Shown here piece by piece: positions 1 to 64,000 of a DNA stretch of 64,000 bases (positions within the stretch are counted from its first letter, which is position 1; each line of letters begins with the position of its first letter). Location: assembly GCA_030148985.1 (NCBI GenBank), contig JASBSJ010000044.1, positions 19,007 to 83,006 of the forward strand, written 5' to 3'. Both the position numbers and the translations under genes were made by a program. The stretch is from Sphingopyxis sp. Its GTDB lineage: Bacteria; Pseudomonadota; Alphaproteobacteria; Sphingomonadales; Sphingomonadaceae. The notes below the pieces were generated by a model that was not told the DNA's origin, ran no database searches, and worked only from the letters and a program-made list of their open reading frames with translations.

Positions 1-230
1 ACCGCTTCCTGCTTCAGCCCGCGCGTCGCATAAAGTTCGAGCGCGCCGTCGCGCAGCAGGTAGATCGAGCAGACCTCGCTATCGAGACATTCGCCGATGA
101 TGCCGACGACCTGGTTGAGCTTGCCCTGCGCATTGACGCGCGATGCCATCACCTCGTGCAGCCGGGTCAATATGGTGCGCGCCGACTGGGCGGCCGACGA
201 GGGCGGGGGCGGGGCGTTGGTCATCGCCAT
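1..230 (-). CDS. ptsP: PTS-Ntr enzyme I (PtsP), N-terminal fragment cut by window edge
   Basis: Reading leftward from the ATG at 230, the frame is open to the window edge and gives about 76 residues. After a short Pro/Ala linker come SARTILTRLHEVMASRVNAQ and DSEVCSIYLLRDGALELYAT. This is the usual opening of the GAF domain of nitrogen-related PTS enzyme I. The full enzyme takes phosphate from PEP and passes it to NPr and EIIA-Ntr, with the GAF domain as a sensory module. The catalytic His and PEP-binding domain lie outside the window. An alternative Met two codons in would change little. The family call is from recalled sequence similarity. Confidence 0.85.
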   Translation of the reverse strand, partial: MAMTNAPPPPSSAAQSARTILTRLHEVMASRVNAQGKLNQVVGIIGECLDSEVCSIYLLRDGALELYATRGLKQEA

Positions 231-310
231 CCTGCTATCAGAAGGATGCGGCGCGCGCCAATACCCCGCGCGTGATTGCGCAATCTAATCCTGTGCGGCG
301 GCAGTCGGCG

Positions 311-1057
311 TCACTTGTTGGACGGCGGATCCGCGGGCGCGCTGGTCGATGTGGCTGTCGGGCCGACGGGGAATGCCGACGCGGTGGGTGCGGGCGCGCT
401 CATGATCGTCGGTCGCGGCGCATATTTGGCATCCCACGCGGCGACGTCGGCCTGATATTTCGCATAGGCCTCGTAAAATTCGTTGAAGGGCTCGTCGAGA
501 CGAAGCAGATGCGCGGGCGCCTGCTCAACGATCTGCGCGCTCGGGGTCGAGGACACGAGCTGGGCGATTTCGTTCGCGCGAGCGCAGAAGGCGCGCTGTG
601 CCGGCGGCTGCGCGAAATAGTTGAACAGCTGGGTCGACAGGCGGTCGCGCGCGGCGGTGCCGTTGGTCTTGGTTTGCTTGCCGAGTTCGCGGATCACCGT
701 CTTTTCGGTGGAGCGGATCGTCTTGCCATGCGCCTTGATGATATTGTTGTAGGCAGCGACCAGCGTGGCTTCTTCGAGTCCGCGGCACCCGATCGCCGCG
801 ACGTTGAGCCCGATCTTGAGCTGCCAGAAGGCGCGCTCGCCCGTCACGCCGCTGTTGGCGGTCACGAATTTACCGTCGATCCCGCGTCCGGGCAGGATCT
901 GCGTCAGCGACGCATTGCCCGGCGGCATCGGCCGCGGCGGGATGACGACGACCGGCGGTGCCGGGGGAGGCGGTGGAGGCGGGGGGGGCGGCTTGGGCGC
1001 ACAGGCAGCAACGCTCGCCAGCAGGCCAGCCAGGATGATCTTACGCGACAAATTCAT
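311..1057 (-). CDS. Proline-rich outer-membrane-type lipoprotein, function unknown
   Basis: 248 aa. I chose the ATG at 1057 rather than the ORF-track start at 1156 because it begins a good lipoprotein signal: MNLSRKII, a hydrophobic stretch, then the lipobox LASVAAC with Cys about residue 19. The mature protein opens with a run of more than ten prolines, a likely spacer. A mostly helical domain follows, then a low-complexity Ala/Pro/Ser tail (about 215-248). The helical part contains no catalytic motif I recognise. The longer ORF would overlap the 3' end of the neighbouring oxidoreductase gene. Export and lipidation are well supported; the role is unknown. Confidence 0.8.
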   Translation of the reverse strand: MNLSRKIILAGLLASVAACAPKPPPPPPPPPPAPPVVVIPPRPMPPGNASLTQILPGRGIDGKFVTANSGVTGERAFWQLKIGLNVAAIGCRGLEEATLVAAYNNIIKAHGKTIRSTEKTVIRELGKQTKTNGTAARDRLSTQLFNYFAQPPAQRAFCARANEIAQLVSSTPSAQIVEQAPAHLLRLDEPFNEFYEAYAKYQADVAAWDAKYAPRPTIMSAPAPTASAFPVGPTATSTSAPADPPSNK

Positions 1058-1091
1058 GATCCACTCCCCAACCGCAAAACAAGGTGCGGCA

Positions 1092-2096
1092 TCAACCCCG
1101 GGCGTGCAAGGCCGCTTCGGCCTGTTGCACCAGCGATGCGACGATTTCGGCCGCACTCTCTTCTTTCGATACCATACCGACAGATTGCCCTGCCATTAAC
1201 GACCCGTTTTCGACGTCGCCGTCGATCACGGCACGGCGAAGCGCGCCCGCCCAATAATGTTCGATTTCCAGCTGCGCTTCCATCATGTCGACCTCGCCCT
1301 TGTCGAGCTTGTTCGCGACTTCGCGCTGCTTGGCGGTAAAGGCTTCGGTGCCGGCATTCTTGAGCGCGCGGACCGGAATGACGGGCAGGCGCGGGTCGAT
1401 CTGCACACTCGCCACCGCTTCGCGCGCCGATGCGCGGAGGAAAGCCTTTTTGAAATTGGGATGTGCGATGCTCTCGGTCGCGCAGACGAAACGCGTGCCG
1501 AGCTGAACCCCCGATGCGCCCATTTCCAGATAGGCGGCAATCGCTTCGCCGCGGCCGATGCCGCCGGCGACAAAGACCGGAAGCTCATCGGCGAGCGAGG
1601 GCAGGATTTCCTGCGCCAATACGCTCGTCGAGACGGGGCCGATGTGGCCGCCGGCTTCCATCCCCTCGATCACCAGTGCATCGACGCCCGACCGGACGAG
1701 TTTCTTGGCAAGCGCGAGGGTGGGGGCGAAGCAGATCACCTTCGCACCCGACGCCTTGATCGCTTCGAGGCTGCCTTTGGGGGGCAACCCGCCCGCCAAT
1801 ACGACATGGCCCACGTTATGCTTGGCGCACACGTCGATCAGCTCGAAAAGCTGGGGGTGCATGGTAATAAGGTTGACGCCGAAATTGCGCGTCGCCAGCG
1901 TCTTGGTCGCCGCAATTTCGGCGTCCAGAAGCTCGGGCGTCATCGCGCCGCATGCGATCACGCCGAAACCGCCGGCGTTGCTGATCGCGCTGACCAGATG
2001 GCGTTCGGAAACCCAGCTCATTGCGCCGCAGAGGATGGCATAGTCGCTGCCGAGAAGCTCGGTCCCGCGGGCCATCAGGTCATGGATTTTGCTCAT
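1092..2096 (-). CDS. NPD-family FMN-dependent oxidoreductase (nitronate monooxygenase / FabK-like)
   Basis: 334 aa, normal for the 2-nitropropane dioxygenase / enoyl-ACP reductase II family of FMN TIM barrels. Visible signatures are an early active-site strand (AILCGAMSWVS), a mid-protein EGMEAGGHIG with the family's His, and the phosphate-binding VAGGIGRGEAI followed by GASGVQLGTRF. Members oxidise alkyl nitronates or reduce enoyl-ACP; sequence alone does not separate these. The C-terminal extension rich in Glu/Lys (about 265-334) is common in alphaproteobacterial members. The gene stands alone, just upstream of the lipoprotein gene on the same strand. Confidence 0.85.
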   Translation of the reverse strand: MSKIHDLMARGTELLGSDYAILCGAMSWVSERHLVSAISNAGGFGVIACGAMTPELLDAEIAATKTLATRNFGVNLITMHPQLFELIDVCAKHNVGHVVLAGGLPPKGSLEAIKASGAKVICFAPTLALAKKLVRSGVDALVIEGMEAGGHIGPVSTSVLAQEILPSLADELPVFVAGGIGRGEAIAAYLEMGASGVQLGTRFVCATESIAHPNFKKAFLRASAREAVASVQIDPRLPVIPVRALKNAGTEAFTAKQREVANKLDKGEVDMMEAQLEIEHYWAGALRRAVIDGDVENGSLMAGQSVGMVSKEESAAEIVASLVQQAEAALHARG

Positions 2097-2193
2097 TGAC
2101 GCCGCCTTTGCCAGCCCCGGCGTTGCGGCGCAATGGATTGCGATGACCCGACCTGCGGCTCGTCGTGCGGGAGACTCGGTTCGGCGCGCACGA

Positions 2194-2225
2194 AAAGGGC
2201 CGCCCCGGCGGGGCGGCCCCTTCTG
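2194..2225 (-). terminator. Rho-independent terminator of the 51-aa gene
   Basis: Read on the minus strand, a GC-only hairpin with arms GGGCCGCCCC / GGGGCGGCCC is followed by TTTT. It lies 13 bases after the stop of the small Gln-rich gene, which supports that gene being a real transcript. Confidence 0.75.
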
Positions 2226-2237
2226 TGGGGCTGGGCG

Positions 2238-2393
2238 TCAGCGCTGCTGCGGGTTCTTGCCCTGGTCCTGGTCGGACCGCTGGCCGCCCTGCTGGCGATC
2301 CTGGCCACCCTGCTGTTGCTGCTGGCGGCGCTGCTCTTCGTCGCGATCCGCCTGCGGGTTTTTCTGGTTCTGCTCGTTGGGGTTGTTAGCCAT
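2238..2393 (-). CDS. Small Gln/Asn/Asp-rich hydrophilic protein (51 aa), unknown
   Basis: This gene is too short for the ORF track. The reading is MANNPNEQNQKNPQADRDEE..., then an uninterrupted Q/R/G tract ending in NPQQR and TGA. It is almost entirely polar, has no hydrophobic segment and is probably disordered. A good Shine-Dalgarno (GAGGAG) sits about 10 bases before the ATG, and a strong terminator follows the stop, so it looks like a monocistronic unit. Overlapping ORFs on the other strand are GC shadows. Similar short Q-rich proteins occur in sphingomonads, but I know no function for them. Confidence 0.75.
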   Translation of the reverse strand: MANNPNEQNQKNPQADRDEEQRRQQQQQGGQDRQQGGQRSDQDQGKNPQQR

Positions 2394-4941
<2,548 letters not shown>

Positions 4942-5003
4942 TCGCCGCGGCCGGTCCCGCATCATGCCGCGGGACCGAAAGCGGGGTCAGGACGACGCGT
5001 CGC

Positions 5004-5047
5004 GACCCGCCCCCGGGGACATGGGCCCGGGGGCGGGTCTTATTTTT
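5004..5047 (+). terminator. Terminator after katG
   Basis: A long hairpin with arms GACCCGCCCCCGGG / CCCGGGGGCGGGTC and a 6-8 base loop is followed by TTATTTTTG. It sits about 60 bases past the katG stop and is a good intrinsic terminator for katG. Confidence 0.8.
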
Positions 5048-5097
5048 GGGGCTTAGGGTCATGTCCTTAAAGCGACAAAAGATTCGCATGGACGCGC

Positions 5098-5523
5098 TCA
5101 TATTGTCTCCTTTGTGGCTTTAGCGAAGCCGTCGTCGCGCAGCACGGCGTTCACGACCGTCATGTCGGGACCGCCGCTGACGTCGATCGCGCCGCCCTTC
5201 AGCACGCGGACGATCGTGACGCCGTTGAGCGCGCGGTCCATCGCGATGCTGAACTGATGCGTGCGCCCCGTCGCGATCGCGCGATCCCATGCGGCGGCGA
5301 AGCTGGCGGCGTCCGGCCGCTCACGCAGGCGATAGGCCGAGGCGCGGCCCATGCCGACCGCGCGCGCCGCCTTGCCAACCGAACCCATCGCTTCGAGCGC
5401 GCGAATGAAATTGGCCTGCGTTTCGGGTGTCCAGCCGTCGGCGCGGCGGCGGTCCCTCGGGACGGGGGTGAAGGCGAGGCAGGTGCCTGCGAGAAGCGGA
5501 GCGGGTGGGGCGGTGTGTTCCAT
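5098..5523 (-). CDS. Small helix-turn-helix-like protein, unknown
   Basis: 141 aa. The central part (WTPETQANFIRALEAMGSVGKAARAVGMGRASAYRLRER) reads as a homeodomain-like/Psq-type HTH. It resembles small phage-terminase-like or resolvase-type HTH proteins and is followed by DAASFAAAWDRAIATGR. The C-terminal half has no motif I recognise. Similar proteins are common singletons in sphingomonads and are thought to bind DNA. It lies between katG and a REP-type repeat, with no operon partner. DNA binding is inferred from the HTH only. Confidence 0.65.
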   Translation of the reverse strand: MEHTAPPAPLLAGTCLAFTPVPRDRRRADGWTPETQANFIRALEAMGSVGKAARAVGMGRASAYRLRERPDAASFAAAWDRAIATGRTHQFSIAMDRALNGVTIVRVLKGGAIDVSGGPDMTVVNAVLRDDGFAKATKETI

Positions 5524-5600
5524 CGGCCAGTTTGAAGCATGGCGGAGTGAAGTAGGAAAGGCCTATTTTGATGTTGGATTTTGGGTGGGGAGCGGCCGAT

Positions 5601-5725
5601 CCTCCCCCGCAGGGGGAGGGGGACCATGCGAAGCATGGTGGAGGGGTACGGGCCCGCATCGGCCGCGTTCGGCCGATGGTACCCCTCCACCACCTTCGGT
5701 GGTCCCCCTCCCCGTTCCGGGGAGG
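5601..5725. repeat. REPIN-like paired inverted repeat
   Basis: Two GC-rich palindromic units face each other. The left unit is CCTCCCCCGCAGGGGGAGG plus GGACCATGCGAAGCATGGTGG. The right unit carries the complementary CCACC..GGTGG hairpin and CCCCGTTCCGGGGAGG. The outer flanks GGAGGGGTAC / GTACCCCTCC pair across an inner spacer. This arrangement of two inverted REPs is typical of REPINs. No adjacent RAYT transposase gene is visible. Confidence 0.7.
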
Positions 5726-5758
5726 AACGCAACGGCAACAATCGGCCGAAACTCGCCG

Positions 5759-6301
5759 TCAGGCCAGCAACCCGCCCGCCAGCAGCATCGCCACGCGCAC
5801 GTCGATGCCGCAGCCTTCGGCGCGTTTTGCCGCAACGAAATCAGCGATCTCATCGAGCGGGACGCGGTGGACGGTGATGTCCTCGCCACCGACGCCGCCG
5901 CCGTCGCCGACCTTGGTCAACCCGGTCGCCACCAGCAGCGTGAAACTTTCGCTGACCATGCCCGGCGAGCTGTAGAATTCGCCGACGGTGCGCCATGTCG
6001 CGGCGCGATAGCCCGTTTCCTCTTCCAGCTCGCGCGCCGCGGCGACGTCGGCGGCTTCGCCCGCGCTGTCATCGCCAACGAGCCCGGCGGGCAGTTCGAG
6101 GCAGTTACGTTTCAGGGGCACGCGATATTGCTCGACCAAGATGACGTGGCGCCCGCCCGCATCTTCGTCGATCGCCAGGATCACCGCGGCGTGAATGCCG
6201 CGCGAGCGCGAGACATATTCCCAATTGCCCTGCTGTTTGACGGTGACGAAGCGGCCTTCCCAGCGCGTCTCGATGGGCGTGTCGGGGGCAGGGCGGGTCA
6301 T
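5759..6301 (-). CDS. NUDIX hydrolase, ADP-ribose pyrophosphatase type
   Basis: 180 aa. The complete NUDIX box is G76-x5-E82-x7-R90-E-L-x-E-E-x-G, preceded by the LELPAG strand typical of the ADP-ribose/GDP-mannose pyrophosphatase branch. The family hydrolyses nucleoside diphosphates linked to another moiety using Mg2+. It lies 1 bp from the stop of the upstream TPM-domain gene and appears to be the last gene of a lemA-TPM-TPM-NUDIX operon on the minus strand. Substrate is inferred from the family. Confidence 0.88.
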   Translation of the reverse strand: MTRPAPDTPIETRWEGRFVTVKQQGNWEYVSRSRGIHAAVILAIDEDAGGRHVILVEQYRVPLKRNCLELPAGLVGDDSAGEAADVAAARELEEETGYRAATWRTVGEFYSSPGMVSESFTLLVATGLTKVGDGGGVGGEDITVHRVPLDEIADFVAAKRAEGCGIDVRVAMLLAGGLLA

Positions 6302-6302
6302 G

Positions 6303-6989
6303 TCAGATTTCGATCAGCCGGTCGCACAGTTCGTTGGGATTGCCGTCGCTTTTCGGGAAATGTGTCGCAAGCACGGCGCCCACCTGTCGCACCGCCTCCG
6401 CCATGCCCTCGCCGGGCTGGCCCGCGCGGATACGCTCGATCAGCGCGGCCATCGCGTCGCCCCAGATGGTCGGCGCGACCTTCGATGCGATCGCCTCGTC
6501 GGCGACGATGTCGGCGCGATGCTCGGCGAGGCTGACGTAGAGGACGACGCCGGTGCGGCCCACCGTCTTGGCCTCGGTGCCGACCTTGAACAGATCGATG
6601 GCGCGCGCGCGGGCACGCGCGGCCTTGATCGACCGCGGCGTCAGCGCGAGGCGCAGCGGGCGCCACAGCAGGATCAGCCAGATGCCGATCCATTTGACGA
6701 CGCCAAAGGCGATGATCGTGCCCAGCCACTCGTTCGCGGTCGGTTCATGCCCCCAGCCGCCGCGCAAGGCATCGTAAAGGCCGCGATAGAAATCGGGGAA
6801 CAGCGCGACGAGCGACATGGCGAGGAAGGCGCCGACGCTGGCCCAGACGAGCGCGACATCGTCATAATCGCTCGACCGTGCGGCGATGATCGTGACGATC
6901 TCGCCATCGGTGTGGCGCTCGGCCGCCGCGACCGCATCGGTGACGATGCGATGGTCCTCGGCGCTCACATGGTTGACCTTGCGTGGCAT
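6303..6989 (-). CDS. TPM-domain membrane protein
   Basis: 228 aa. The start at 6989 (MPRKVNHVSAEDHRIVTDAV) replaces the Arg-rich ORF-track extension, which is a shadow of the neighbour's Gly-rich tail. It carries the TPM motif AERHTDGEIVTIIAARSSDYDD near the N-terminus, two hydrophobic segments (about residues 45-65 and 85-115), then VGRTGVVLYVSLAEHRADIVAD. The TPM fold occurs in thylakoid acid phosphatase TLP18.3 and in bacterial YgcG proteins. In bacteria these are often paired with LemA, as here, but their function is unsettled. Confidence 0.85.
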   Translation of the reverse strand: MPRKVNHVSAEDHRIVTDAVAAAERHTDGEIVTIIAARSSDYDDVALVWASVGAFLAMSLVALFPDFYRGLYDALRGGWGHEPTANEWLGTIIAFGVVKWIGIWLILLWRPLRLALTPRSIKAARARARAIDLFKVGTEAKTVGRTGVVLYVSLAEHRADIVADEAIASKVAPTIWGDAMAALIERIRAGQPGEGMAEAVRQVGAVLATHFPKSDGNPNELCDRLIEI

Positions 6990-7000
6990 GTCCCGTGCTC

Positions 7001-7834
7001 CTACCAGCCGCCCGACGCGCCGCCGCCGCCGAAGCTGCCGCCGCCGCCCGAAAAGCCGCCGAAGCCACCGCCGCCACCGCCCCACGATGATCCGCCGCCG
7101 CCGCCCCAGCCGCCCCAATCGTCATTGTCGCCCCAGATGATGATCGGCGCCGCGCCCCATGGGCTGTCGCGGCGTCGCCGCCGTTTCTTGCCGCGCCCGC
7201 GGCTCGCGAACCAGGGGATGATGAAGAAGATGAGGATGATGAAGCCGAGGAAGAACAGTCCGCCGAAATTGCCGTCGTCGGCGCGGTCGCGTTCGGCGGC
7301 GGCCGCGGCTTGCGCCCGCGCCGCGGCTTCCTCGGGCGGCAGTTCGATCTGCTGCGCGATCGCGTTCACCCCGGCCTGGATGCCGCCGGGATAGTCGCCG
7401 TCCTTGAAACGCGGGGTGACCGTATCGCGAATGATCCGTCCCGACAGCGCATCGGTCAGCACGGGTTCGAGCCCCAGCCCGACCGCGATGTGCATCCGCC
7501 GCTCGTTCGGCGCGATCAGGAAAACGACGCCATCGTCGCGCTCGGCATCGCCGATCCCCCATTCGCGGCCAAGCCGATAGCCATAATCGGCGACATCGCG
7601 GCCCTCGAGATCGCTGACCGTCGCGACGACCAGCTGGTGCCCGGTGCGTTTTTCGAGGTCGAGCAACTGCGTATTGAGCGCGGCTTCTTCGGCCGCTGGG
7701 ATGATGTCCGCCTGATCGACGACGGGATTGCCCGCAAGCTTGGGGAAGGTCTGCGCAGCCGCGGGCATCGCGAGAAGCAGCAGCCCCGAAAGGGCCGCTG
7801 CCGCCAGCGAACGGAGAAAGGTGGGCGTGCCCAC
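7001..7834 (-). CDS. YgcG-like TPM-domain protein with Gly-rich tail
   Basis: 277 aa. It starts at GTG 7834, one base after the lemA stop (translational coupling). A signal peptide (LAAAALSGLLLLAMPAAAQ) precedes a TPM domain: VVDQADIIPAAEE, LVVATVSDLEGRDVADYGY, GIGDAERDDGVVFLIAP. A transmembrane segment (FFLGFIILIFFIIPWF, about 195-212) and a basic patch follow. The last 60 residues are nearly all Gly/Trp/Ser. This matches the YgcG architecture, with the TPM domain periplasmic and the tail cytoplasmic. It lies between lemA and a second TPM gene. Confidence 0.88.
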   Translation of the reverse strand: MGTPTFLRSLAAAALSGLLLLAMPAAAQTFPKLAGNPVVDQADIIPAAEEAALNTQLLDLEKRTGHQLVVATVSDLEGRDVADYGYRLGREWGIGDAERDDGVVFLIAPNERRMHIAVGLGLEPVLTDALSGRIIRDTVTPRFKDGDYPGGIQAGVNAIAQQIELPPEEAAARAQAAAAAERDRADDGNFGGLFFLGFIILIFFIIPWFASRGRGKKRRRRRDSPWGAAPIIIWGDNDDWGGWGGGGGSSWGGGGGGFGGFSGGGGSFGGGGASGGW

Positions 7835-7835
7835 C

Positions 7836-8432
7836 TTATTGCCCGAAATCGACCTTCGGCGCCTGGTTGGCGTTCGGCGTCACCGCGCGATACGGCGTCA
7901 TCGGCTCTGCGCCATGGACGATCTTGGCCCCGATGATGTCGGGGAAGGTGCGGATCGTCGTATTATAATCCTGCACCGCGGCGTTATAATCCTGCACCGA
8001 CACGTTGATGCGGTTTTCGGTGCCCTCGAGCTGCGTCATCAGGTCGGCGAAGCGCGCCTGGCTCTTGAGGTCGGGATAGGCTTCGACGGTGACGAGCAGG
8101 CGGCCGAGCGCGCTCGATACATTGCCCTGCGCCTGCTGGAACGCCTGCACCTTTGCGGGGTCTTCCAGATCGTCGGTGCTGAGCTTCACCTGCGTCGCCG
8201 ACGCGCGCGCCTGGATCACGCCTTCCAGCGTCGATTGTTCGATATTGGCGGCGCCCTTGGCGGTTTCGACGAGGTTGGGGATCAGGTCGGCGCGCCGCTG
8301 ATAGGCGGCCTCGACATTCGCCCATTTGGCCTTGGCGGCCTCTTCCTTGGTCGGCACGCTGTTGATGCCGCATGCGGACAGGCTCATCGCGGCGACAGGC
8401 AGGATCAACCAGCGGGCGTTGCGATAGGTCAT
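7836..8432 (-). CDS. lemA: LemA family protein
   Basis: 198 aa. The start at 8432 (MTYRNARWLILPVAAMSLSACG) is supported by GGAGGGAG upstream. The N-terminus looks like a lipoprotein signal with Cys about residue 21. The LemA core follows: WANVEAAYQRRADLIPNLVET and later ARFADLMTQLEGTENRINV, typical of this extracytoplasmic helical-bundle family. LemA genes are widely linked with TPM/YgcG genes, as here. The molecular role is not established; an envelope function is likely. It is the first gene of the four-gene minus-strand operon. Confidence 0.92.
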   Translation of the reverse strand: MTYRNARWLILPVAAMSLSACGINSVPTKEEAAKAKWANVEAAYQRRADLIPNLVETAKGAANIEQSTLEGVIQARASATQVKLSTDDLEDPAKVQAFQQAQGNVSSALGRLLVTVEAYPDLKSQARFADLMTQLEGTENRINVSVQDYNAAVQDYNTTIRTFPDIIGAKIVHGAEPMTPYRAVTPNANQAPKVDFGQ

Positions 8433-8555
8433 GGTTATCAGGCTCCCTCCGGCGGCGTTTTGCCGCAACAATACACATAATAGGAAGCCGCTTGCCTTTG
8501 TGCAATCGCCGCGGCACGCTTTGCGGACGGGATCTGTCTTTCGGGGAGCGTCAAC

Positions 8556-8978
8556 ATGTTGGGCGAGTTCAGGGAATTCATCGCCAAGGGTAATGTCATG
8601 GACCTTGCGGTCGGTGTCATCATCGGCGGCGCTTTCGCGACCATCACGACCTCACTGACCGAAGATGTGATCATGCCGCTGGTGGGCGCGCTCTTTGGCG
8701 GGGTCGATTTCACCAGCAAATTTATCCTGCTTGGCAGCGTGCCCGACGGCGTATCGGCGACCGACTATGCCGCGCTCAAGGAAGCTGGAGTCGCAATGAT
8801 CGGTTATGGCGCGTTCATCACCGCGGTGATCAATTTCCTGATCCTGGCCTTCATCATCTTCCTGCTCGTCCGCTGGGTGAACCGCGTCGTTCGCAAGCAG
8901 GAGGCGGAGCCCGCGCCCGCGGGGCCGAGCGAGGTCGATCTGCTCACCGAAATTCGCGACGAATTGCGAAGGAAATAA
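8556..8978 (+). CDS. mscL: Large-conductance mechanosensitive channel MscL
   Basis: 140 aa, the normal size. The conserved N-terminus [27 protein letters not shown] forms the amphipathic S1 helix and TM1 pore lining. A periplasmic loop containing FTSKFILLG and TM2 ([18 protein letters not shown]) follow, then the cytoplasmic helical tail ending [12 protein letters not shown]. The channel opens under membrane tension during hypo-osmotic shock. It is divergent from the lemA operon and appears monocistronic. Confidence 0.97.
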
Positions 8979-8985
8979 CCGCTTT

Positions 8986-9063
8986 CGTCATCCCGGCGAA
9001 GGCCGGGATCTCGCCGGTGCGTAAAGGGGATAGGGCGAGATCCCGGCCTTCGCCGGGATGACG
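8986..9063. repeat. Long inverted repeat (REP/REPIN type) after mscL
   Basis: Arms CGTCATCCCGGCGAAGGCCG and its complement enclose a short spacer (about 27 bp paired). Each arm also folds on itself (CCCGGCGAAGGCCGGG). It belongs to the CGTCAT-bounded repeat family also seen at 51.2, 52.5 and 53.7 kb. It may double as a terminator for mscL, but there is no U-tract. Confidence 0.75.
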
Positions 9064-9139
9064 GTGGATAGGGGGCATGGTGACCCCCCTTTCCAAGCGC
9101 GGGCGGGTTTCCTATATGGGTCTTGTCGGTTTCGGCCGA

Positions 9140-9480
9140 CTATGAGGATAAATGGTGTCGTGGAATAGGCACAGCGGACCCGGGGGCAGTACCCGGCGGC
9201 TCCACCACAAACCCGCGTTTCTTCGATGGGCGCGCGGGTTTCTGACGGGGCCGAACCAGGATCGACGTGTGTTCAAAGACGATATTTTCTTCCGGGCTGA
9301 GTAACCCGTTCAAGGCTCAAAACCAATAGGTGCTAACGATAACGAAGCACTCGCTCTTGCTGCCTAACCGATAAGCCTCACGGCCTAAGGTTAGACAAAT
9401 AGAACGCGGTTCGGACCGAACCGGGCAACAGAATCGGATACCAGCGGCTGGGGACGAGCCGGGCAACAGAATCGTCCCAC
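9140..9480 (+). ncRNA. ssrA: Circularly permuted two-piece tmRNA
   Basis: The acceptor piece comes first and ends GGCGGCTCCACCA at 9207, with the alphaproteobacterial T-arm CCCGGGGGCAGTACCCGG. After a 39-base intervening segment the coding piece begins GGGGCCGAACCAGGATCGACG at 9247. GGGGCCG pairs with CGGCTCC of the acceptor piece, rebuilding the tRNA-like acceptor stem. ACGAT just after 9247 can pair with GTCGT in the acceptor piece (helix P2). The tag reading frame runs from GCT at 9332 to TAA at 9365 and encodes ANDNEALALAA. Ends at 9140 and 9480 are estimates; the gene call rests on the acceptor stem and the tag. tmRNA rescues stalled ribosomes with SmpB. Confidence 0.92.
9421..9474 (+). 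repeat. 16-bp direct repeat in the 3' part of ssrA
   Basis: CCGGGCAACAGAATCG occurs at 9421-9436 and again at 9459-9474, 38 bases apart. The first copy follows the hairpin CGGTTCGGACCGAACCG. The second lies inside a GGGACGA...TCGTCCC stem. These are probably duplicated pseudoknot/hairpin elements of the coding piece. Confidence 0.6.
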
Positions 9481-9502
9481 CTTTCCCGCTATCGCCGATT
9501 TA

Positions 9503-9555
9503 TACGCATCATTATGCGCATGATTCTTGACGTTTCGCGTCCTCATGCGTATTAT
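9503..9555 (+). promoter_or_regulatory. hicAB promoter with palindromic operator
   Basis: TTGACG (9527-9532), a 17-bp spacer and TATTAT (9550-9555) form a near-consensus housekeeping promoter. The predicted transcription start is around 9562, essentially at the hicA ATG (9563), so hicA may be leaderless. TACGCAT...ATGCGTA arms flank the promoter and ATGCGCAT (9514-9521) is a perfect palindrome. These are plausible binding sites for the HicB ribbon-helix-helix domain. Confidence 0.65.
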
Positions 9556-9562
9556 TATACAT

Positions 9563-9745
9563 ATGGAGCGCGACAGCAGGAAAATTGTCCGGCGGTTGGA
9601 GGATGAGGGATATGCCCTCGTGGCCACACGCGGATCGCACCATAAATTTCGAAAGGGCGCGGTCATGATCATCGTCCCGCACCCGAAGAAAGACCTGCCT
9701 GTCGGCACCGCTCGTGCGATCGCCAAAATGGCGGGATGGATTTGA
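9563..9745 (+). CDS. hicA: HicA mRNA-interferase toxin
   Basis: 60 aa. The start at MERDSRKIVRRLEDEGYAL fits the family better than the ORF-track start at 9527. It has the dsRBD-like HicA fold with the catalytic His in TRGSHHKF (His26/27) and the ending VGTARAIAKMAGWI. HicA cleaves mRNA independently of translating ribosomes and is neutralised by HicB. No convincing Shine-Dalgarno precedes the ATG, in line with the promoter placing the transcript start at the start codon. hicB follows directly. Confidence 0.93.
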   Translation: MERDSRKIVRRLEDEGYALVATRGSHHKFRKGAVMIIVPHPKKDLPVGTARAIAKMAGWI

Positions 9746-9756
9746 AGGAAGACGCA

Positions 9757-10152
9757 ATGACCCACTATATCGGTGTCGTTCACAAGGATGCGGACAGCAG
9801 CTATGGCATCGCCTTTCCCGATCTTCCGGGCTGTTTTTCGGCGGGGGAAAGCCTGACCGAACTCGAACGCAATGCGATCGAGGCGCTGGAATTGTTTCTG
9901 GATGGCGAGGATATCGAGGCGTTTCCGGCCAGCGATATGACCGATATTCGAGCCGGCCTGTCGGAGGATGATCAGGGGGCCATGCTGATAGCCGTACCCT
10001 TCATGCGTTCGGGCGGCCGGACCGTGCGGGTGAACTTCACCGTCGATGCCGCGACGCTTGCGGCAATCGATGCCGCCGCCAAGCGGCGCAAACTGTCCCG
10101 CAGCGCCTTTTTGGTCAGCGCGGCGCATAATGAGATGAGCGGAGCGCATTGA
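9757..10152 (+). CDS. hicB: HicB antitoxin
   Basis: 131 aa from the ATG at 9757 (MTHYIGVVHKDADSSYGIAFPDLPGCFSAG), which has GAAGGAAG about 10 bases upstream. A Met at 9736 overlapping the hicA end is an alternative. The N-terminal half is the degenerate RNase H-like HicB fold (PDLPGCFSAGESL). The C-terminal half is a ribbon-helix-helix DNA-binding domain (VRVNFTVDAATLAAIDAAAKRRKLSRSAFLVSAA), so it should both bind HicA and repress the operon. Position next to ssrA suggests a small acquired insert. Confidence 0.93.
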   Translation: MTHYIGVVHKDADSSYGIAFPDLPGCFSAGESLTELERNAIEALELFLDGEDIEAFPASDMTDIRAGLSEDDQGAMLIAVPFMRSGGRTVRVNFTVDAATLAAIDAAAKRRKLSRSAFLVSAAHNEMSGAH

Positions 10153-10171
10153 AGTCGGCTTCGTAGCCGGA

Positions 10172-10582
10172 TCAGTGCGCGCTTTCGCAGTGGCGATGAT
10201 CGCCGAGGGCCTCGATCACGCGGCAGTCGGCGGCGGCGCCGCCGCGGCAACGGCCGACGATACGGGCGAGTTCGTCGCGCAGCGTCGTCAGTTGCGCGAT
10301 CTTGGCCTCCACCTGTGCCAGATGTCGGCTGGCGATGCGGTCGGCGTCCGTGCAATCGCGCGCGGGATCGTCCGACAGGTCGAGCAGCGAGCGGATTTCC
10401 TCGATCGTGAAGCCCAGATCGCGCGAATGGCGCACGAAGCTCAGCCGCGCGCGGTGCGCCTCGCCATAGCTGCGGTAATTGGCCGCGGTGCGCGCGGGCG
10501 CGGGCAGCAGGCCGATGCGCTCATAATAGCGGATGGTTTCGATGTTGGTGCCGGTGGCACGCGACAGTTCGCCGATTTTCAT
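10172..10582 (-). CDS. MerR-family metal-responsive regulator (ZntR/CadR-like)
   Basis: 136 aa. The N-terminal winged HTH MKIGELSRATGTNIETIRYYERIGLL is followed by a dimerisation coiled coil. Cys77, Cys112, Cys120 and Cys132 (with His residues in the last ten) resemble the metal-binding pattern of ZntR/CadR/PbrR rather than CueR. Such proteins bend an overlong promoter spacer when loaded with divalent metal. It is divergent from a cation transporter gene, with the expected promoter between them. The exact metal (Zn, Cd, Pb or Co) cannot be read from sequence. Confidence 0.88.
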   Translation of the reverse strand: MKIGELSRATGTNIETIRYYERIGLLPAPARTAANYRSYGEAHRARLSFVRHSRDLGFTIEEIRSLLDLSDDPARDCTDADRIASRHLAQVEAKIAQLTTLRDELARIVGRCRGGAAADCRVIEALGDHRHCESAH

Positions 10583-10585
10583 CGC

Positions 10586-10616
10586 TTGACCCTGTAGTTG
10601 ATACAGGGTGCATATA
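10586..10616 (+). promoter_or_regulatory. MerR-type promoter/operator for the cation transporter
   Basis: TTGACC (-35, 10586-10591) and CATATA (-10, 10611-10616) are separated by 19 bp, the overlong spacing MerR activators correct. The perfect dyad ACCCTGTA-N5-TACAGGGT (10589-10609) fills the spacer. Confidence 0.85.
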
Positions 10617-10650
10617 GGGTGCCGACTCGAAAGACCAAGGAGCTTTGACG

Positions 10651-11274
10651 ATGGCCGATTCCTGCTGTGCCGGCAAAAGCGGCGCGACGGCGCTGAACGA
10701 TCCGCGCTGGCGCCGCATCCTGTGGATCGCGCTGGTCATCAACGCCGCGATGTTCGGGGTCGAGATCGTCGCGGGCGTCGCCGCCGATTCGCGCGCGCTT
10801 CAGGCTGATGCGCTCGATTTCCTGGGCGACAGCGCCAATTATGCGATCAGCCTGGGCGTCGCGGGCATGGCGCTGGCGTGGCGCGCGCGCGCCGCCCTGT
10901 TCAAGGCGGTGACGATGCTGGCGTTCGGCCTGTGGGTGTTTGGCTCGGCGCTCTGGGGCTTCGTGGCGGGGACCGCGCCCCATGCCGAAACGATGGGGAT
11001 TATCGGCGCGCTGGCGCTGGTCGCCAATGTTGTAGTCGCGCTGATGCTCTATCGCTACCGCACGGGCGATGCGAACATGCGCTCGGTCTGGATCTGCTCG
11101 CGCAACGATGCGATCGGCAATCTGGCGGTGATGGGCGCGGCGCTGGGCGTGTTCGGCACCGGGCAGAGCTGGCCCGACCTGGCGGTGGCGGCGATCATGG
11201 CCGCGCTCGCGATCTGGGGCAGCATCGAAGTGTTCCGCCATGCGCGGGGCGAACTCACCACCTCCGCGACCTGA
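10651..11274 (+). CDS. Cation efflux (CDF-like) transporter
   Basis: 207 aa. ATG 10651 has AAGGAG 8-9 bases upstream; the ORF track starts two codons earlier at a TTG. About six hydrophobic helices are seen. An early Cys pair (MADSCCAGKSG) may bind metal. TM2 and TM5 carry the CDF-like acidic motifs ADALDFLGDSANY and SRNDAIGNL in place of the classical HxxxD pairs. There is no C-terminal cytoplasmic domain, so this is the short cation-transporter branch. The divergent MerR regulator suggests efflux of Zn, Cd or a related ion. Confidence 0.85.
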   Translation: MADSCCAGKSGATALNDPRWRRILWIALVINAAMFGVEIVAGVAADSRALQADALDFLGDSANYAISLGVAGMALAWRARAALFKAVTMLAFGLWVFGSALWGFVAGTAPHAETMGIIGALALVANVVVALMLYRYRTGDANMRSVWICSRNDAIGNLAVMGAALGVFGTGQSWPDLAVAAIMAALAIWGSIEVFRHARGELTTSAT

Positions 11275-11298
11275 CCTGACCTGACATGGCGCCCAAGC

Positions 11299-11315
11299 CA
11301 TAACCTGAACCTATG
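11299..11315. promoter_or_regulatory. LysR-type box 1, upstream of the RidA/lysR genes
   Basis: CATAACCTGAACCTATG contains ATA-N9-TAT and the LysR T-N11-A signature. It matches the box at 12680-12696 at 15 of 17 positions. It lies about 80 bases before the RidA-like start and probably mediates autoregulation. Confidence 0.65.
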
Positions 11316-11392
11316 CCGCGCACACCGATAGGGGGATAGGAGCGCGGGCCCGCGGCGGATAGCCGGAGGCGATCCGTTTCAGGGGAAGAGAC

Positions 11393-11737
11393 ATGGCAAA
11401 ACCACCCTTGTCGCCGGCACGGTCCGGGGGCAATTTCATCTTCACATCGGGGCAGCTCGCGCGCGGCGACGACGGCGCGATCGTTGCGGGCGGCATCGAG
11501 GCGCAGGCCGAACGCGCGCTCGCCAATCTGGTGGCGGTGCTCGCCGACGCCGGTTGCGCGCCCGCCGATGTCGTCAAGGTGACCGCCTGGCTGACCGATC
11601 CTGCCTATGGCGCCGCGTTCAACGCCGCCTATATCCGCGTTTTCGGCGAACCCTGGCCCGCGCGCTCGACCGTCGTGTCGGCGCTGCTGGCGCCGGGGGC
11701 GCTGATCGAGGTCGAGGCGATCGCGCTTCGCCCATGA
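11393..11737 (+). CDS. RidA-family reactive-imine deaminase
   Basis: 114 aa. It has the Rid fold signature: FIFTSGQLARGDDG near the N-terminus, then AERALANLVAVLADAGCAPADVVKVTAWLTD, and the C-terminal WPARSTVVSALLAPGALIEVEAIA. The arginine that grips the imino-acid carboxylate (PARSTV) is present. The family hydrolyses 2-iminoacids released by PLP enzymes or by FAD amino-acid oxidases. It overlaps the lysR ORF start and lies in the same unit as a D-amino-acid dehydrogenase, whose product is exactly such an imine. That makes the context assignment strong. Confidence 0.9.
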   Translation: MAKPPLSPARSGGNFIFTSGQLARGDDGAIVAGGIEAQAERALANLVAVLADAGCAPADVVKVTAWLTDPAYGAAFNAAYIRVFGEPWPARSTVVSALLAPGALIEVEAIALRP

Positions 11738-11784
11738 CGGCAAAGGCCATTGGCCCCCGGCTCCTGCGCGAGTACAGGGGTGGA

Positions 11785-12684
11785 ATGCGGTTTCGCCAGA
11801 TTGAGGTCTTTCACGCCGTCTATACGCACGGGTCGATCAGCGCGGCGGCGCGCGCGCTGGGCGTGTCGCAGCCGTCGCTGTCGAAGACGCTGCATCATGC
11901 CGAGGACAGCCTGGGCTTTCCGCTCTTCCATCTCGTGCGCGGGCGGCTCGTCCCGACCGACGAAGCTCATGCGCTGATCCGCGAGGCAGGCGACATTTTC
12001 GAACGGCTGGCGTCGTTGCAACAGACCGCGCGCAACCTGTCGCAGGCGGGCGGCGGGCATATCCGGCTCGGCATCGTCCCCAGTCTCGCGCTCGACGTCG
12101 TGCCACAGGCGATGGCGCAATTTCGGCGCGAATGGCCGCGCGTGACCTTTGAAGTGCATACGCACCACCACGACGACCTCGTCCGCTCGCTGATCGAGCG
12201 CGAGACCGACATCGCCATCGCCTATACCCCGCCGCCGCACCCCCGGTTGACGCACACGCTGCTGACGCAGGGCGAACTTGTGGTCTTTTGTCCGCGCGGT
12301 GCGTTTGAGCCGATCGAGGGGCGGCTACCGCTCGACCGGCTGGCGGACCGCGACCTGATCGGCGTGGCGGCAACGGGGCCGATCGGGGACGTGCTTACCT
12401 GTGCGGTGCGCGAGCGCGGCATCGCCTATCGCGAGGCGGTGTCGGTGCAGACCTTTTTCATCGCCGCGCGGCTGGCGCAGCTCGAAAGCGGGATCACGGT
12501 GGTCGATGAATTCACCGCGCGCGCCTGGCAATCGCCCGACTTCGCTTGGCTACGTACCGACCCGCCGCTCGAGTTCACCATCTCGTGGGTGACGCTGGAG
12601 GATCGCCAGCCGTCGAAGGTCGCGCGGCAGTTCCTGCGCACATTGGGCGATGTACTCGAGGCAAGTCGGACCCCCAACCCATAA
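11785..12684 (+). CDS. LysR-family transcriptional regulator
   Basis: 299 aa from MRFRQIEVFHAVYTHGSISAAAR, the typical LysR length and N-terminus. An upstream ATG at 11734, overlapping the RidA stop as ATGA, would add 17 residues and is an equally legal start. The winged HTH includes RALGVSQPSLSKTLHHAE. The two-lobed effector domain starts near residue 85 (GGHIRLGIVPSLALDVVPQA). It sits between two copies of a T-N11-A box and is co-directional with the amino-acid block, so it is the likely regulator of that block and of itself. The inducer is unknown. Confidence 0.92.
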   Translation: MRFRQIEVFHAVYTHGSISAAARALGVSQPSLSKTLHHAEDSLGFPLFHLVRGRLVPTDEAHALIREAGDIFERLASLQQTARNLSQAGGGHIRLGIVPSLALDVVPQAMAQFRREWPRVTFEVHTHHHDDLVRSLIERETDIAIAYTPPPHPRLTHTLLTQGELVVFCPRGAFEPIEGRLPLDRLADRDLIGVAATGPIGDVLTCAVRERGIAYREAVSVQTFFIAARLAQLESGITVVDEFTARAWQSPDFAWLRTDPPLEFTISWVTLEDRQPSKVARQFLRTLGDVLEASRTPNP

Positions 12685-12696
12685 CCCCAACCTATG
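12680..12696. promoter_or_regulatory. LysR-type box 2, upstream of the D-amino-acid dehydrogenase operon
   Basis: CATAACCCCAACCTATG is 15/17 identical to box 1 and followed by a similar GCGCA flank. It overlaps the lysR stop codon and lies about 105 bases before the dehydrogenase start, where a LysR activator site would be expected. Confidence 0.65.
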
Positions 12697-12800
12697 GGGC
12701 GCATAAATGTTACGGCTTTGCGTCAATCGGCCATGCGATAATCATGAACCGGGAAAGCGGGGCGTAACAATCGGCGTCGCGCGGGGGAACGGATCGGCAC

Positions 12801-14054
12801 ATGCGGGCAGAGTTTCGCCTTGGCGAAAATAGGTTGACGGCGCGGCCGCAGGACGTCGTCGTCATCGGCGCCGGCGTCGTCGGCATGGCCACCGCGCTGA
12901 CGCTGGCCGACCGCGGACACCGCGTCACCGTGATCGACGGCGCCGCCGAGGCCGGCCGCGGCACCTCCTTCGCCAATGGCGCGCAGCTCAGCTATGCCTA
13001 TACCGACGCGCTCGCCAGCCCCACGACGCTCGCGCAGATGCCGCGGCTGCTGCTCGCGCGCGACCCTGCGCTGCGCCTCCATCCCAGCCTCGATCCCGAT
13101 TTTCTGCGTTGGGGGCTGGCCTTTCTGAAGAACGGCTCGGCCGCGCATTTCCGCCGCAACACGCTTGAGGGGCTGGCGCTCGCGATCCAGTCGCGCCGTG
13201 CGCTGCACGCGCTTGCGCGCCGCCACGGCCTCGATTTCGCGCACGGCACGCCGGGCAAGATCATCCTTTATCGTTCGGCGCGCAGCTTTGCCGCGGCACG
13301 CGCCATCTCGGCCGACAAGATCGCGGGCGGCGCCGAGCAGGCGTTTCTCGACGCCGACGGCGCGGTGGCGGTCGAGCCGATGCTGGCGGCGATCCGTCCG
13401 CAGATCGCCGGCGCGATCCACACCGCGAACGAAGAAGTGGGCGACCCCTATCGGTTCTGCACGGCCGTGCAGGCGGCGCTGGCGGCGGGCGGCAGCACCA
13501 GCCATTATGCCACGCAGGTTGCGCACATCGACGTCGATGGACCGCTTCCCGCCGCGGTCACGGCGGCGGGCACGCGGATTGCCGCCGACCGGATCATCCT
13601 CTGCACCGGCGCCGACACCGTGACGCTGGCGCGGCGACTTGGCGTGCGCTTGCCGATTCAGCCGATGAAGGGCTATTCGATCACCGCGCCGCCGGGCGCC
13701 GCCGCGCCGCGCGTCAGCATCACCGACGCCGCCAACCGCGTCGTATTCGCGCGGCTCGGCGACCGGATGCGGATCGCGGGGCTGGCCGACCTTGGTCGCC
13801 GCGACACCAATGTCGAGCCCGCCCGCCTTGCCGCGCTGATCGCCAGCGCGCGTGCCGCGCTGCCGGGTGCGGCCGATTATGACGCGATCGAATCGAGCTG
13901 GGCGGGGCTGCGGCCGATGACCCCCGATTCGCTGCCGATCATCCGGACGATTGCGCCCGGCGTGATCGCCAACACCGGACATGGCGCGCTCGGCTGGACC
14001 TATGCGGCGGGATCGGCCGAGCGCGTCGCCGCCATCGTGGAGGGAGAGGGCTGA
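12801..14054 (+). CDS. FAD-dependent D-amino-acid dehydrogenase (DadA family)
   Basis: 417 aa. The dinucleotide-binding motif DVVVIGAGVVGMATALTLADRGHRVTVID lies at about residues 18-46. It is followed by GTSFANGAQLSYAYTDALASP, the DadA-type second motif (N-G-x-Q-L-S-Y). The C-terminal FAD/substrate segment includes WAGLRPMTPDSLPII and NTGHGALGWTYAAGSAERVA, typical of the DadA/DAO family. It oxidises D-amino acids to 2-oxo acids through an imine, feeding electrons to the respiratory chain. No signal peptide is seen, so it acts on the cytoplasmic side. It is first in the string of genes behind box 2. A RidA-like protein is encoded just upstream. Confidence 0.88.
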   Translation: MRAEFRLGENRLTARPQDVVVIGAGVVGMATALTLADRGHRVTVIDGAAEAGRGTSFANGAQLSYAYTDALASPTTLAQMPRLLLARDPALRLHPSLDPDFLRWGLAFLKNGSAAHFRRNTLEGLALAIQSRRALHALARRHGLDFAHGTPGKIILYRSARSFAAARAISADKIAGGAEQAFLDADGAVAVEPMLAAIRPQIAGAIHTANEEVGDPYRFCTAVQAALAAGGSTSHYATQVAHIDVDGPLPAAVTAAGTRIAADRIILCTGADTVTLARRLGVRLPIQPMKGYSITAPPGAAAPRVSITDAANRVVFARLGDRMRIAGLADLGRRDTNVEPARLAALIASARAALPGAADYDAIESSWAGLRPMTPDSLPIIRTIAPGVIANTGHGALGWTYAAGSAERVAAIVEGEG

Positions 14055-14103
14055 AGGGCTAGCCAATGGACAATCGGATTTCAACCCAGGGAAGGGCAAA
14101 GTG

Positions 14104-17100
14104 ATGAAAAGGGGTCTTCGCATTTTCAGCCTGATGAGCGGCATGTCGCTCATCGCCAGCGCAACCGCCGCCATGGCGCAAGACAGCGCGGCGCAGACGG
14201 CGCAGGATGTCGCCGATGCCGACGAGGAAATCGTCGTCATCGGATCGCAGATCAAGGGCGCCGACGTCGCGGGGTCGCTTCCCGTGACCTTGCTCACCGA
14301 CCAGGACATCGACGCGATCGCTGCGACGAGCGGCGACGAGCTGTTCCGGGCGATCCCGCAGGCAGGCGACGTGGCGTTCAACGAAAGCCGCGACGCGGGC
14401 GGGATCAACGATGCGCGCGGCGACGTCGCGTCGATCAACCTGCGCGCGCTGGGCACCGGCAACACGCTGGTGCTGCTGAACGGCCGCCGCATGGTCCTGC
14501 ATCCCGGCACCCAGTCCGAAAATCTGGTGCCGGTGCAGAGCGTCAACACCAACGCCATCCCGGTGCTGGGCATCCGGCGCGTCGAGGTGTTGCTCGACGG
14601 TGCCGCCGCCGTTTATGGCTCGGATGCGGTGGCTGGTGTCATCAACACCGTGCTCAAAGATAATTTCGACGGGTTCCGCGTGACCGGCGAATACAGCCTG
14701 ACCGACGATTCGGATCAGCAGGAATATGAGCTGGCGTTCGAGGCGGGGCACACCTTTAACGACGGCCGCACCAACGTCTCGCTGTTCGGTTCGTTCAGCC
14801 ACCGCGATCCGCTGTTCGCCCGCGAACGGCGCAATTCGCGCTCGTCGGACCTGCGGTCGCTCGTCGTCGGCACGCCGTTCGAAGGCGATACCGACTTCCG
14901 CAACACGTCGATCGACACGCCCTGGGGCGAGTTCCAGCGGCTGACCAACAGCTTCGCGCCGTCGACGACCACTGCGCGGATCAACGGCACGGCCTTGACG
15001 ACCAGCGGCATCTTCCACGTCCAACCCGACACGAACGATGGCTGCATCGCGCCGACGCAATATGCGGGCACCTGCTGGGACAACAGCTCGCTGTCGACCG
15101 TATCGACCGACGAGAATCTGCGGTACGACACCAATTTCGAGCGTACCGTGCTCGGCCGCAACAACCGCCTCAACCTGTTCGGATTCCTGAACCATGAATT
15201 TGATTCGGGGCTGGAGCTTTATGCCGAGGCGGGCTGGTATCATGCCGAATTCCGCTCGATCCGCGAACAGGAAACGGCGCTCGCGAACCAGCGCCTCATC
15301 ATTCCCGCCGACGCCTATTGGAACCCCTTCGGCCCGGTCGGCAGCCCCAATCGCATTCCCGGCCTGACGGGTGTATCGGACGATGGCGTACCGATCGAAC
15401 TGCTCGATTACCGCCCGATCGACGCCGGTCCGCTGATCGTCAAGGTCAAGAATGACACGACGCGCTTCCTCACCGGCCTGCGCGGCGAACTGCTCGGCTT
15501 CGATTTCGATACCGCCGCGCTTTATTCGAAGGCACGGACCGCGGACAAGATGCGGACGATTTCGATGACCTTGTTCCAGGAGGCGCTGTCGCGCACCGAC
15601 GCGACCGGATATAATCCGTTCAACGGCGGCGATCCGCTCAACCCTGGCACGCTCGATTCCTCGCCCAACCCGCAGGAAGTGATCGACAGCTTCATGGTCG
15701 ACATCGGCCGGGTGAGCACGACCGAGCTGTATCTGGCCGATTTCAAGATCAGCAAGAACGATCTTTTCACGCTGCCCGGCGGCCGCGTCGGCATCGCGGC
15801 GGGGGTCGAGTTCCGCCACGAAACCTTTAGCGACGACCGCGACGACCGGCTTGACGGGACGATCGCCTTCACCGCGCTCGACGGCTCGTCGAACGGCAGC
15901 GACACGATGGGCGCCAGCCCGACGCCCGACAGCAGCGGGTCGCGCGACGTTCTGTCGGCTTTCCTTGAATTTGCGGTGCCGATCGTCTCGCCCGAGATGG
16001 ACGTGCCACTCATTCACTCGCTCGACCTGCAGCTCGCGGGCCGCGCCGAATCCTATCAGGGTTTCGGCTCGGTGGCGAAGCCGAAGGTTGCGCTGTCCTG
16101 GTATCCGGCGCCCAATTTCCAGCTGCGCGGCAGCTGGTCGCAGAGCTTCCGTGCACCGAACCTGCCGCAATTGTTCGAAAACGGCATCCAGCGGTCGAAC
16201 ACGCGCACCGACTGGATCCGCTGCGAGGCGGACCTTCGCACCGGAGAGATTACCAATTTCGACGATTGCGGCCGCACGCAGGGAATCGTCAGCAACCGGT
16301 CGGGCAGCAAGGAGCTTGAACCCGAAACCGCCGAGAACCTGTCGTTCGGCGGCACCTTTCAGCTCGATCTGGGCGGCGCCGGGCGGCTGACCTTCACCAC
16401 CGACTATTGGGAAATCCGCCAGAAAAACGTGATCGGCCTGTTCGGCGATTCGAACGCGCTGATCCTCGATTATCTGCTGCGACTCCAGGGATCGTCGAAC
16501 CCCAATGTCCAGCGCGCCGCGCCGACGCAGGACGACATCGACGATTTCGCCGGCACCGGGATCGATCCGGTGGGCGAGGTCATCCAGGTGATCGACAATT
16601 ACACCAACCTGACCCCGCGCAAGGTCCGCGGCCTCGACTTCGGCCTTTATTATCAGGTCCGCGATACGGGGATCGGCAGTTTCAACCTGCGCGTCAACGC
16701 TGCACGTCTGCTCGAATTCTACCAGACGCCCGGCACGCTCCAGCAATCGCTGCTCGATGCACAGGCGAATGGTGATATTGATCCGACGATCAACGTCGTC
16801 GGCGCCGAGGATCTGGTCGAGGAAAATGGGCGGCCCAAATGGCGCGGCTCGGCGAGCCTCAGCTGGCGTTACAAGGGCTGGGGTGCGGGCTGGTACGCCA
16901 GCTATGTCGGCCCCGTCACCGACACCTCGGCGTCGCTGGCCGACGGCACGCGCTTCCGCGTCAAGGATCATATGACACACAGCCTCTATGTGCAGTATGA
17001 GCCGGAAGAGGGCTTCCTGAAGGACACCCGCTTCCGCATCGGTGCGCGCAACATCTTCAACAAGCTCGCGCCGTTTGCCGATCAGACCTATGGCTATATC

Positions 17101-17160
17101 GGCGACCTTTACAGCAATCGCGGTCGCCAGGTTTACGCATCGATCAGCAAGCGCTTCTGA
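14104..17160 (+). CDS. TonB-dependent outer-membrane receptor
   Basis: 1018 aa from MKRGLRIFSLMSGMSLIASATAAMAQ, a clear signal peptide; the ORF-track extension overlaps the preceding gene. The likely TonB box is EEIVVIGSQI. The plug domain follows (DELFRAIPQAG, SINLRALGTGNTLVLLNGRRMV, RRVEVLLDGAAAVYGSDAVAGVINTVLK). The long beta-barrel ends in YASISKRF with the terminal aromatic. It is of the large 'oligopeptide/xylan-type' class common in sphingomonads. Its stop overlaps the next start (TGATG), linking it to the periplasmic deacylase. It probably brings the N-acyl or gamma-glutamyl substrate of this operon across the outer membrane. Confidence 0.93.
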   Translation: MKRGLRIFSLMSGMSLIASATAAMAQDSAAQTAQDVADADEEIVVIGSQIKGADVAGSLPVTLLTDQDIDAIAATSGDELFRAIPQAGDVAFNESRDAGGINDARGDVASINLRALGTGNTLVLLNGRRMVLHPGTQSENLVPVQSVNTNAIPVLGIRRVEVLLDGAAAVYGSDAVAGVINTVLKDNFDGFRVTGEYSLTDDSDQQEYELAFEAGHTFNDGRTNVSLFGSFSHRDPLFARERRNSRSSDLRSLVVGTPFEGDTDFRNTSIDTPWGEFQRLTNSFAPSTTTARINGTALTTSGIFHVQPDTNDGCIAPTQYAGTCWDNSSLSTVSTDENLRYDTNFERTVLGRNNRLNLFGFLNHEFDSGLELYAEAGWYHAEFRSIREQETALANQRLIIPADAYWNPFGPVGSPNRIPGLTGVSDDGVPIELLDYRPIDAGPLIVKVKNDTTRFLTGLRGELLGFDFDTAALYSKARTADKMRTISMTLFQEALSRTDATGYNPFNGGDPLNPGTLDSSPNPQEVIDSFMVDIGRVSTTELYLADFKISKNDLFTLPGGRVGIAAGVEFRHETFSDDRDDRLDGTIAFTALDGSSNGSDTMGASPTPDSSGSRDVLSAFLEFAVPIVSPEMDVPLIHSLDLQLAGRAESYQGFGSVAKPKVALSWYPAPNFQLRGSWSQSFRAPNLPQLFENGIQRSNTRTDWIRCEADLRTGEITNFDDCGRTQGIVSNRSGSKELEPETAENLSFGGTFQLDLGGAGRLTFTTDYWEIRQKNVIGLFGDSNALILDYLLRLQGSSNPNVQRAAPTQDDIDDFAGTGIDPVGEVIQVIDNYTNLTPRKVRGLDFGLYYQVRDTGIGSFNLRVNAARLLEFYQTPGTLQQSLLDAQANGDIDPTINVVGAEDLVEENGRPKWRGSASLSWRYKGWGAGWYASYVGPVTDTSASLADGTRFRVKDHMTHSLYVQYEPEEGFLKDTRFRIGARNIFNKLAPFADQTYGYIGDLYSNRGRQVYASISKRF

Positions 17161-18746
17161 TGCCACGCCCGCGGGCCAGACTGCTGGCCGCCGCGCTCGC
17201 GCTGCTCCTGACCGGGGCAGCGCGGGAGGCGGCGGACCCGGCGACGATCGACCTGATCATTGCGGGCGGCCGCGTGATCGACGGCACGGGCGCCCCGGCG
17301 CGCACCGCCGAGGTCGGCGTCGATGGCGACCGGGTCGTCTTCGTCGGCGCCCGGCCCGCGGGATTGACCGCCGAACGGACGATCGACGCGGCGGGGCTGA
17401 TCGTCGCGCCGGGCTTCATCGACCCCCACACCCATTCGGGGGCCGCGGCGCTGTCGGCCGATGCCGCCGACCGGATGCTCGCCAACCATCTGCTTCAAGG
17501 TGTTACCAGCATCGTCATCGGCAATGATGGCGGCGGCGGCCCCGATGTCGGGGAAGACTTCGCGCGGCTCGCTGAACAGCCCGCGGGGGTCAATGTCGCC
17601 AGCTTCGTCGGGTTCGGCGCGATCCGCCGCGTCGCGGCCGGTGATGCCGATCGCGCACCGACCGCCGCTGAGCTTGAGCAGATGCAATCTCTCACCGCGC
17701 GCGCGATGTGCGATGGTGCGCTCGGCCTGTCGGCGGGCCTTTATTATGCCCCGCAAAGCTTCGCCAGGACGGACGAAGTGGTAGCGCTGGCGCGCGAGGC
17801 GGCCGTGCGCGGCGGGATATATGAAACCCATTTACGCGACGAGGGCAGCGCCTCGATCGGCCTGCTGCCCGCGATCGACGAAGCGATCGGCATCGCGCGC
17901 GCGGCGGGGCTACCGCTGCATATTGCGCATATCAAAGCGCTCGGCGTCGATGCGCGGGGCATGGCGCCGCAGGTGATCGCGCGCATCGCCGCGGCGCGCG
18001 CCGGGGGCACGGCGATCACCGCCGACCAATATGCGTGGGAGGCATCAAGCACCGGCCTGTCGTCGGCGCTCGTTCCGCGCCGCGCGATGGATGGCGGCCG
18101 CGACGCAATGGTTGCGCGGCTCAAAGCCGCCGACGCGCCGCTCCGCCGCGACATCGTCGAACTGCTGCGCATCCGCGGCGGCGCCGGCGCCGTGCTGATC
18201 GTCAGCGGCGCGCATCGCGGCCAGCGGCTGGACGCGATCGCCGCGGGCTGGGGGATCGATCCGGTCGATGCCGCGGTCCGCGTCCTGATCGCCGAACCGG
18301 GCGCGCGCATCGCCTCGTTCAACATGGCAAAGGACGACATTGCCGCCTTTGCGCGCCAGCCCTGGGTTGTCGCCAGCTCCGATGCAACCGATGGCCATCC
18401 GCGTCGCTGGGGCAGTTTTGCGCGGCGCTGGCGGCTGTTCGTTCATGATGAGGCGTTGATGACCGAGGCCGAGTTCATACATCGCAGCGCGGGCCTGACC
18501 GCCGAAATCCTGGGGCTTTCACATCGCGGCACGTTGACTCCGGGGGCCTTTGCCGACATCGCGGTCTTTGATCCCGCAAGCTACGCCGAACAGGCGACCT
18601 ATGACGCGCCCGACCGGCCTGCGCGCGGCGTTCACTATGTGCTGGTCAACGGGCGCCTTGCTGTTGAAAAGGGCGCGCTGACCGGCGTTCTGGCGGGACA
18701 GCCGCTGCGCAAGCCGCGTCAACCGAACTGGAGTTGTCCCGAATGA
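17160..18746 (+). CDS. Exported N-acyl-D-amino-acid deacylase (amidohydrolase)
   Basis: 528 aa, start overlapping the receptor stop. The signal peptide (LLAAALALLLTGAAREA) makes it periplasmic. The amidohydrolase core has DLIIAGGRVIDGTGAPAR, the metal motif GFIDPHTHSG, ETHLRDEG, HIAHIKALG and the late catalytic Asp in SSDATDGHPR, all D-aminoacylase-type landmarks. One oddity: the usual NCG metal-ligand segment after the HxH strand reads IGNDGGGG, so Asp replaces Cys. The expected reaction releases free D-amino acids from N-acyl-D-amino acids; a dipeptidase-like or cyclic-amide activity is possible. Confidence 0.85.
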   Translation: MPRPRARLLAAALALLLTGAAREAADPATIDLIIAGGRVIDGTGAPARTAEVGVDGDRVVFVGARPAGLTAERTIDAAGLIVAPGFIDPHTHSGAAALSADAADRMLANHLLQGVTSIVIGNDGGGGPDVGEDFARLAEQPAGVNVASFVGFGAIRRVAAGDADRAPTAAELEQMQSLTARAMCDGALGLSAGLYYAPQSFARTDEVVALAREAAVRGGIYETHLRDEGSASIGLLPAIDEAIGIARAAGLPLHIAHIKALGVDARGMAPQVIARIAAARAGGTAITADQYAWEASSTGLSSALVPRRAMDGGRDAMVARLKAADAPLRRDIVELLRIRGGAGAVLIVSGAHRGQRLDAIAAGWGIDPVDAAVRVLIAEPGARIASFNMAKDDIAAFARQPWVVASSDATDGHPRRWGSFARRWRLFVHDEALMTEAEFIHRSAGLTAEILGLSHRGTLTPGAFADIAVFDPASYAEQATYDAPDRPARGVHYVLVNGRLAVEKGALTGVLAGQPLRKPRQPNWSCPE

Positions 18747-20050
18747 CCGACACGATCCTGCCGGCCGCCACCCCCGAACCGCGTCCCGGCCCGCTGCGCC
18801 GCGCGTTCGGCCTCTGGTTCGGCATTGCCCTGTGGAAACGCATTCTCGGAGCGCTCGTCGTCGGGGCCGTCGTCGGCATGGCGTGGGGCGAGGGCGCAAC
18901 CGCGATCGGCTGGATCGGCGAGCTGTTCGTGCGCCTTATCCGAATGCTCGTCATCCCGCTCGTATTCCTGACCATTGCCTCGGGCGTCGCGGCGCTCGCC
19001 GATCCGAAGCGGCTCGGCAGCATCGGGGTCAAGACGCTCGGCATGTATGTCTTTACCACCGCGCTCGCAGTGACCACCGGCCTGATCGTCGCGACGCTGA
19101 TTGCGCCGGGCGAAGGCGCGAGCTTTGCCGGCGCGGTGCCCAAGGCGGTCGCGCAGCCGCAAGATCCCGCGCGCATGTTTATCGAAATCATCCCCGACAA
19201 TCCGATCGGCGCGATGGCGAACGGGGCGACGCTCTCGGTCATCTTTTTCGCTATCCTCGTCGGCGCGGGCGTTATCGCGGCGGGCAAGGGCGGCGAACCC
19301 GTCCAGCGCCTGCTCGCCAGCGGGGCCGAAGTGATGCTGCGCATCGTCGGTTTCGTCATGGAAACCGCGCCGCTCGGCGTCTTTGCACTCATCGCCGTGG
19401 TGATGGGAACCAGCGGCCCGTCGAGCTTCCTCGCGGTGCTCAAGCTCGCGCTCTGCGTGCTCACCGGATCGCTCATCGTCACGCTTGTCATCCATGGCGG
19501 CATCGTCGTGCGCCTGCTCGCCTGGTTGCCGCCCATGCCCTTTTTCCGCGGCATCGCCGATGCGATCATGGTCGGTTTCTCGACCTCCTCGTCGAGCGCG
19601 ACCTTGCCCGTCGCGATCCGCGTTGCCGAGCGCAACCTCGGCGTCTCGCCGCCCGTCGCCTCGACCGTGCTGCCGCTGGGCGCGACGATCGGCATGGACG
19701 GCGCCGCCATGTATGTCGCAATGTTGACCCTGTTCGCGGCGCAGGCGTTCGGGGTGCAGCTGACGTTCGCCGACTATCTGGTGATCGCCGGGACGACGAC
19801 GATCGTCGCGATGGGGGTCGCGCCGGTGCCGTCGGGGTCGCTCTTCGTGCTCGCCGCGGTGCTCCATGCGATCGGCATCACCCCCGAACAAACCGCGATC
19901 GTGGTCGGCTTCATCCTGCCGTTCGATCGCATTCTCGACATGATCCGCACCGTTCCCAACGTCACCTCCGACCTGTCGATCGCCACCGCGGTGGCGCGGT
20001 GGGAGGGGGAGATGGATGTCGATGTCTATCGCGCACCCAACGACGAATGA
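18743..20050 (+). CDS. Dicarboxylate/amino-acid:cation symporter (DAACS family)
   Basis: 435 aa, starting at the ATGA overlap with the deacylase. It has about eight transmembrane helices and the re-entrant loops of the GltP/DctA family: the serine-rich STSSSSATLPVAI (HP1), NTV-type segment STVLPLGATIGMDGAAMY (TM7), and PVPSGSLFVLAAVL (HP2). The family imports glutamate, aspartate or C4-dicarboxylates with H+ or Na+. In this operon it most likely takes up glutamate (L or D) or another acidic product released in the periplasm. The N-terminus is cytoplasmic with no signal peptide. Confidence 0.93.
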   Translation: MTDTILPAATPEPRPGPLRRAFGLWFGIALWKRILGALVVGAVVGMAWGEGATAIGWIGELFVRLIRMLVIPLVFLTIASGVAALADPKRLGSIGVKTLGMYVFTTALAVTTGLIVATLIAPGEGASFAGAVPKAVAQPQDPARMFIEIIPDNPIGAMANGATLSVIFFAILVGAGVIAAGKGGEPVQRLLASGAEVMLRIVGFVMETAPLGVFALIAVVMGTSGPSSFLAVLKLALCVLTGSLIVTLVIHGGIVVRLLAWLPPMPFFRGIADAIMVGFSTSSSSATLPVAIRVAERNLGVSPPVASTVLPLGATIGMDGAAMYVAMLTLFAAQAFGVQLTFADYLVIAGTTTIVAMGVAPVPSGSLFVLAAVLHAIGITPEQTAIVVGFILPFDRILDMIRTVPNVTSDLSIATAVARWEGEMDVDVYRAPNDE

Positions 20051-20060
20051 GGTTTTATCG

Positions 20061-21782
20061 ATGATGTTTTTTCGCCGCCTGCTTGCCGCCACCCTGTCGC
20101 TCGCGCTTGTCCTGCCGCTTCCCGCGGCGGCGCAGAGCCGCCATCTGCTCGAATATCCGTCGATCCATTCGCCGACGGTCGGCACGCGCGGCATGGTGGT
20201 GAGCCAGAATGCCATCGCGAGCGAGGTCGGCGCGCAGGTGCTGCGCGACGGCGGCAATGCGGTGGACGCGGCGATCGCCGTCGGCTTCGCGCTCCCGGTC
20301 ACCTTGCCGCGTGCGGGCAATATCGGCGGCGACGGCTTCATGATGGTGTACGACGCCGCGACGGGCAAGGTGCATACGCTCGATTTCCGCAGCATTGCCC
20401 CGGCTGCCGCGACGCCCGCGATGTTCGTCGACAAGGACGGCAAGGAACGTCCGATCGCCAGCTATGGCTATCTCGCCCCCGCCGTCCCCGGCACTGTCGC
20501 GGGGCTCGATCATGCGCATCGCAAATGGGGCAAGCTGCCCTGGGCGAAACTCGTCGAACCGGCGATTACGCTCGCTCGCGACGGGGTGCGGTTGACCGCC
20601 GACGAAGCCTTCGTCTTCAGCTGGGGCAAGGATCGCCTGTCGAAGAGCACGGCGGGCAAGGCGACCTTCTACAAACCCGGCGGCGAACTCTATGCCAAGG
20701 ACGAAGTGCTGAAGCAGCCCGACCTCGCCTGGACGCTCGGCGAGATTGCGCAGCACCGCGCCGACGGTTTCTACAAGGGCGAAGTCGCGCGCCGCATCGC
20801 CGCCGATATGAAGGCGAACGGCGGCCTGATTACCGAGGCCGACCTCGCCGCCTATCGCGCGATCGAGCGCGCGCCGCTCGTTGGCAGCTATCGCGGCTAT
20901 CCCGTCTATACGATGCCCCCGGCGAGTGCGGGCGGCGCGACCCTGCTCAACATCCTCAACCAGCTCGAACATTTCGACATCAAGGATATGGGCGCGAACA
21001 GCGCCGCGTCGCTGCACGTCATGGCCGAAGCCATGAAGCTCGCCTATGTCGACCGCTACCGCGCGCTCGGCGACCCCGGTTTCGTGACCGCGCCGGTGCG
21101 CGGCTTCATCGCCAAAGCCTATGCCGCCGAACGGGCGAAGCTGATCGATCCCGAGCGCGCCAAGCCGATGCGCCAGATGCCCGCGGGCGATCCGCTCCGC
21201 TATGAAAGCCCCTCGACGACGCATTATTCGGTTGCCGACAAGGACGGTAATGTCGTCTCGACCACCTATACTTTGGGGTCCGATTTCGGATCGGGCGTGA
21301 TGATCGCGGGCACCGGCGTCCTGCTCAACAACCAGATGAACAATTTCAGCCACGAACAGGCGTGGGAAGCGCAGCGCAGCGGCACACCGCCGCCGCTCAA
21401 CGCGCTCCAGCCCGGCAAGCGGATGCTCTCGACCCAAATGCCGACGATCGTCATGAAAAAGGGCAAGCCCTGGCTCGTCACCGGGACGCCGGGGGGAAGC
21501 ACGATCATTACCACGGTCGTTCAGGTCATCGTCAATGCGGTCGACCATGGCCTGAATGTCGCCGAAGCGACGCACCAGCCGCGTATCTATCAGGGTGCGG
21601 TCAACGCGCTGCGCGTCGAGCCCAATTTCAACCCCGACACCGTCGCGCGGCTGAAAGCGATGGGCCACCCGATCACCAGCGACGAAACGATGGGCAGCGC
21701 GCAGTCGATCATGATCGAAAACGGCCTGTTCCTGGGCGCCGCCGACCCGCGCCGTCCCGGCGCGCTGGCGGTCGAGCCATGA
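20061..21782 (+). CDS. ggt: Gamma-glutamyltransferase 1 (periplasmic)
   Basis: 573 aa from MMFFRRLLAATLSLALVLPLPAAAQ, a clear signal peptide. The Ntn-hydrolase nucleophile is Thr386 in STTHYSVADKDGNVVSTTYTLG, where autocleavage into large and small subunits should occur. GVLLNNQMNNFS and TGTPGGSTI complete the active site. The large subunit includes MVVSQNAIASEVGAQVLRDGGNAVDAAIAVGFALPV. It closely follows the E. coli GGT pattern. The enzyme hydrolyses or transfers gamma-glutamyl groups from glutathione, gamma-glutamyl peptides or poly-gamma-glutamate ends. It is followed by a second, divergent GGT with ATGA overlap. Confidence 0.94.
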   Translation: MMFFRRLLAATLSLALVLPLPAAAQSRHLLEYPSIHSPTVGTRGMVVSQNAIASEVGAQVLRDGGNAVDAAIAVGFALPVTLPRAGNIGGDGFMMVYDAATGKVHTLDFRSIAPAAATPAMFVDKDGKERPIASYGYLAPAVPGTVAGLDHAHRKWGKLPWAKLVEPAITLARDGVRLTADEAFVFSWGKDRLSKSTAGKATFYKPGGELYAKDEVLKQPDLAWTLGEIAQHRADGFYKGEVARRIAADMKANGGLITEADLAAYRAIERAPLVGSYRGYPVYTMPPASAGGATLLNILNQLEHFDIKDMGANSAASLHVMAEAMKLAYVDRYRALGDPGFVTAPVRGFIAKAYAAERAKLIDPERAKPMRQMPAGDPLRYESPSTTHYSVADKDGNVVSTTYTLGSDFGSGVMIAGTGVLLNNQMNNFSHEQAWEAQRSGTPPPLNALQPGKRMLSTQMPTIVMKKGKPWLVTGTPGGSTIITTVVQVIVNAVDHGLNVAEATHQPRIYQGAVNALRVEPNFNPDTVARLKAMGHPITSDETMGSAQSIMIENGLFLGAADPRRPGALAVEP

Positions 21783-23527
21783 GGCGGCGGCTGTTCCTCG
21801 CCGCCGCGGCGCTGTTCGCGGCCGGCCTGCCCGTCGCGGGCGGTGCGCGCGACGCGGCGCCAGCGCCGGTATCGGCGGCGCACGAACGCCAGGCCTTTCT
21901 TGCAGCGGCCCATCCACTGGGGGTCGAAGCGGGGCTCGACGTGCTGCGTCGCGGCGGCAACGCCATCGACGCAGCCGTCGCAGTCCAGGCGATGCTCGGC
22001 CTGGTCGAGCCGCAAAGTTCGGGGCTGGGGGGCGGCGCCTTCCTGCTCTATTATGACGCGGCGACGCGGACGATCACCGTCTATGACGGGCGCGAAATGG
22101 CGCCTGCGGGCGCGACGCCCGACATGTTCCTGGGCCGTGACGGCAAGCCGATCCGGTTCCGCACCGCGGTGCTTAGCGGCCGCGCCACCGGGGTGCCCGG
22201 TGCGGTCGCGATGCTCGCGCACGCGCAAAAGGAGCGTGGCAAGCTTGCATGGGCGGAATTGTTCGACCGGACGGCGCGCACCGCCGACGAAGGCTTCACC
22301 GTCACCGCGCGCCTCGAACGCTTTGTCCACGGCCCTTATGCGCAGGCGAAGGCGCCCGACGTCGAACGCTATTTCAGCAACGGCAAGGGCGGCAAGGTCC
22401 GCGCCGGCGACCGGCTGCGCAACCCGGCCTATGCTGCCTTCGTCCGCCGCCTTGCCGCCGAGGGCCCCGACGCGCTCTATCGCGGCGAGACCGCGAAGCG
22501 CATTGTCGCGCGCGTGCGGCAGGGTGACCTCCCCGGCAGCATGACCGAGGCCGATCTCGCCGCCTATCGCCCCGTGGTGCGGCAGGCGCTGTGCAACCCC
22601 TATCGCATCTATATCCTCTGCGTGCCGCCGCCGCCGTCGAGCGGGGTTGGCCTGCTGCAATTGATGGCGATGGTCGAGCGCACCGACATTGCTGCGCGCG
22701 GGCCCGCCGATCCGGTTACGTGGGTGAAATATGCCGAGGCGAGCCGCCTGATGTATGCCGACCGCGACGCCTATGTCGGCGATGTGCCGAATGTGCCCGT
22801 CGCGGGGCTGCTCGATCCCGCCTATGTCGCGTCGCGCGCGGCGCTGGTCACGGGGCAGGCGGGCGCGCCGCCCGCGGCGGGAACGCCGCCCGGCGCAGCG
22901 CCCGCGCGCATCGACGCGACCGCCGAAGTGCCCGGCACCTCGCATTTCGTGATCGTCGACGGCGACGGCAACGCCGTGTCGATGACGACGACGGTCGAAA
23001 GCTTCTTCGGGTCGGGGCGCATGGTCGATGGCTTTTTCCTCAACAACCAGATGACCGACTTTTCTTTCGTGCCGTCGGGCCCCAATGCGATTGCACCGGG
23101 CAAGCGCCCGCGCTCGTCGATGGCGCCAACGATCATTCTCAACCCCGACCACAGCCTTGCGGGCGCGATTGGGTCGCCCGGAGGCAACGCGATCCTCGCC
23201 TATGTGTCGAAGGCGCTGATCGGCGCGATCGACTGGAAACTGCCGATGGAGCGCGCGATCGCGCTGCCCAACATGGTTGCGCGCGGCGCCAGCTTTGCGG
23301 GCGAGGCGGCGCGCTTTCCCGACGACTTCCGCGCCGCGATGGCCGCGCGCGGCGTCACCGTGCGCGCCGGGTCGGGCGAGGATTCGGGGCTGCACGGCGT
23401 ACTGATCCGCGACGGCCGCTTCGACGGCGGCGCCGATCCGCGCCGCGACGGTGTCGCGCGCGTCGTCACGCTGCCGCCCGCCGACACACGACTTCCCGAC
23501 AACCTAGTTTCAGGAGTGACGCAATGA
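21779..23527 (+). CDS. Gamma-glutamyltransferase 2 (divergent paralogue)
   Basis: 582 aa, ATGA overlap with GGT1. The signal peptide is [22 protein letters not shown]. The predicted nucleophile is Thr387 in [21 protein letters not shown], with [12 protein letters not shown] and [12 protein letters not shown]. It differs from GGT1 throughout: TSHF instead of TTHY, an extra Ala/Pro-rich linker just before the small subunit, and a Cys-containing [19 protein letters not shown] strand. The pair is therefore not a recent duplication and probably has different donor or chain-length preferences. Exported and co-translated with the VOC gene (ATGA). Confidence 0.92.
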
Positions 23528-23949
23528 CCGGACTTTCCCCCTTTCATGTCGCTTTCCCCGTCCACGACCTTGCCGCCGCGCGCCATTTTTATGGTGAGGT
23601 GATGGGCTGCCCCGAAGGTCGGAGCGACACCGACTGGATCGACTTCAACCTTTATGGCCACCAGATCGTCGCGCATTGCGTGGGCGCGAAGCGCGATGCG
23701 GTCGCGGGCCATAATCCGGTCGACGGTCATTCGGTCCCCGTCCCGCATTTCGGCGTCGTGCTGCCGCCCGCCGAATGGCGCGCGCTCGCCGACCGGCTTC
23801 GCGCGGCCGGGGTCGAGTTCGTGATCGAACCCTATACGCGCTTTGCCGGCGAGCCGGGCGAGCAATCGACGATGTTCTTCTATGATCCGTCGGGCAATGC
23901 GCTCGAGTTCAAGGCCTTCGCCGACGTCGGCCAGCTGTTCGCGAAATAG
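23524..23949 (+). CDS. VOC-family (glyoxalase/bleomycin-resistance fold) protein
   Basis: 141 aa, start overlapping the GGT2 stop. Two beta-alpha-beta-beta-beta units are recognisable: [25 protein letters not shown] and [31 protein letters not shown]. Candidate metal ligands are His8 in FHVAF, a His in PHFGVV and Glu in NALEFK. The [12 protein letters not shown] ending is typical of dioxygenase/glyoxalase-like VOC proteins. It is cytoplasmic. The reaction is unknown; its place in the operon suggests it acts on a 2-oxo acid or other late intermediate. Confidence 0.85.
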
Positions 23950-23960
23950 GAGGGCGGGGC

Positions 23961-25970
23961 ATGACGGGGGGACGGTTACTGAAGGGCGGTGCCGCGGCGC
24001 TTGCGCTGTTTTTCGGCGCGGGCCAGTGCATGGTCGTTGCGGCGGGCGCGGCACCGAGCGCGACCGGGCCGGTTTCGCAGGCGGTGGCGGGTCAAGTGCA
24101 TGTAGTGGGCGGCGAGGTCGATCTTGCCGCGCTCGACGCACGGCTGAACGGCGTGCCCGTTGCGCTCGCTGCCGACGGTCGCTTCACCGCCAACCTTCCC
24201 GAGGCCGGGCACTACCAGCTTGTCGTCAAGGGTCCGGGCGTCTTCGATGCGGTGTTCACCTTTGGCGCGGCCGAGCTGGCGGGACCGGACGGGCGGCGCG
24301 TGCCGCCGGTCGAGCTGGTCGCGCGGGCGCCGGGGCGCGTCGAGATGTTCTTCGGCGGTGACACGATGATCGCCCGCCGCTTCGAAACGCCGATCTGGAA
24401 CGAGCGCACGCTTGTGCGCCCCGAAAGCCGCGCCGCCGACATGGCGCGGCTGCTTGCGCCGATGCAGCCTTATTTCGCGGGCTCGGACCTTGCCTCGCTC
24501 AACCTCGAAACCGTACTCGCCGACCGCGATCTGGGCGGGGTCGAGGGCAAATCGGTCGTCTTTCATACGCACAGCGACGCGGCCAAGGTGCTTGCCGATG
24601 TCGGCATCGACTATGTCAGCCTCGGCAACAATCATGTCTATGACCAGGTCGAAGCGGGGCTGGCGTCGACGGTTGCGGCGCTCGATGGGGCCGGGCTCGC
24701 CTGGTCGGGCGCGGGCAAGAATGAGGCGGAAGCGCTGCGCGCGGCGCGGCTCGACGTCGGCGGGCAGCGCTACGCCATGCTCGGCTTCGTCGGCTGGAAG
24801 GGGCGGGTCGAGCCCAATCAGGTCGCCGAAGCGGCGAAGGGCGGCGCGGCTTTCGGCAGCGACGACAATATCGCTGCGGCGGTGTCGCGCGAGGTGACCG
24901 CGGGGCACGCGCCGATCGTCCAATATCATGGCAGCAGCGAATATAGCGCGCGCCCGACCGCGATCAGCGAACGCCGCATGAAGCTCGCGATAGACAAGGG
25001 CGCGGCGCTGGTCGTCTCGCACCATCCCCACGTCGCGCACGGGCTCGAACTCTATAAGGGGCGGCTGATCGCCTATTCGCTCGGCAATTATCTGTTCGAC
25101 CAATATTTCCCCGAAACCCACGCCAGCTTTGCCCTGAAAGTGTGGATGGACGGCGACCGGCTGTTCCGCGCCGAAGCGATCCCGATCCAGATCCTCGATT
25201 ATCGGCCGGTCCCGGCAGTGGGCGAGATCCGCCAGGCGGCGCTGCGCCGGATCATCGACCTGTCGGCCGAGCGCGGCACCGCGATGCGCCTCGTCGGCGG
25301 GCACGGCGTCATCATGCCAGGCGCAAAGGCCGCGGTGCCCCAACTTTGTGCCGCCGCTGCGGGCCCGGGGCTTGCCGTCTATCACTATGATCTTCACGCC
25401 CCCGCTGCGCCATGCGCGGGCGCCGCTGCGGCGCCGAACGGCCGCGACCTGCTGATGCGCGGCGATTTCGAAGCGATGCAATATGCCGAGGCCAGCGACC
25501 GCAGCTGGGCGCTGCTCGGCGTCGAGGCCGATCTCGTCGCGCCCGGCCATAGCGGGCGGCAGGCGCTGCGTCTTCGCAGTTCGGGCGAGGGCGCGATGCT
25601 CGCGGCGCCCAAGACCTTTTTCCGCGCTACGGATGCGCGGCGCTACACATGGTCGGGTTGGATACGCGCCGACAAGGGCGCCGTGATCGAGGCGCTGGTG
25701 CAGGAGCATCCGAAGGGCAGCAACCGCTTTCGCGCGCTCGAAAGCGCGCCGGTGCGCGGCTTCGGCAGCATGACTTCAGCCGGCAGCGGCTGGCAGCCCT
25801 TTCGCTTCGAGCTTCGGCTGGCCGCCGAGGCACCGCTTCTGCCGCTCCGCCCGATGCTGCGCATTCGCGGCGGGACCGAAGCGATCCTCGACGACATCGC
25901 CTTTATCGCCTGGGATGAGGGTGTGGACGAGACCCCGCCCGGACGATCGCACGCCGCCGCGGCCGAATGA
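23961..25970 (+). CDS. Exported CapA-family (poly-gamma-glutamate-type) protein with C-terminal jelly-roll-like domain
   Basis: 669 aa. After an N-terminal signal segment and a short beta domain (about 40-115) comes the CapA/PgsA calcineurin-like phosphoesterase core: VEMFFGGDTMIARR, SDLASLNLETVL, YVSLGNNHVYDQ, APIVQYHGSSEY, VVSHHPHVAHGLELYKGR and IAYSLGNYLFDQ. The presumed metal ligands (Asp, Asn, His) are present. The last 200 residues, with SGWIRADKGAVIEALVQEH and ILDDIAFIAWDE, resemble a carbohydrate-binding module. CapA proteins act in poly-gamma-glutamate synthesis or release. Without capB/capC here, a degradative or binding role alongside the two GGTs seems likelier. It is last in the operon. 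Confidence 0.85.
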   Translation: MTGGRLLKGGAAALALFFGAGQCMVVAAGAAPSATGPVSQAVAGQVHVVGGEVDLAALDARLNGVPVALAADGRFTANLPEAGHYQLVVKGPGVFDAVFTFGAAELAGPDGRRVPPVELVARAPGRVEMFFGGDTMIARRFETPIWNERTLVRPESRAADMARLLAPMQPYFAGSDLASLNLETVLADRDLGGVEGKSVVFHTHSDAAKVLADVGIDYVSLGNNHVYDQVEAGLASTVAALDGAGLAWSGAGKNEAEALRAARLDVGGQRYAMLGFVGWKGRVEPNQVAEAAKGGAAFGSDDNIAAAVSREVTAGHAPIVQYHGSSEYSARPTAISERRMKLAIDKGAALVVSHHPHVAHGLELYKGRLIAYSLGNYLFDQYFPETHASFALKVWMDGDRLFRAEAIPIQILDYRPVPAVGEIRQAALRRIIDLSAERGTAMRLVGGHGVIMPGAKAAVPQLCAAAAGPGLAVYHYDLHAPAAPCAGAAAAPNGRDLLMRGDFEAMQYAEASDRSWALLGVEADLVAPGHSGRQALRLRSSGEGAMLAAPKTFFRATDARRYTWSGWIRADKGAVIEALVQEHPKGSNRFRALESAPVRGFGSMTSAGSGWQPFRFELRLAAEAPLLPLRPMLRIRGGTEAILDDIAFIAWDEGVDETPPGRSHAAAAE

Positions 25971-25989
25971 CCGCGGCGGACGGGGTGGC

Positions 25990-26544
25990 TCAGGCGGGCA
26001 GCAACACGCCGTCGATCACATGGATCACGCCGTTCGACTGGATGACATCGGCGGTGCCGATCTTCGCCTTGCCGCCCTTGGCGTCGGTGACGTACCAGGC
26101 GCCATCCTTTTCCCAGACGGTGAGCGTCGTACCCTGAACGGTGGTCAGCGTGGCCTTGCCGCCATTCGCCTGTGCCTGCGCGGCGATGTCGGCGGCGGTC
26201 AGGCGGCCGGGCACGACATGATAGGTGAGCACGCCGGTCAGCGCGGCCTTGCTTTCGGGCTTCAGCAGCGTGTCGACCGTTCCGGCGGGCAGCTTGGCAA
26301 AGGCGTCGTTGGTCGGCGCGAACACGGTGAACGGGCCGGGCGAGGCGAGTGTGTCGACCAGCCCCGCGGCCTTCACCGCGGCAACCAGCGTGGTGTGATC
26401 CTTTGAATTGGCGGCATTTTCGACAATATTTTTGGTTTCATACATCGCCGCGCCGCCGACCATCGGGTTCTTGGCGAGGGCTGCGTTGCCGCCGGCCATC
26501 ATGGCGGCCGCGGCGACCGCGAGCGCGATACGGGAAATAGCCAT
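25990..26544 (-). CDS. Secreted fasciclin-domain protein
   Basis: 184 aa from MAISRIALAVAAAAMM (RBS GGAAGG upstream); the track's 8-residue extension is unlikely. A signal peptide is followed by one FAS1 domain: GLVDTLASPGPFTVFAPTNDAFAKLPAGTVDTLLKPESKAALTGVLTYHVVPG and the closing SNGVIHVIDGVLLP. FAS1 domains mediate weak adhesion at cell surfaces; bacterial stand-alone copies are periplasmic or secreted with unclear roles. It is convergent with the CapA gene. Confidence 0.93.
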   Translation of the reverse strand: MAISRIALAVAAAAMMAGGNAALAKNPMVGGAAMYETKNIVENAANSKDHTTLVAAVKAAGLVDTLASPGPFTVFAPTNDAFAKLPAGTVDTLLKPESKAALTGVLTYHVVPGRLTAADIAAQAQANGGKATLTTVQGTTLTVWEKDGAWYVTDAKGGKAKIGTADVIQSNGVIHVIDGVLLPA

Positions 26545-26638
26545 TTTACATCCTTCCAAATGTCGCACCCCGGGGGATGGGGCAGGATCAAGCTAGGGTG
26601 CGCAGGCGGAGGCGACGACCTGTCCTTTGGGCGGTATG

Positions 26639-28012
26639 TCAGCCGCGCGCGGCTTCCCACGCGGCAAGCGCGCGCGCGCGCGCCGCTTCATGACCGATCA
26701 GCGGCTCGGCATAACCCGGCGCACCGCTGTCCCGGCCATGGCTCGCCGTAATCTCGGCATCGGACAAATGCGCAATCTCGGGCACGAAGGCGCGAACATA
26801 ATCGGCCATCGCGAACCGCTCGCATTGCAGCGTCGGCGACATGATCCGCGAAAAGACCGGTGCATCGACCCCGGTGCCCGCGACATATTGCCAGTTCATC
26901 GCGTTGGAGCCCAGATCGGCGTCGAGCAACGTGTCCCAGAACCAGCGTTCGCCGCGGCGCCAGTCGATCAGCAGATGCTTGACGAGGAAGGAGGCCGTAA
27001 CCATCCGCACGCGATTGTGCATCCACCCCGTCTGCCACAATTCGCGCATTCCGGCATCGACGACGGGATAGCCGGTGCGGCCGCGCGTCCACGCCGCAAA
27101 GTCGCGGTCGGCATCCTTGCCGCGGCGCCAGGCGAAGCGGTCGAAAAGCGCCCGGCCGTTGCGGTCCGCATAATCGGGCATCTGGTCGACAAGGTTGATC
27201 CCATGCTCGCGCCAGCCAAGCTCCGAGCGATAGCTTTCGGCGCCGGCATCGCCGCGCTCGCCGATCGCATGCCACAGTGCGCGCGGCGAGATTTCGCCGA
27301 AATGGAGGTGCGGCGACAGGCGCGACGTGCCGGGTTGCGCGGGGCGATCGCGCCGGTCCTTGTAATCGCCGATGTCGCCCAACCAGCCCCGTACCGCGCT
27401 CCACGCACCTTTTTCGCCTGGCTGCCATTCGCCGAAATCCGTCGCCCAGTTCGGCTGCGTGGGCAGCAAATCCCAATCGGAAAGCGCGTCGGATCGCGGC
27501 CACGCATCCGGCGCGGGAATCGCGTCGGGCGCCGGGCACGGCAGCGCGGGCGGCATCCGTTCGAGCAGGCGGCGATACCAGGGCGTGAAGACGCGATAAC
27601 GCGCGCCCTGCGCGTTGGTGATGCTGTCGGGCGCGGCGAGATAATTGCCGTCGTGCAAAATGAGCTCGGTGCCCGCAGGCATGCGCTCCTCGCTCTCTTT
27701 CCACCACGGTTCGTAAGCATAGGTCGCGTGGATGCGCCGACTGCCGGTTTCGCGGGCAAGCCGCGCCAGTTCCGCGTCGGCGGCACCGCGCCGCAGGATC
27801 ATCTTGCTGCCGCGCTTGGCGAGGCTGGCGCCCAGCGCGCTCAGGCTGTGGTGCAGCCACCAGCGCTGCGCCGCGCCCATTTTCCACGATCCCGACGTTT
27901 CATCGTCGAGGATGAAGACCGGAATCACCGCGCCATCGGCAATCGCCGCCAGCAAGGCAGGGTGGTCGTGAACGCGCAGATCCTGGCGCAGCCAGAGCAG
28001 CGACGCGGTCAT
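26639..28012 (-). CDS. phrB: Deoxyribodipyrimidine photolyase
   Basis: 457 aa. The start at 28012 (MTASLLWLRQDLRVHDHPAL) overlaps the upstream gene's stop as ATGA. The N-terminal antenna (Rossmann) domain is followed by the FAD-binding helical domain with RTGYPVVDAGMRELWQTGWMHNRVRM, WDTLLDADLGSNAMNWQYVAGTGVD and SRIMSPTLQCERFA. These match class I CPD photolyases. It repairs UV-induced pyrimidine dimers using blue light. Its operon partner is a renalase-like flavoprotein, and a LOV-LuxR blue-light regulator is divergently transcribed, so light control is likely. Confidence 0.95.
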   Translation of the reverse strand: MTASLLWLRQDLRVHDHPALLAAIADGAVIPVFILDDETSGSWKMGAAQRWWLHHSLSALGASLAKRGSKMILRRGAADAELARLARETGSRRIHATYAYEPWWKESEERMPAGTELILHDGNYLAAPDSITNAQGARYRVFTPWYRRLLERMPPALPCPAPDAIPAPDAWPRSDALSDWDLLPTQPNWATDFGEWQPGEKGAWSAVRGWLGDIGDYKDRRDRPAQPGTSRLSPHLHFGEISPRALWHAIGERGDAGAESYRSELGWREHGINLVDQMPDYADRNGRALFDRFAWRRGKDADRDFAAWTRGRTGYPVVDAGMRELWQTGWMHNRVRMVTASFLVKHLLIDWRRGERWFWDTLLDADLGSNAMNWQYVAGTGVDAPVFSRIMSPTLQCERFAMADYVRAFVPEIAHLSDAEITASHGRDSGAPGYAEPLIGHEAARARALAAWEAARG

Positions 28013-28968
28013 CGACCGCCCGCCTTCAGTGCGCGGGCGGCGGCGATCGCCGCACCCAGTGCGTTGCCGCTGCTCCACGCATGTTCGACGAAACCGTGCG
28101 ACAGCCAGTCGCCGCAGGCGCCAAGCCCTATCGCATCGTTCCACAAATGACCAAGCTCGCTGCCCGCAGGCTGGCCGAACATCCAGCGCTGCGCCGCGGC
28201 GAAGCAGGGTTCGGGAACGGCGTGCCCGATCAGCGACCCCAGCTCGGACAAGAGGAGGTCGCAGACCGTCGCCTGATCGTCCGCAAGATGCGCCTCGCTC
28301 CAGCTCCAGTCGGCCTGGACGACCCAATGTTCGGGCTCGGCGCGTCCCGGCCGCGCATTGCCGCGGACGGCATAGATGACCGGGGCCGGGCCGCGGATGA
28401 AATCGGGGCCGTTGCCCAGCGACTGCCGGAACGCAAACATCGCGCTCCAGATCGGGCGCGAATGGGCGGCCATCGCAGCGCGCGCCATGCCGAAATCGTG
28501 GAGCGACAAGAGGGGCGCCGCCTGTTCGCCCGGAATGGCGACCACGGCGAGGTCGAACGGGCCGCGGCGTTCCTTTTCGCGGTGGAGAAACCAGCGATCG
28601 TCGACGCGCGACAGCGCTGTGATTGCGGTGCCCAGCCGAACGTCATGGCCGTCCGCCATATGTTTCAATGGTGCGTTCATTGTCGGGACACCGATCCACG
28701 CATCCTGCCCGGCGTCGGGCCAGGGTGCGGCGCATCCTTCGGCGTGCCAGCGCGCGACGCGCGCGCGAAAGGCTGGCGAGCGGGCGGTGAAATGCGTCGC
28801 GCCATGGTCGAACGCAATCTCGCCGCGCGGGGTTGCCGCGCGGCGCGTCGACATGCGCCCGCCGATACCGCGCGCCTTGTCGAACAAAGTCACCGCGACA
28901 TTCGCCGCCCGCAGCGCGTCGGCACAAGCCAGCCCCGCGATCCCCGCGCCGATGATTGCGGCGCGCAT
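28009..28968 (-). CDS. Renalase-like FAD/NAD(P)-binding oxidoreductase
   Basis: 319 aa from MRAAIIGAGIAGLACADALRAANVAVTLFDKARGIGGRMSTRR, a complete dinucleotide fold plus the GG motif of amine-oxidase-type flavoproteins. The track's 55-residue upstream extension has no homologous look. FDHGATHFTARSP and the C-terminal LGACGDWLSHGFVEHAWSSGNALGAAIA fit the renalase family (oxidation of off-path NAD(P)H isomers). These genes are often next to photolyase, as here with a 4-bp overlap. The physiological link is not known. Confidence 0.87.
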   Translation of the reverse strand: MRAAIIGAGIAGLACADALRAANVAVTLFDKARGIGGRMSTRRAATPRGEIAFDHGATHFTARSPAFRARVARWHAEGCAAPWPDAGQDAWIGVPTMNAPLKHMADGHDVRLGTAITALSRVDDRWFLHREKERRGPFDLAVVAIPGEQAAPLLSLHDFGMARAAMAAHSRPIWSAMFAFRQSLGNGPDFIRGPAPVIYAVRGNARPGRAEPEHWVVQADWSWSEAHLADDQATVCDLLLSELGSLIGHAVPEPCFAAAQRWMFGQPAGSELGHLWNDAIGLGACGDWLSHGFVEHAWSSGNALGAAIAAARALKAGGR

Positions 28969-29030
28969 CAGGCGCCGCCCCGGACCGACTGCCGAGCGGT
29001 GGAGGAGGGGAGAGAGAGGCGGGTGATCGT

Positions 29031-29057
29031 GGAACGCTCTTTCGCGCGCAACGTCTT
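29031..29057 (+). promoter_or_regulatory. Possible general-stress (EcfG-type) promoter before the LOV gene
   Basis: GGAAC at 29031 is followed after 16 bp by CGTCTT at 29052, close to the alphaproteobacterial EcfG pattern GGAAC-N16/17-CGTT but one base off in the -10. It lies about 100 bases before the LOV-LuxR start. Tentative. Confidence 0.3.
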
Positions 29058-29157
29058 GAATATGGGCATCGGCGCGCTCTGCCCGGCGCTGGCTCCTTGC
29101 AACAAGATGTCCCTTGGGGCAGGTCCATGACACTGGCAGGAGCGGGGTCGAAGCGGA

Positions 29158-29745
29158 ATGACGTTAAAGGCGATGATCGCGACAAGCCCGATCGCGGCGG
29201 TAATCAGCAATCCCCATCTTCCCGACAATCCGATCGTCGAATGCAACGACGCCTTTGCCGCGCTGACCGGATACCGGCCCGACGAGATCATCGGCCGCAA
29301 CTGCCGTTTTCTGACCGGCCCCGGCACCGAAGCCGAATTGAGCGACGCATTGCGCGGCGCGATCCGCGATCGCCGCGCCGCGCTTGTCGAGATATTGAAT
29401 TATAAAAAGGACGGCACGCCGTTTCGCAACGCGGTGCTCGTCGCGCCGCTGTTCGGACCCAACGGGGAACTCGAATATTTTCTGGGATCGCAGATGGAGG
29501 TCGAGGGCGACGATGGCCGCATCGACGATCGTCGCGACGCCGCACGGGCGCGCATCGCCGCGCTGACGCCGCGGCAGCGCGAGGTGTTGCTGCTGATGGC
29601 CGAAGGACTGCTCAACAAGCAGATCGCGTGGAAGCTCGGCCTGTCCGAACGCACGATCAAGATGCACCGCTCGGCGCTGCTTCGCTCGCTCGGGCTCGAG
29701 ACGACCGCCGACGCGATCCGGCTGGCGGTCGAGGCGGGATATTAG
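29158..29745 (+). CDS. LOV-domain blue-light receptor with LuxR HTH (EL222-like)
   Basis: 195 aa. The LOV/PAS domain (about residues 10-115) contains GRNCRFLTGPGT, with Cys49 as the photo-adduct cysteine, and NYKKDGTPFRNAVLVAPLFG. After a short linker (about 115-135) comes a LuxR-type HTH, LTPRQREVLLLMAEGLLNKQIAWKLGLSERTIKMHRSALL. This is the layout of EL222 of Erythrobacter litoralis, where blue light breaks the LOV-HTH contact so the protein dimerises and binds DNA. It is divergent from the photolyase operon, the obvious first target. Confidence 0.93.
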   Translation: MTLKAMIATSPIAAVISNPHLPDNPIVECNDAFAALTGYRPDEIIGRNCRFLTGPGTEAELSDALRGAIRDRRAALVEILNYKKDGTPFRNAVLVAPLFGPNGELEYFLGSQMEVEGDDGRIDDRRDAARARIAALTPRQREVLLLMAEGLLNKQIAWKLGLSERTIKMHRSALLRSLGLETTADAIRLAVEAGY

Positions 29746-29787
29746 TCGCCGAAACCCATTGCCAACGGGCGGCTGCGATCCGCCTCC

Positions 29788-31713
29788 TCAATAACGGACG
29801 GTGACGAGCAGGCGCGCACGCCGGGGTTCGTTATAGGCAAGAGTTTCGGAGCCGTTCACGTCCCACGCAAAGCTGTTGAGAAGATTCAGCACCTGCGCGC
29901 GAACGACTGCATCATTTTGTCCGAGTTTGAAACCGAACCGAAAGCCGGCGTTTACCGTCGTTTGTCGCTCGACCTTGAGCTGCGTTCCATCGAGCGAAGC
30001 GCGACTTTGCCCCGCGCGGGCGCCGACATGCAGGAGCCCGGCATCGACGCTGAGGCCCTTTACCCCCGGGATGGCGAAGTCGGCATTCACTATTCCGCGG
30101 ATCCGGGGAACGGCGACCGGCCGGAGTGGATCCGCCGCCGCGTCGTCGGCGCTGGTAAGTTCAGGGTCGAGAAGGACGGCGCCCGCCACGAGCTGCAAGC
30201 CCGGTACGACACGCCCGGCAAGCGAAAATTCGACGCCGCGATGCCGAACATCGCCGATAAAGCGATAGACATTGTCCCGCGCATCGACGCCGGCGTACGG
30301 CTTGCGGCTGTCGAAGGCGGCGAGAAACAGGCTGAGATCTTTCCGGATGGACCAGCGCAGGCCGACCTCGGCCTGCTTCACCATGATCGCGTTCAAAATC
30401 TCGTTGCGGTTCGCCGCCGAATTGGGTGCGACCCCCGCCTCTTCGAGCCCGCGCGAATAGCTTCCGAAAAGCTCGAAATCGGGCGCGATCGCGAAGCTGC
30501 CGCCGAGATTGTAAAGGAAAGGCGCTTGGGAAACCTTGTCGGTGGCGGCCGGTCCGCTGAAGCGTTTCGAATAAAATGACTTCAAGAGGCCGGCGTTGAT
30601 TCGCGCGCGCGTCCCGATCGATCCGCGGTAGCCGATCCCGAAGCCAATCTGCGTCACGCCGACACGCTGATCGGCCGCAAGCAGGTCCAGATCGGGCTCG
30701 GCAATGTCCGCGGGGCGGTCACCCAGCGAAGGTGCGTCCAGAAGCAGCGATTGCGCGCCGCCGAATCGCGCTGTCGAGCGGCGGTAACGGACCGTCGCGT
30801 CGAACCGATGCGTCGCGCCCGTGCGCGGCACTTCGAGATGGGAGCGAAGTTCGGAGGACCAGGCCGTCGATCGTTGTTGCGGCACCGCGACAAGATACCC
30901 CGCGGCGTTACCATCGCCGTCGCTTTGAAAAAACTGGGCAAACGACCGGGTCGGATCTTCCTGGCCGAACGATAGCGTCGCGCCGATTCCGCTATGCGCC
31001 GTCAGTTCGTGATCCAGAAGAAGACCCCCGATTCGGCGTTGACCCTCGTCGAACGCCCACTTCTGGCCCAGGTAATTGCCCCGCTCGATACGCGGAGGAA
31101 GCGTGCTGTCGGTCGGGATAACGCGGAATTCTCCGCGCCGCCGGTACTGATATTCGCCCGCGAACAATTGTGCGCGGGTCGCCCCGCTCGAAACGCGCGC
31201 GATGCCTCCGACAAGAAAATCCTCGCCGCCCTTGCCGCCCTGCGCGTTGCGGACGTCGAAATTGCGCGACACGCCGATCGAGTAGCTCGACCGGCCGGAA
31301 GGAGACCCGTGGCGCAGGTTGAGTTCGGCGATCGGCTGGCCATAGACGTCATAGGTCACGGTCAACAGGCTTTTTTCGCCCGGAAGCGGATCGCGCAGGC
31401 GGTAATCGACCACCCCCGACGGGCCGGGCAAAAGCGTTCCGATCGTATTATAGCCGATACGGACGGTGCTGCTGTCGATGAAGAAATTGCTGACGCCCGA
31501 ATTCTTCACGAAGTAAGTGCCGTTCAGCCGGTAATTCCCCGCGGCCTCAAGGCTGAAGCCCCGGACGGAGCGTTCATCATAGAGACCGATCGCCTCGTCG
31601 CCGCGTTTGTGTCCGAACGCATCGCCGGCCGATTTGACCGGGTTGGCGTCGGCCTGTGCCCGGGCAGTGCCGGGCGCGACACACAGGATGATGATGGCGA
31701 AAACTTGACGCAT
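29788..31713 (-). CDS. TonB-dependent receptor, short-plug type
   Basis: 641 aa with the signal peptide MRQVFAIIILCVAPGTARA. A reduced plug region contains RSVRGFSLEAAGNYRLNGTYFVKNSGVSNFFIDSSTVRIGYNTIG. A barrel of about 500 residues follows and ends LLVTVRY with the terminal aromatic. I see no obvious TonB box, and the plug is shorter and less conserved than usual; these 640-residue receptors recur in sphingomonads. Substrate unknown. It is monocistronic, between the LOV gene (convergent) and tRNA-Thr. Confidence 0.85.
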   Translation of the reverse strand: MRQVFAIIILCVAPGTARAQADANPVKSAGDAFGHKRGDEAIGLYDERSVRGFSLEAAGNYRLNGTYFVKNSGVSNFFIDSSTVRIGYNTIGTLLPGPSGVVDYRLRDPLPGEKSLLTVTYDVYGQPIAELNLRHGSPSGRSSYSIGVSRNFDVRNAQGGKGGEDFLVGGIARVSSGATRAQLFAGEYQYRRRGEFRVIPTDSTLPPRIERGNYLGQKWAFDEGQRRIGGLLLDHELTAHSGIGATLSFGQEDPTRSFAQFFQSDGDGNAAGYLVAVPQQRSTAWSSELRSHLEVPRTGATHRFDATVRYRRSTARFGGAQSLLLDAPSLGDRPADIAEPDLDLLAADQRVGVTQIGFGIGYRGSIGTRARINAGLLKSFYSKRFSGPAATDKVSQAPFLYNLGGSFAIAPDFELFGSYSRGLEEAGVAPNSAANRNEILNAIMVKQAEVGLRWSIRKDLSLFLAAFDSRKPYAGVDARDNVYRFIGDVRHRGVEFSLAGRVVPGLQLVAGAVLLDPELTSADDAAADPLRPVAVPRIRGIVNADFAIPGVKGLSVDAGLLHVGARAGQSRASLDGTQLKVERQTTVNAGFRFGFKLGQNDAVVRAQVLNLLNSFAWDVNGSETLAYNEPRRARLLVTVRY

Positions 31714-31795
31714 TTGATTACCCTCCGTTTGGAGGGCGCCGCTTGGCAGGTGAAGCCGGAACGCAATATCCGCTTCTTGCGGTCAAATATGGGAA

Positions 31796-31871
<76 letters not shown>

Positions 31872-31913
31872 GTCTTGCGCCCCCTAAGCATTTTTCGGGC
31901 GGATGGAAACATC

Positions 31914-32795
31914 TCAAATAATGCCAAAGGTCCAGCCTTCGGTACGGGCCAGGGCGTCGGATAGCGGGGTAGGGGCCCAGCGGGCCGGATCGGAAGCAAT
32001 GTCGCGCAGCCACGCGGCGGTGAGCAGCGCGTCGGCGGCATGGTCGCTGACGGGTCCGGCGATGCCGGCGGGCGGCGATCCGAGCGCGGCGAGCGCGGTG
32101 TCGAGCGCGGCGCCGTCGCGAATCTTGCTGCGCCCCGGTGCGAGCCCCGCGGCGCGCGCGGCAAGGCTGGTATAGATTTCGGCGAGCAGCGGGCCGGTCG
32201 TCGGCACCGGATCGAGCGGCCAGAGCGGGATGCGGCCGCGCAGGCGGTGGAGCAGCCGCATTCCCGAAAGGCTCGCCTTGCCGACCTGCGCCGCGCCGAC
32301 GAGGTTGAAATTGCTGACGCTCGCGGCCTGTCTTGTCGCGCGCTGATGCTGTTCGACGACGCGCAGCCGCCCCGCGCCGGGCGCGAACAGGTCGCCAACC
32401 TCGCCGCGGCCATGGCGAAAATGGCGCCGTGCTTCGGGGTGGCGCAGGAAAGCGCCCGCCTCATAATGCGAGTCGGCGCGCGCCAGCCGCTCGACGAGCG
32501 ACCAGAGCGCGGGCATGTCGGCGGGGCTTTCGTCCCATTCGGGAAAATAGCCGCCGTGGTCTGCAAAGGCGAAGGCGGCCGAAAAGTCGAAGCCGATCAG
32601 CATGTCGGCGCCGGTTTCGGCGACGCCCTCCAGCCACGCCAATATCTCGGCGCGCGACCAGATATGGCCGGGACGCACCAGCGCCGGGGCATCGCGACCG
32701 CTGGCGACGGCGAGCGCGATGCCGCGCTGGCGTTCGCCGCGCGCGCCCGACCAGTCGAGGGCGGCGAAATGGGTGAAACGACGCATTGCGGCCAT
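31914..32795 (-). CDS. Conserved hypothetical, RNase H-like (DUF429-like?) protein
   Basis: 293 aa. HFAALDWSGARGERQRGIALAV near the N-terminus, IGFDFSAAFAF mid-protein and DHAADALLTAAWLRDI near the C-terminus place three acidic residues as in RNase H-fold nucleases of the DUF429 type. That is a fold-level guess. The start could be Met1 (32795) or Met4. It is divergent from the nfu-type gene by about 50 bp. I recognise no close named family; the gene itself looks real from its conserved domain-like layout and codon use. Confidence 0.7.
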   Translation of the reverse strand: MAAMRRFTHFAALDWSGARGERQRGIALAVASGRDAPALVRPGHIWSRAEILAWLEGVAETGADMLIGFDFSAAFAFADHGGYFPEWDESPADMPALWSLVERLARADSHYEAGAFLRHPEARRHFRHGRGEVGDLFAPGAGRLRVVEQHQRATRQAASVSNFNLVGAAQVGKASLSGMRLLHRLRGRIPLWPLDPVPTTGPLLAEIYTSLAARAAGLAPGRSKIRDGAALDTALAALGSPPAGIAGPVSDHAADALLTAAWLRDIASDPARWAPTPLSDALARTEGWTFGII

Positions 32796-32848
32796 CTAAC
32801 GCCCCGATGGCGCTTGCACAAAGGGCGATGGCATCCCACATGCCCCTC

Positions 32849-33421
32849 ATGCTGATCGAAACCGAATCGACGCCGAATCCCGCGACGCTCAAATTCCTGC
32901 CCGGCCGGGCGGTGATGGAGACGGGCACCCGCGACTTTGCGAGCCCCGAAGAGGCCGAGGCCTCGCCGCTCGCGAGCGCGCTCTTTTCGCTGGGCGATGT
33001 CACCGGCGTGTTCTTCGGCCGCGATTTTGTCTCGGTGACGATCGCCCCCGGTGCCGAATGGGCCGATGTGAAGCCCGACATTCTTGGCGTCGTCATGGAC
33101 CATTTCCTGGCCGACGTGCCGCTGTTCAACGCCGCGAGCGCCGGTTTTTCGGTGCCGCCGGAGGATGCGGGCTTTGCCGACGATCCCGCCGACGCCGACA
33201 TCATCGACCAGATCAAGGAACTGATCGAGACGCGCGTGCGCCCCGCGGTGGCCAACGACGGCGGTGACATCGTCTATCGCGGTTTCGACAAGGGCAATGT
33301 GTACCTCAAGATGCAGGGCGCCTGCGCCGGATGCCCGTCCTCGACCGCGACGCTGAAAAATGGCATCGAATCGCTCTTGAAACATTATGTGCCCGAGGTA
33401 ACGGCGGTTCACGCCGTCTGA
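32849..33421 (+). CDS. NifU/NfuA-type Fe-S scaffold protein
   Basis: 190 aa from MLIETESTPNPATLKFLPG, the standard opening of alphaproteobacterial Nfu proteins; in-frame Mets at 32828 and 32840 are alternatives. An N-terminal Nfu_N domain (about 1-85) is followed by the NifU-like domain with VRPAVANDGGDIVYRGF and the cluster-binding CAGCPSST (CxxC). It assembles and delivers [4Fe-4S] clusters. It begins a conserved + strand run through the nitroreductase, tsaB, rimI, mucR and fur. Confidence 0.93.
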   Translation: MLIETESTPNPATLKFLPGRAVMETGTRDFASPEEAEASPLASALFSLGDVTGVFFGRDFVSVTIAPGAEWADVKPDILGVVMDHFLADVPLFNAASAGFSVPPEDAGFADDPADADIIDQIKELIETRVRPAVANDGGDIVYRGFDKGNVYLKMQGACAGCPSSTATLKNGIESLLKHYVPEVTAVHAV

Positions 33422-33446
33422 CCGACCCGTTTCAGGAGATTATCTT

Positions 33447-34040
33447 ATGAGCGAGCCGCTTTCCGACAGCGCCCTCGACCAGCTGTTTCGCACCGCGCGC
33501 ACCTATAATGGCTATCTCGACAAGCCGGTTTCCCAGGCGCAGCTTCACGCGATCTGGGATTTGATGAAATTCGGGCCGACGAGCGCGAACAGCCTGCCGG
33601 CGCGGATTATCTGGTGCGTGTCGGATGCGGCAAAGGCCAGGCTCGCGGCGCTCGCGATCCCCGGCAACAAGGAAAAAATCCTTGCCGCGCCGGTCACCGC
33701 GATCATCGGCATGGACCTTGAGTTCTACGAACATCTGCCCGAATTTTTCCCGCACACCGACGCGCGCAGCTGGTTTGCGGGCAATGACGCGCTCGCCGAG
33801 ACGACCGCGTTCCGCAATTCGAGCCTGCAAGGCGCCTATTTCATCCTCGCCGCGCGTGCGCTCGGCCTTGATACCGGGCCGATGTCGGGGTTCGACAATG
33901 ATGCGGTCGACAAGGAATTTTTTGCCGATCAGCCCAAGGTGAAGAGCAATTTCATCTCGACGCTCGGCTATGGCGACCCGGCGACGATCTTTGACCGCAG
34001 CCCGCGTCCGGGCTTCGAGCGTTTCAACCGCCTTGTCTGA
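33447..34040 (+). CDS. RutE-like nitroreductase / malonic semialdehyde reductase
   Basis: 197 aa. The flavin-binding nitroreductase fold of the RutE/HadB branch is shown by FRTARTYNGYLDKPVS, LMKFGPTSANSLPARI and NSSLQGAYFILAARALGLDTGPMSGFDNDAVDKEFF. In E. coli RutE reduces malonic semialdehyde in pyrimidine breakdown. No other rut genes are here, so the substrate in this organism is open. It has a Shine-Dalgarno CAGGAG, 26 bases after the nfu gene. Confidence 0.9.
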   Translation: MSEPLSDSALDQLFRTARTYNGYLDKPVSQAQLHAIWDLMKFGPTSANSLPARIIWCVSDAAKARLAALAIPGNKEKILAAPVTAIIGMDLEFYEHLPEFFPHTDARSWFAGNDALAETTAFRNSSLQGAYFILAARALGLDTGPMSGFDNDAVDKEFFADQPKVKSNFISTLGYGDPATIFDRSPRPGFERFNRLV

Positions 34041-34659
34041 CGAGCGAACGCTCGTCATCGATTGCGCCAGCGAAGCCTGCTCGGTCGCGCTGGTGGCGGG
34101 CGGGCGCGTCGTCGATTTTCGCCATGAAGTGATCGGGCGCGGCCACGCGGAGCGTCTCGTGCCGCTGATCGCCGAGCTGGCGGACGGCGGGCGCGCCGAT
34201 GCAATCGCGGTCGGCTGCGGCCCCGGAAGCTTTGCCGGTGTGCGGATCGGCGTTGCGGCCGCGCGCGCGCTCGCGCTCGGCTGGCAGGTGCCCGCGCAGG
34301 GCTTTTCGACGCTCGCACTCGTTGCGGCGGCGGCCGCCGATGCGATTGCCGAAGCTCGCGGCGCGCTCGTCGTGATGGAGGGGGGTCACGGCCAATGGTT
34401 CGTCCAGCCCTTTGCCGCCGACCTGTCGCCGCGCGCCGACGTTCGCTCGCTGCTGCCCGACGCGGCGGCGGCGCTGGACGACGCGCTGGTCGTCGGCAAT
34501 CGTGCCGAGGCGTTTGTCGCGCGGCGCGGGACGGCGCGCGCGCTGGCGGTGCTGCCCGATGCGCGCGCGTTCCTGCGCCTGCCGCCCGCCGCGCTGATCG
34601 AGCGGCCGAGCCCGATCTATGGCCGCGCGCCTGACGCCAAGCCGATGAGCGGCGCGTGA
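34033..34659 (+). CDS. tsaB: tRNA t6A biosynthesis protein TsaB
   Basis: 208 aa from a TTG at 34033 that overlaps the preceding stop by 8 bases. The ORF-track start would overlap by 71 bases and adds no homologous sequence. ASKHA-type motifs are present: LVIDCASEACSVALV and the highly conserved VGCGPGSFAGVRIGVAAARAL. TsaB forms a complex with TsaD/TsaE that adds threonylcarbamoyl to A37 of ANN-decoding tRNAs. rimI follows with GTGA overlap, the usual tsaB-rimI pairing. Confidence 0.92.
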   Translation: MSDERTLVIDCASEACSVALVAGGRVVDFRHEVIGRGHAERLVPLIAELADGGRADAIAVGCGPGSFAGVRIGVAAARALALGWQVPAQGFSTLALVAAAAADAIAEARGALVVMEGGHGQWFVQPFAADLSPRADVRSLLPDAAAALDDALVVGNRAEAFVARRGTARALAVLPDARAFLRLPPAALIERPSPIYGRAPDAKPMSGA

Positions 34660-35132
34660 CCGAGACGATCCGCATTGCCACCGCGCGCGTCGGCGATGTC
34701 GCCGCCGCGATGCGTGTGATGGAAGCGGCCTTCAACCCCGTTTATGGCGAGGCGTGGAGTACGGCGCAGCTCCTGACCTTGTTCGCGTTGCCCTCGGCGC
34801 GCGTCGCGATCGCCTGGGACGGTGAACGCGCGTGCGGCTTTTCCGCCGCGCGAATGGCCGGGCCGGAAAGCGAGCTTCTGCTGCTCGCGGTCGATCCCGC
34901 GGATCGCGGACGCGGGATCGGCAAGCGGCTGATGGACGATTGGCAGGCGTGGGCGGCGGAGCAGGGCGCCGAAGACTATTTCCTTGAAATGCGGGCCGAT
35001 AATGACGCGGTTCATCTGTATGAACGCGCAGGTTTTTCGGAATGTGGACGTCGTGCTGCCTATTATCGCGGACAGGATGGCGTGATGCGCGATGCCATTA
35101 CGATGCGCCGATGTAATGGCAATTCGCGTTGA
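34656..35132 (+). CDS. rimI: RimI-like GNAT N-acetyltransferase
   Basis: 158 aa, GTG start overlapping the tsaB stop. The GNAT acetyl-CoA loop is LLLAVDPADRGRGIGKRLMDDW. The C-terminal MRADNDAVHLYERAGFSECGRRAAYY is the RimI-type ending. RimI acetylates the N-terminus of ribosomal protein S18 and others. Linkage to tsaB supports the call. A short inverted repeat GCCATTAC/GTAATGGC spans its 3' end. Confidence 0.9.
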   Translation: MTETIRIATARVGDVAAAMRVMEAAFNPVYGEAWSTAQLLTLFALPSARVAIAWDGERACGFSAARMAGPESELLLLAVDPADRGRGIGKRLMDDWQAWAAEQGAEDYFLEMRADNDAVHLYERAGFSECGRRAAYYRGQDGVMRDAITMRRCNGNSR

Positions 35133-35239
35133 TCGGGCGTTGCGCAATTGCATCCAAAGTGGCACTAAATCCGCAGGCGAAAGGATAAACAATATTCGCC
35201 GTCCCGACTTTCGGGAAAGCCAAAAACAAGGAACGTCTC

Positions 35240-35674
35240 ATGTCCGACCCAACCGACACCAATGAAATGCTCGTTACGCTGACGGCCGATATTGTTGCTG
35301 CGCATGTCAGCAACAACAGCGTCGCCATTTCCGATCTTTCATTGCTCATCAACAATGTCCACGCGGCGCTTTCGGGCCTGGGCAGCGCGCCCGTGGTCGA
35401 GGAAAAGCCGGTGCCCGCGGTGTCGATCCGCGCGTCGGTGAAGCCCGACTATATCGTGTGCCTCGAAGACGGCAAAAAGCTGAAGATGCTGCGCCGTCAC
35501 CTGATGACGCATTATGGCATGACCCCCGACGACTATCGCACGAAATGGGGCCTTCCCGCCGACTATCCGATGGTCGCGCCCAACTACGCCGAAAAGCGCC
35601 GCGCGCTGGCGAAGGAAATCGGCCTTGGTACCAAGGGTCGCGGCGGCGGGCGTCGCCGCAAGACCAAGGTGTAA
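35240..35674 (+). CDS. Ros/MucR-family zinc-finger transcriptional regulator
   Basis: 144 aa. The N-terminal helical oligomerisation region ([37 protein letters not shown]) and the C-terminal domain [64 protein letters not shown] are textbook MucR. The zinc-finger region keeps the Cys and the His pair. MucR proteins are H-NS-like global regulators of surface, motility and cell-cycle genes in alphaproteobacteria. It has its own 107-bp upstream region and a terminator, so it is probably monocistronic. Confidence 0.95.
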
Positions 35675-35706
35675 GCGTTTGCGAATGATCGCCTCGCGGG
35701 GCAGGG

Positions 35707-35740
35707 AAGGGCGGCGTCGTAGGGGTGCCGCCCTTGTTCT
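35707..35740 (+). terminator. Terminator after mucR-type gene
   Basis: Hairpin AAGGGCGGC-N11-GCCGCCCTT followed by TTGTT, 33 bases after the stop. The U-tract is imperfect. Confidence 0.6.
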
Positions 35741-35806
35741 ATCCGCGGCGCGTGCCTATACACGTTAACAACGACAAACACCGCTGCAACGGCAGGAAAG
35801 GCGAGC

Positions 35807-36232
35807 ATGCCCGGCAATATCGATCTAGAGGCTCTGTGCCACGAAAAGGGGCTGCGCATCACCGAACAGCGCCGCATCATCGCGCGCGTTATCTCGGATT
35901 CGGAGGATCATCCCGATGTCGAGACGCTCTATGATCGCGCGTCAAAGATCGACAGCGGCATTTCGATTGCCACCGTTTACCGCACCGTGCGGCTGTTCGA
36001 AGAAGCGGGCATCCTCGACCGTCACGATTTCGGCGACGGCCGCTCGCGCTACGAAGCTGCGCCCGAGGCGCATCACGATCATCTGATCGACGTCGAAACG
36101 GGCAAGGTGATCGAATTCGTCGATCCCGAGCTGGAGGCGTTGCAAAAGGTGATCGCCGAACGGCTGGGCTTCCGCCTCGTCGATCACCGCATGGAGCTTT
36201 ACGGTGTCGCCATCGATCGCAAGCGCGACTGA
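35807..36232 (+). CDS. fur: Fur-family transcriptional regulator
   Basis: 141 aa. The winged HTH (GLRITEQRRIIARVISDSEDHPDVETLYDRASKIDSGISIATVYRTVRLFEEAGI) is followed by the dimerisation domain with metal ligands in AAPEAHHDHLIDVETGKVIEFVDPELE. The structural CxxC pairs of E. coli Fur are absent, as in other alphaproteobacterial Fur/Mur proteins, so iron versus manganese sensing is open. It overlaps the start of the acyltransferase gene. Confidence 0.93.
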   Translation: MPGNIDLEALCHEKGLRITEQRRIIARVISDSEDHPDVETLYDRASKIDSGISIATVYRTVRLFEEAGILDRHDFGDGRSRYEAAPEAHHDHLIDVETGKVIEFVDPELEALQKVIAERLGFRLVDHRMELYGVAIDRKRD

Positions 36233-36989
36233 TCGCTCCTCGATCACCTGGCGGACAATTGTCCGCCTGGCGCTGATGGTGCTGACGCTCCTTTTTCTGA
36301 TCGTCCCGCATCTTGTCTATCGCGCGCTCGGGCGCCCGTCGCCGATGGTCATGGCCTTTCTCAACGCCGTCGGCTGGATCGCCGGGCTGCGCATCCGCAC
36401 CACGGGAACGCGGCTTCGGCGCGACGTATTGTTCGTCTCCAACCATGTCAGCTGGCTCGACATATTGGCGCTTGGCGGCGCGGCGCGGTCGGCCTTTGTG
36501 TCGAAGGCAGAGGTCGGGACGACCCCGCTCGTCGGCTGGCTCGCCGACCAGAATCACACCGTCTATGTCCAGCGCGAGGCGCGGCGCGAGATTCACAGCC
36601 AGGCCAACGATCTCCGCAATGCGCTGGCGCGCGGCCGCCCGGTGACTTTGTTCCCCGAAGGCACGACCGGCCCCGGCGACGGCCTGCTCCCCTTTCGCCC
36701 CTCGCTGCTTCAGGCGGTGATCCCGACGCCGCCGCGGCTGCGCGTCCAGCCCGTGTTCCTCGACTATGGCGCGGAGGCGAACGACATCGCCTGGCTCGAT
36801 CCCGAATCGGGACTCGACAATTTCAAGCGGCTGCTCGCGCGCAAGCGGCCGGTGCAACTGACGATCCATTATCTCGAGCCGCTGCCCGATGCGGTCGAGG
36901 CCGACCGCAAGCTGCTCGCCGAGGCCGCGCGCACCGCGATTGCAGCCGAAATCGCGCGCCCTTCCGCCGCGCCGCCGCATCGCCTATAG
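36204..36989 (+). CDS. PlsC-type 1-acyl-glycerol-3-phosphate acyltransferase
   Basis: 261 aa from GTG 36204, overlapping fur by 29 bases. An N-terminal hydrophobic anchor ([22 protein letters not shown]) is followed by the HX4D motif NHVSWLDIL, the [21 protein letters not shown] block and a basic C-terminus. It acylates lysophosphatidic acid at the inner membrane; a specialised ornithine-lipid (OlsA-like) role is possible. An in-frame Met 24 residues in is a less likely start because it would remove part of the anchor. Confidence 0.88.
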
Positions 36990-36996
36990 CGCGCCG

Positions 36997-38343
36997 ATGA
37001 AATCCGACTCGTCCAAGAATTTCGGCAAAACCTTTCACGTCAAATCCTTCGGCTGCCAGATGAACGTCTATGACGGCGAGCGCATGGCCGAGATGCTGGG
37101 CGCCGAGGGCTATGTGCCCGCCGCGGACGGCGCCGACGCCGATCTGGTCGTGCTCAACACCTGCCACATCCGCGAAAAGGCGGCCGAAAAAGTCTATTCA
37201 GACATCGGCCGCCTGAAGCGCGCGGATGGCAGCACGCCGACGATCGCCGTCGCCGGCTGCGTTGCGCAGGCCGAGGGCGCCGAAATCGCGCGCCGCGCGC
37301 CGTCGGTCGATGTTGTGGTGGGCCCTCAGGCCTATCACCGCCTGCCCGAGCTGATCGCGCGCGCCGAGCGGGGCGAGAAGGCGGTCGACCTCGACATGCC
37401 GCTCGAAAGCAAGTTCGGCGCGCTGCCGAAGCGCAGCGGAAACCAGCGCCCGACCGCCTTCCTGACGGTGCAGGAAGGCTGCGACAAATTCTGCACTTAT
37501 TGCGTCGTCCCCTATACGCGCGGCGCCGAAATCAGCCGACCCTTCGCCGACCTGATCGCCGAGGCGCGCGCGTTGGTGGCAGGCGGGGTCCGCGAGATCA
37601 CGCTGCTGGGGCAGAACGTCAACGCCTGGGACGGTGAGGATGACCAGGGCCGCACCATCGGCCTCGACGGGCTGATCCGCGAACTGGCGAAAGAGGATGG
37701 GCTGGAGCGCATCCGCTACACGACCAGCCACCCGAACGACATGACCGACGGGTTGATCGCCGCGCATGGCGAGGTCGACAAGCTGATGCCCTTTCTCCAC
37801 CTGCCGGTGCAGGCGGGCAGCGACCGCATCCTCGCCGCGATGAACCGCAGCCACAGCGTCGAATCCTATCTGAAGGTCATCGAGCGCGTCCGCCAAGCGC
37901 GCCCCGACATCGCAATCTCGGGCGATTTCATCGTCGGCTTCCCCGGCGAAAGCGAGGCGGATTTCGCGGCGACGCTCGCGATCGTGCGCGCCACCCGCTA
38001 TGCGATGGCGTACAGCTTCAAATATTCGCGCCGCCCCGGCACCCCCGCGGCGACGATGGACGATCAGGTCGACGAAGCGGTGATGAACGATCGCCTCCAG
38101 CGCCTGCAAGCCTTGCTCAACGAGCAGCAGCAGGCGTTCAATGAAACGACCGTCGGCCGCACCACCCGCCTGCTGCTCGAACGCACGGGCAAGCGCGACG
38201 GCCAGCTGATCGGCAAGTCGCCGTGGCTCCAGTCGGTCCATGTCATCGCGCCGGGCCTCGCGATCGGTGATATGATTGACGTGCGCATCACCTCGGCGGG
38301 CCCCAACAGCCTGGGCGCCGAGCCGCTCATGGCGGTCGCCTAG
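36997..38343 (+). CDS. miaB: tRNA-2-methylthio-N6-dimethylallyladenosine synthase MiaB
   Basis: 448 aa from ATG 36997, 7 bases after the acyltransferase stop; the track's Arg-rich extension is rejected. The N-terminal MTTase domain has cluster Cys in SFGCQMN, NTCHIRE and VAGCVAQ. The radical-SAM CxxxCxxC is [16 protein letters not shown]. The C-terminal TRAM domain covers [12 protein letters not shown] to [10 protein letters not shown]. It methylthiolates i6A37 of tRNAs reading UNN codons. It is followed by phoH, a conserved pairing. Confidence 0.97.
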
Positions 38344-38363
38344 TGGCGGTTTGGAAAGGCCGT

Positions 38364-38383
38364 GCCCCTGCGAAGGCAGGGGC
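38364..38383. repeat. Single REP-like hairpin between miaB and phoH
   Basis: GCCCCTGCGAAGGCAGGGGC forms an 8-bp-stem hairpin with a CGAA-type loop, of the same style as the halves of the window's REPIN elements but without a partner. Confidence 0.5.
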
Positions 38384-38478
38384 CCATCTCCTTTCGTCGA
38401 ATTTCGAGAGCATCGGTTATGGACTCCCGTCTTCGCGCGAGTACACAGGTTACTGTTGATCGAAGGAGCCCTGCCCAC

Positions 38479-39486
38479 GTGTCCAAACGCCCGATGACCG
38501 CCGCTGCCCCCGCCGAACCCGGCGATCGCGTTCGACTGACGGCCGAATTTGAACGGACACAATTGCTAGGCATCCTCTTCGGCGAGTTCGACCGGAACCT
38601 CGTCGCGATCGAAAACCGCCTCGGCGTCTATATCTCGGCGCGCGGCAACCGCGTGCAGATCGAAGGCGAGGCCGAAGCCGCCGCGCGCGCGCGCGACGTG
38701 CTCACCGATCTTTATGACCGCATCGAAAAGGGGCAGGAGGTCGACGCGGGCATGGTCGACGGGGTGATCGCGATGTCGGCGCAGCCGACGCTCGACGGCA
38801 TCATTCGCCACGACAAGGACGAAGCGCCGACGGTGATGATCCGCACGCGCAAGAAAACGATCGTCCCGCGCGCGCCCTCGCAGGTCCCCTATATGCAGGC
38901 GCTCGCGCGCGAAGACGTGATCTTTGCGCTCGGCCCCGCGGGCACCGGCAAGACCTATCTCGCGGTGGCGCAGGCGGTGGCACAGCTCATCACCGGCAGC
39001 GTCCAGCGCCTGATCCTCTCGCGCCCCGCGGTTGAGGCGGGCGAGAAGCTGGGCTTCCTGCCTGGCGACATGAAGGAAAAGGTCGATCCCTATCTGCGTC
39101 CGCTCTACGACGCGCTCCACGACTGCCTGCCCGCCGAGCAGGTCGAGCGCCGCATCGCGAGCGGTGAGATCGAGATCGCACCGCTCGCCTTCATGCGCGG
39201 TCGCACGCTCGCCGACGCCTTCATCATCCTCGACGAAGCGCAGAACACGACGATTCCGCAGATGAAAATGTTCCTGACGCGCTTCGGCATGAACAGCCGC
39301 ATGGTCATCTGCGGCGATCCCAAGCAGGTTGACTTGCCGATACCCGCGACTTCGGGCCTCGCCGACGCGGTCGCGCGGCTCGAAGGGCTGGAAGGCATCA
39401 ACGTCAGCCGCTTCACCAGCGCCGATGTCGTCCGCCACCCGATCGTCGGGCGCATCGTCGAAGCCTATGAGGGGCCGGGAAGCTAG
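38479..39486 (+). CDS. phoH: PhoH family ATPase
   Basis: 335 aa from GTG 38479 (VSKRPMTAAAPAEPGDR) with AAGGAG about 12 bases upstream. The ORF-track start runs back into the REP region; Met at 38494 is an alternative. A KH-like N-terminal segment (GNRVQIEGEAEAAARARDVL) is followed by the PhoH ATPase: Walker A GPAGTGKTY, RPAVEAGEKLGFLPGDMKEKVDPYLRPLYD and Walker B FIILDEAQN, with GDPKQVDLP. It is linked to RNA metabolism. The usual downstream gene ybeY is missing here. Confidence 0.94.
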   Translation: MSKRPMTAAAPAEPGDRVRLTAEFERTQLLGILFGEFDRNLVAIENRLGVYISARGNRVQIEGEAEAAARARDVLTDLYDRIEKGQEVDAGMVDGVIAMSAQPTLDGIIRHDKDEAPTVMIRTRKKTIVPRAPSQVPYMQALAREDVIFALGPAGTGKTYLAVAQAVAQLITGSVQRLILSRPAVEAGEKLGFLPGDMKEKVDPYLRPLYDALHDCLPAEQVERRIASGEIEIAPLAFMRGRTLADAFIILDEAQNTTIPQMKMFLTRFGMNSRMVICGDPKQVDLPIPATSGLADAVARLEGLEGINVSRFTSADVVRHPIVGRIVEAYEGPGS

Positions 39487-39642
39487 GGCGGACGATGCCC
39501 GCTTTGGGTTAAGCAGCGGACGTTCGGACAGTGTTCGCAATCGTTCGAAACCGATCACCCGCATGGAGCCGCCCATCTGGCGTGGACTCGGCCTGCCGCT
39601 GCAGCGCCTTGCGTGCCCGCTGGCAACGGCTACAGATGATCC

Positions 39643-40458
39643 ATGCCTGCGATCCGCCTGTTTGGCCTTCCTACCGACATCAACAGCAGCTTCGAGCGCG
39701 GCGCGGCGGGTGGTCCGGCGGCCATCCGTGCGGCGCTGTGGAGCGACCGGGGCAATATGGCGAGCGAGCTTGGCGGCGAGATCGGCACCGACATCGCCTT
39801 CACCGATGACGGCGACCTGCCGCTCGCCGAACGCACCGTCGAGGATGATGCCGCGATTCGCCGCCATGTTGCGATGCTGTGCGAGGATGGTGAGGTGCCG
39901 CTGGCGCTCGGCGGCGACCATGCGGTGAGTTTTCCGCTCGTCGAAGCCGCCGCAACCTGTTTTGGCCCGCTCCATATCCTGCATATCGACGCGCATCCCG
40001 ACCTTTACGCCGATTTCGAGGGTAATCCGCGGAGCCATGCGTCGCCCTTCGCGCGCATCTGCGAGGCGGGTCATGCAGCGCGGCTGGTGCAGGTGGGTAT
40101 TCGCACGCTGACCAAACATTGCCGTGACCAGGCCGATCGCTTCGGGGTCGAGATCGTCCCGATGGCGGGGTTCACGCCCGACGCGGTGCCGGTGCTGGAC
40201 GGCCCGCTCTATATCTCGATCGACCTCGATGGGATCGATCCGTCCGAGGCGCCGGGCGTCGCGCACCCCGAACCCGGCGGGCTGACGGTGCGTGAGGTGC
40301 TGGCGGTGCTGCACAAGCAGACCGCGCCGATCGTCGGCGCCGACATCGTCGAGCATCATCCCGGCCGCGATGTCGGCGGCGTCACCGCGATCCTCGGCGC
40401 CAAGCTGGTTCGCGAAGTCGCGGCGCTGATCGACCGCAACGGCCCTTACAAGACCTGA
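39643..40458 (+). CDS. Arginase/agmatinase-family ureohydrolase
   Basis: 271 aa. The Mn-binding motifs of the family are GGDHAVSFP, HIDAHPDLY and SIDLDGIDPSEAPGVAHPEPGG. The N-terminal GLPTDINSSFERGAAGGPAAIRAAL fits too. Substrates in the family include arginine, agmatine, formiminoglutamate and guanidino acids; no polyamine or histidine genes lie nearby, so I do not choose one. It is followed after 18 bp by a GST gene with its own Shine-Dalgarno (TTTGAGGAGAG). Confidence 0.9.
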   Translation: MPAIRLFGLPTDINSSFERGAAGGPAAIRAALWSDRGNMASELGGEIGTDIAFTDDGDLPLAERTVEDDAAIRRHVAMLCEDGEVPLALGGDHAVSFPLVEAAATCFGPLHILHIDAHPDLYADFEGNPRSHASPFARICEAGHAARLVQVGIRTLTKHCRDQADRFGVEIVPMAGFTPDAVPVLDGPLYISIDLDGIDPSEAPGVAHPEPGGLTVREVLAVLHKQTAPIVGADIVEHHPGRDVGGVTAILGAKLVREVAALIDRNGPYKT

Positions 40459-40476
40459 CCCTTTGAGGAGAGCATC

Positions 40477-41127
40477 ATGACGCTGATCGTCCATCATCTG
40501 AACAACAGCCGGTCGCAGCGCATATTGTGGCTGCTCGAGGAAATCGGCGCGCCGTATGAGATCAAATTTTACGACCGCGATCCGGTGACCAACCTCGCGC
40601 CGCCCGAACTGATCGCGGTTCATCCGCTCGGCAAGTCGCCGGTGCTCGAGGAGTCTGACGATTCCGCCTCCGGCGGCAAGGGCCGCGTAATTATCGAATC
40701 GGGCGCGATCACCGAATATCTGTGCGAGCGGCACGGCGGCGGGCATCTCGTCCCCGAACGCGGCACCGACGACCATGTTCGCCACCTGCAATGGATGCAC
40801 TTCGCCGAGGGTTCGGCGATGACGCCGATCCTTCTGCGCATCTATACCGCGCGGCTCGGCGAAGCGGCGGCGCCGCTCGAACCGCGGATTGCGCAACAGC
40901 TCGATTCGCATTTTGCCTATATGGAAAGCGAGATCGGCGACGATGGTCATTTCATCGGCGCCAATCTGACGGCGGCCGACATCATGCTGAGTTTTCCGGC
41001 CGAGATCGCGGTGATGCAGGGCATGGCACCGCGCTACCCCAGGCTCGCCGAATTTGTGAACGCCTGCCACGCGCGCCCCGCCTGGCAGCGGGCGCGCGAG
41101 AAGGGCGGCGCCTATTATGGCTATTAA
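40477..41127 (+). CDS. Glutathione S-transferase family protein
   Basis: 216 aa. The N-terminal thioredoxin-like domain is VHHLNNSRSQRILWLLEEIGAPYEI, with Ser/Asn at the catalytic position, and HPLGKSPVLEE then IIESGAITEYLCE for glutathione binding. The helical C-terminal domain ends FIGANLTAADIMLSFPAEIA...RPAWQRA. It conjugates or reduces with glutathione; the substrate is not predictable. An 11-base overlap with the next gene suggests co-expression. Confidence 0.92.
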   Translation: MTLIVHHLNNSRSQRILWLLEEIGAPYEIKFYDRDPVTNLAPPELIAVHPLGKSPVLEESDDSASGGKGRVIIESGAITEYLCERHGGGHLVPERGTDDHVRHLQWMHFAEGSAMTPILLRIYTARLGEAAAPLEPRIAQQLDSHFAYMESEIGDDGHFIGANLTAADIMLSFPAEIAVMQGMAPRYPRLAEFVNACHARPAWQRAREKGGAYYGY

Positions 41128-41692
41128 CCGGCGTGGCTGGCTGCCGCTTGCCGCGCTCGTCCTGTGGTCGGGTGCAGCGGCGGCGCAGTTGCCAGCGCTC
41201 GGCCCGGAGGTCGAGCGGATCGCGCCGGAGGCGGCGGGAGTCGCTGCCGCTGACGAACGCGCGGCGATGGAGCGCTTCGCGGCCTATACGATGGCGCTGG
41301 CAAAGCGCGACTATGTCAGCGCCTATGCGATGCTGCGCCTGTCGTTTCAGGCGGCGAACCCGCGGCTCGAATGGGAGATGAACCTGCGCAAGCGGGCGGT
41401 GCTGTGGGCCGACGGGACGCTGCGCGTGCTGCGGCTCAGCTGGTATCTTGATCCCGCCGGACAGCCCGCGGGACTGTATGCGGCGTTCGATTTCCGCGGC
41501 GACCGCGCCGACGGGACGATGGATTGCGGCTATGTCGTCGTCCACCGCGCGGCGCCCGATGCCGTGTGGACCGTGGTGCGCACCGACACGTCGGAAGTGC
41601 CGCCCGAACTGATCGAGGAGGGCGTGCCCAAGGCCGATGTGCTGACCCAGCTGCCCTGCTATCTGGGCAAGGGAATCGCGACGGCGTTCTGA
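41117..41692 (+). CDS. Exported DUF4019-like hypothetical protein
   Basis: 191 aa, overlapping the GST gene by 11 bases. The signal peptide is RRGWLPLAALVLWSGAAAAQ. The globular part with RDYVSAYAMLRLSFQ, SWYLDPAGQPAGLYAAFDFRG and CGYVVVHRAAPDAVWTVVRTDTSEV resembles the periplasmic DUF4019 family (NTF2-like fold). No catalytic residues are evident. Likely periplasmic; role unknown. Confidence 0.8.
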   Translation: MAINRRGWLPLAALVLWSGAAAAQLPALGPEVERIAPEAAGVAAADERAAMERFAAYTMALAKRDYVSAYAMLRLSFQAANPRLEWEMNLRKRAVLWADGTLRVLRLSWYLDPAGQPAGLYAAFDFRGDRADGTMDCGYVVVHRAAPDAVWTVVRTDTSEVPPELIEEGVPKADVLTQLPCYLGKGIATAF

Positions 41693-41764
41693 CCGGCGCG
41701 ACCGATCAGCGTCATCGCGACGAAGCGGCTTGTCGCACCGCCGCAAAATGCCTAATTCGCGCGC

Positions 41765-44419
41765 ATGACATCGACCAACGACATTCGCCGCTCGTTCCTC
41801 GACTATTTCGGGGGCACGGGGCACCATATCGAACCGTCGGCGCCGCTGGTGCCGTATAACGACCCGACGCTGATGTTCGTCAACGCGGGCATGGTGCCGT
41901 TCAAGAATGTCTTTACGGGGCTCGAAAAGCGTCCCTACAGCACCGCGGTCTCGGCGCAGAAATGCGTGCGCGCGGGCGGCAAGCACAACGACCTCGACAA
42001 TGTCGGCTATACCGCGCGGCACCATACGTTCTTTGAAATGCTGGGGAATTTCTCCTTCGGCGACTATTTCAAGGAACAGGCGATCCACCATGCCTGGACG
42101 CTGATTACCAAGACCTGGGGCCTGGCGCCGGAGAAGCTGACCGCGACCGTCTATCACACCGACGACGAGGCGTTCGACCTGTGGAAGAAGATCGCCGGTC
42201 TGCCCGACGAGCGGATCATCCGTATCGCGACGAGCGACAATTTCTGGTCGATGGGCGACACCGGGCCGTGCGGGCCGTGCAGCGAGATTTTTTACGACCA
42301 TGGCGACCATATCTGGGGCGGCCGGCCGGGATCGCCGGAGGAAGATGGCGACCGCTTCGTCGAAATCTGGAACCTGGTGTTCATGCAATATGAGCAGCTG
42401 CCGGGCGGCGAGCGCGTCGACCTGCCGCGGCCGAGCATCGACACCGGCATGGGGCTGGAGCGCGTCGCGGCGGTGCTGCAGGGTGTTCACGACAATTACG
42501 ATACCGATACGTTCAAGGCGCTGATCGCGGCGTCGGTCGAGCTGACGCATGTTCCCGCCGACGACGCTCATAAGGCGAGCCACCGCGTCATCGCCGATCA
42601 CCTCCGCGCGTCGAGCTTCCTCGTCGCCGACGGGGTGCTGCCGTCGAACGAAGGCCGCGGCTATGTGCTGCGCCGGATCATGCGCCGCGCGATGCGCCAC
42701 GCGCACCTGCTGGGGGCGAAAGACCCGCTGATGCACCGGCTGCTGCCGTCGCTCACCGCCGAAATGGGCGCCGCTTATCCCGAATTGATCCGCGCACAGC
42801 CGCTGATTTCGGAGACGCTGGAGCGCGAAGAGGTCAAGTTCCGCCAGACGCTCGACAAGGGGCTGCGGCTGCTCGACGAGGCAACCGCCGGCATGGGCAA
42901 GGGCGACACGCTGGCGGGCGACGTCGCGTTCAAGCTCTACGACACCTATGGCTTCCCCTACGACCTGACCGAAGACGCGCTGCGCGCGCAGGACATAGCG
43001 GTCGACCGTGCGGGTTTCGACGCGGCGATGGCGCAGCAGAAGGCAGCGGCGCGCGCGGCGTGGAAGGGCAGCGGCGACAAGGCTTCGGACGACATCTGGT
43101 TCGACCTCGCCGAAACGAACGGCAGCACCGAATTTACCGGCTATACATCGACCGTGGGCGAGGGCGAAGTGATCGCGCTGGTCAAGGATGGCGTGCCGGT
43201 GAACGAAGCCAGCGCGGGCGACGCGGTCGTCGTGCTGACCAACCAGACGCCCTTTTATGGCGAAAGCGGCGGCCAGATGGGCGACGCGGGGACGATCGCG
43301 ACGCTGGACGGCGCAAAGGCGTCGGTGAGCGACACCGGCAAGCCGCTTGGCCGCCTGCACACGCATCAGGCAAAGCTGGAGGCCGGGACGCTGAAGGTCG
43401 GCGACACGGTGCAGCTGACCGTCGATGCCGAGCGGCGCGACCGGATTCGTGCGAATCACAGCGCGACGCACCTGCTGCACGCGGCGCTCCGCAATCGGCT
43501 GGGCGGGCATGTGACGCAGAAGGGGAGTCTGGTCGCCGCCGACCGCTTCCGCTTCGACTTTTCGCATCCCAAGGCGCTGACGGCAGAGGAAATCGCCGAC
43601 ATCGAAGCCGATGTGAACGCGCAGATCCGCGGCAATGAGGCGGTGACGACGCGGCTGATGACCCCCGACGATGCGGTCGCGGCGGGCGCGCTCGCGCTGT
43701 TCGGCGAGAAATATGGCGACGAGGTGCGGGTGCTCAGCATGGGCAAGGCGACCGACAATCATTATTCGGTCGAACTGTGCGGCGGGACGCACGTCCGCGC
43801 GCTCGGCGACATCGCCCTGTTCAAGATCGTCAGCGAAAGCGCGGTTTCGTCGGGGGTGCGGCGGATCGAGGCGCTGACTGGTGAAGCGGCGCGGCAATGG
43901 CTGAATGCACGCGACGAGGCGTTGAAGGCGGCGGCCGCGGCGCTCAAGTCGTCGCCCGACGAGATGCCGGCGCGTGTCGCGCAGCTCGCCGAGCAGCTCA
44001 AAAAGGCCGAGCGCGATCTCGCCGATGCCAAGAAGGCGCTGGCCCTTGGCGGTTCCGGCGGCAGCGGCGGTGCGGCGGCGGGTCCGGCGGTCGAGCAGGT
44101 CGGCGATGTGGCGTTTTTGGCGCAGGTCGTCGAAGGGCTCGATCCCAAGGAATTGCGCGGCACGGTCGATGGGCTGAAGAAGCAGGTCGGCAGCGGCGTC
44201 GCGATGCTCGTCGCGGTCAATGACGGGCGCGCCTCGGTCGCGGTCGGGGTGACCGACGACAAGACGGGCAGCCACAGCGCGGTCGATCTGGTCAAGGCCG
44301 CGGTCGCGGCGCTGGGCGGGCAGGGCGGCGGCGGGCGGCCCGACATGGCGCAGGGCGGCGGCCCGAACGGCGGCGCGGCGAACGACGCCGTTGCAGCGGT
44401 GAAGGCCGCGCTCGCTTGA
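41765..44419 (+). CDS. alaS: Alanyl-tRNA synthetase
   Basis: 884 aa, full length. The class II catalytic core begins [42 protein letters not shown], with the motif-2 region [19 protein letters not shown] and [13 protein letters not shown] as motif 3. The editing domain contains [13 protein letters not shown] and the Zn motif CGGTH. The C-Ala domain contains a Gly-rich linker [12 protein letters not shown]. It charges tRNA-Ala and also tmRNA. It ends by overlapping the next gene at TTGA. Confidence 0.98.
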
Positions 44420-44892
44420 AACCGACGAAAAAGACGCGGCGCACCGATCATGCCGAACGGCTGATCGCGGCGCCGCTGATCGATGTGTTTGCGGCCTTCA
44501 CCAGCGCCGACAAGCTGGTGCGCTGGTTGCCGCCTGAGGGCGCGACGGGGGCGTTCGAGCATGTCGATTTGCGGGCCGGGGGCGGCTTTCGGATGCGGCT
44601 GACCTTCGATGATGCTGAGGCCGAGACGAAGAGCGACGACGACAGCGATGTCGTCGACGTGCAGATTCCGGTGCTCGACGACGGGCGGCTGATCGTGTGG
44701 GAGGTCGAGTTTGAATCCGACGACCCGCGCTTTTCGGGGACGATGGCGATGCACTGGTATCTGTCGCGGCAGGGCGGCGGCACGCTGGTGACGGTCGATG
44801 CGCATCATGTGCCGCCGGGGATTTCGGCGAAGGATCATATCGAGGGGCTGAATTCGTCGCTGGCGAATTTGGCGAGGGTGGTGGCGGGATAG
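44416..44892 (+). CDS. SRPBCC/AHSA1-domain protein
   Basis: 158 aa from TTG 44416, which overlaps the alaS stop. It shows the START-like AHSA1 pattern: [30 protein letters not shown], then an acidic insert, [50 protein letters not shown]. These small proteins bind hydrophobic ligands or act as toxin-like/stress proteins; the specific role is unknown. Confidence 0.87.
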
Positions 44893-44910
44893 CCTCGGTT
44901 TCGGATGGGA

Positions 44911-45066
44911 TTCGCGCAGAGGCGCAGAGATCGCAGAGATTCGGATTCACGCGGAGACGCGGAGGAAGAGAGAGAATGGCGGCATTGCCGCCTTTTATTT
45001 TTCTCTGCGAACTCTGCGCCTCTGCGCGAATATCTTCTTCTCCGCGCCTCCGCGCCTCCGCGTGAA
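44911..45066. repeat. Interleaved long inverted repeats
   Basis: Two arm pairs cross one another. TTCGCGCAGAGGCGCAGAG (44911-) pairs with CTCTGCGCCTCTGCGCGAA (-45030). TTCACGCGGAGACGCGGAGG (44946-) pairs with CCTCCGCGCCTCCGCGTGAA (-45066). The order left1-left2-right1-right2 gives a pseudoknot topology rather than nesting. With the next repeat it fills the 306 bases between the AHSA1 and holin genes; no gene fits here. Confidence 0.7.
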
Positions 45067-45101
45067 TCTTATAATTTGTACGTCATGCACCGAAGGGACG
45101 G

Positions 45102-45191
45102 CGTCGCCCCCGCGCAGGCGGGGGCCGCTATCGGTTTACGCAGCGATGTCGAGCAAGCCCTCCAGCGGCCCCCGCCTGCGCGGGGGCGACG
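45102..45191. repeat. REPIN-like inverted repeat
   Basis: A perfect 28-bp inverted repeat with arms starting CGTCGCCCCCGCGCAGGCGG at 45102 and its complement ending at 45191 around a 34-bp spacer. Each arm also folds into its own hairpin (CCCCCGCGCAGGCGGGGG). Confidence 0.75.
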
Positions 45192-45198
45192 GCTTAAC

Positions 45199-45612
45199 TC
45201 AACTCTCCACCCCCTTCGCCTTCCCCCACGCCCGCGCTGCGGTGTAGCCCAGATACCCCGTCGCAAACAGCGCGTAGAGCGGTTCGGGGATGCCGGCGAG
45301 ATAGGCGTTCATGCCCCGCGCGATGCCCTCCGCCATCTCCGGCCGCACCGCGGCGATCAGGCCCATCGGGATGGCCCAGAGCAAGAGCGCATACATGACA
45401 TAGAGGAAGCTCGGCCGCGCGCGGCTGGTCCAGGGGTCGGCGCTGTTCGCCTCGGCGACGATCGCGGTCATGCGCGTGCGGATCGCTTCCATTTCCTGCG
45501 TGCCTTCGAGTTTGAGCAGTTCGAGCTTGGCGCGGTCGCGCGCTTCGGGGTCGGGGATGATCTTGTCGATCAGCTTGGCGATCGGGCCGATCAGGCCTTC
45601 AATAATGCTCAT
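45199..45612 (-). CDS. Phage-type holin (3TM family)
   Basis: 137 aa. An amphipathic N-terminus (IIEGLIGPIAKLIDKIIPDPEARDRAKLELLKLEGTQEMEAIRTRMTAIVAEANSADPWTSRARP) is the recognisable signature of the 3TM holin family. Two or three hydrophobic segments (FLYVMYALLLWAIPMGLIAAV, LYALFATGYLGYTAARAW) follow. Holins permeabilise the inner membrane so that endolysin reaches the wall. It lies 56 bp downstream of a GH108 muramidase gene on the same strand; no other phage genes are near. Confidence 0.87.
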   Translation of the reverse strand: MSIIEGLIGPIAKLIDKIIPDPEARDRAKLELLKLEGTQEMEAIRTRMTAIVAEANSADPWTSRARPSFLYVMYALLLWAIPMGLIAAVRPEMAEGIARGMNAYLAGIPEPLYALFATGYLGYTAARAWGKAKGVES

Positions 45613-45668
45613 ATGGGTGTTCCTTTCATCCTTAACTTGTCAAACTTGTCCCCTGGAGGCGTTGGAAA

Positions 45669-46244
45669 TCAGGGGTTTGCATCGCCCACGCGGTTGGCGA
45701 GCCAGCCGTAGAGAAAGGCCTCCTGGCTGGGGCGGCGTTCGGCGAGCGCGATGTAGCGTTCGCCCTGCAACGCCTCCATCGCGCGGAGCAGGACGGTCTC
45801 GCCGCCCTTGCCGCGCGCTTTCAGCAAGCCGTCGAGCGCCGACAGCGTGCGCGGGCCGATCGCGCGGTCGACCGCAATGTCGGGATAGTCGCGCGCGGTG
45901 CGGTTGAGCGCGTTGAGCGCGCGTTGGAGAAAGCCGGCGGCGGTGGCGGTGCCCATGTTTACGCCGGTGTCGAAGAGCTCGGCGGCAATCGCGGGCGCGC
46001 GCAGCGCGACGCGGTCGAATGCGGGGCGCAGCCAATAGAGGCGGCGATAGATGGCCGCGGCGGTGTCGCGCGGCAGCGCGCGCATCGCGCCCGCATAGCC
46101 CTCCGCCCGCGCGACCGCCTCGGTGATTCCCCAACAGGTCGGGCCGCCGCGGTCGGCGGGGTGGTTTACATATCGGCCTTCGCGGTCGATGACGGCGTCG
46201 ATCAGCGCGTCGGCGTCGCAGCTTGACGGGTGGGGTCGTGGCAT
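45669..46244 (-). CDS. GH108-family endolysin (N-acetylmuramidase)
   Basis: 191 aa from MPRPHPSSCDADALIDAVIDREGRYVNHPADRGGPTCWGITEAVAR, start chosen by the CAGGAGCG Shine-Dalgarno. The catalytic Glu sits in REGRYVNHPADRGGPT, and the second half carries LFDTGVNMGTATAAGFLQRALN, the GH108 plus peptidoglycan-binding pattern. It cleaves the peptidoglycan glycan strand. A Rhodobacter capsulatus GTA endolysin, to my recollection, has the same domain. It pairs with the downstream holin and has a LexA-type box upstream. Confidence 0.9.
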   Translation of the reverse strand: MPRPHPSSCDADALIDAVIDREGRYVNHPADRGGPTCWGITEAVARAEGYAGAMRALPRDTAAAIYRRLYWLRPAFDRVALRAPAIAAELFDTGVNMGTATAAGFLQRALNALNRTARDYPDIAVDRAIGPRTLSALDGLLKARGKGGETVLLRAMEALQGERYIALAERRPSQEAFLYGWLANRVGDANP

Positions 46245-46278
46245 GATTCGCTCCTGTGGTTCAGCTAGAAACCGTAAC

Positions 46279-46293
46279 GAACCATATAGGAAC
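46279..46293 (-). promoter_or_regulatory. LexA-type SOS box upstream of the lysis genes
   Basis: The sequence GAACCATATAGGAAC reads on the minus strand as GTTC-CTATATG-GTTC, the alphaproteobacterial SOS box GTTC-N7-GTTC. It is 35-49 bases before the endolysin ATG. The + strand quinone reductase gene starts 23 bases on the other side, so it could also be a target. Confidence 0.7.
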
Positions 46294-46315
46294 AATGTAG
46301 GAAAGGATTTTCGCC

Positions 46316-47293
46316 ATGCGGGCTTTGCAGGTGCACGAATTGCTGCCCGATCATGCTGGCGCGGGGCTTGTCGACCTGCCCGTCCCCGACGCGGGGCCGG
46401 GCGAGGTGCGCGTGCGCGTGCGCGCAGCGGCGGTGAATTTCCCCGACCTGTTGATGACGCGCGGCGCTTATCAGCTCAAACCCGACCTGCCCTTCGTCCC
46501 CGGCCTCGAATTTTCGGGCGAGGTCGATGCGGTGGGTGAGGGCGTGGAAGGCTGGACGGTCGGCGATGCGGTTGTCGGCGGCAATCGTTTCGGGGCGATG
46601 GCGGAATTTACCGTCGTGCCCGCGGCGTCGCTGCGGCCCAAGCCCGCGGCGCTCGGCTGGGACGCGGCGGCGGCTTATCCGGTCGCGTACCTCACCGCTT
46701 ATGTCGCGCTCGTGCGGTGCGCGCGCGTCGAGCCGGGCGAATGGGTGCTGGTCCACGGCGCGGCGGGCGGCGTCGGGCTGGCGACGGTCGATCTGGCGAA
46801 GGCGCTCGGCGCACGGGTGATCGCGGCGGCGAGCAGCGCGGATAAACGTGCGGCGCTGGAACGTCTTTATGCGCCTGACGCCGTGATCGACGGCGCGCCG
46901 GGCTTTCGCGAAGCGGTCAAGGCACTGACCGGCGGACAAGGCGCCGACGTCATCGTCGACCCGGTGGGCGGCGATATATTCGACGAATCGACGCGCTGTA
47001 TCGCCTTTGGCGGGCGGCTGCTCGTCGTCGGCTTTGCGTCGGGGCGCATCCCCGAACTGTCCGTCAACATGCCGCTGATCAAGGGATTTTCGGTCGTCGG
47101 CGTGCGCGCGGGCGAATATGGGCGCCGCTTTCTCGAACGCGGTGTGGAAAATCTGGCGGCGATCGATGCGCTCGCAGCGGCCGGGACGATCCGGCCGCAT
47201 GTCCATGCGGCGCTCGACCTCGCCGACTGGCGCGAGGGGTTCGCTATGCTCGAAGAACGCGCGGTGGTGGGCAAGGTCGTGCTGCGGCCGTAA
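46316..47293 (+). CDS. NADPH:quinone oxidoreductase-like zinc-free MDR protein
   Basis: 325 aa. The MDR GroES-like domain has AAAVNFPDLLMTRGAYQLKPDLPFVPGLEFSGEV. The Rossmann motif is LVHGAAGGVGLATVDLAKALGARVI. The catalytic-zinc ligands of alcohol dehydrogenases are absent, as in QOR/Qor-like reductases, and the FASGRIPELSVNMPLIKGFSVVGVRAGEY segment is typical. It reduces quinones or activated alkenes with NADPH. Divergent from the endolysin. Confidence 0.92.
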   Translation: MRALQVHELLPDHAGAGLVDLPVPDAGPGEVRVRVRAAAVNFPDLLMTRGAYQLKPDLPFVPGLEFSGEVDAVGEGVEGWTVGDAVVGGNRFGAMAEFTVVPAASLRPKPAALGWDAAAAYPVAYLTAYVALVRCARVEPGEWVLVHGAAGGVGLATVDLAKALGARVIAAASSADKRAALERLYAPDAVIDGAPGFREAVKALTGGQGADVIVDPVGGDIFDESTRCIAFGGRLLVVGFASGRIPELSVNMPLIKGFSVVGVRAGEYGRRFLERGVENLAAIDALAAAGTIRPHVHAALDLADWREGFAMLEERAVVGKVVLRP

Positions 47294-47390
47294 TGGCGAC
47301 AGCGCTGCCATAATTTTGCGACAAGCGGCGATCATGGCGGCGCGGGGAGTGTTATCGGCGGCGATGCCGCCTTGTTCGAAAGGAAATGAC

Positions 47391-47696
47391 GTGAAGACAT
47401 GGATTTGGGCGGTTGCCGCGACCGGCCTTGCGATGCCCGCGCTGGCGATGGCGCAGCCGCCGAAGGATGGCGGACGGATGTTCGCGATGCTCGACGCCGA
47501 TGGCAATGGCAAGCTCGACAAGGCCGAAGTCACGCGGATGATGACGATGCGCGCCGACCGGAGCGGCGATGCATCGATGAAGTCGCCCGAAAAGATCGCC
47601 GCGTTCATGAAGCGCGCCGACAGCAATGGCGACGACGCCATCGACCAGGCCGAACTGGCCGCGTTCCGCAAGGCGCGCGCCGCCAGCGCGAAGTGA
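47391..47696 (+). CDS. Periplasmic EF-hand calcium-binding protein
   Basis: 101 aa from GTG 47391 (RBS AAGGAAA), giving the signal peptide VKTWIWAVAATGLAMPALAMA; the ORF-track start is far too early. Two EF-hand loops are visible: DADGNGKLDKAEV and DSNGDDAIDQAEL, both with canonical Asp/Asn and Glu positions. It probably binds Ca2+ in the periplasm. It follows the quinone reductase but is separated by 97 bp. Confidence 0.87.
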   Translation: MKTWIWAVAATGLAMPALAMAQPPKDGGRMFAMLDADGNGKLDKAEVTRMMTMRADRSGDASMKSPEKIAAFMKRADSNGDDAIDQAELAAFRKARAASAK

Positions 47697-47786
47697 ACTG
47701 CGCCGGCGGCGGCGCGCTGCCGTCGCCGGCCTCCGCTCTCACGGGGCGTCCCCAACGGAGCGAATAGCCTCTGTTTTCAGGAAATT

Positions 47787-47863
47787 TGGTCGGGACGAGA
47801 GGATTCGAACCTCCGACCCCCACACCCCCAGTGTGATGCGCTACCAGGCTGCGCTACGTCCCG
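47787..47863 (-). tRNA. tRNA-Pro (anticodon GGG)
   Basis: On the minus strand, CGGGACGTAGCGCAGCCTGG opens the gene. The anticodon stem TCACA-CTGGGGG-TGTGG gives anticodon GGG, and the T-arm is GAGGTTCGAATCCTC. The acceptor CGGGACG pairs with CGTCCCG, and CCA is encoded. 77 nt. Confidence 0.97.
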
Positions 47864-47988
47864 ACCGGCCCGATTGGGCAGGCGAGGCCCCTAGCGTGCC
47901 TTGGCAGGCGATGCAAGGCTCTCCTGAGCGAAGCTTGCGGGCGGGCTTGATCTGGCCCGCATCCTTCCCATTTTCGGGCGACGCTTGC

Positions 47989-48032
47989 CGCGGGGGAGGC
48001 GCGCGCGACCGGTTGCGCGCGCCTCCCCCGCG
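47989..48032. repeat. Perfect GC inverted repeat upstream of yajC
   Basis: CGCGGGGGAGGCGCGCGC, an 8-base centre (GACCGGTT) and GCGCGCGCCTCCCCCGCG form an 18-bp stem. There is no U-tract, so a terminator role is doubtful. It occupies part of the 247-bp gap between tRNA-Pro and yajC. Confidence 0.6.
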
Positions 48033-48110
48033 TGATAGGCGCCGCGCCATCCTTGCGTGCCGGTCCCGGTGGGGGCTGCGCGACGCTTTCGAACGGAAAG
48101 TCTTTCACCC

Positions 48111-48440
48111 ATGTCGACGCAATTGCTTCTGACCCAGGCGGCCGGATCGGGCGGCGGGGCAGCCGGTTTCCTGATGCTGGTGCCCTATATCCTGATCTTC
48201 GCCGTCTTCTGGTTCTTCCTGATCCGCCCGCAGCAGGTGCGCGCGAAGGAGCATCGCGCCAAGATCGCGGCGGTCAAGCCGCGCGACCAGGTCGTGACCG
48301 GCGGCGGCATCGTCGGCAAGGTCACGCGCGTCGACGATGATTATGCCGACGTCGAAATCGCGCAGGGCGTCAAGATCAAGGTCGTCAAGGCGACGCTGGC
48401 CGACGTTTTGCAGCCCGGCGGCAAGCCCGCGAACGACTGA
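48111..48440 (+). CDS. yajC: Preprotein translocase subunit YajC
   Basis: 109 aa from MSTQLLLTQAAGSGGGAAGFLML; the ORF-track start adds 18 unrelated residues. One transmembrane helix (FLMLVPYILIFAVFWFFLI) is followed by RPQQVRAKEHRAKIAAVKPRDQVVTGGGIVGKV and a small cytoplasmic domain. YajC joins SecDF at the Sec translocon. secD begins 54 bp downstream, the standard yajC-secD-secF operon. Confidence 0.96.
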   Translation: MSTQLLLTQAAGSGGGAAGFLMLVPYILIFAVFWFFLIRPQQVRAKEHRAKIAAVKPRDQVVTGGGIVGKVTRVDDDYADVEIAQGVKIKVVKATLADVLQPGGKPAND

Positions 48441-48494
48441 CGCATCGGGGCCGGCGATACCGCCCGGCCCCCCTTTGCAATCGGATCACAGACC

Positions 48495-50108
48495 ATGCTC
48501 GATTTCCCGCGCTGGAAAACCATCGGCATCAGCATCATCCTGCTGCTCGGTATCCTATTTTCGATCCCCAGCTTTCTGCCGGCCAAGACGTTCGAAAGCC
48601 TGCCGGGCTTTGCGCAGGCCAAGGTCAACCTGGGGCTCGACCTGGCGGGCGGCAGCCATTTGCTGCTCGAGGCCGACATCGACGACCTGCGCAAGACGCA
48701 GCTTACCAACATGGAAAAGACCGTGCGCACCGCGATGCGCGGGGCGAGCGGGTCCGACGACGACATCGCGATCGGTGAATTGTCGACGACGGGCGGCCGC
48801 ATCAGCTTCCTCGTCCGCGATGCCGCGAAGCTCGACGCCGCGCGCGAGCGGCTGTTCAGCGAGACGCAGGGCGCCGGGCTGACCGGCCAGCGCGACTGGA
48901 ATATCGACGTCGTCGATTCGACGCGGATCGTGATGACCCCGACCAGCGCCGGGCAGACGCAGGCGGTGGCGAACGCGATGGATACCGCGCGCGACATCAT
49001 CGACAAGCGCGTCAACGCGCTCGGCACGCGCGAACCGACGATCATCCGCGAAGGCGACGACCGCGTCGTCGTTCAGGTTCCGGGGCTTCAGGATCCCGCC
49101 GCGCTCAAGGAGCTGATCGGCAAGACCGCGCGGCTCGAGTTCCGCATGGTCGATGCCAATGCCGACCCCGCCGAAGCCGCCGCGGGCCGCGTTCCGGTGG
49201 GCAGCGAAATCGTCCCCTATGCACCCGGCGAGGGCAGCGGCGCGGCGTTCGAAGTGCTGCGGCGGCAGGTGATGATCAGCGGCGAGCAGCTGATCAACGC
49301 GCAGCAAAGCTATGATCCGCAGACGAACGAGGCGGTGGTGTCGATCCGGTTCGATTCGGCGGGGTCGAGCACCTTTGCCAAGGTGACGGCGCAGAATGTT
49401 GGCAAAAGATTTGCCATGGTGCTCGACGGCCAGGTGCTGTCGGCGCCGTCGATCAACGAACCCATCCTGGGCGGCAGTGCGCAGATTTCGGGCAGCTTCA
49501 CCGTCGCGAGCGCCAATGCGCTGGCGATCTCGCTGCGCTCGGGCGCGCTTCCGGTGAAGATGACGGTCGTCGAGGAACGCACCGTGACGCCTGAGCTTGG
49601 CGCCGATTCGATCCGCAAGGGCGCGATCGCGGGTATCATCGCGACCGTCGCGGTGCTGGTGTTCATGATCATCGTTTATGGCCGTTTCGGCGTCTATGCG
49701 AACATCGCGCTGGTCTTTAACATCGGGCTGATCGTCGCGATCATGGCGGCGTTCAACGCGACGCTGACCTTGCCGGGCATCGCCGGCTTCGTGCTGACCA
49801 TCGGCGCCGCGGTCGACGCGAACGTGCTGATCAATGAGCGTATCCGCGAGGAGCTGAAACGCGGACGACGGGTGTTCCAGGCGGTCGAACTCGGCTATTC
49901 GGAAGCGAGCCGCGCGATTTTCGACGCCAATATCACCAACGTCATCGCGGCGGGGCTGATGTTCTGGTTCGGATCGGGCCCGATCAAGGGCTTTGCGGTG
50001 GTGCTGACGATCGGCATCATCACCAGCGTGTTCACCGCCGTCACCGTGACGCGGCTGTTCGCGGCGCGCTGGCTGCACAAGACGCGCCCCGCGTCGCTGA
50101 ATATTTAA
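48495..50108 (+). CDS. secD: Protein-export membrane protein SecD
   Basis: 537 aa. TM1 is WKTIGISIILLLGILFSIPSFL. The large periplasmic P1 head includes KVNLGLDLAGGSHLLLE and VDKRVNALGTREPTI-type repeats. The C-terminal five-helix RND-like half has KGAIAGIIATVAVLVFMIIVYGRFG and GAAVDANVLINERIREELKRG, with the conserved Asp used for proton coupling. SecD and SecF use the proton gradient to pull exported proteins through SecYEG. Followed by secF after 15 bp. Confidence 0.97.
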   Translation: MLDFPRWKTIGISIILLLGILFSIPSFLPAKTFESLPGFAQAKVNLGLDLAGGSHLLLEADIDDLRKTQLTNMEKTVRTAMRGASGSDDDIAIGELSTTGGRISFLVRDAAKLDAARERLFSETQGAGLTGQRDWNIDVVDSTRIVMTPTSAGQTQAVANAMDTARDIIDKRVNALGTREPTIIREGDDRVVVQVPGLQDPAALKELIGKTARLEFRMVDANADPAEAAAGRVPVGSEIVPYAPGEGSGAAFEVLRRQVMISGEQLINAQQSYDPQTNEAVVSIRFDSAGSSTFAKVTAQNVGKRFAMVLDGQVLSAPSINEPILGGSAQISGSFTVASANALAISLRSGALPVKMTVVEERTVTPELGADSIRKGAIAGIIATVAVLVFMIIVYGRFGVYANIALVFNIGLIVAIMAAFNATLTLPGIAGFVLTIGAAVDANVLINERIREELKRGRRVFQAVELGYSEASRAIFDANITNVIAAGLMFWFGSGPIKGFAVVLTIGIITSVFTAVTVTRLFAARWLHKTRPASLNI

Positions 50109-50123
50109 GGTAAGGGATCGACC

Positions 50124-51107
50124 ATGCGTCTGCTGAAACTCGTCCCCGACGACACCAACATCCAGTTCCTGCGGTGGCGCAAGGTCGCCATGGTGATCAG
50201 CATCCTGATGATCGCCGCGTCGATCGCGCTCGTCGCGGTGCGCGGGCTGAACCTGGGCGTCGACTTTGTCGGCGGCCAGTCGGTGCGCGTCGAATTCACC
50301 GGCGCCATGCCGCCGATCGACGAAATTCGCGAAAAGGTCGGCAACATCGGCCTGGGCGAAGCGACGATCCAGCAGTTCGGATCGGACAAGGCGGTATCGA
50401 TCCGCACCGCGCTGCCCGAAGGCGACAAGGCCGCCGCCGAGCGCGCGGGGCAACAGCTGGTCGCGGGCATATCCGAGGCATTTCCGACCGCCACCACCGG
50501 CTCGGTCGAAACCGTGTCGGGCAAGGTGTCGGAGGAGCTGCTGCGCACCGGGGCGCTCAGCCTGATCCTCGCGATGATCGCGATCTCCATCTATATCTGG
50601 ATCCGCTTCGAATGGCAGTTCGGCGTCGGCGCGCTGTTCGCGCTGTTCCACGACGTCGCGCTGACCTTTGGTTTCTTTGCGCTGACGCAGATGCAGTTCG
50701 ACCTCAATATTGTCGCCGCGCTGCTCACGATCATCGGCTATTCGCTCAACGACACGATCGTCGTGTTCGACCGGATTCGCGAGAATCTGAAGAAATATCG
50801 CAAGATGGAGATCATCCCGCTGCTCGACCTCAGCATCAACGAGACGCTGGCGCGCACGGTGATGACCAGCTTTACCATGCTGATCGCGCTTGCGGTGCTG
50901 CTGTGGGTCGGGCCGGATGTGATCTTTGGCTTCACCGCGGCGATGCTGCTCGGCATTTTCGTTGGCACCTATTCGTCGGTCTATATGTCGGCGCCGATCC
51001 TGGTGTGGCTGAAGGTCGGTCCCGACAGCTTCGTGCCGCGGACGACCGCGGCGACCGAAGGCGCCGAGCGGGTGTCGAGCAAGAACGACGACGGCGCGGT
51101 GGTTTGA
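50124..51107 (+). CDS. secF: Protein-export membrane protein SecF
   Basis: 327 aa. TM1 is KVAMVISILMIAASIALVAV, with the motif GLNLGVDFVGGQSVRVEF. The short periplasmic domain is followed by five helices containing FALTQMQFDLNIVAALLTIIGYSLNDTIVVFDRIRENL and the conserved NETLARTVMTSFTM. Partner of SecD, same operon. Ends shortly before a REPIN. Confidence 0.97.
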   Translation: MRLLKLVPDDTNIQFLRWRKVAMVISILMIAASIALVAVRGLNLGVDFVGGQSVRVEFTGAMPPIDEIREKVGNIGLGEATIQQFGSDKAVSIRTALPEGDKAAAERAGQQLVAGISEAFPTATTGSVETVSGKVSEELLRTGALSLILAMIAISIYIWIRFEWQFGVGALFALFHDVALTFGFFALTQMQFDLNIVAALLTIIGYSLNDTIVVFDRIRENLKKYRKMEIIPLLDLSINETLARTVMTSFTMLIALAVLLWVGPDVIFGFTAAMLLGIFVGTYSSVYMSAPILVWLKVGPDSFVPRTTAATEGAERVSSKNDDGAVV

Positions 51108-51169
51108 TTGCTCCGAGCGGGTTGTAAGCCGAGGGTGGGCAGCGGATATTCCCTATCTTCGTCATCTTC

Positions 51170-51247
51170 GTCATTCCCGCGAAAGCGGGAACGCAGGGAG
51201 GGGTCAGCCGACGCACGCTCTGGGTTCCCGCTTTCGCGGGAATGACG
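51170..51247. repeat. REPIN-like inverted repeat after secF
   Basis: Arms CGTCATTCCCGCGAAAGCGG and complement pair over about 24 bp, each with an internal TCCCGCGAAAGCGGGA hairpin. It lies between secF and the convergent glycosyltransferase gene. Confidence 0.8.
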
Positions 51248-51293
51248 ACGTTTTAAGATTGCGGAGTATCGCGTTCCCGATAATCCGCGCTGC

Positions 51294-52463
51294 CTAATCC
51301 CCAGCGCAGCGCCGCAGATGGTCGGCCAGTTCGCGGCCGTTGCGGTTCCAGTCGAAGCGGCCGTCGAGGCTCGCGGCCACGTCGGTCGGTGAAGGCGGGG
51401 CGGCGAGGATGTCCTGCACCGCTTCGGCGATCGCGCCCGGCGTGCGGGGCACGATGCGGCCCGCGGCGGGCGATGTAACGAGTTCGGCCGCGCCGCCCGC
51501 ATCGCTGATGACGATCGGCGTGCCGCAGGCGAGCGCCTCGACCCACGCATTCGCAAGGCCCTCACTGGCCGAGGGCATGACGACGATGTCGGCGGCACGG
51601 TAAAGCATCGGCAGGTCAGCGTGGGCTACGGGGCCCATGAAATGCACGCGCGCTTCGACGCCCTGCTGGCGCGCGAGCGCGCGGTAGCGGCTTTCCTCCG
51701 CGCCCGCGCCGGCGATCCAGTAATGCGCGCCGGGGAGCGCGGGCAGTGCTTCGATGACGAGCGCCTGCCTCTTGCGGGGAATGAGCGCGCCGACCGAGAG
51801 GATCGCGGGGGCGTCGTCGATACCGAGCGCCGCGCGCGCTGCGGCGCGGTCGCCGGGATGGAAGCGCGCAGTGTCGATGCCCGTGTAGTGGACTGCGACC
51901 TTTGCCGGATCGATGCCGATCGCCGCCATGTCGCGGCGCATTGCTTCGGAGACGGCGAGCAGGCCCGCGGCTTTTGCCGCAGCGCCCAGCAGCTGCGCGC
52001 GCGTCGCCGAGGCGTGGCCGAAATGGCTGATGTCGGCGCCGCGGGCCTTGACGGAAAAGGGCAGGCCAAGCGCTGCTGCGACGCGCATCGCGGCGGGGCC
52101 GTCGGGGTAGAAGAATTGCGCGTCGATCACGTCGAACGTCCGGTCCCGGACCGCGCCGAGCACAGCGCGTGCGACCGCCGCGGGGTTGAAGCGTGCGCCG
52201 TAGCGCGGGATCAGCGTGAAACGTGGGCGGCGGACGGCGAGGCCTTGCCAGGTTTCAGCGCCGGGCAGGCTGCGCAGCGCGCGGTAGCGTGGGTGGAGCG
52301 CGAGCGGGAAGGGGGGGAGGCCGACGGGGGCGACGACAGTGAGGTCGATGTCCGGTTGCGCCGCGAGCGCGCGGAGGCTTTTTTCGACGAACAGGCCGAA
52401 GTTCGGGCGCGCGGCGTCGGGAAAAAGGGTGGTGATAGAGAGGATGCGCAAGGGGGCGGTCAT
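51294..52463 (-). CDS. Glycosyltransferase family 4 protein
   Basis: 389 aa, GT-B fold. The N-terminal domain has ILSITTLFPDAARPNFGLFVEKSLRAL and VIDAQFFYPDGPAAMRVA. The C-terminal donor-binding domain has ILSVGALIPRKRQALVIEALPAL, MPSASEGLANAWVEALACGTPIVISDAGGAAEL (the EX7E motif). Such enzymes add sugars to lipid or polysaccharide acceptors. No other polysaccharide genes are near, so the glycan is unknown. Confidence 0.9.
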   Translation of the reverse strand: MTAPLRILSITTLFPDAARPNFGLFVEKSLRALAAQPDIDLTVVAPVGLPPFPLALHPRYRALRSLPGAETWQGLAVRRPRFTLIPRYGARFNPAAVARAVLGAVRDRTFDVIDAQFFYPDGPAAMRVAAALGLPFSVKARGADISHFGHASATRAQLLGAAAKAAGLLAVSEAMRRDMAAIGIDPAKVAVHYTGIDTARFHPGDRAAARAALGIDDAPAILSVGALIPRKRQALVIEALPALPGAHYWIAGAGAEESRYRALARQQGVEARVHFMGPVAHADLPMLYRAADIVVMPSASEGLANAWVEALACGTPIVISDAGGAAELVTSPAAGRIVPRTPGAIAEAVQDILAAPPSPTDVAASLDGRFDWNRNGRELADHLRRCAGD

Positions 52464-52482
52464 GCCTGTCCTCTCATCCGTC

Positions 52483-52558
52483 CGTCATTGCGAGCGAAGC
52501 GAAGCAATCCAGGGCGTGACAAGCCGCTCTGGATTGCTTCGCTTCGCTCGCAATGACG
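52483..52558. repeat. REPIN-like inverted repeat
   Basis: Arms CGTCATTGCGAGCGAAGCGA and complement, about 29 bp paired, flanked by short spacers. It is closely related to the 53709-53801 copy. Confidence 0.8.
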
Positions 52559-52568
52559 GGGCTGGAGA

Positions 52569-53129
52569 TCACAGGCTGCGCATCAAGCGCACCGCGACCG
52601 CGGCCCACGGCGGGTTACTGACGACCTGCTGCCGCTGCCCGGTGCCGAGCGGGAGCAGGTGGAGCTTTTCGCCATCGACGTTGAGCAGGCGCGCGAAGAA
52701 GAAGCGGCCGGCGGGGCGGGGGACGAGCAGGTCGCGGTTGAGCGCGCTGGCCCAGTCACCCTCGATCCGGCGGCACCAGATTTCGTCGCCCGCGCGATAG
52801 TCGCCGATCGACGAGGTGACGCGCACCGCGACCATATCCTCGCCCGGCCGCGCGGCGAGCGCCTGTTCGGTGCGCGTCGGCGCGTGCGCGCCGTCGGCGC
52901 CGAGCAGCGCGGTGATCGTCAGCTGCGCATCCTGCGGCAGGCGGACGAGTTCGGCGGCATCGACGCCGAGCGCTGCGGCAATGCGGTTCATCCAGCCGAG
53001 CGACAGCGTCCTTGTCCCGGTTTCGAGGCGGCCGATCGTCTGCGCGGTCGTCGGCGGATCGCAGCGCTGCGCGACCTCCTCGAGCGTCAACCCCTTCGCG
53101 CGGCGGACGGTTCGGATGCTGTTGATCAC
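52569..53129 (-). CDS. XRE-family regulator with S24/CI-like C-terminal domain
   Basis: 186 aa from GTG 53129. The N-terminal XRE HTH is MINSIRTVRRAKGLTLEEVAQRCDPPTTAQTIGRLETGTRTLSLGWMNRIAAALGV. The C-terminal half (VAVRVTSSIGDYRAGDEIWCRRIEGDWASALNRDLLVPRPAGRFFFARLL) looks like the beta-rich S24/LexA-CI fold; I see no clear Ser-Lys dyad, so autoproteolysis is not assured. It is divergent from a DUF6456 gene with a palindrome between them, the layout of a phage-type repressor and its target. Confidence 0.85.
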   Translation of the reverse strand: MINSIRTVRRAKGLTLEEVAQRCDPPTTAQTIGRLETGTRTLSLGWMNRIAAALGVDAAELVRLPQDAQLTITALLGADGAHAPTRTEQALAARPGEDMVAVRVTSSIGDYRAGDEIWCRRIEGDWASALNRDLLVPRPAGRFFFARLLNVDGEKLHLLPLGTGQRQQVVSNPPWAAVAVRLMRSL

Positions 53130-53146
53130 GGCCTTTGCCTTTCGAT

Positions 53147-53159
53147 AACCAAATCGGTT
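53147..53159. promoter_or_regulatory. Possible operator between the XRE and DUF6456 genes
   Basis: AACC-AAATC-GGTT is a small dyad 18 bases before the XRE start. The 89-bp divergent region also has CTTTCCTACAT, a sequence that appears inverted next to the SOS box at 46.3 kb. Confidence 0.4.
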
Positions 53160-53218
53160 TTTTCTTTCCTACATAATCATCCAATGTCAAGCCCCGTGTC
53201 CAACCGAAGGAGACAGAG

Positions 53219-53701
53219 ATGACCGCACGCCGCCTGGAATCGCGCATCCATCCCGACGACCGGATTGATCCCGGCAAGACGGGGCCGCAGGTGATGCGGC
53301 ATGTGACCGTCAATGTCGCCGAAAGCCCGATTGCCTGGCTGGCCTCGCGCGGGCTGCTGACCCCGGCCCAATTGCTGGCGGGCGAGCGGCTGCGCGCCGA
53401 TTATGAACGCGCGGGGCTGGCGGCGCGGGTGACGATGCGCTGGGACGCGGCGCCGCCGGGCAAGAGCCGCGGCGGCGCGCGCGCGGCCGATGCGTCGCTG
53501 GCGCGGATCGACGCGCACCGGCGCTTTCACGGCGCGCTCGGCGCGGCGGGGCCCGGGCTTGCCGACATTTGCTGGCGCGTGATCTGCGCGGGCGAGGGGA
53601 TCGGCGGCGCCGAAAAGGCGCTCGGCTGGCCCGCGCGGTCGGGCAAGCTGGTGCTGGGGCTGGCGCTCGACCGTCTCGCGCGTTTTTACGGGACGGGGTA
53701 G
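53219..53701 (+). CDS. DUF6456-domain protein
   Basis: 160 aa with RBS GAAGGAGA. The sequence ESPIAWLASRGLLTPAQLLAGERLRADYERAGLAARVTMRWD, then PGLADICWRVICAGEGIGGAEKALGWPARSGKLVLGLALDRLARFYG, is the DUF6456 signature. From memory, this domain occurs in the alphaproteobacterial GTA activators GafA/GafZ, where it contacts RNA polymerase. I hold that link at moderate confidence. It is divergent from an XRE/S24-like regulator. Confidence 0.85.
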   Translation: MTARRLESRIHPDDRIDPGKTGPQVMRHVTVNVAESPIAWLASRGLLTPAQLLAGERLRADYERAGLAARVTMRWDAAPPGKSRGGARAADASLARIDAHRRFHGALGAAGPGLADICWRVICAGEGIGGAEKALGWPARSGKLVLGLALDRLARFYGTG

Positions 53702-53708
53702 CCCGGAG

Positions 53709-53801
53709 CGTCATTGCGAGGAGCGAAGCGACGAAGCAATCTCCAGTGGGCGTCCGGTCGGTGCGATAGCTGGAGATTGCTTCGCTGCGCTCGCAATGAC
53801 G
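53709..53801. repeat. REPIN-like inverted repeat
   Basis: Arms starting CGTCATTGCGAGGAGCGAAG and ending in the complement at 53801, with one arm longer by a GAGCGAAGC duplication. Same family as 52483-52558, less than 1.3 kb away. Confidence 0.8.
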
Positions 53802-53905
53802 CATGCTGGATAAGGACCAAATTTTCTTGAGGAGCGATTGCCAGCCCCGCCGCATCGTCCTATTCCCGTTGCATCCAGAAACTGAAATGCGACGGGAGAC
53901 GCGCG

Positions 53906-55045
53906 ATGACCGACCTGCCCCAAACCAACCTGACCATGCTGACGCTTGTGAAGCCCGAAGGGCAGCTGGAAGTGTCGCTCGAGCGGCGGCCTATGCCCGA
54001 ACCGAAAGCGCATGAGGTCGTGGTGAAGCTGCTCGCGGCGCCGATCAACCCGTCGGACCTGGGCCTGCTGTTCGGCGGCGCCGACATGAGCACCGCGCGC
54101 GCTTCGGAGCGCGATGGGCTGCCCGTGCTGACCGCCGATGTTCCGCCCGCGGGAATGCGCGCGATGGCGGGGCGCGTCGGCGAGGCGATGGCGATCGGCA
54201 ACGAAGGCTGCGGCACCGTCGTTGCGGCCGGCGCGTCGGCCGAGGCGCAGGCGCTGCTCGGCAAGACGGTCGCGGTGCTCGGCGGCGAGATGTACGCCGA
54301 ATATCGCTGCCTGCCGGTGCAGATGGCGATGCCGCTGCCCGATGACACCGATCCCAGGGACGGCGCCTCCTGCTTCGTCAACCCGCTCACCAGCCTGGCC
54401 TTTACCGAAACGATGCGGATGGAGGGGCATAGCGCGATCGTCCACACCGCGGCGGCGTCGAATCTGGGTCAGATGCTCGTCAAGATTTGCGCGAAGGACG
54501 GTATCCCGCTGGTCAACATCGTGCGCAGCGACGCGCAGGTCGCGCTGCTGAAAGGCATTGGCGCGCAATATGTCGTGAACAGCAGCGCCGACGATTTCAT
54601 GGAGCGGCTGATCGACGCGATCGCCGAAACGGGCGCGACTATCGGCTTCGACGCGACCGGCGGCGGCAAGCTGGCCGGGCAGATTTTGACCGCGATGGAG
54701 GCGGCGGCGGTGCGGCGCATGACGACATACAGCCGCTATGGCTCGGACACGTTCAAGCAGGTTTATATCTATGGCGCGCTCGACCTGTCGCCGACGACTT
54801 TCTCGGCGCGCAGTTTCGGCCTGACCTGGGCGCTCGGCGGCTTTTTGCTGACGCCGTTCATGGCGAAGGCGGGGGCCGAAGTCGTCGGGCGGATGCGCCA
54901 GCGCGTCGTCGACGAGCTGACGACGACCTTCAAGAGCCATTACAGCCACGAAATCTCGCTGACTGAGGCGCTCGACGTTGAAACCGCGCAGGCCTATAAT
55001 GCCAAGCGGACGGGCGAGAAATATCTGATCCGGCCGCACGGATAA
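53906..55045 (+). CDS. MDR-superfamily dehydrogenase/reductase
   Basis: 379 aa. The N-terminal GroES-like domain is KAHEVVVKLLAAPINPSDLGLLFGGADM, with an insert before GNEGCGTVVAAGASAEAQ. The nucleotide-binding half has AIVHTAAASNLGQMLVKICAKDGIPLVNIVRSDAQVALLKGIGAQYVVNSS. The enzyme is of the zinc-free quinone reductase/enoyl reductase type. Substrate unknown. Alone on the + strand. Confidence 0.88.
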   Translation: MTDLPQTNLTMLTLVKPEGQLEVSLERRPMPEPKAHEVVVKLLAAPINPSDLGLLFGGADMSTARASERDGLPVLTADVPPAGMRAMAGRVGEAMAIGNEGCGTVVAAGASAEAQALLGKTVAVLGGEMYAEYRCLPVQMAMPLPDDTDPRDGASCFVNPLTSLAFTETMRMEGHSAIVHTAAASNLGQMLVKICAKDGIPLVNIVRSDAQVALLKGIGAQYVVNSSADDFMERLIDAIAETGATIGFDATGGGKLAGQILTAMEAAAVRRMTTYSRYGSDTFKQVYIYGALDLSPTTFSARSFGLTWALGGFLLTPFMAKAGAEVVGRMRQRVVDELTTTFKSHYSHEISLTEALDVETAQAYNAKRTGEKYLIRPHG

Positions 55046-55048
55046 GGA

Positions 55049-55080
55049 AAGGGCCCACCGGCGGTGGCCGGTGAGCCCTT
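55049..55080. terminator. Bidirectional hairpin between the MDR gene and pspC
   Basis: AAGGGC-CACCGGC / GCCGGTG-GCCCTT hairpin immediately after the MDR stop and 61 bases from the convergent pspC stop. U-rich tracts are weak on both sides. Confidence 0.5.
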
Positions 55081-55140
55081 GATTTCGGGAATGTGGGGCC
55101 GGTGAACGGAGCGCCTGTGGCGACCGGCCCGAGGGCTGTC

Positions 55141-55320
55141 CTATGGCGCGAGGATCGCAACGGTCAGGTACAGCAGCAGCGGCAGGCCGAAGCCCAACAG
55201 CGTCAGGGCGGCAAAGGCGACGCGTGTCCACAAGACATCGAAGCCGAAGTGGTCCGCCATCCCGGCGCACACGCCGAAGATGATGCCGTTCCGGCGATTC
55301 TTGCGAAAACCCTGTTTCAT
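55141..55320 (-). CDS. pspC: PspC-domain membrane protein (59 aa)
   Basis: The gene is below the track's size limit. It reads MKQGFRKNRRNGIIFGVCAGMADHFGFDVLWTRVAFAALTLL..., ending in LTVAILAP. GIIFGVCAGMADHFGFDVLWTRVAF is the PspC signature, followed by one hydrophobic helix. PspC senses or counters inner-membrane stress in the phage-shock response. It is preceded by a 42-aa gene and a sigma-54-type promoter; pspA and pspB are not adjacent. Confidence 0.88.
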   Translation of the reverse strand: MKQGFRKNRRNGIIFGVCAGMADHFGFDVLWTRVAFAALTLLGFGLPLLLYLTVAILAP

Positions 55321-55381
55321 TTCTTTCCTTTCGATCCCGACCCGAGGGGCCGGCGTTCTTTGCGGGGAGGTTGTCAGCCGA

Positions 55382-55510
55382 TCAGACGATCAGCTGACCA
55401 ACCTGCGCACCATTCTGGCCGACGATCGCGAACAGCATCGCCGAGGCGTAAAGCGAGGCGAAAGCGGCGAGGGCGTAGCTCTTGACGGCGTTGACGTTGA
55501 AATGGGCCAT
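55382..55510 (-). CDS. Small membrane-associated protein (42 aa), psp-linked
   Basis: MAHFNVNAVKSYALAAFASLYASAMLFAIVGQNGAQVGQLIV, with Shine-Dalgarno GGAAGG before the ATG (it is the end of the longer track ORF 55382-55693). It has one hydrophobic segment (about 12-31). It lies 61 bp upstream of pspC and is the first gene after the sigma-54-type promoter. No family recognised; co-expression with pspC suggests a membrane-stress role. Confidence 0.72.
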   Translation of the reverse strand: MAHFNVNAVKSYALAAFASLYASAMLFAIVGQNGAQVGQLIV

Positions 55511-55566
55511 GATTTTTTCCTTCCTTGAACCTTCCATCCGGACCATCCGGTGGATGCCAACAGTTA

Positions 55567-55582
55567 TGCAGGAGGCGTGCCA
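55567..55582 (-). promoter_or_regulatory. Sigma-54 (RpoN) promoter for the 42-aa gene and pspC
   Basis: Minus-strand TGGCACGCCTCCTGCA has the -24 GG and -12 GC with exactly 10 bases between them, very close to TGGCACG-N4-TTGCA. Transcription would start about 45 bases before the 42-aa ATG. Confidence 0.75.
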
Positions 55583-55593
55583 ATTGCATTCAT

Positions 55594-55609
55594 CCGCGGT
55601 TAACCGCGG
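55594..55609. promoter_or_regulatory. 16-bp perfect palindrome CCGCGGTTAACCGCGG
   Basis: It lies just upstream of the sigma-54 element and is followed on the + strand by TTTTTT. It may be an enhancer-binding-protein site. Alternatively it is a terminator-like hairpin with no obvious upstream + strand gene. Confidence 0.45.
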
Positions 55610-55761
55610 TTTTTTGGTTCCATCGAAAATTTGATAACGCGGAATTTGCGCTTGATGAGTGAATTTTCCCAACGATAGGGAAATATCGCACACGATTGCG
55701 GGCGGCCCTATGCGCGTCGGCGCTGGCGTCGCCGCATCGGCTGCGGTAGGCGCGGTCGGGC

Positions 55762-56871
55762 ATGACGCTTGTCCGCCTCTCGCTGACCGATTTTCGCAAT
55801 CATGCCGGCGCCGAGCTGGCGGCTGGGCCGGGGCTGGTCGCGCTGCACGGCGACAATGGCGCGGGCAAGACGAATATATTGGAGGCGATATCGCTGCTCG
55901 CGCCGGGGCGCGGGCTGCGCCGCGCGCCGCTGTCCGACATGGTGCGTGATGGTGCGGCGGGCGGCTTTGCGATCTTTGCCGAGGTTGCGGCGGCGGAGGA
56001 ATTGCCGCCGGTCGCGCTGGGGACGGGGATCGAACCCGCGCAGCCCGGACGGCGGATCGTCCGCATCAACGGCGCAGCCGCCGCCGCGACGGCGCTGGGC
56101 GAATGGCTGGCGATATTGTGGTTGACCCCGGCGATGGACCGGCTGTTCGTCGAGACCGCGGGCAACCGGCGCCGCTTTCTCGACCGCCTCGTCCTCGCGC
56201 TTGACCCGCGCCACGCGCAGCACGGCAACCGCTATGAAGCGGCACTGCGCGCGCGCGGCAAGCTGCTTGCGGACCTTTCAGCCGCCGATACGACGTGGCT
56301 CGCGAGCCTTGAGGCGCAGCTCGCCGACCATGGCGCGGCGATGGACGCGGCGCGGCTCAATACGCTGGCGGCGCTGGCGGCCGAGCTGGCGGGGCAGCCC
56401 GATGCGCCCTTTGCACGGCCGCTGCTGACGCTGGTCGACAGCGAGGGCAAGGAACGCGCCGCGTCGCATAGCGCCGAGGCGCTGAGGGCGCTGTTCGCCG
56501 CGCGCCGGCGGATCGACGCCGCCGCGGGCCGCGCGACCGCGGGGCCGCACCGCGACGATCTGGCGGCGGTTCATGCCGTTACCGGCCGGGCCGCCGCACG
56601 CTGTTCGACGGGCGAGCAAAAGGCGATGCTGCTGTCGCTCGTCCTCGCGCATGGCGATTGCGTCGCAAGGCTTCGCGGCCAGCGGCCGGTGCTGCTGCTC
56701 GATGAGGTCGCGGCGCATCTCGACCCGCTGCGCCGCGCGGCGCTTTATGAGCGGCTCGCGGGGCAGGGCGGGCAGGCGTGGCTGACCGGGACCGAAGCGG
56801 CGCTGTTCGACGCGATGCCGGGACCGGTGACGCGCTATCGCATCGCGGGCGGGCGGATCGCTGCTGCTTAG
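55762..56871 (+). CDS. recF: DNA replication/repair protein RecF
   Basis: 369 aa. The SMC-like ABC ATPase has Walker [26 protein letters not shown], the signature region ([17 protein letters not shown]) and Walker [19 protein letters not shown]. RecF with RecO/R loads RecA at single-strand gaps. It is not next to dnaN here. Convergent with the MipA gene; the stop codons overlap by 4 bases. Confidence 0.96.
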
Positions 56872-57665
56872 CGGTTCCCGCCGAAGGTGTAGCTGAGCGC
56901 GACGCCCACCGACGGCTGGCTGCGCGAACCGAGCTGGCGCACGACGGGCGAATCCGCCGCATCACCGACGAGCCGGTCGTAGCGGCCATAGACGCCGATG
57001 CCCCAGCGTCGGCTGAGCTGGCGCAGATAGCCCGCGGTCACGCCGACCGACTGCACGCCGCCGCTTGGATCGAAGGCAGGAAGGCCCGACGTTGCCGCCG
57101 CGTCCGGAGTCACGCCGAAATAGGCGCGGTGGTATTTGGCATCGCCCAGCGTTATGCGCGGACCGATCGAAAACAGCCAGTCGTCGCCCGATCGCGCGAC
57201 GTAATCGGCGCTGACTTCGCCGACCCAGCCCTTGTGGCCGGAAAAGGCCTTGCGCCCCTCGACGCGCAGGCGGAGCGCGGGGGTGAGGTTCACTTGCGCA
57301 AAACCGCCCGCCTCGAACGAGAAACCGACGCTTGGCAGGTCGGCGCCGATGTCCGACGCCTTGCGTTTGCCGATGAAGCCGAGCGCAGGACCGAAGGCGA
57401 AATCGCCCGAATGGACGAGCGGCGATCCGAAGCTTTCGTCGGGGGCCTCGAACTCGAAATTCTCGCCCTCGCGCGCCCGCGACAGATCGATATAGGGGCC
57501 GACGCTGAATTTATCGGCGCCGGGCCATGAGGGCGACAATTGCGGCCCGAGGATCAGGCGCGTGCGTTTTTCGCTGCCCTCGCCCTCGGCTTGTGCGTGG
57601 GCCGGTGCGGACACTGCCGCGAGCGCGATGAGGAGAAGGGAGGCAGACTTGTTTCGATCGGTCAT
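56868..57665 (-). CDS. MipA/OmpV-family outer-membrane protein
   Basis: 265 aa. Signal peptide [20 protein letters not shown]. The beta-barrel contains [46 protein letters not shown] and [36 protein letters not shown], with terminal [11 protein letters not shown]. These are the MipA/OmpV landmarks. MipA links murein enzymes in E. coli, but the barrel's role here is unknown. Confidence 0.92.
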
Positions 57666-57803
57666 GCGAGATCCTTGTTGTTCCGCATGAAATTCCCTGC
57701 GGAGCGTTTCGTTCCTGTTCAGACCCCGAGGGGGCCGGAATCGCGGCCTATCGGTAGACGGAGCAGTGAAAGCGCGGCCTTACGGGAATGATGAAAATTC
57801 GCG

Positions 57804-58859
<1,056 letters not shown>

Positions 58860-58981
58860 TTAGTCGGAAAGCGGCACTTTGGCTAGGTTGCCGCGCCGAA
58901 CGCCTGGCTTGCGTTGCCGCCCGGCGTGCGTACAAGCGGCGCAGGGCGAAAAGCCATAAACAATCAAAGGGGAGCCACTTT

Positions 58982-60379
58982 ATGTCCGACAGCCTGATGC
59001 GCCGCAAATCGATCGTCCCGGATCAGCCGGACGGACAAGGACTGGCGCGGACATTGGGCTGGCCGCATCTGATCGCGCTGGGTGTCGGGGCGATCGTCGG
59101 CACGGGCATTTTGACGCTGATCGGCGTCGGCGCCGACAAGGCGGGGCCGGCGGTGATCCTGTCTTTTGCCGTCGCCGGGCTGATCTGCGCCTGCGCGGCG
59201 CTCGCCTATGCCGAAATGGCGACGATGATCCCCGCGTCGGGCAGCGCCTATACCTATAGCTATGTGGTGATCGGCGAGATTATCGCCTGGGTGGTCGGGT
59301 GGAGCCTGATCCTGGAATATTCCTTGGTGGTCAGCGCGGTCGCGGTCGGCTGGTCGGGTTATGCCGCGCCGCTGCTCGAGGCTTGGGCGGGGGCGCCGAT
59401 GGCCTTGATGCAAGGGCCGGAGCTTGGCGGGATCGTCAACCTGCCGGCGATTGCGATCATCGCGGTCGTGGCGGGACTGTTGCTGGTCGGCACGCGTGAA
59501 AGCGCGACGCTCAATGCATTCCTCGTGCTGGTGAAAGTTCTCGCGCTGGCGATCTTTGTCGCGGTCGCGCTCCCCGCCTTCAACGCCGCCAATCTCGAAC
59601 CCTTCAGCCCCTATGGCTTTGCCAAGCACATGGGCCCCGACGGCGTCGAGCGCGGGGTGATGGCGGCGGCGGCGATCATCTTCTTTGCGTTCTACGGTTT
59701 CGACGCGATCGCGACTGCCGCTGAGGAAACGCGCAATCCCGACCGCGACCTCAAGATCGGTATCATCGGGTCGATGTTCGTCTGCGTCGTCATCTATATC
59801 GCCGTCGCGGTCGCCGCGGTCGGCGCCATCGCCTATACGCGCTTTGCGAACAGCCCCGAACCGCTCGCGCTGATCCTGCGCGAACTCGGCAGTCCGCTCG
59901 CGGCGCAATATCTTGGCGTCTCCGCGGTCATCGCGCTGCCGACGGTCATCCTTGCCTTTTTCTATGGGCAAAGCCGCATCTTCTTCACGATGGCGCGCGA
60001 CGGGCTGCTTCCCGCGAGCCTTGCCAAGCTGTCGTCGCGCGGGACGCCCGTGCGCATCACCATCTTCACCGCGATCGTTGTCGCGATCCTCGCGGGCTTC
60101 ATCCCGCTGGGCGATCTCGCCGCGCTCGCCAATGCAGGGACGCTGGCCGCCTTTACCGCGGTGTCGGTCTGTATGCTCATCATGCGCCGCCGTGCGCCCG
60201 ACGCGCCGCGCACCTTCCGCACGCCCTTGCCGTGGGTGGTCGGGCTCGGCGCGATCGGCGGCTGTATCTATCTTTTCTTCAGCCTGCCGGCGCAGACGCA
60301 ATTCTGGTTCCTCATCTGGAACATCGCGGGCCTTGCGGTCTATTTCCTCTATGCGCGCCGCCATGCGGTGGCGGATTGA
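58982..60379 (+). CDS. APC-family amino-acid permease
   Basis: 465 aa with 12 hydrophobic helices. The start of TM1 has the family's GAIVGTGI, and TM6 has IIFFAFYGFDAIATAAEETRNPDRDLKIGI. This is the cationic-amino-acid (CAT/YfnA-like) branch. It imports amino acids by proton symport or exchange. The neighbouring genes give no substrate hint. Confidence 0.93.
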   Translation: MSDSLMRRKSIVPDQPDGQGLARTLGWPHLIALGVGAIVGTGILTLIGVGADKAGPAVILSFAVAGLICACAALAYAEMATMIPASGSAYTYSYVVIGEIIAWVVGWSLILEYSLVVSAVAVGWSGYAAPLLEAWAGAPMALMQGPELGGIVNLPAIAIIAVVAGLLLVGTRESATLNAFLVLVKVLALAIFVAVALPAFNAANLEPFSPYGFAKHMGPDGVERGVMAAAAIIFFAFYGFDAIATAAEETRNPDRDLKIGIIGSMFVCVVIYIAVAVAAVGAIAYTRFANSPEPLALILRELGSPLAAQYLGVSAVIALPTVILAFFYGQSRIFFTMARDGLLPASLAKLSSRGTPVRITIFTAIVVAILAGFIPLGDLAALANAGTLAAFTAVSVCMLIMRRRAPDAPRTFRTPLPWVVGLGAIGGCIYLFFSLPAQTQFWFLIWNIAGLAVYFLYARRHAVAD

Positions 60380-60418
60380 TCCGCGGCGGCGCGTGAGGGC
60401 GGCGGGCCTGACCGGGCG

Positions 60419-61057
60419 ATGATCCGTTTCGATCGCTCGCAGCAACGGCTCGCCGCGGGAATATCGGCGCTCGCCGGTTTTGTGGACGCGATCGGCTTTG
60501 TCGAATCGGGCGGCTTTTTCGTGTCCTTTATGACCGGCAACTCGACGCGGCTTGCGGTCGGCGTCGCCGAATGGACCTATGCGGGGCTGGTTGCCGGCCT
60601 GATTATCCTGCTGTTCGTCGTCGGCGTTGTTGCGGGATCGCTTGTCGCCGCGCGGGCCGCCGCGCGGCGGAGCGGGGTGATCCTGTTCGGCGTCGCTGCG
60701 TTGCTGGTCGTGGCGGGCGGACTGCGACTTGCCGATCAGGTGGTTGGCGCGGTTGCCTGCCTTGCGGTGGCGATGGGGATGGTCAACGCCGCGGTCGAGG
60801 GACGCGACGGCGCCGTGGTCGGCGTCACCTATATGACCGGAACGCTGGTGCAGATGGGGCAGAAAATGGCCAACGCGCTGCGTGGGACTGGCGACGGGCG
60901 CTGGTTGCCGCATCTGGCGCTGTGGTCGGCGCTTGTCGGCGGCGCCATCATAGGCGCGCGCGTAACGATATGGTCGCCGCTGGCCGCCTATGCGCTGGCG
61001 ATCGCCGGCGCTGTGGCACTGGGCGGCCGCGCGTTATGGGTGGCGCGGCGCGCCTGA
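60419..61057 (+). CDS. YoaK/DUF1275-family membrane protein
   Basis: 212 aa with about six hydrophobic segments. Conserved GFVDAIGFVESGGFFVSFMTGNSTRLAVGVAEWTY near the N-terminus and GMVNAAVEGRDGAVVGVTYMTGTLVQMGQKMANALRG later define DUF1275. Transport is assumed, substrate unknown. It lies 39 bp after the permease. Confidence 0.9.
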   Translation: MIRFDRSQQRLAAGISALAGFVDAIGFVESGGFFVSFMTGNSTRLAVGVAEWTYAGLVAGLIILLFVVGVVAGSLVAARAAARRSGVILFGVAALLVVAGGLRLADQVVGAVACLAVAMGMVNAAVEGRDGAVVGVTYMTGTLVQMGQKMANALRGTGDGRWLPHLALWSALVGGAIIGARVTIWSPLAAYALAIAGAVALGGRALWVARRA

Positions 61058-61075
61058 CGACGCGCCGCGTCCCGA

Positions 61076-61384
61076 TCAATCGAACAATTCGCTGAGGAAG
61101 CTTTTGTGCTTCTTCTTGTAGGGCTTGCCATAATAGCGGTCGTCATAGCCGCGCTCGCGATAGTCCGGCTCGCGATATTGCGGCGGCGGCGGAGGCGCCG
61201 CTTGCGGCCGTGCAGGGGCGGGCGCGGCCGCGGTTTCGCTGCGCTCGATGATCTTGTCCAGTTCGCCGCGATCGAGCCAGACACCGCGGCATTGCGGGCA
61301 ATAGTCGATCTCGATCCCCTGTCGTTCGGACATGACAAGGTTCACGCGGCAGGTCGGGCAGAGCAGCCCCTGGGCATCGGTCAC
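61076..61384 (-). CDS. Zf-TFIIB-domain protein
   Basis: 102 aa. Two CxxC knuckles (LLCPTCRVNLVM and DYCPQCRGVWLDRGELDKII) form the zf-TFIIB zinc ribbon. An Ala/Pro linker and a basic, Tyr-rich tail (YKKKHKSFLSELFD) follow. These small alphaproteobacterial proteins have no established role. Confidence 0.9.
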   Translation of the reverse strand: MTDAQGLLCPTCRVNLVMSERQGIEIDYCPQCRGVWLDRGELDKIIERSETAAAPAPARPQAAPPPPPQYREPDYRERGYDDRYYGKPYKKKHKSFLSELFD

Positions 61385-61513
61385 GCAGACATCCTTTCCT
61401 TACATCGTTTCACGGCGCCGAACGCGCGGGGCGCGTTTTGCGTTCCGCTATTCAGATAGGGGCTGCCAGTCGAACGCCAAGGGGCCTTGCGAAAGGCGAA
61501 GCGGCCGCGCGCA

Positions 61514-62113
61514 TTACAGCCGCTCGATCTTTTGCGCCGCCTCGTCGATCAGCGCGACGATCTTGTGCAGCGCCGCTTCGTCGAGGTCGCGCTCGCCAAG
61601 CCGGTTCATCAGCACGGCGCGCAAATTGCCCATCGCGCGGCGGACCGAGGCGCTGTCGGTGCGCTGGCTTTCCTCGCCAACATCGGTCAGGCGCGCGATC
61701 AGCCGCTCGACCTGCTCGCGGTTTGCATCGAGCTCGGCACGGCCGGCGTCGGTGATCGCGAACAGTTTTTTGGCGCCGTCGCTCTCGGTCGCGGCGATCA
61801 GGCCCATGTCGCCCAGCAGCGTGAGCGTCGGATAGATGACGCCGGGGCTGGGCGCATAGGCGCCGCCGGTCAGCTCCTCGATACCGCGGATGAGGTCGTA
61901 TCCGTGGCGCGGTTCGTCGGCGATCAGCTTCAGAAGGACGAGCCGCAGCTCGCCGCTGTCGAACATCCGACGGCGGCGGCCGCCGCGATCGTCGTCATGC
62001 CCGTGGCGTCCGCCGAAGCCGCGACCGAATCCCTTGCCAAAGCCGCGCCCGCCGCGGTGCATGGCATGACGCGCGCCACAACCGCGGCGGTGCATATATC
62101 CGTAAAACATCAT
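61514..62113 (-). CDS. PadR-family transcriptional regulator
   Basis: 199 aa. A His/Gly/Arg-rich N-terminal extension (MMFYGYMHRRGCGARHAMHRGGRGFGKGF..., about 50 aa) may bind metal. The PadR winged HTH follows: RMFDSGELRLVLLKLIADEPRHGYDLIRGIEELTGGAYAPSPGVIYPTLTLLGDMGLI, then a helical dimerisation tail. The ATG is at 62113, and a palindromic operator lies just upstream (62136-62159). Confidence 0.9.
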   Translation of the reverse strand: MMFYGYMHRRGCGARHAMHRGGRGFGKGFGRGFGGRHGHDDDRGGRRRRMFDSGELRLVLLKLIADEPRHGYDLIRGIEELTGGAYAPSPGVIYPTLTLLGDMGLIAATESDGAKKLFAITDAGRAELDANREQVERLIARLTDVGEESQRTDSASVRRAMGNLRAVLMNRLGERDLDEAALHKIVALIDEAAQKIERL

Positions 62114-62135
62114 TTTTCATTCCTATGAGCGATTC

Positions 62136-62159
62136 AAGATCTTTCTAAGATATATCTTA
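62136..62159. promoter_or_regulatory. PadR-gene operator palindromes
   Basis: AAGATCTT (62136-62143) and TAAGATATATCTTA (62146-62159) are two AAGAT/ATCTT palindromes 23-46 bases before the padR-type start, suggesting autoregulation. Confidence 0.7.
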
Positions 62160-62180
62160 AACATATTTTTGCAAGAGGCG

Positions 62181-62624
62181 TTATCGCGCGCTACGTCCGC
62201 CGCGGCGCAGCGCGAGCGTAGGCGGCTCGAACGCACCGCTGGCGGCGGCTTTCAAAATCCGGCGAAAGGTGGGGCATTCCATATGGCTCGGCGCGCGGCA
62301 CGCCGCCGCGTGGCGCAGCCCGTCGCGCATCGCGGCGAGGCGCGCGATCGTGTGGTCGATCTCGTTGGCCTTGGCCGACAGCGCGGTGCGGTCGAACTGC
62401 GGCGCGTGCTCGGCGGTGAACATCGCCGCGATCTCGTCGAGGCTGAAACCGGCGGCGCGGCCCAGCGAAATCAGCGCCAGCCGGTCGAGGATCGCGGGGC
62501 CGAACAGGCGGCGCAGCCCGCGGCGTCCGATCGAGGCGATCAGCCCGCGCTCTTCATAATAGCGCAGGGTGGAAGCGGGCACCCCCGACCGCCGGGCGAC
62601 TTCGGATATGTCGAGAACAGACAT
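62181..62624 (-). CDS. MerR-family regulator, SoxR-like with reduced cysteine set
   Basis: 147 aa. The HTH MSVLDISEVARRSGVPASTLRYYEERGLIASIGRRGLRRLF closely resembles SoxR. The C-terminal region has only Cys109 and Cys117 (CRAPSHMEC). SoxR's [2Fe-2S] site needs four Cys (CX2CXCX5C). The divergent promoter carries a SoxR-type box. It may be a MerR sensor of organic molecules or oxidants that kept SoxR's DNA specificity. Confidence 0.87.
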   Translation of the reverse strand: MSVLDISEVARRSGVPASTLRYYEERGLIASIGRRGLRRLFGPAILDRLALISLGRAAGFSLDEIAAMFTAEHAPQFDRTALSAKANEIDHTIARLAAMRDGLRHAAACRAPSHMECPTFRRILKAAASGAFEPPTLALRRGGRSAR

Positions 62625-62627
62625 GGC

Positions 62628-62658
62628 TTGACCTCAAGTTGACTTGAAGTGGCAGATT
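62628..62658 (+). promoter_or_regulatory. SoxR-like promoter/operator for the methyltransferase gene
   Basis: TTGACC (62628), a 19-bp spacer and CAGATT (62653). The dyad CCTCAAGTTGACTTGAAG (62632-62649) differs at two or so positions from the E. coli SoxR box CCTCAAGTTAACTTGAGG. Confidence 0.75.
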
Positions 62659-62694
62659 GTCGCGACCGATTCGCAAACACAAGGATGGATTTCG

Positions 62695-63537
62695 ATGACC
62701 AAGGACATGACGACCCCGATCGACCAGGCGGCATTGTGGAACGGACGCGCGGGCGCGACGTGGGTCGCGAAGCAGGCGTTGCTCGACGACCTGTTCGCGC
62801 CGATCGCCGACGCGCTGGCGGATGCGGCCCAGGCGGCGGGAGCACGGCATCTGCTCGACATCGGGTGCGGCACCGGCGCGACGACGCTGGCCGCCGCCCG
62901 GCGCATCGGTGAAGGCGGCACGGCGCTGGGCATCGACATCTCGGCGCCGATGATCGCGCGCGCGAACGAGCGCGGCGCCGCCGAAGGGCTGCCGGTGCGT
63001 TTCATAGAGGGTGACGCGCAAAGCCAGGCGTTCACGTCCGCCGCTTTCGATATGGCGATCTCGCGCTTTGGGGTGATGTTCTTTTCCGACAGCGTCGCTG
63101 CCTTCGCCAATATCCGGCAGGCGATGACGCTCGGCGGCTTGCTGCACGCGATCGCGTGGCGCAGCCCTCGCGATAACGGCTTCATGACCGCTGCCGAACG
63201 CGCGGCGCAGCCGTTGCTGCCCGCGATGCCCGCACGCGATCCCGATGCGCCGGGCCAGTTCGCCTTTGCCGACAAGGACCGTGTCCTGGGGCTGTTGTGG
63301 GACGCGGGGTGGTCGGACATCGACATCGAAACGGTCGATTTTGCGTGCGCTTTTCCCGCGTCCGCGCTCGCGGACTATGTCGCAAGCATGGGGCCGCTTG
63401 GCCTGTTTCTCGCGCAGGTCGATGATGCCGAGCGGGCGCGGATCGTCGATCGGGTGCTGCCGGCGTTCGACCGCTATATCGACGGTGACGCGGTGCGCTT
63501 CACCGCCGCCTGCTGGTCGATCCGTGCGCGCGCCTGA
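62695..63537 (+). CDS. SAM-dependent class I methyltransferase
   Basis: 280 aa from MTKDMTTPIDQAALWNGRAGATWV; the track's 17-residue extension overlaps the operator. SAM motif I is LLDIGCGTGATTLAAARR, and post-I LGIDISAPMIARANERG and FIEGDAQSQAFTSAAFDMAISRFGVMFF follow (UbiE/Methyltransf_11-like). Substrate unknown. Regulated from the SoxR-like promoter by the divergent MerR protein. Confidence 0.9.
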   Translation: MTKDMTTPIDQAALWNGRAGATWVAKQALLDDLFAPIADALADAAQAAGARHLLDIGCGTGATTLAAARRIGEGGTALGIDISAPMIARANERGAAEGLPVRFIEGDAQSQAFTSAAFDMAISRFGVMFFSDSVAAFANIRQAMTLGGLLHAIAWRSPRDNGFMTAAERAAQPLLPAMPARDPDAPGQFAFADKDRVLGLLWDAGWSDIDIETVDFACAFPASALADYVASMGPLGLFLAQVDDAERARIVDRVLPAFDRYIDGDAVRFTAACWSIRARA

Positions 63538-63568
63538 TCCGCGGGCGACGCAGAACGGGCTTCGCGCC

Positions 63569-63596
63569 TTGACTTTGCGGCGATTCGGGCTATGAG
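63569..63596 (+). promoter_or_regulatory. Promoter of the rplJ operon
   Basis: TTGACT and TATGAG with a 16-bp spacer, about 280 bases before rplJ ATG. Good housekeeping-type hexamers. Confidence 0.6.
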
Positions 63597-63599
63597 CGC

Positions 63600-63874
63600 C
63601 CCCGTGTTGTCCGGGCCTTGGCCCTGGCAATTCCGTCCGAGACAGTTGGTGAAGGGAATTTGCCCTTCTTAATTTCCAGCCGAGACGGGGAACAGTCTTT
63701 TATCGGTCGCCCGCCTGATACGTCAGGCGTCAGCGGCTTGACCGACCCCTTCGGACATCGTCAACGCAAATGCAGGCGAGCCTTGGCTCGCGCCTGTGTT
63801 TGCGTGTGTTAGCCGCCCGGCGGCTCCCGGCGTTTCGACGCATGGAGCATCCGGGCATAGAGTGGAGTATAGGC
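63600..63874 (+). promoter_or_regulatory. Long structured rplJ leader
   Basis: The non-coding stretch after the promoter contains a large hairpin at 63764-63805 (ACGCAAA-TG-CAGGCGAGCC...GGCTCGCGCCTG-TG-TTTGCGT). It is likely the L10-type autoregulatory leader, although I did not match it to a known motif. No gene fits in the 337-base gap between the methyltransferase and rplJ. Confidence 0.5.
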
Positions 63875-64000
63875 ATGGATCGTACGGAAAAGGCCGAAGC
63901 CGTATCCTCGCTGAACGCTACGCTGGCAAATGCCGCTTCGGTTGTGGTCGTCCGCAACCTCGGCATGACCGTCGCCCAGTCGACGGTTCTGCGCCAGCAG
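63875..64000 (+). CDS. rplJ: 50S ribosomal protein L10 (start of gene; cut by window edge)
   Basis: Forty-two codons to the window end: MDRTEKAEAVSSLNATLANAASVVVVRNLGMTVAQSTVL, the conserved L10 N-terminus. Shine-Dalgarno-like AGTGGAG lies upstream. L10 anchors L7/L12 on the ribosomal stalk, and rplL and rpoB normally follow. Confidence 0.96.
   Translation, partial: MDRTEKAEAVSSLNATLANAASVVVVRNLGMTVAQSTVLRQQ

Follow-up and report, generated by a model that had tools for sequence, protein, structure and literature searches.

In Rhodobacter capsulatus the endolysin and the holin of the gene transfer agent (GTA) RcGTA, i.e. rcc00555/rcc00556, are encoded outside the structural cluster (PMC6363796, PMC9638019), and GafA (rcc01865), which has a divergent neighbour (rcc01866), binds the gafA, GTA and lysis promoters (PMC6363796) and matches proteins annotated with DUF6456 (PMC9638019). 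In C. crescentus the GafA-family activator GafY/GafZ is controlled by RogA, which combines an HTH with a LexA/cI-like part without cleavage residues (PMC9632790, PMC11150451), and C. crescentus, the host of CcGTA, has no holin/endolysin and lyses through LypABC (PMC13236601). RcGTA-like clusters are widespread in Sphingomonadales, for which gafA homologs and GTA head-tail clusters are already known and xseA was proposed to help lysis (PMC9765227); in what our search covered of that study (Kogay and Zhaxybayeva 2022), neither a holin/endolysin module nor an operator nor a partner of the XRE type is mentioned, and the portions of the open-access literature covered by our search contain no description of how these clusters are switched on or released.

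Here we analysed a window, i.e. the whole stretch of 64,000 nucleotides, from a Sphingopyxis MAG (73% complete, 86 contigs), which has a holin/endolysin pair like R. capsulatus and unlike C. crescentus. ORF and family searches of the window place the two genes adjacent to each other on the minus strand: a holin of the GTA_holin_3TM family (45199..45612, 137 aa; PF11351 2e-32; PHROG 3427 holin) and an endolysin with ATG start composed of a GH108 muramidase and a PG_binding_3 domain (45669..46244, 191 aa; PF05838 4.3e-26, PF09374 4.5e-19; PHROG 315 endolysin). The same searches revealed no phage structural genes in the flanks, the neighbours being alaS, an AHSA1 gene and a quinone-oxidoreductase-like gene (qor). 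The sequence-only reading had described an orphan holin/GH108 pair with no phage genes nearby, which the family matches and the chromosomal neighbours bear out, and had stated that the R. capsulatus GTA endolysin and holin likewise lie outside the structural cluster, in agreement with the published data cited above. The endolysin is present in 74/80 Sphingopyxis genomes and in further Sphingomonadaceae; in the loci compared the same qor gene adjoins it, and in the Sphingopyxis loci the holin is almost always beside it. Two genomes (G212 and G257) have a GTA and lack a GH108 homolog. In most other Sphingomonadaceae genera sampled (L283-L302) the promoter leads straight into a GTA_holin gene and the locus has no GH108 match. 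The intergenic region of the window at 44917-45195, immediately downstream of the holin, is rich in repeats, among them inverted GC-rich ones.

We were able to locate the GTA cluster itself on contig C21 of this genome, where a GTA hub gene matches TIGR02218 (2.5e-59) and where a TIGR02217 match (1.6e-57) is also present. A GTA capsid/terminase cluster lacking lysis genes, which the sequence-only reading had suggested searching for, is thus present in a complete, RcGTA-like form: TerS, TerL, portal, protease, HK97 capsid, tail genes, gp12 (Rcc01695 family), gp13 and gp15 lie at ~6.5-22.6 kb, with portal, protease and gp15 named from sequence and gene order and with a weak match for gp14, and our search of C21:1-40000 yielded no convincing endolysin or holin match. 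As the GTA_TIM family (PF13547) gave a single weak hit in 201 genomes and misses Sphingomonadaceae, it was dropped as a GTA marker and TIGR02218 together with the capsid protein was used instead. TIGR02218 matches were found in 67/80 genomes of the genus, and across the 201 genomes of the family the co-occurrence of the holin with the GTA hub gene is moderate (108/27/39/27, p=0.002, ignoring phylogeny).

The regulators likely to govern this system are encoded within the window, 7 kb from the lysis pair. An XRE regulator of 186 aa, a RogA-like candidate repressor, is encoded on the minus strand (52569..53129; HTH_31 1.5e-10) and diverges from a gene on the plus strand for a DUF6456 protein of 160 aa, a GafA-family candidate GTA activator (53219..53701; PF20057 1.1e-41), an arrangement which recalls gafA and its divergent neighbour and which recurs in 30/30 loci compared. 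The DUF6456 gene and the holin are often separated by 5-15 kb; two genera have the DUF6456 gene by the GTA cluster. Unlike GafA, which has 382 residues and a DnaA-like N-terminal region, the Sphingopyxis protein has no N-terminal domain match: DUF6456 is the only domain found in its 160 aa, and a DnaA-like N-terminal and a sigma-like C-terminal part do not occur together in this chain. The N-terminus of the XRE protein matches HTH_31/HTH_3, and its structure model (pLDDT 81.7) has the lambda-186 hybrid repressor, LexA and the phage 186 repressor as best fold matches (E 2e-5 to 9e-4). In an alignment with an approximate LexA sequence, read by eye, a conserved Ser appears to be missing and A/G to stand in place of the catalytic Lys; the hhalign match is not significant, and therefore the fold match carries the likeness to LexA/cI. 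The XRE repressor is thus probably LexA/cI-like and non-cleavable, similar to RogA, making it a better candidate than LexA for regulating the lysis pair.

Compared with RcGTA, the common element here is a dyad, AACC-N5-GGTT. In the space separating the two divergent regulator genes it reads AACCAAATCGGTT (53147..53159), and these 13 bases recur unchanged in the GTA promoter at C21:22741, where AACCAAATCGGTTA lies upstream of TTGACA; a TTTCCTAC box follows upstream of the DUF6456 gene (53165..53172, plus strand). The dyad is present between these two genes in 27/30 loci, 25 of them perfect and 2 with one mismatch. Searching the genome for AACC-N-WWW-N-GGTTW returns four distinct sites, one in the GTA promoter, one in the XRE/DUF6456 region and two in promoters of TerS-like HTH genes. 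The lysis promoter carries a degenerate Sphingopyxis form of the dyad, TTCC-TATAT-GGTT (46280..46292, minus strand), next to TTTCCTAC (46297..46304, minus strand), a putative -35-like box which the comparison of upstream regions shows to be conserved. Aligning the endolysin upstream regions gave TTTCCTAC-N7-CC-N-ATATGGTTCG as the constant part, and the conserved lysis-promoter element is TTTCCTAC-N7-CC-N-ATATGGTT, in which the left half of the dyad is NNCC and not AACC; of 43 Sphingopyxis loci, all retain the CC and 42 retain GGTT.

In other genera the full dyad is found in 19/27 endolysin promoters and in 13/16 holin promoters, and also in G018 and G024. For these loci, the background rate of a perfect dyad is 0.7% of 100-bp windows, a figure that includes the true sites. 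Among the GTA promoters, 17/20 other genera have the dyad with either GGTT or GGCA as right half, placed before a conserved TTGACATCGT-like box, the left half being TACC in one genus; since many genera have the GGCA right half, a search upstream of TerL for dyads with GGTT only gave few sites. Altogether, the common dyad recurs at lysis, GTA and regulator loci across about 20 genera. The dyad, rather than TTTCCTAC, is the GTA-specific part of the promoter. Taken as a GTA-specific motif, TTTCCTAC was rejected, as it is likewise present before many short HTH genes and before genes resembling mltG, lepA and thiolase (named by reading their sequences). The TTTCCTAC-N16 promoter type before the mltG-, lepA- and thiolase-like genes (L195, L199, L203, L208, L222, L225) suggests that Sphingopyxis has a broader class of such promoters, in which the start codon of leaderless genes always lies at 36 nt, and this fixed distance points to TTTCCTAC acting as the -35 box.

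Judged from the DNA sequence, the lysis, GTA and regulator genes would be co-regulated through the common dyad. Because this control site is common to the GTA cluster and to its probable regulators, the pair probably is the GTA exit machinery; we consider it likely, with good though not full confidence, that holin and endolysin serve to release the resident RcGTA-like GTA by lysis, as a module encoded apart from its cluster and placed under RogA-like and GafA-like regulators via the dyad. We propose a model according to which the non-SOS XRE repressor would silence the DUF6456 gene, the C21 GTA promoter and the lysis promoter via AACC-N5-GGTT. Upon loss of RogA-like repression, the DUF6456 protein together with RNA polymerase would activate the GTA genes and the TTTCCTAC lysis promoter, the holin would permeabilise the inner membrane and the muramidase would then degrade the wall, resulting in the release of particles. 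The dyad-binding protein, the order of events, the trigger and lysis itself are what we infer in this model. The arrangement differs from the Caulobacter system, in which the RogA target repeats are GGAA-N4-TTCC and for which no operator common to rogA, the GTA promoter and the lysis promoter is described.

Genomes that have lost the GTA allow the lysis pair to be viewed apart from its presumed cargo. TIGR02218 is missing from 13 genomes of the genus, of which ten have no intact GTA capsid gene by capsid search (G202, G205, G224, G227, G237, G254, G255, G258, G274, G183), the other three being ambiguous. A full-length endolysin is kept in 7/10 of these GTA-lost genomes and the lysis-promoter element in 9/10, and of the three without a full-length endolysin, G255 has a gene interrupted by an internal stop, G274 a frameshifted one and G183 no homolog; DUF6456 is absent or disrupted in 5/10 (G202, G205, G224, G255, G274) and intact in four. 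The median pN/pS of the endolysin is 0.315 in GTA-lost (n=9) versus 0.224 in GTA-positive genomes (n=56; Mann-Whitney p=0.0015), and endolysin pN over qor pN differs likewise (p=0.0002), both p-values being optimistic because each value compares one locus with the window sequence and phylogeny is left uncorrected; for the GTA-positive set, loci were first chosen by query similarity and the remaining loci of the genus were then added. By this measure, endolysins in GTA-lost genomes are less constrained. No difference was found for the holin, with pN/pS 0.126 in GTA-lost genomes versus 0.103, nor for qor.

These data bear on the alternative that the pair mediates a GTA-independent programmed lysis, be it vesicle or DNA release, a tailocin-like or an altruistic process, which merely uses the same regulators. 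The persistence of pair and promoter in most GTA-lost genomes, the strong constraint on the holin therein and the four intact DUF6456 genes are in favour of it. Against this, recent loss of the GTA would also explain the persistence, endolysin constraint is weaker after GTA loss, with the disrupted genes of G255 and G274 in addition, and five of the genomes have a decaying DUF6456 gene, so that we regard this explanation as improbable; given how often GTA-lost genomes retain the pair, it may still have some residual role independent of the GTA. Release of the GTA, the reading we prefer, has in turn several observations against it, i.e. the retention of the endolysin in GTA-lost genomes, the unchanged holin constraint, the NNCC left half, the genomes G212 and G257, the moderate co-occurrence and the non-specific TTTCCTAC. 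It is supported by a holin family whose very name refers to the GTA, found here beside a GH108 endolysin, by the C21 cluster without lysis genes, the common dyad and the weaker endolysin constraint after GTA loss. Where the sequence-only reading had left the choice between a GTA release module and another damage-triggered lysis system, these results favour the former.

A LexA trigger had been read from a GTTC-N7-GTTC motif (46279..46293, minus strand), at which LexA was to bind and to couple DNA damage to lysis. The pattern does exist at this position inside the promoter, it matches the alphaproteobacterial LexA consensus exactly (a pattern that is not derived from this genome's own SOS genes), and in R. 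capsulatus LexA affects RcGTA production via CckA (PMC9638019). As a conserved LexA site it does not hold: it is found in 6/43 named Sphingopyxis loci, 11/54 genus genomes and 0/27 endolysin promoters of other genera, whereas the overlapping ATATGGTT is kept in 53/54 genus promoters. The alleged box arises where one variable base upstream of TTCC chances to be G, and we judge it fortuitous. The window contains 3 GTTC-N7-GTTC matches versus 1.42 expected, with 20/100 shuffles reaching 3, and the whole genome has 41 forward and 38 reverse matches versus 22 and 28 for the reversed control; with counts this near to chance, a bare match is weak evidence. As the left half-site varies among orthologs, control of the lysis pair by SOS/LexA is not supported and appears very unlikely.

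A remnant of a decayed prophage is the least probable origin of the pair, as its presence in 74/80 genus genomes, the same qor neighbour in the loci compared, purifying selection, the conserved promoter and the lack of other phage genes near the pair all contradict it, although sphingomonad viral contigs have endolysins up to 79% identical and one Sphingopyxis (L073) has a second endolysin copy and a portal-like gene in the same 10.5 kb locus; apart from such separate prophage copies we saw none of the prophage remnants around the locus in relatives that the sequence-only reading had named as speaking against its proposal.

The common dyad ties the regulators and the lysis genes to the structural cluster, giving a single regulon that can be tested and that pairs a RogA-like repressor of the Caulobacter type with Rhodobacter-type release by holin and endolysin. 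Should the model hold, loss of the XRE repressor alone should turn the whole system on. Operator, XRE partner and the link to the lysis module were not found in those parts of the open-access literature that our search covered. A bolder proposal, which we advance tentatively and hold to be rather doubtful, is a previously undescribed one-operator GTA regulon of Sphingomonadaceae, in which AACC-N5-GGTT would unite regulators, GTA, lysis genes and orphan TerS-like HTH genes and of which the lysis part would outlive the GTA as a stand-alone programmed lysis.

Short TerS-like HTH genes, many of them apparently leaderless, have a TTTCCTAC promoter, as seen in the window on the minus strand (5099-5524, promoter 5535-5559) and for further genes at G000:C40:28238, C46:18287, C81:1739 and in G212 (locus L247). 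The pair on C46 and C81 and one TerS-like gene of G212 carry the full AACC-N5-GGTT in addition, and since some of these orphan genes bear the full dyad, they may belong to the GTA regulon. In the GTA head region of G204 (L127) the dyad lies ~3.8 kb upstream of TerL, apparently split off by inserted genes including a transposase-like ORF.
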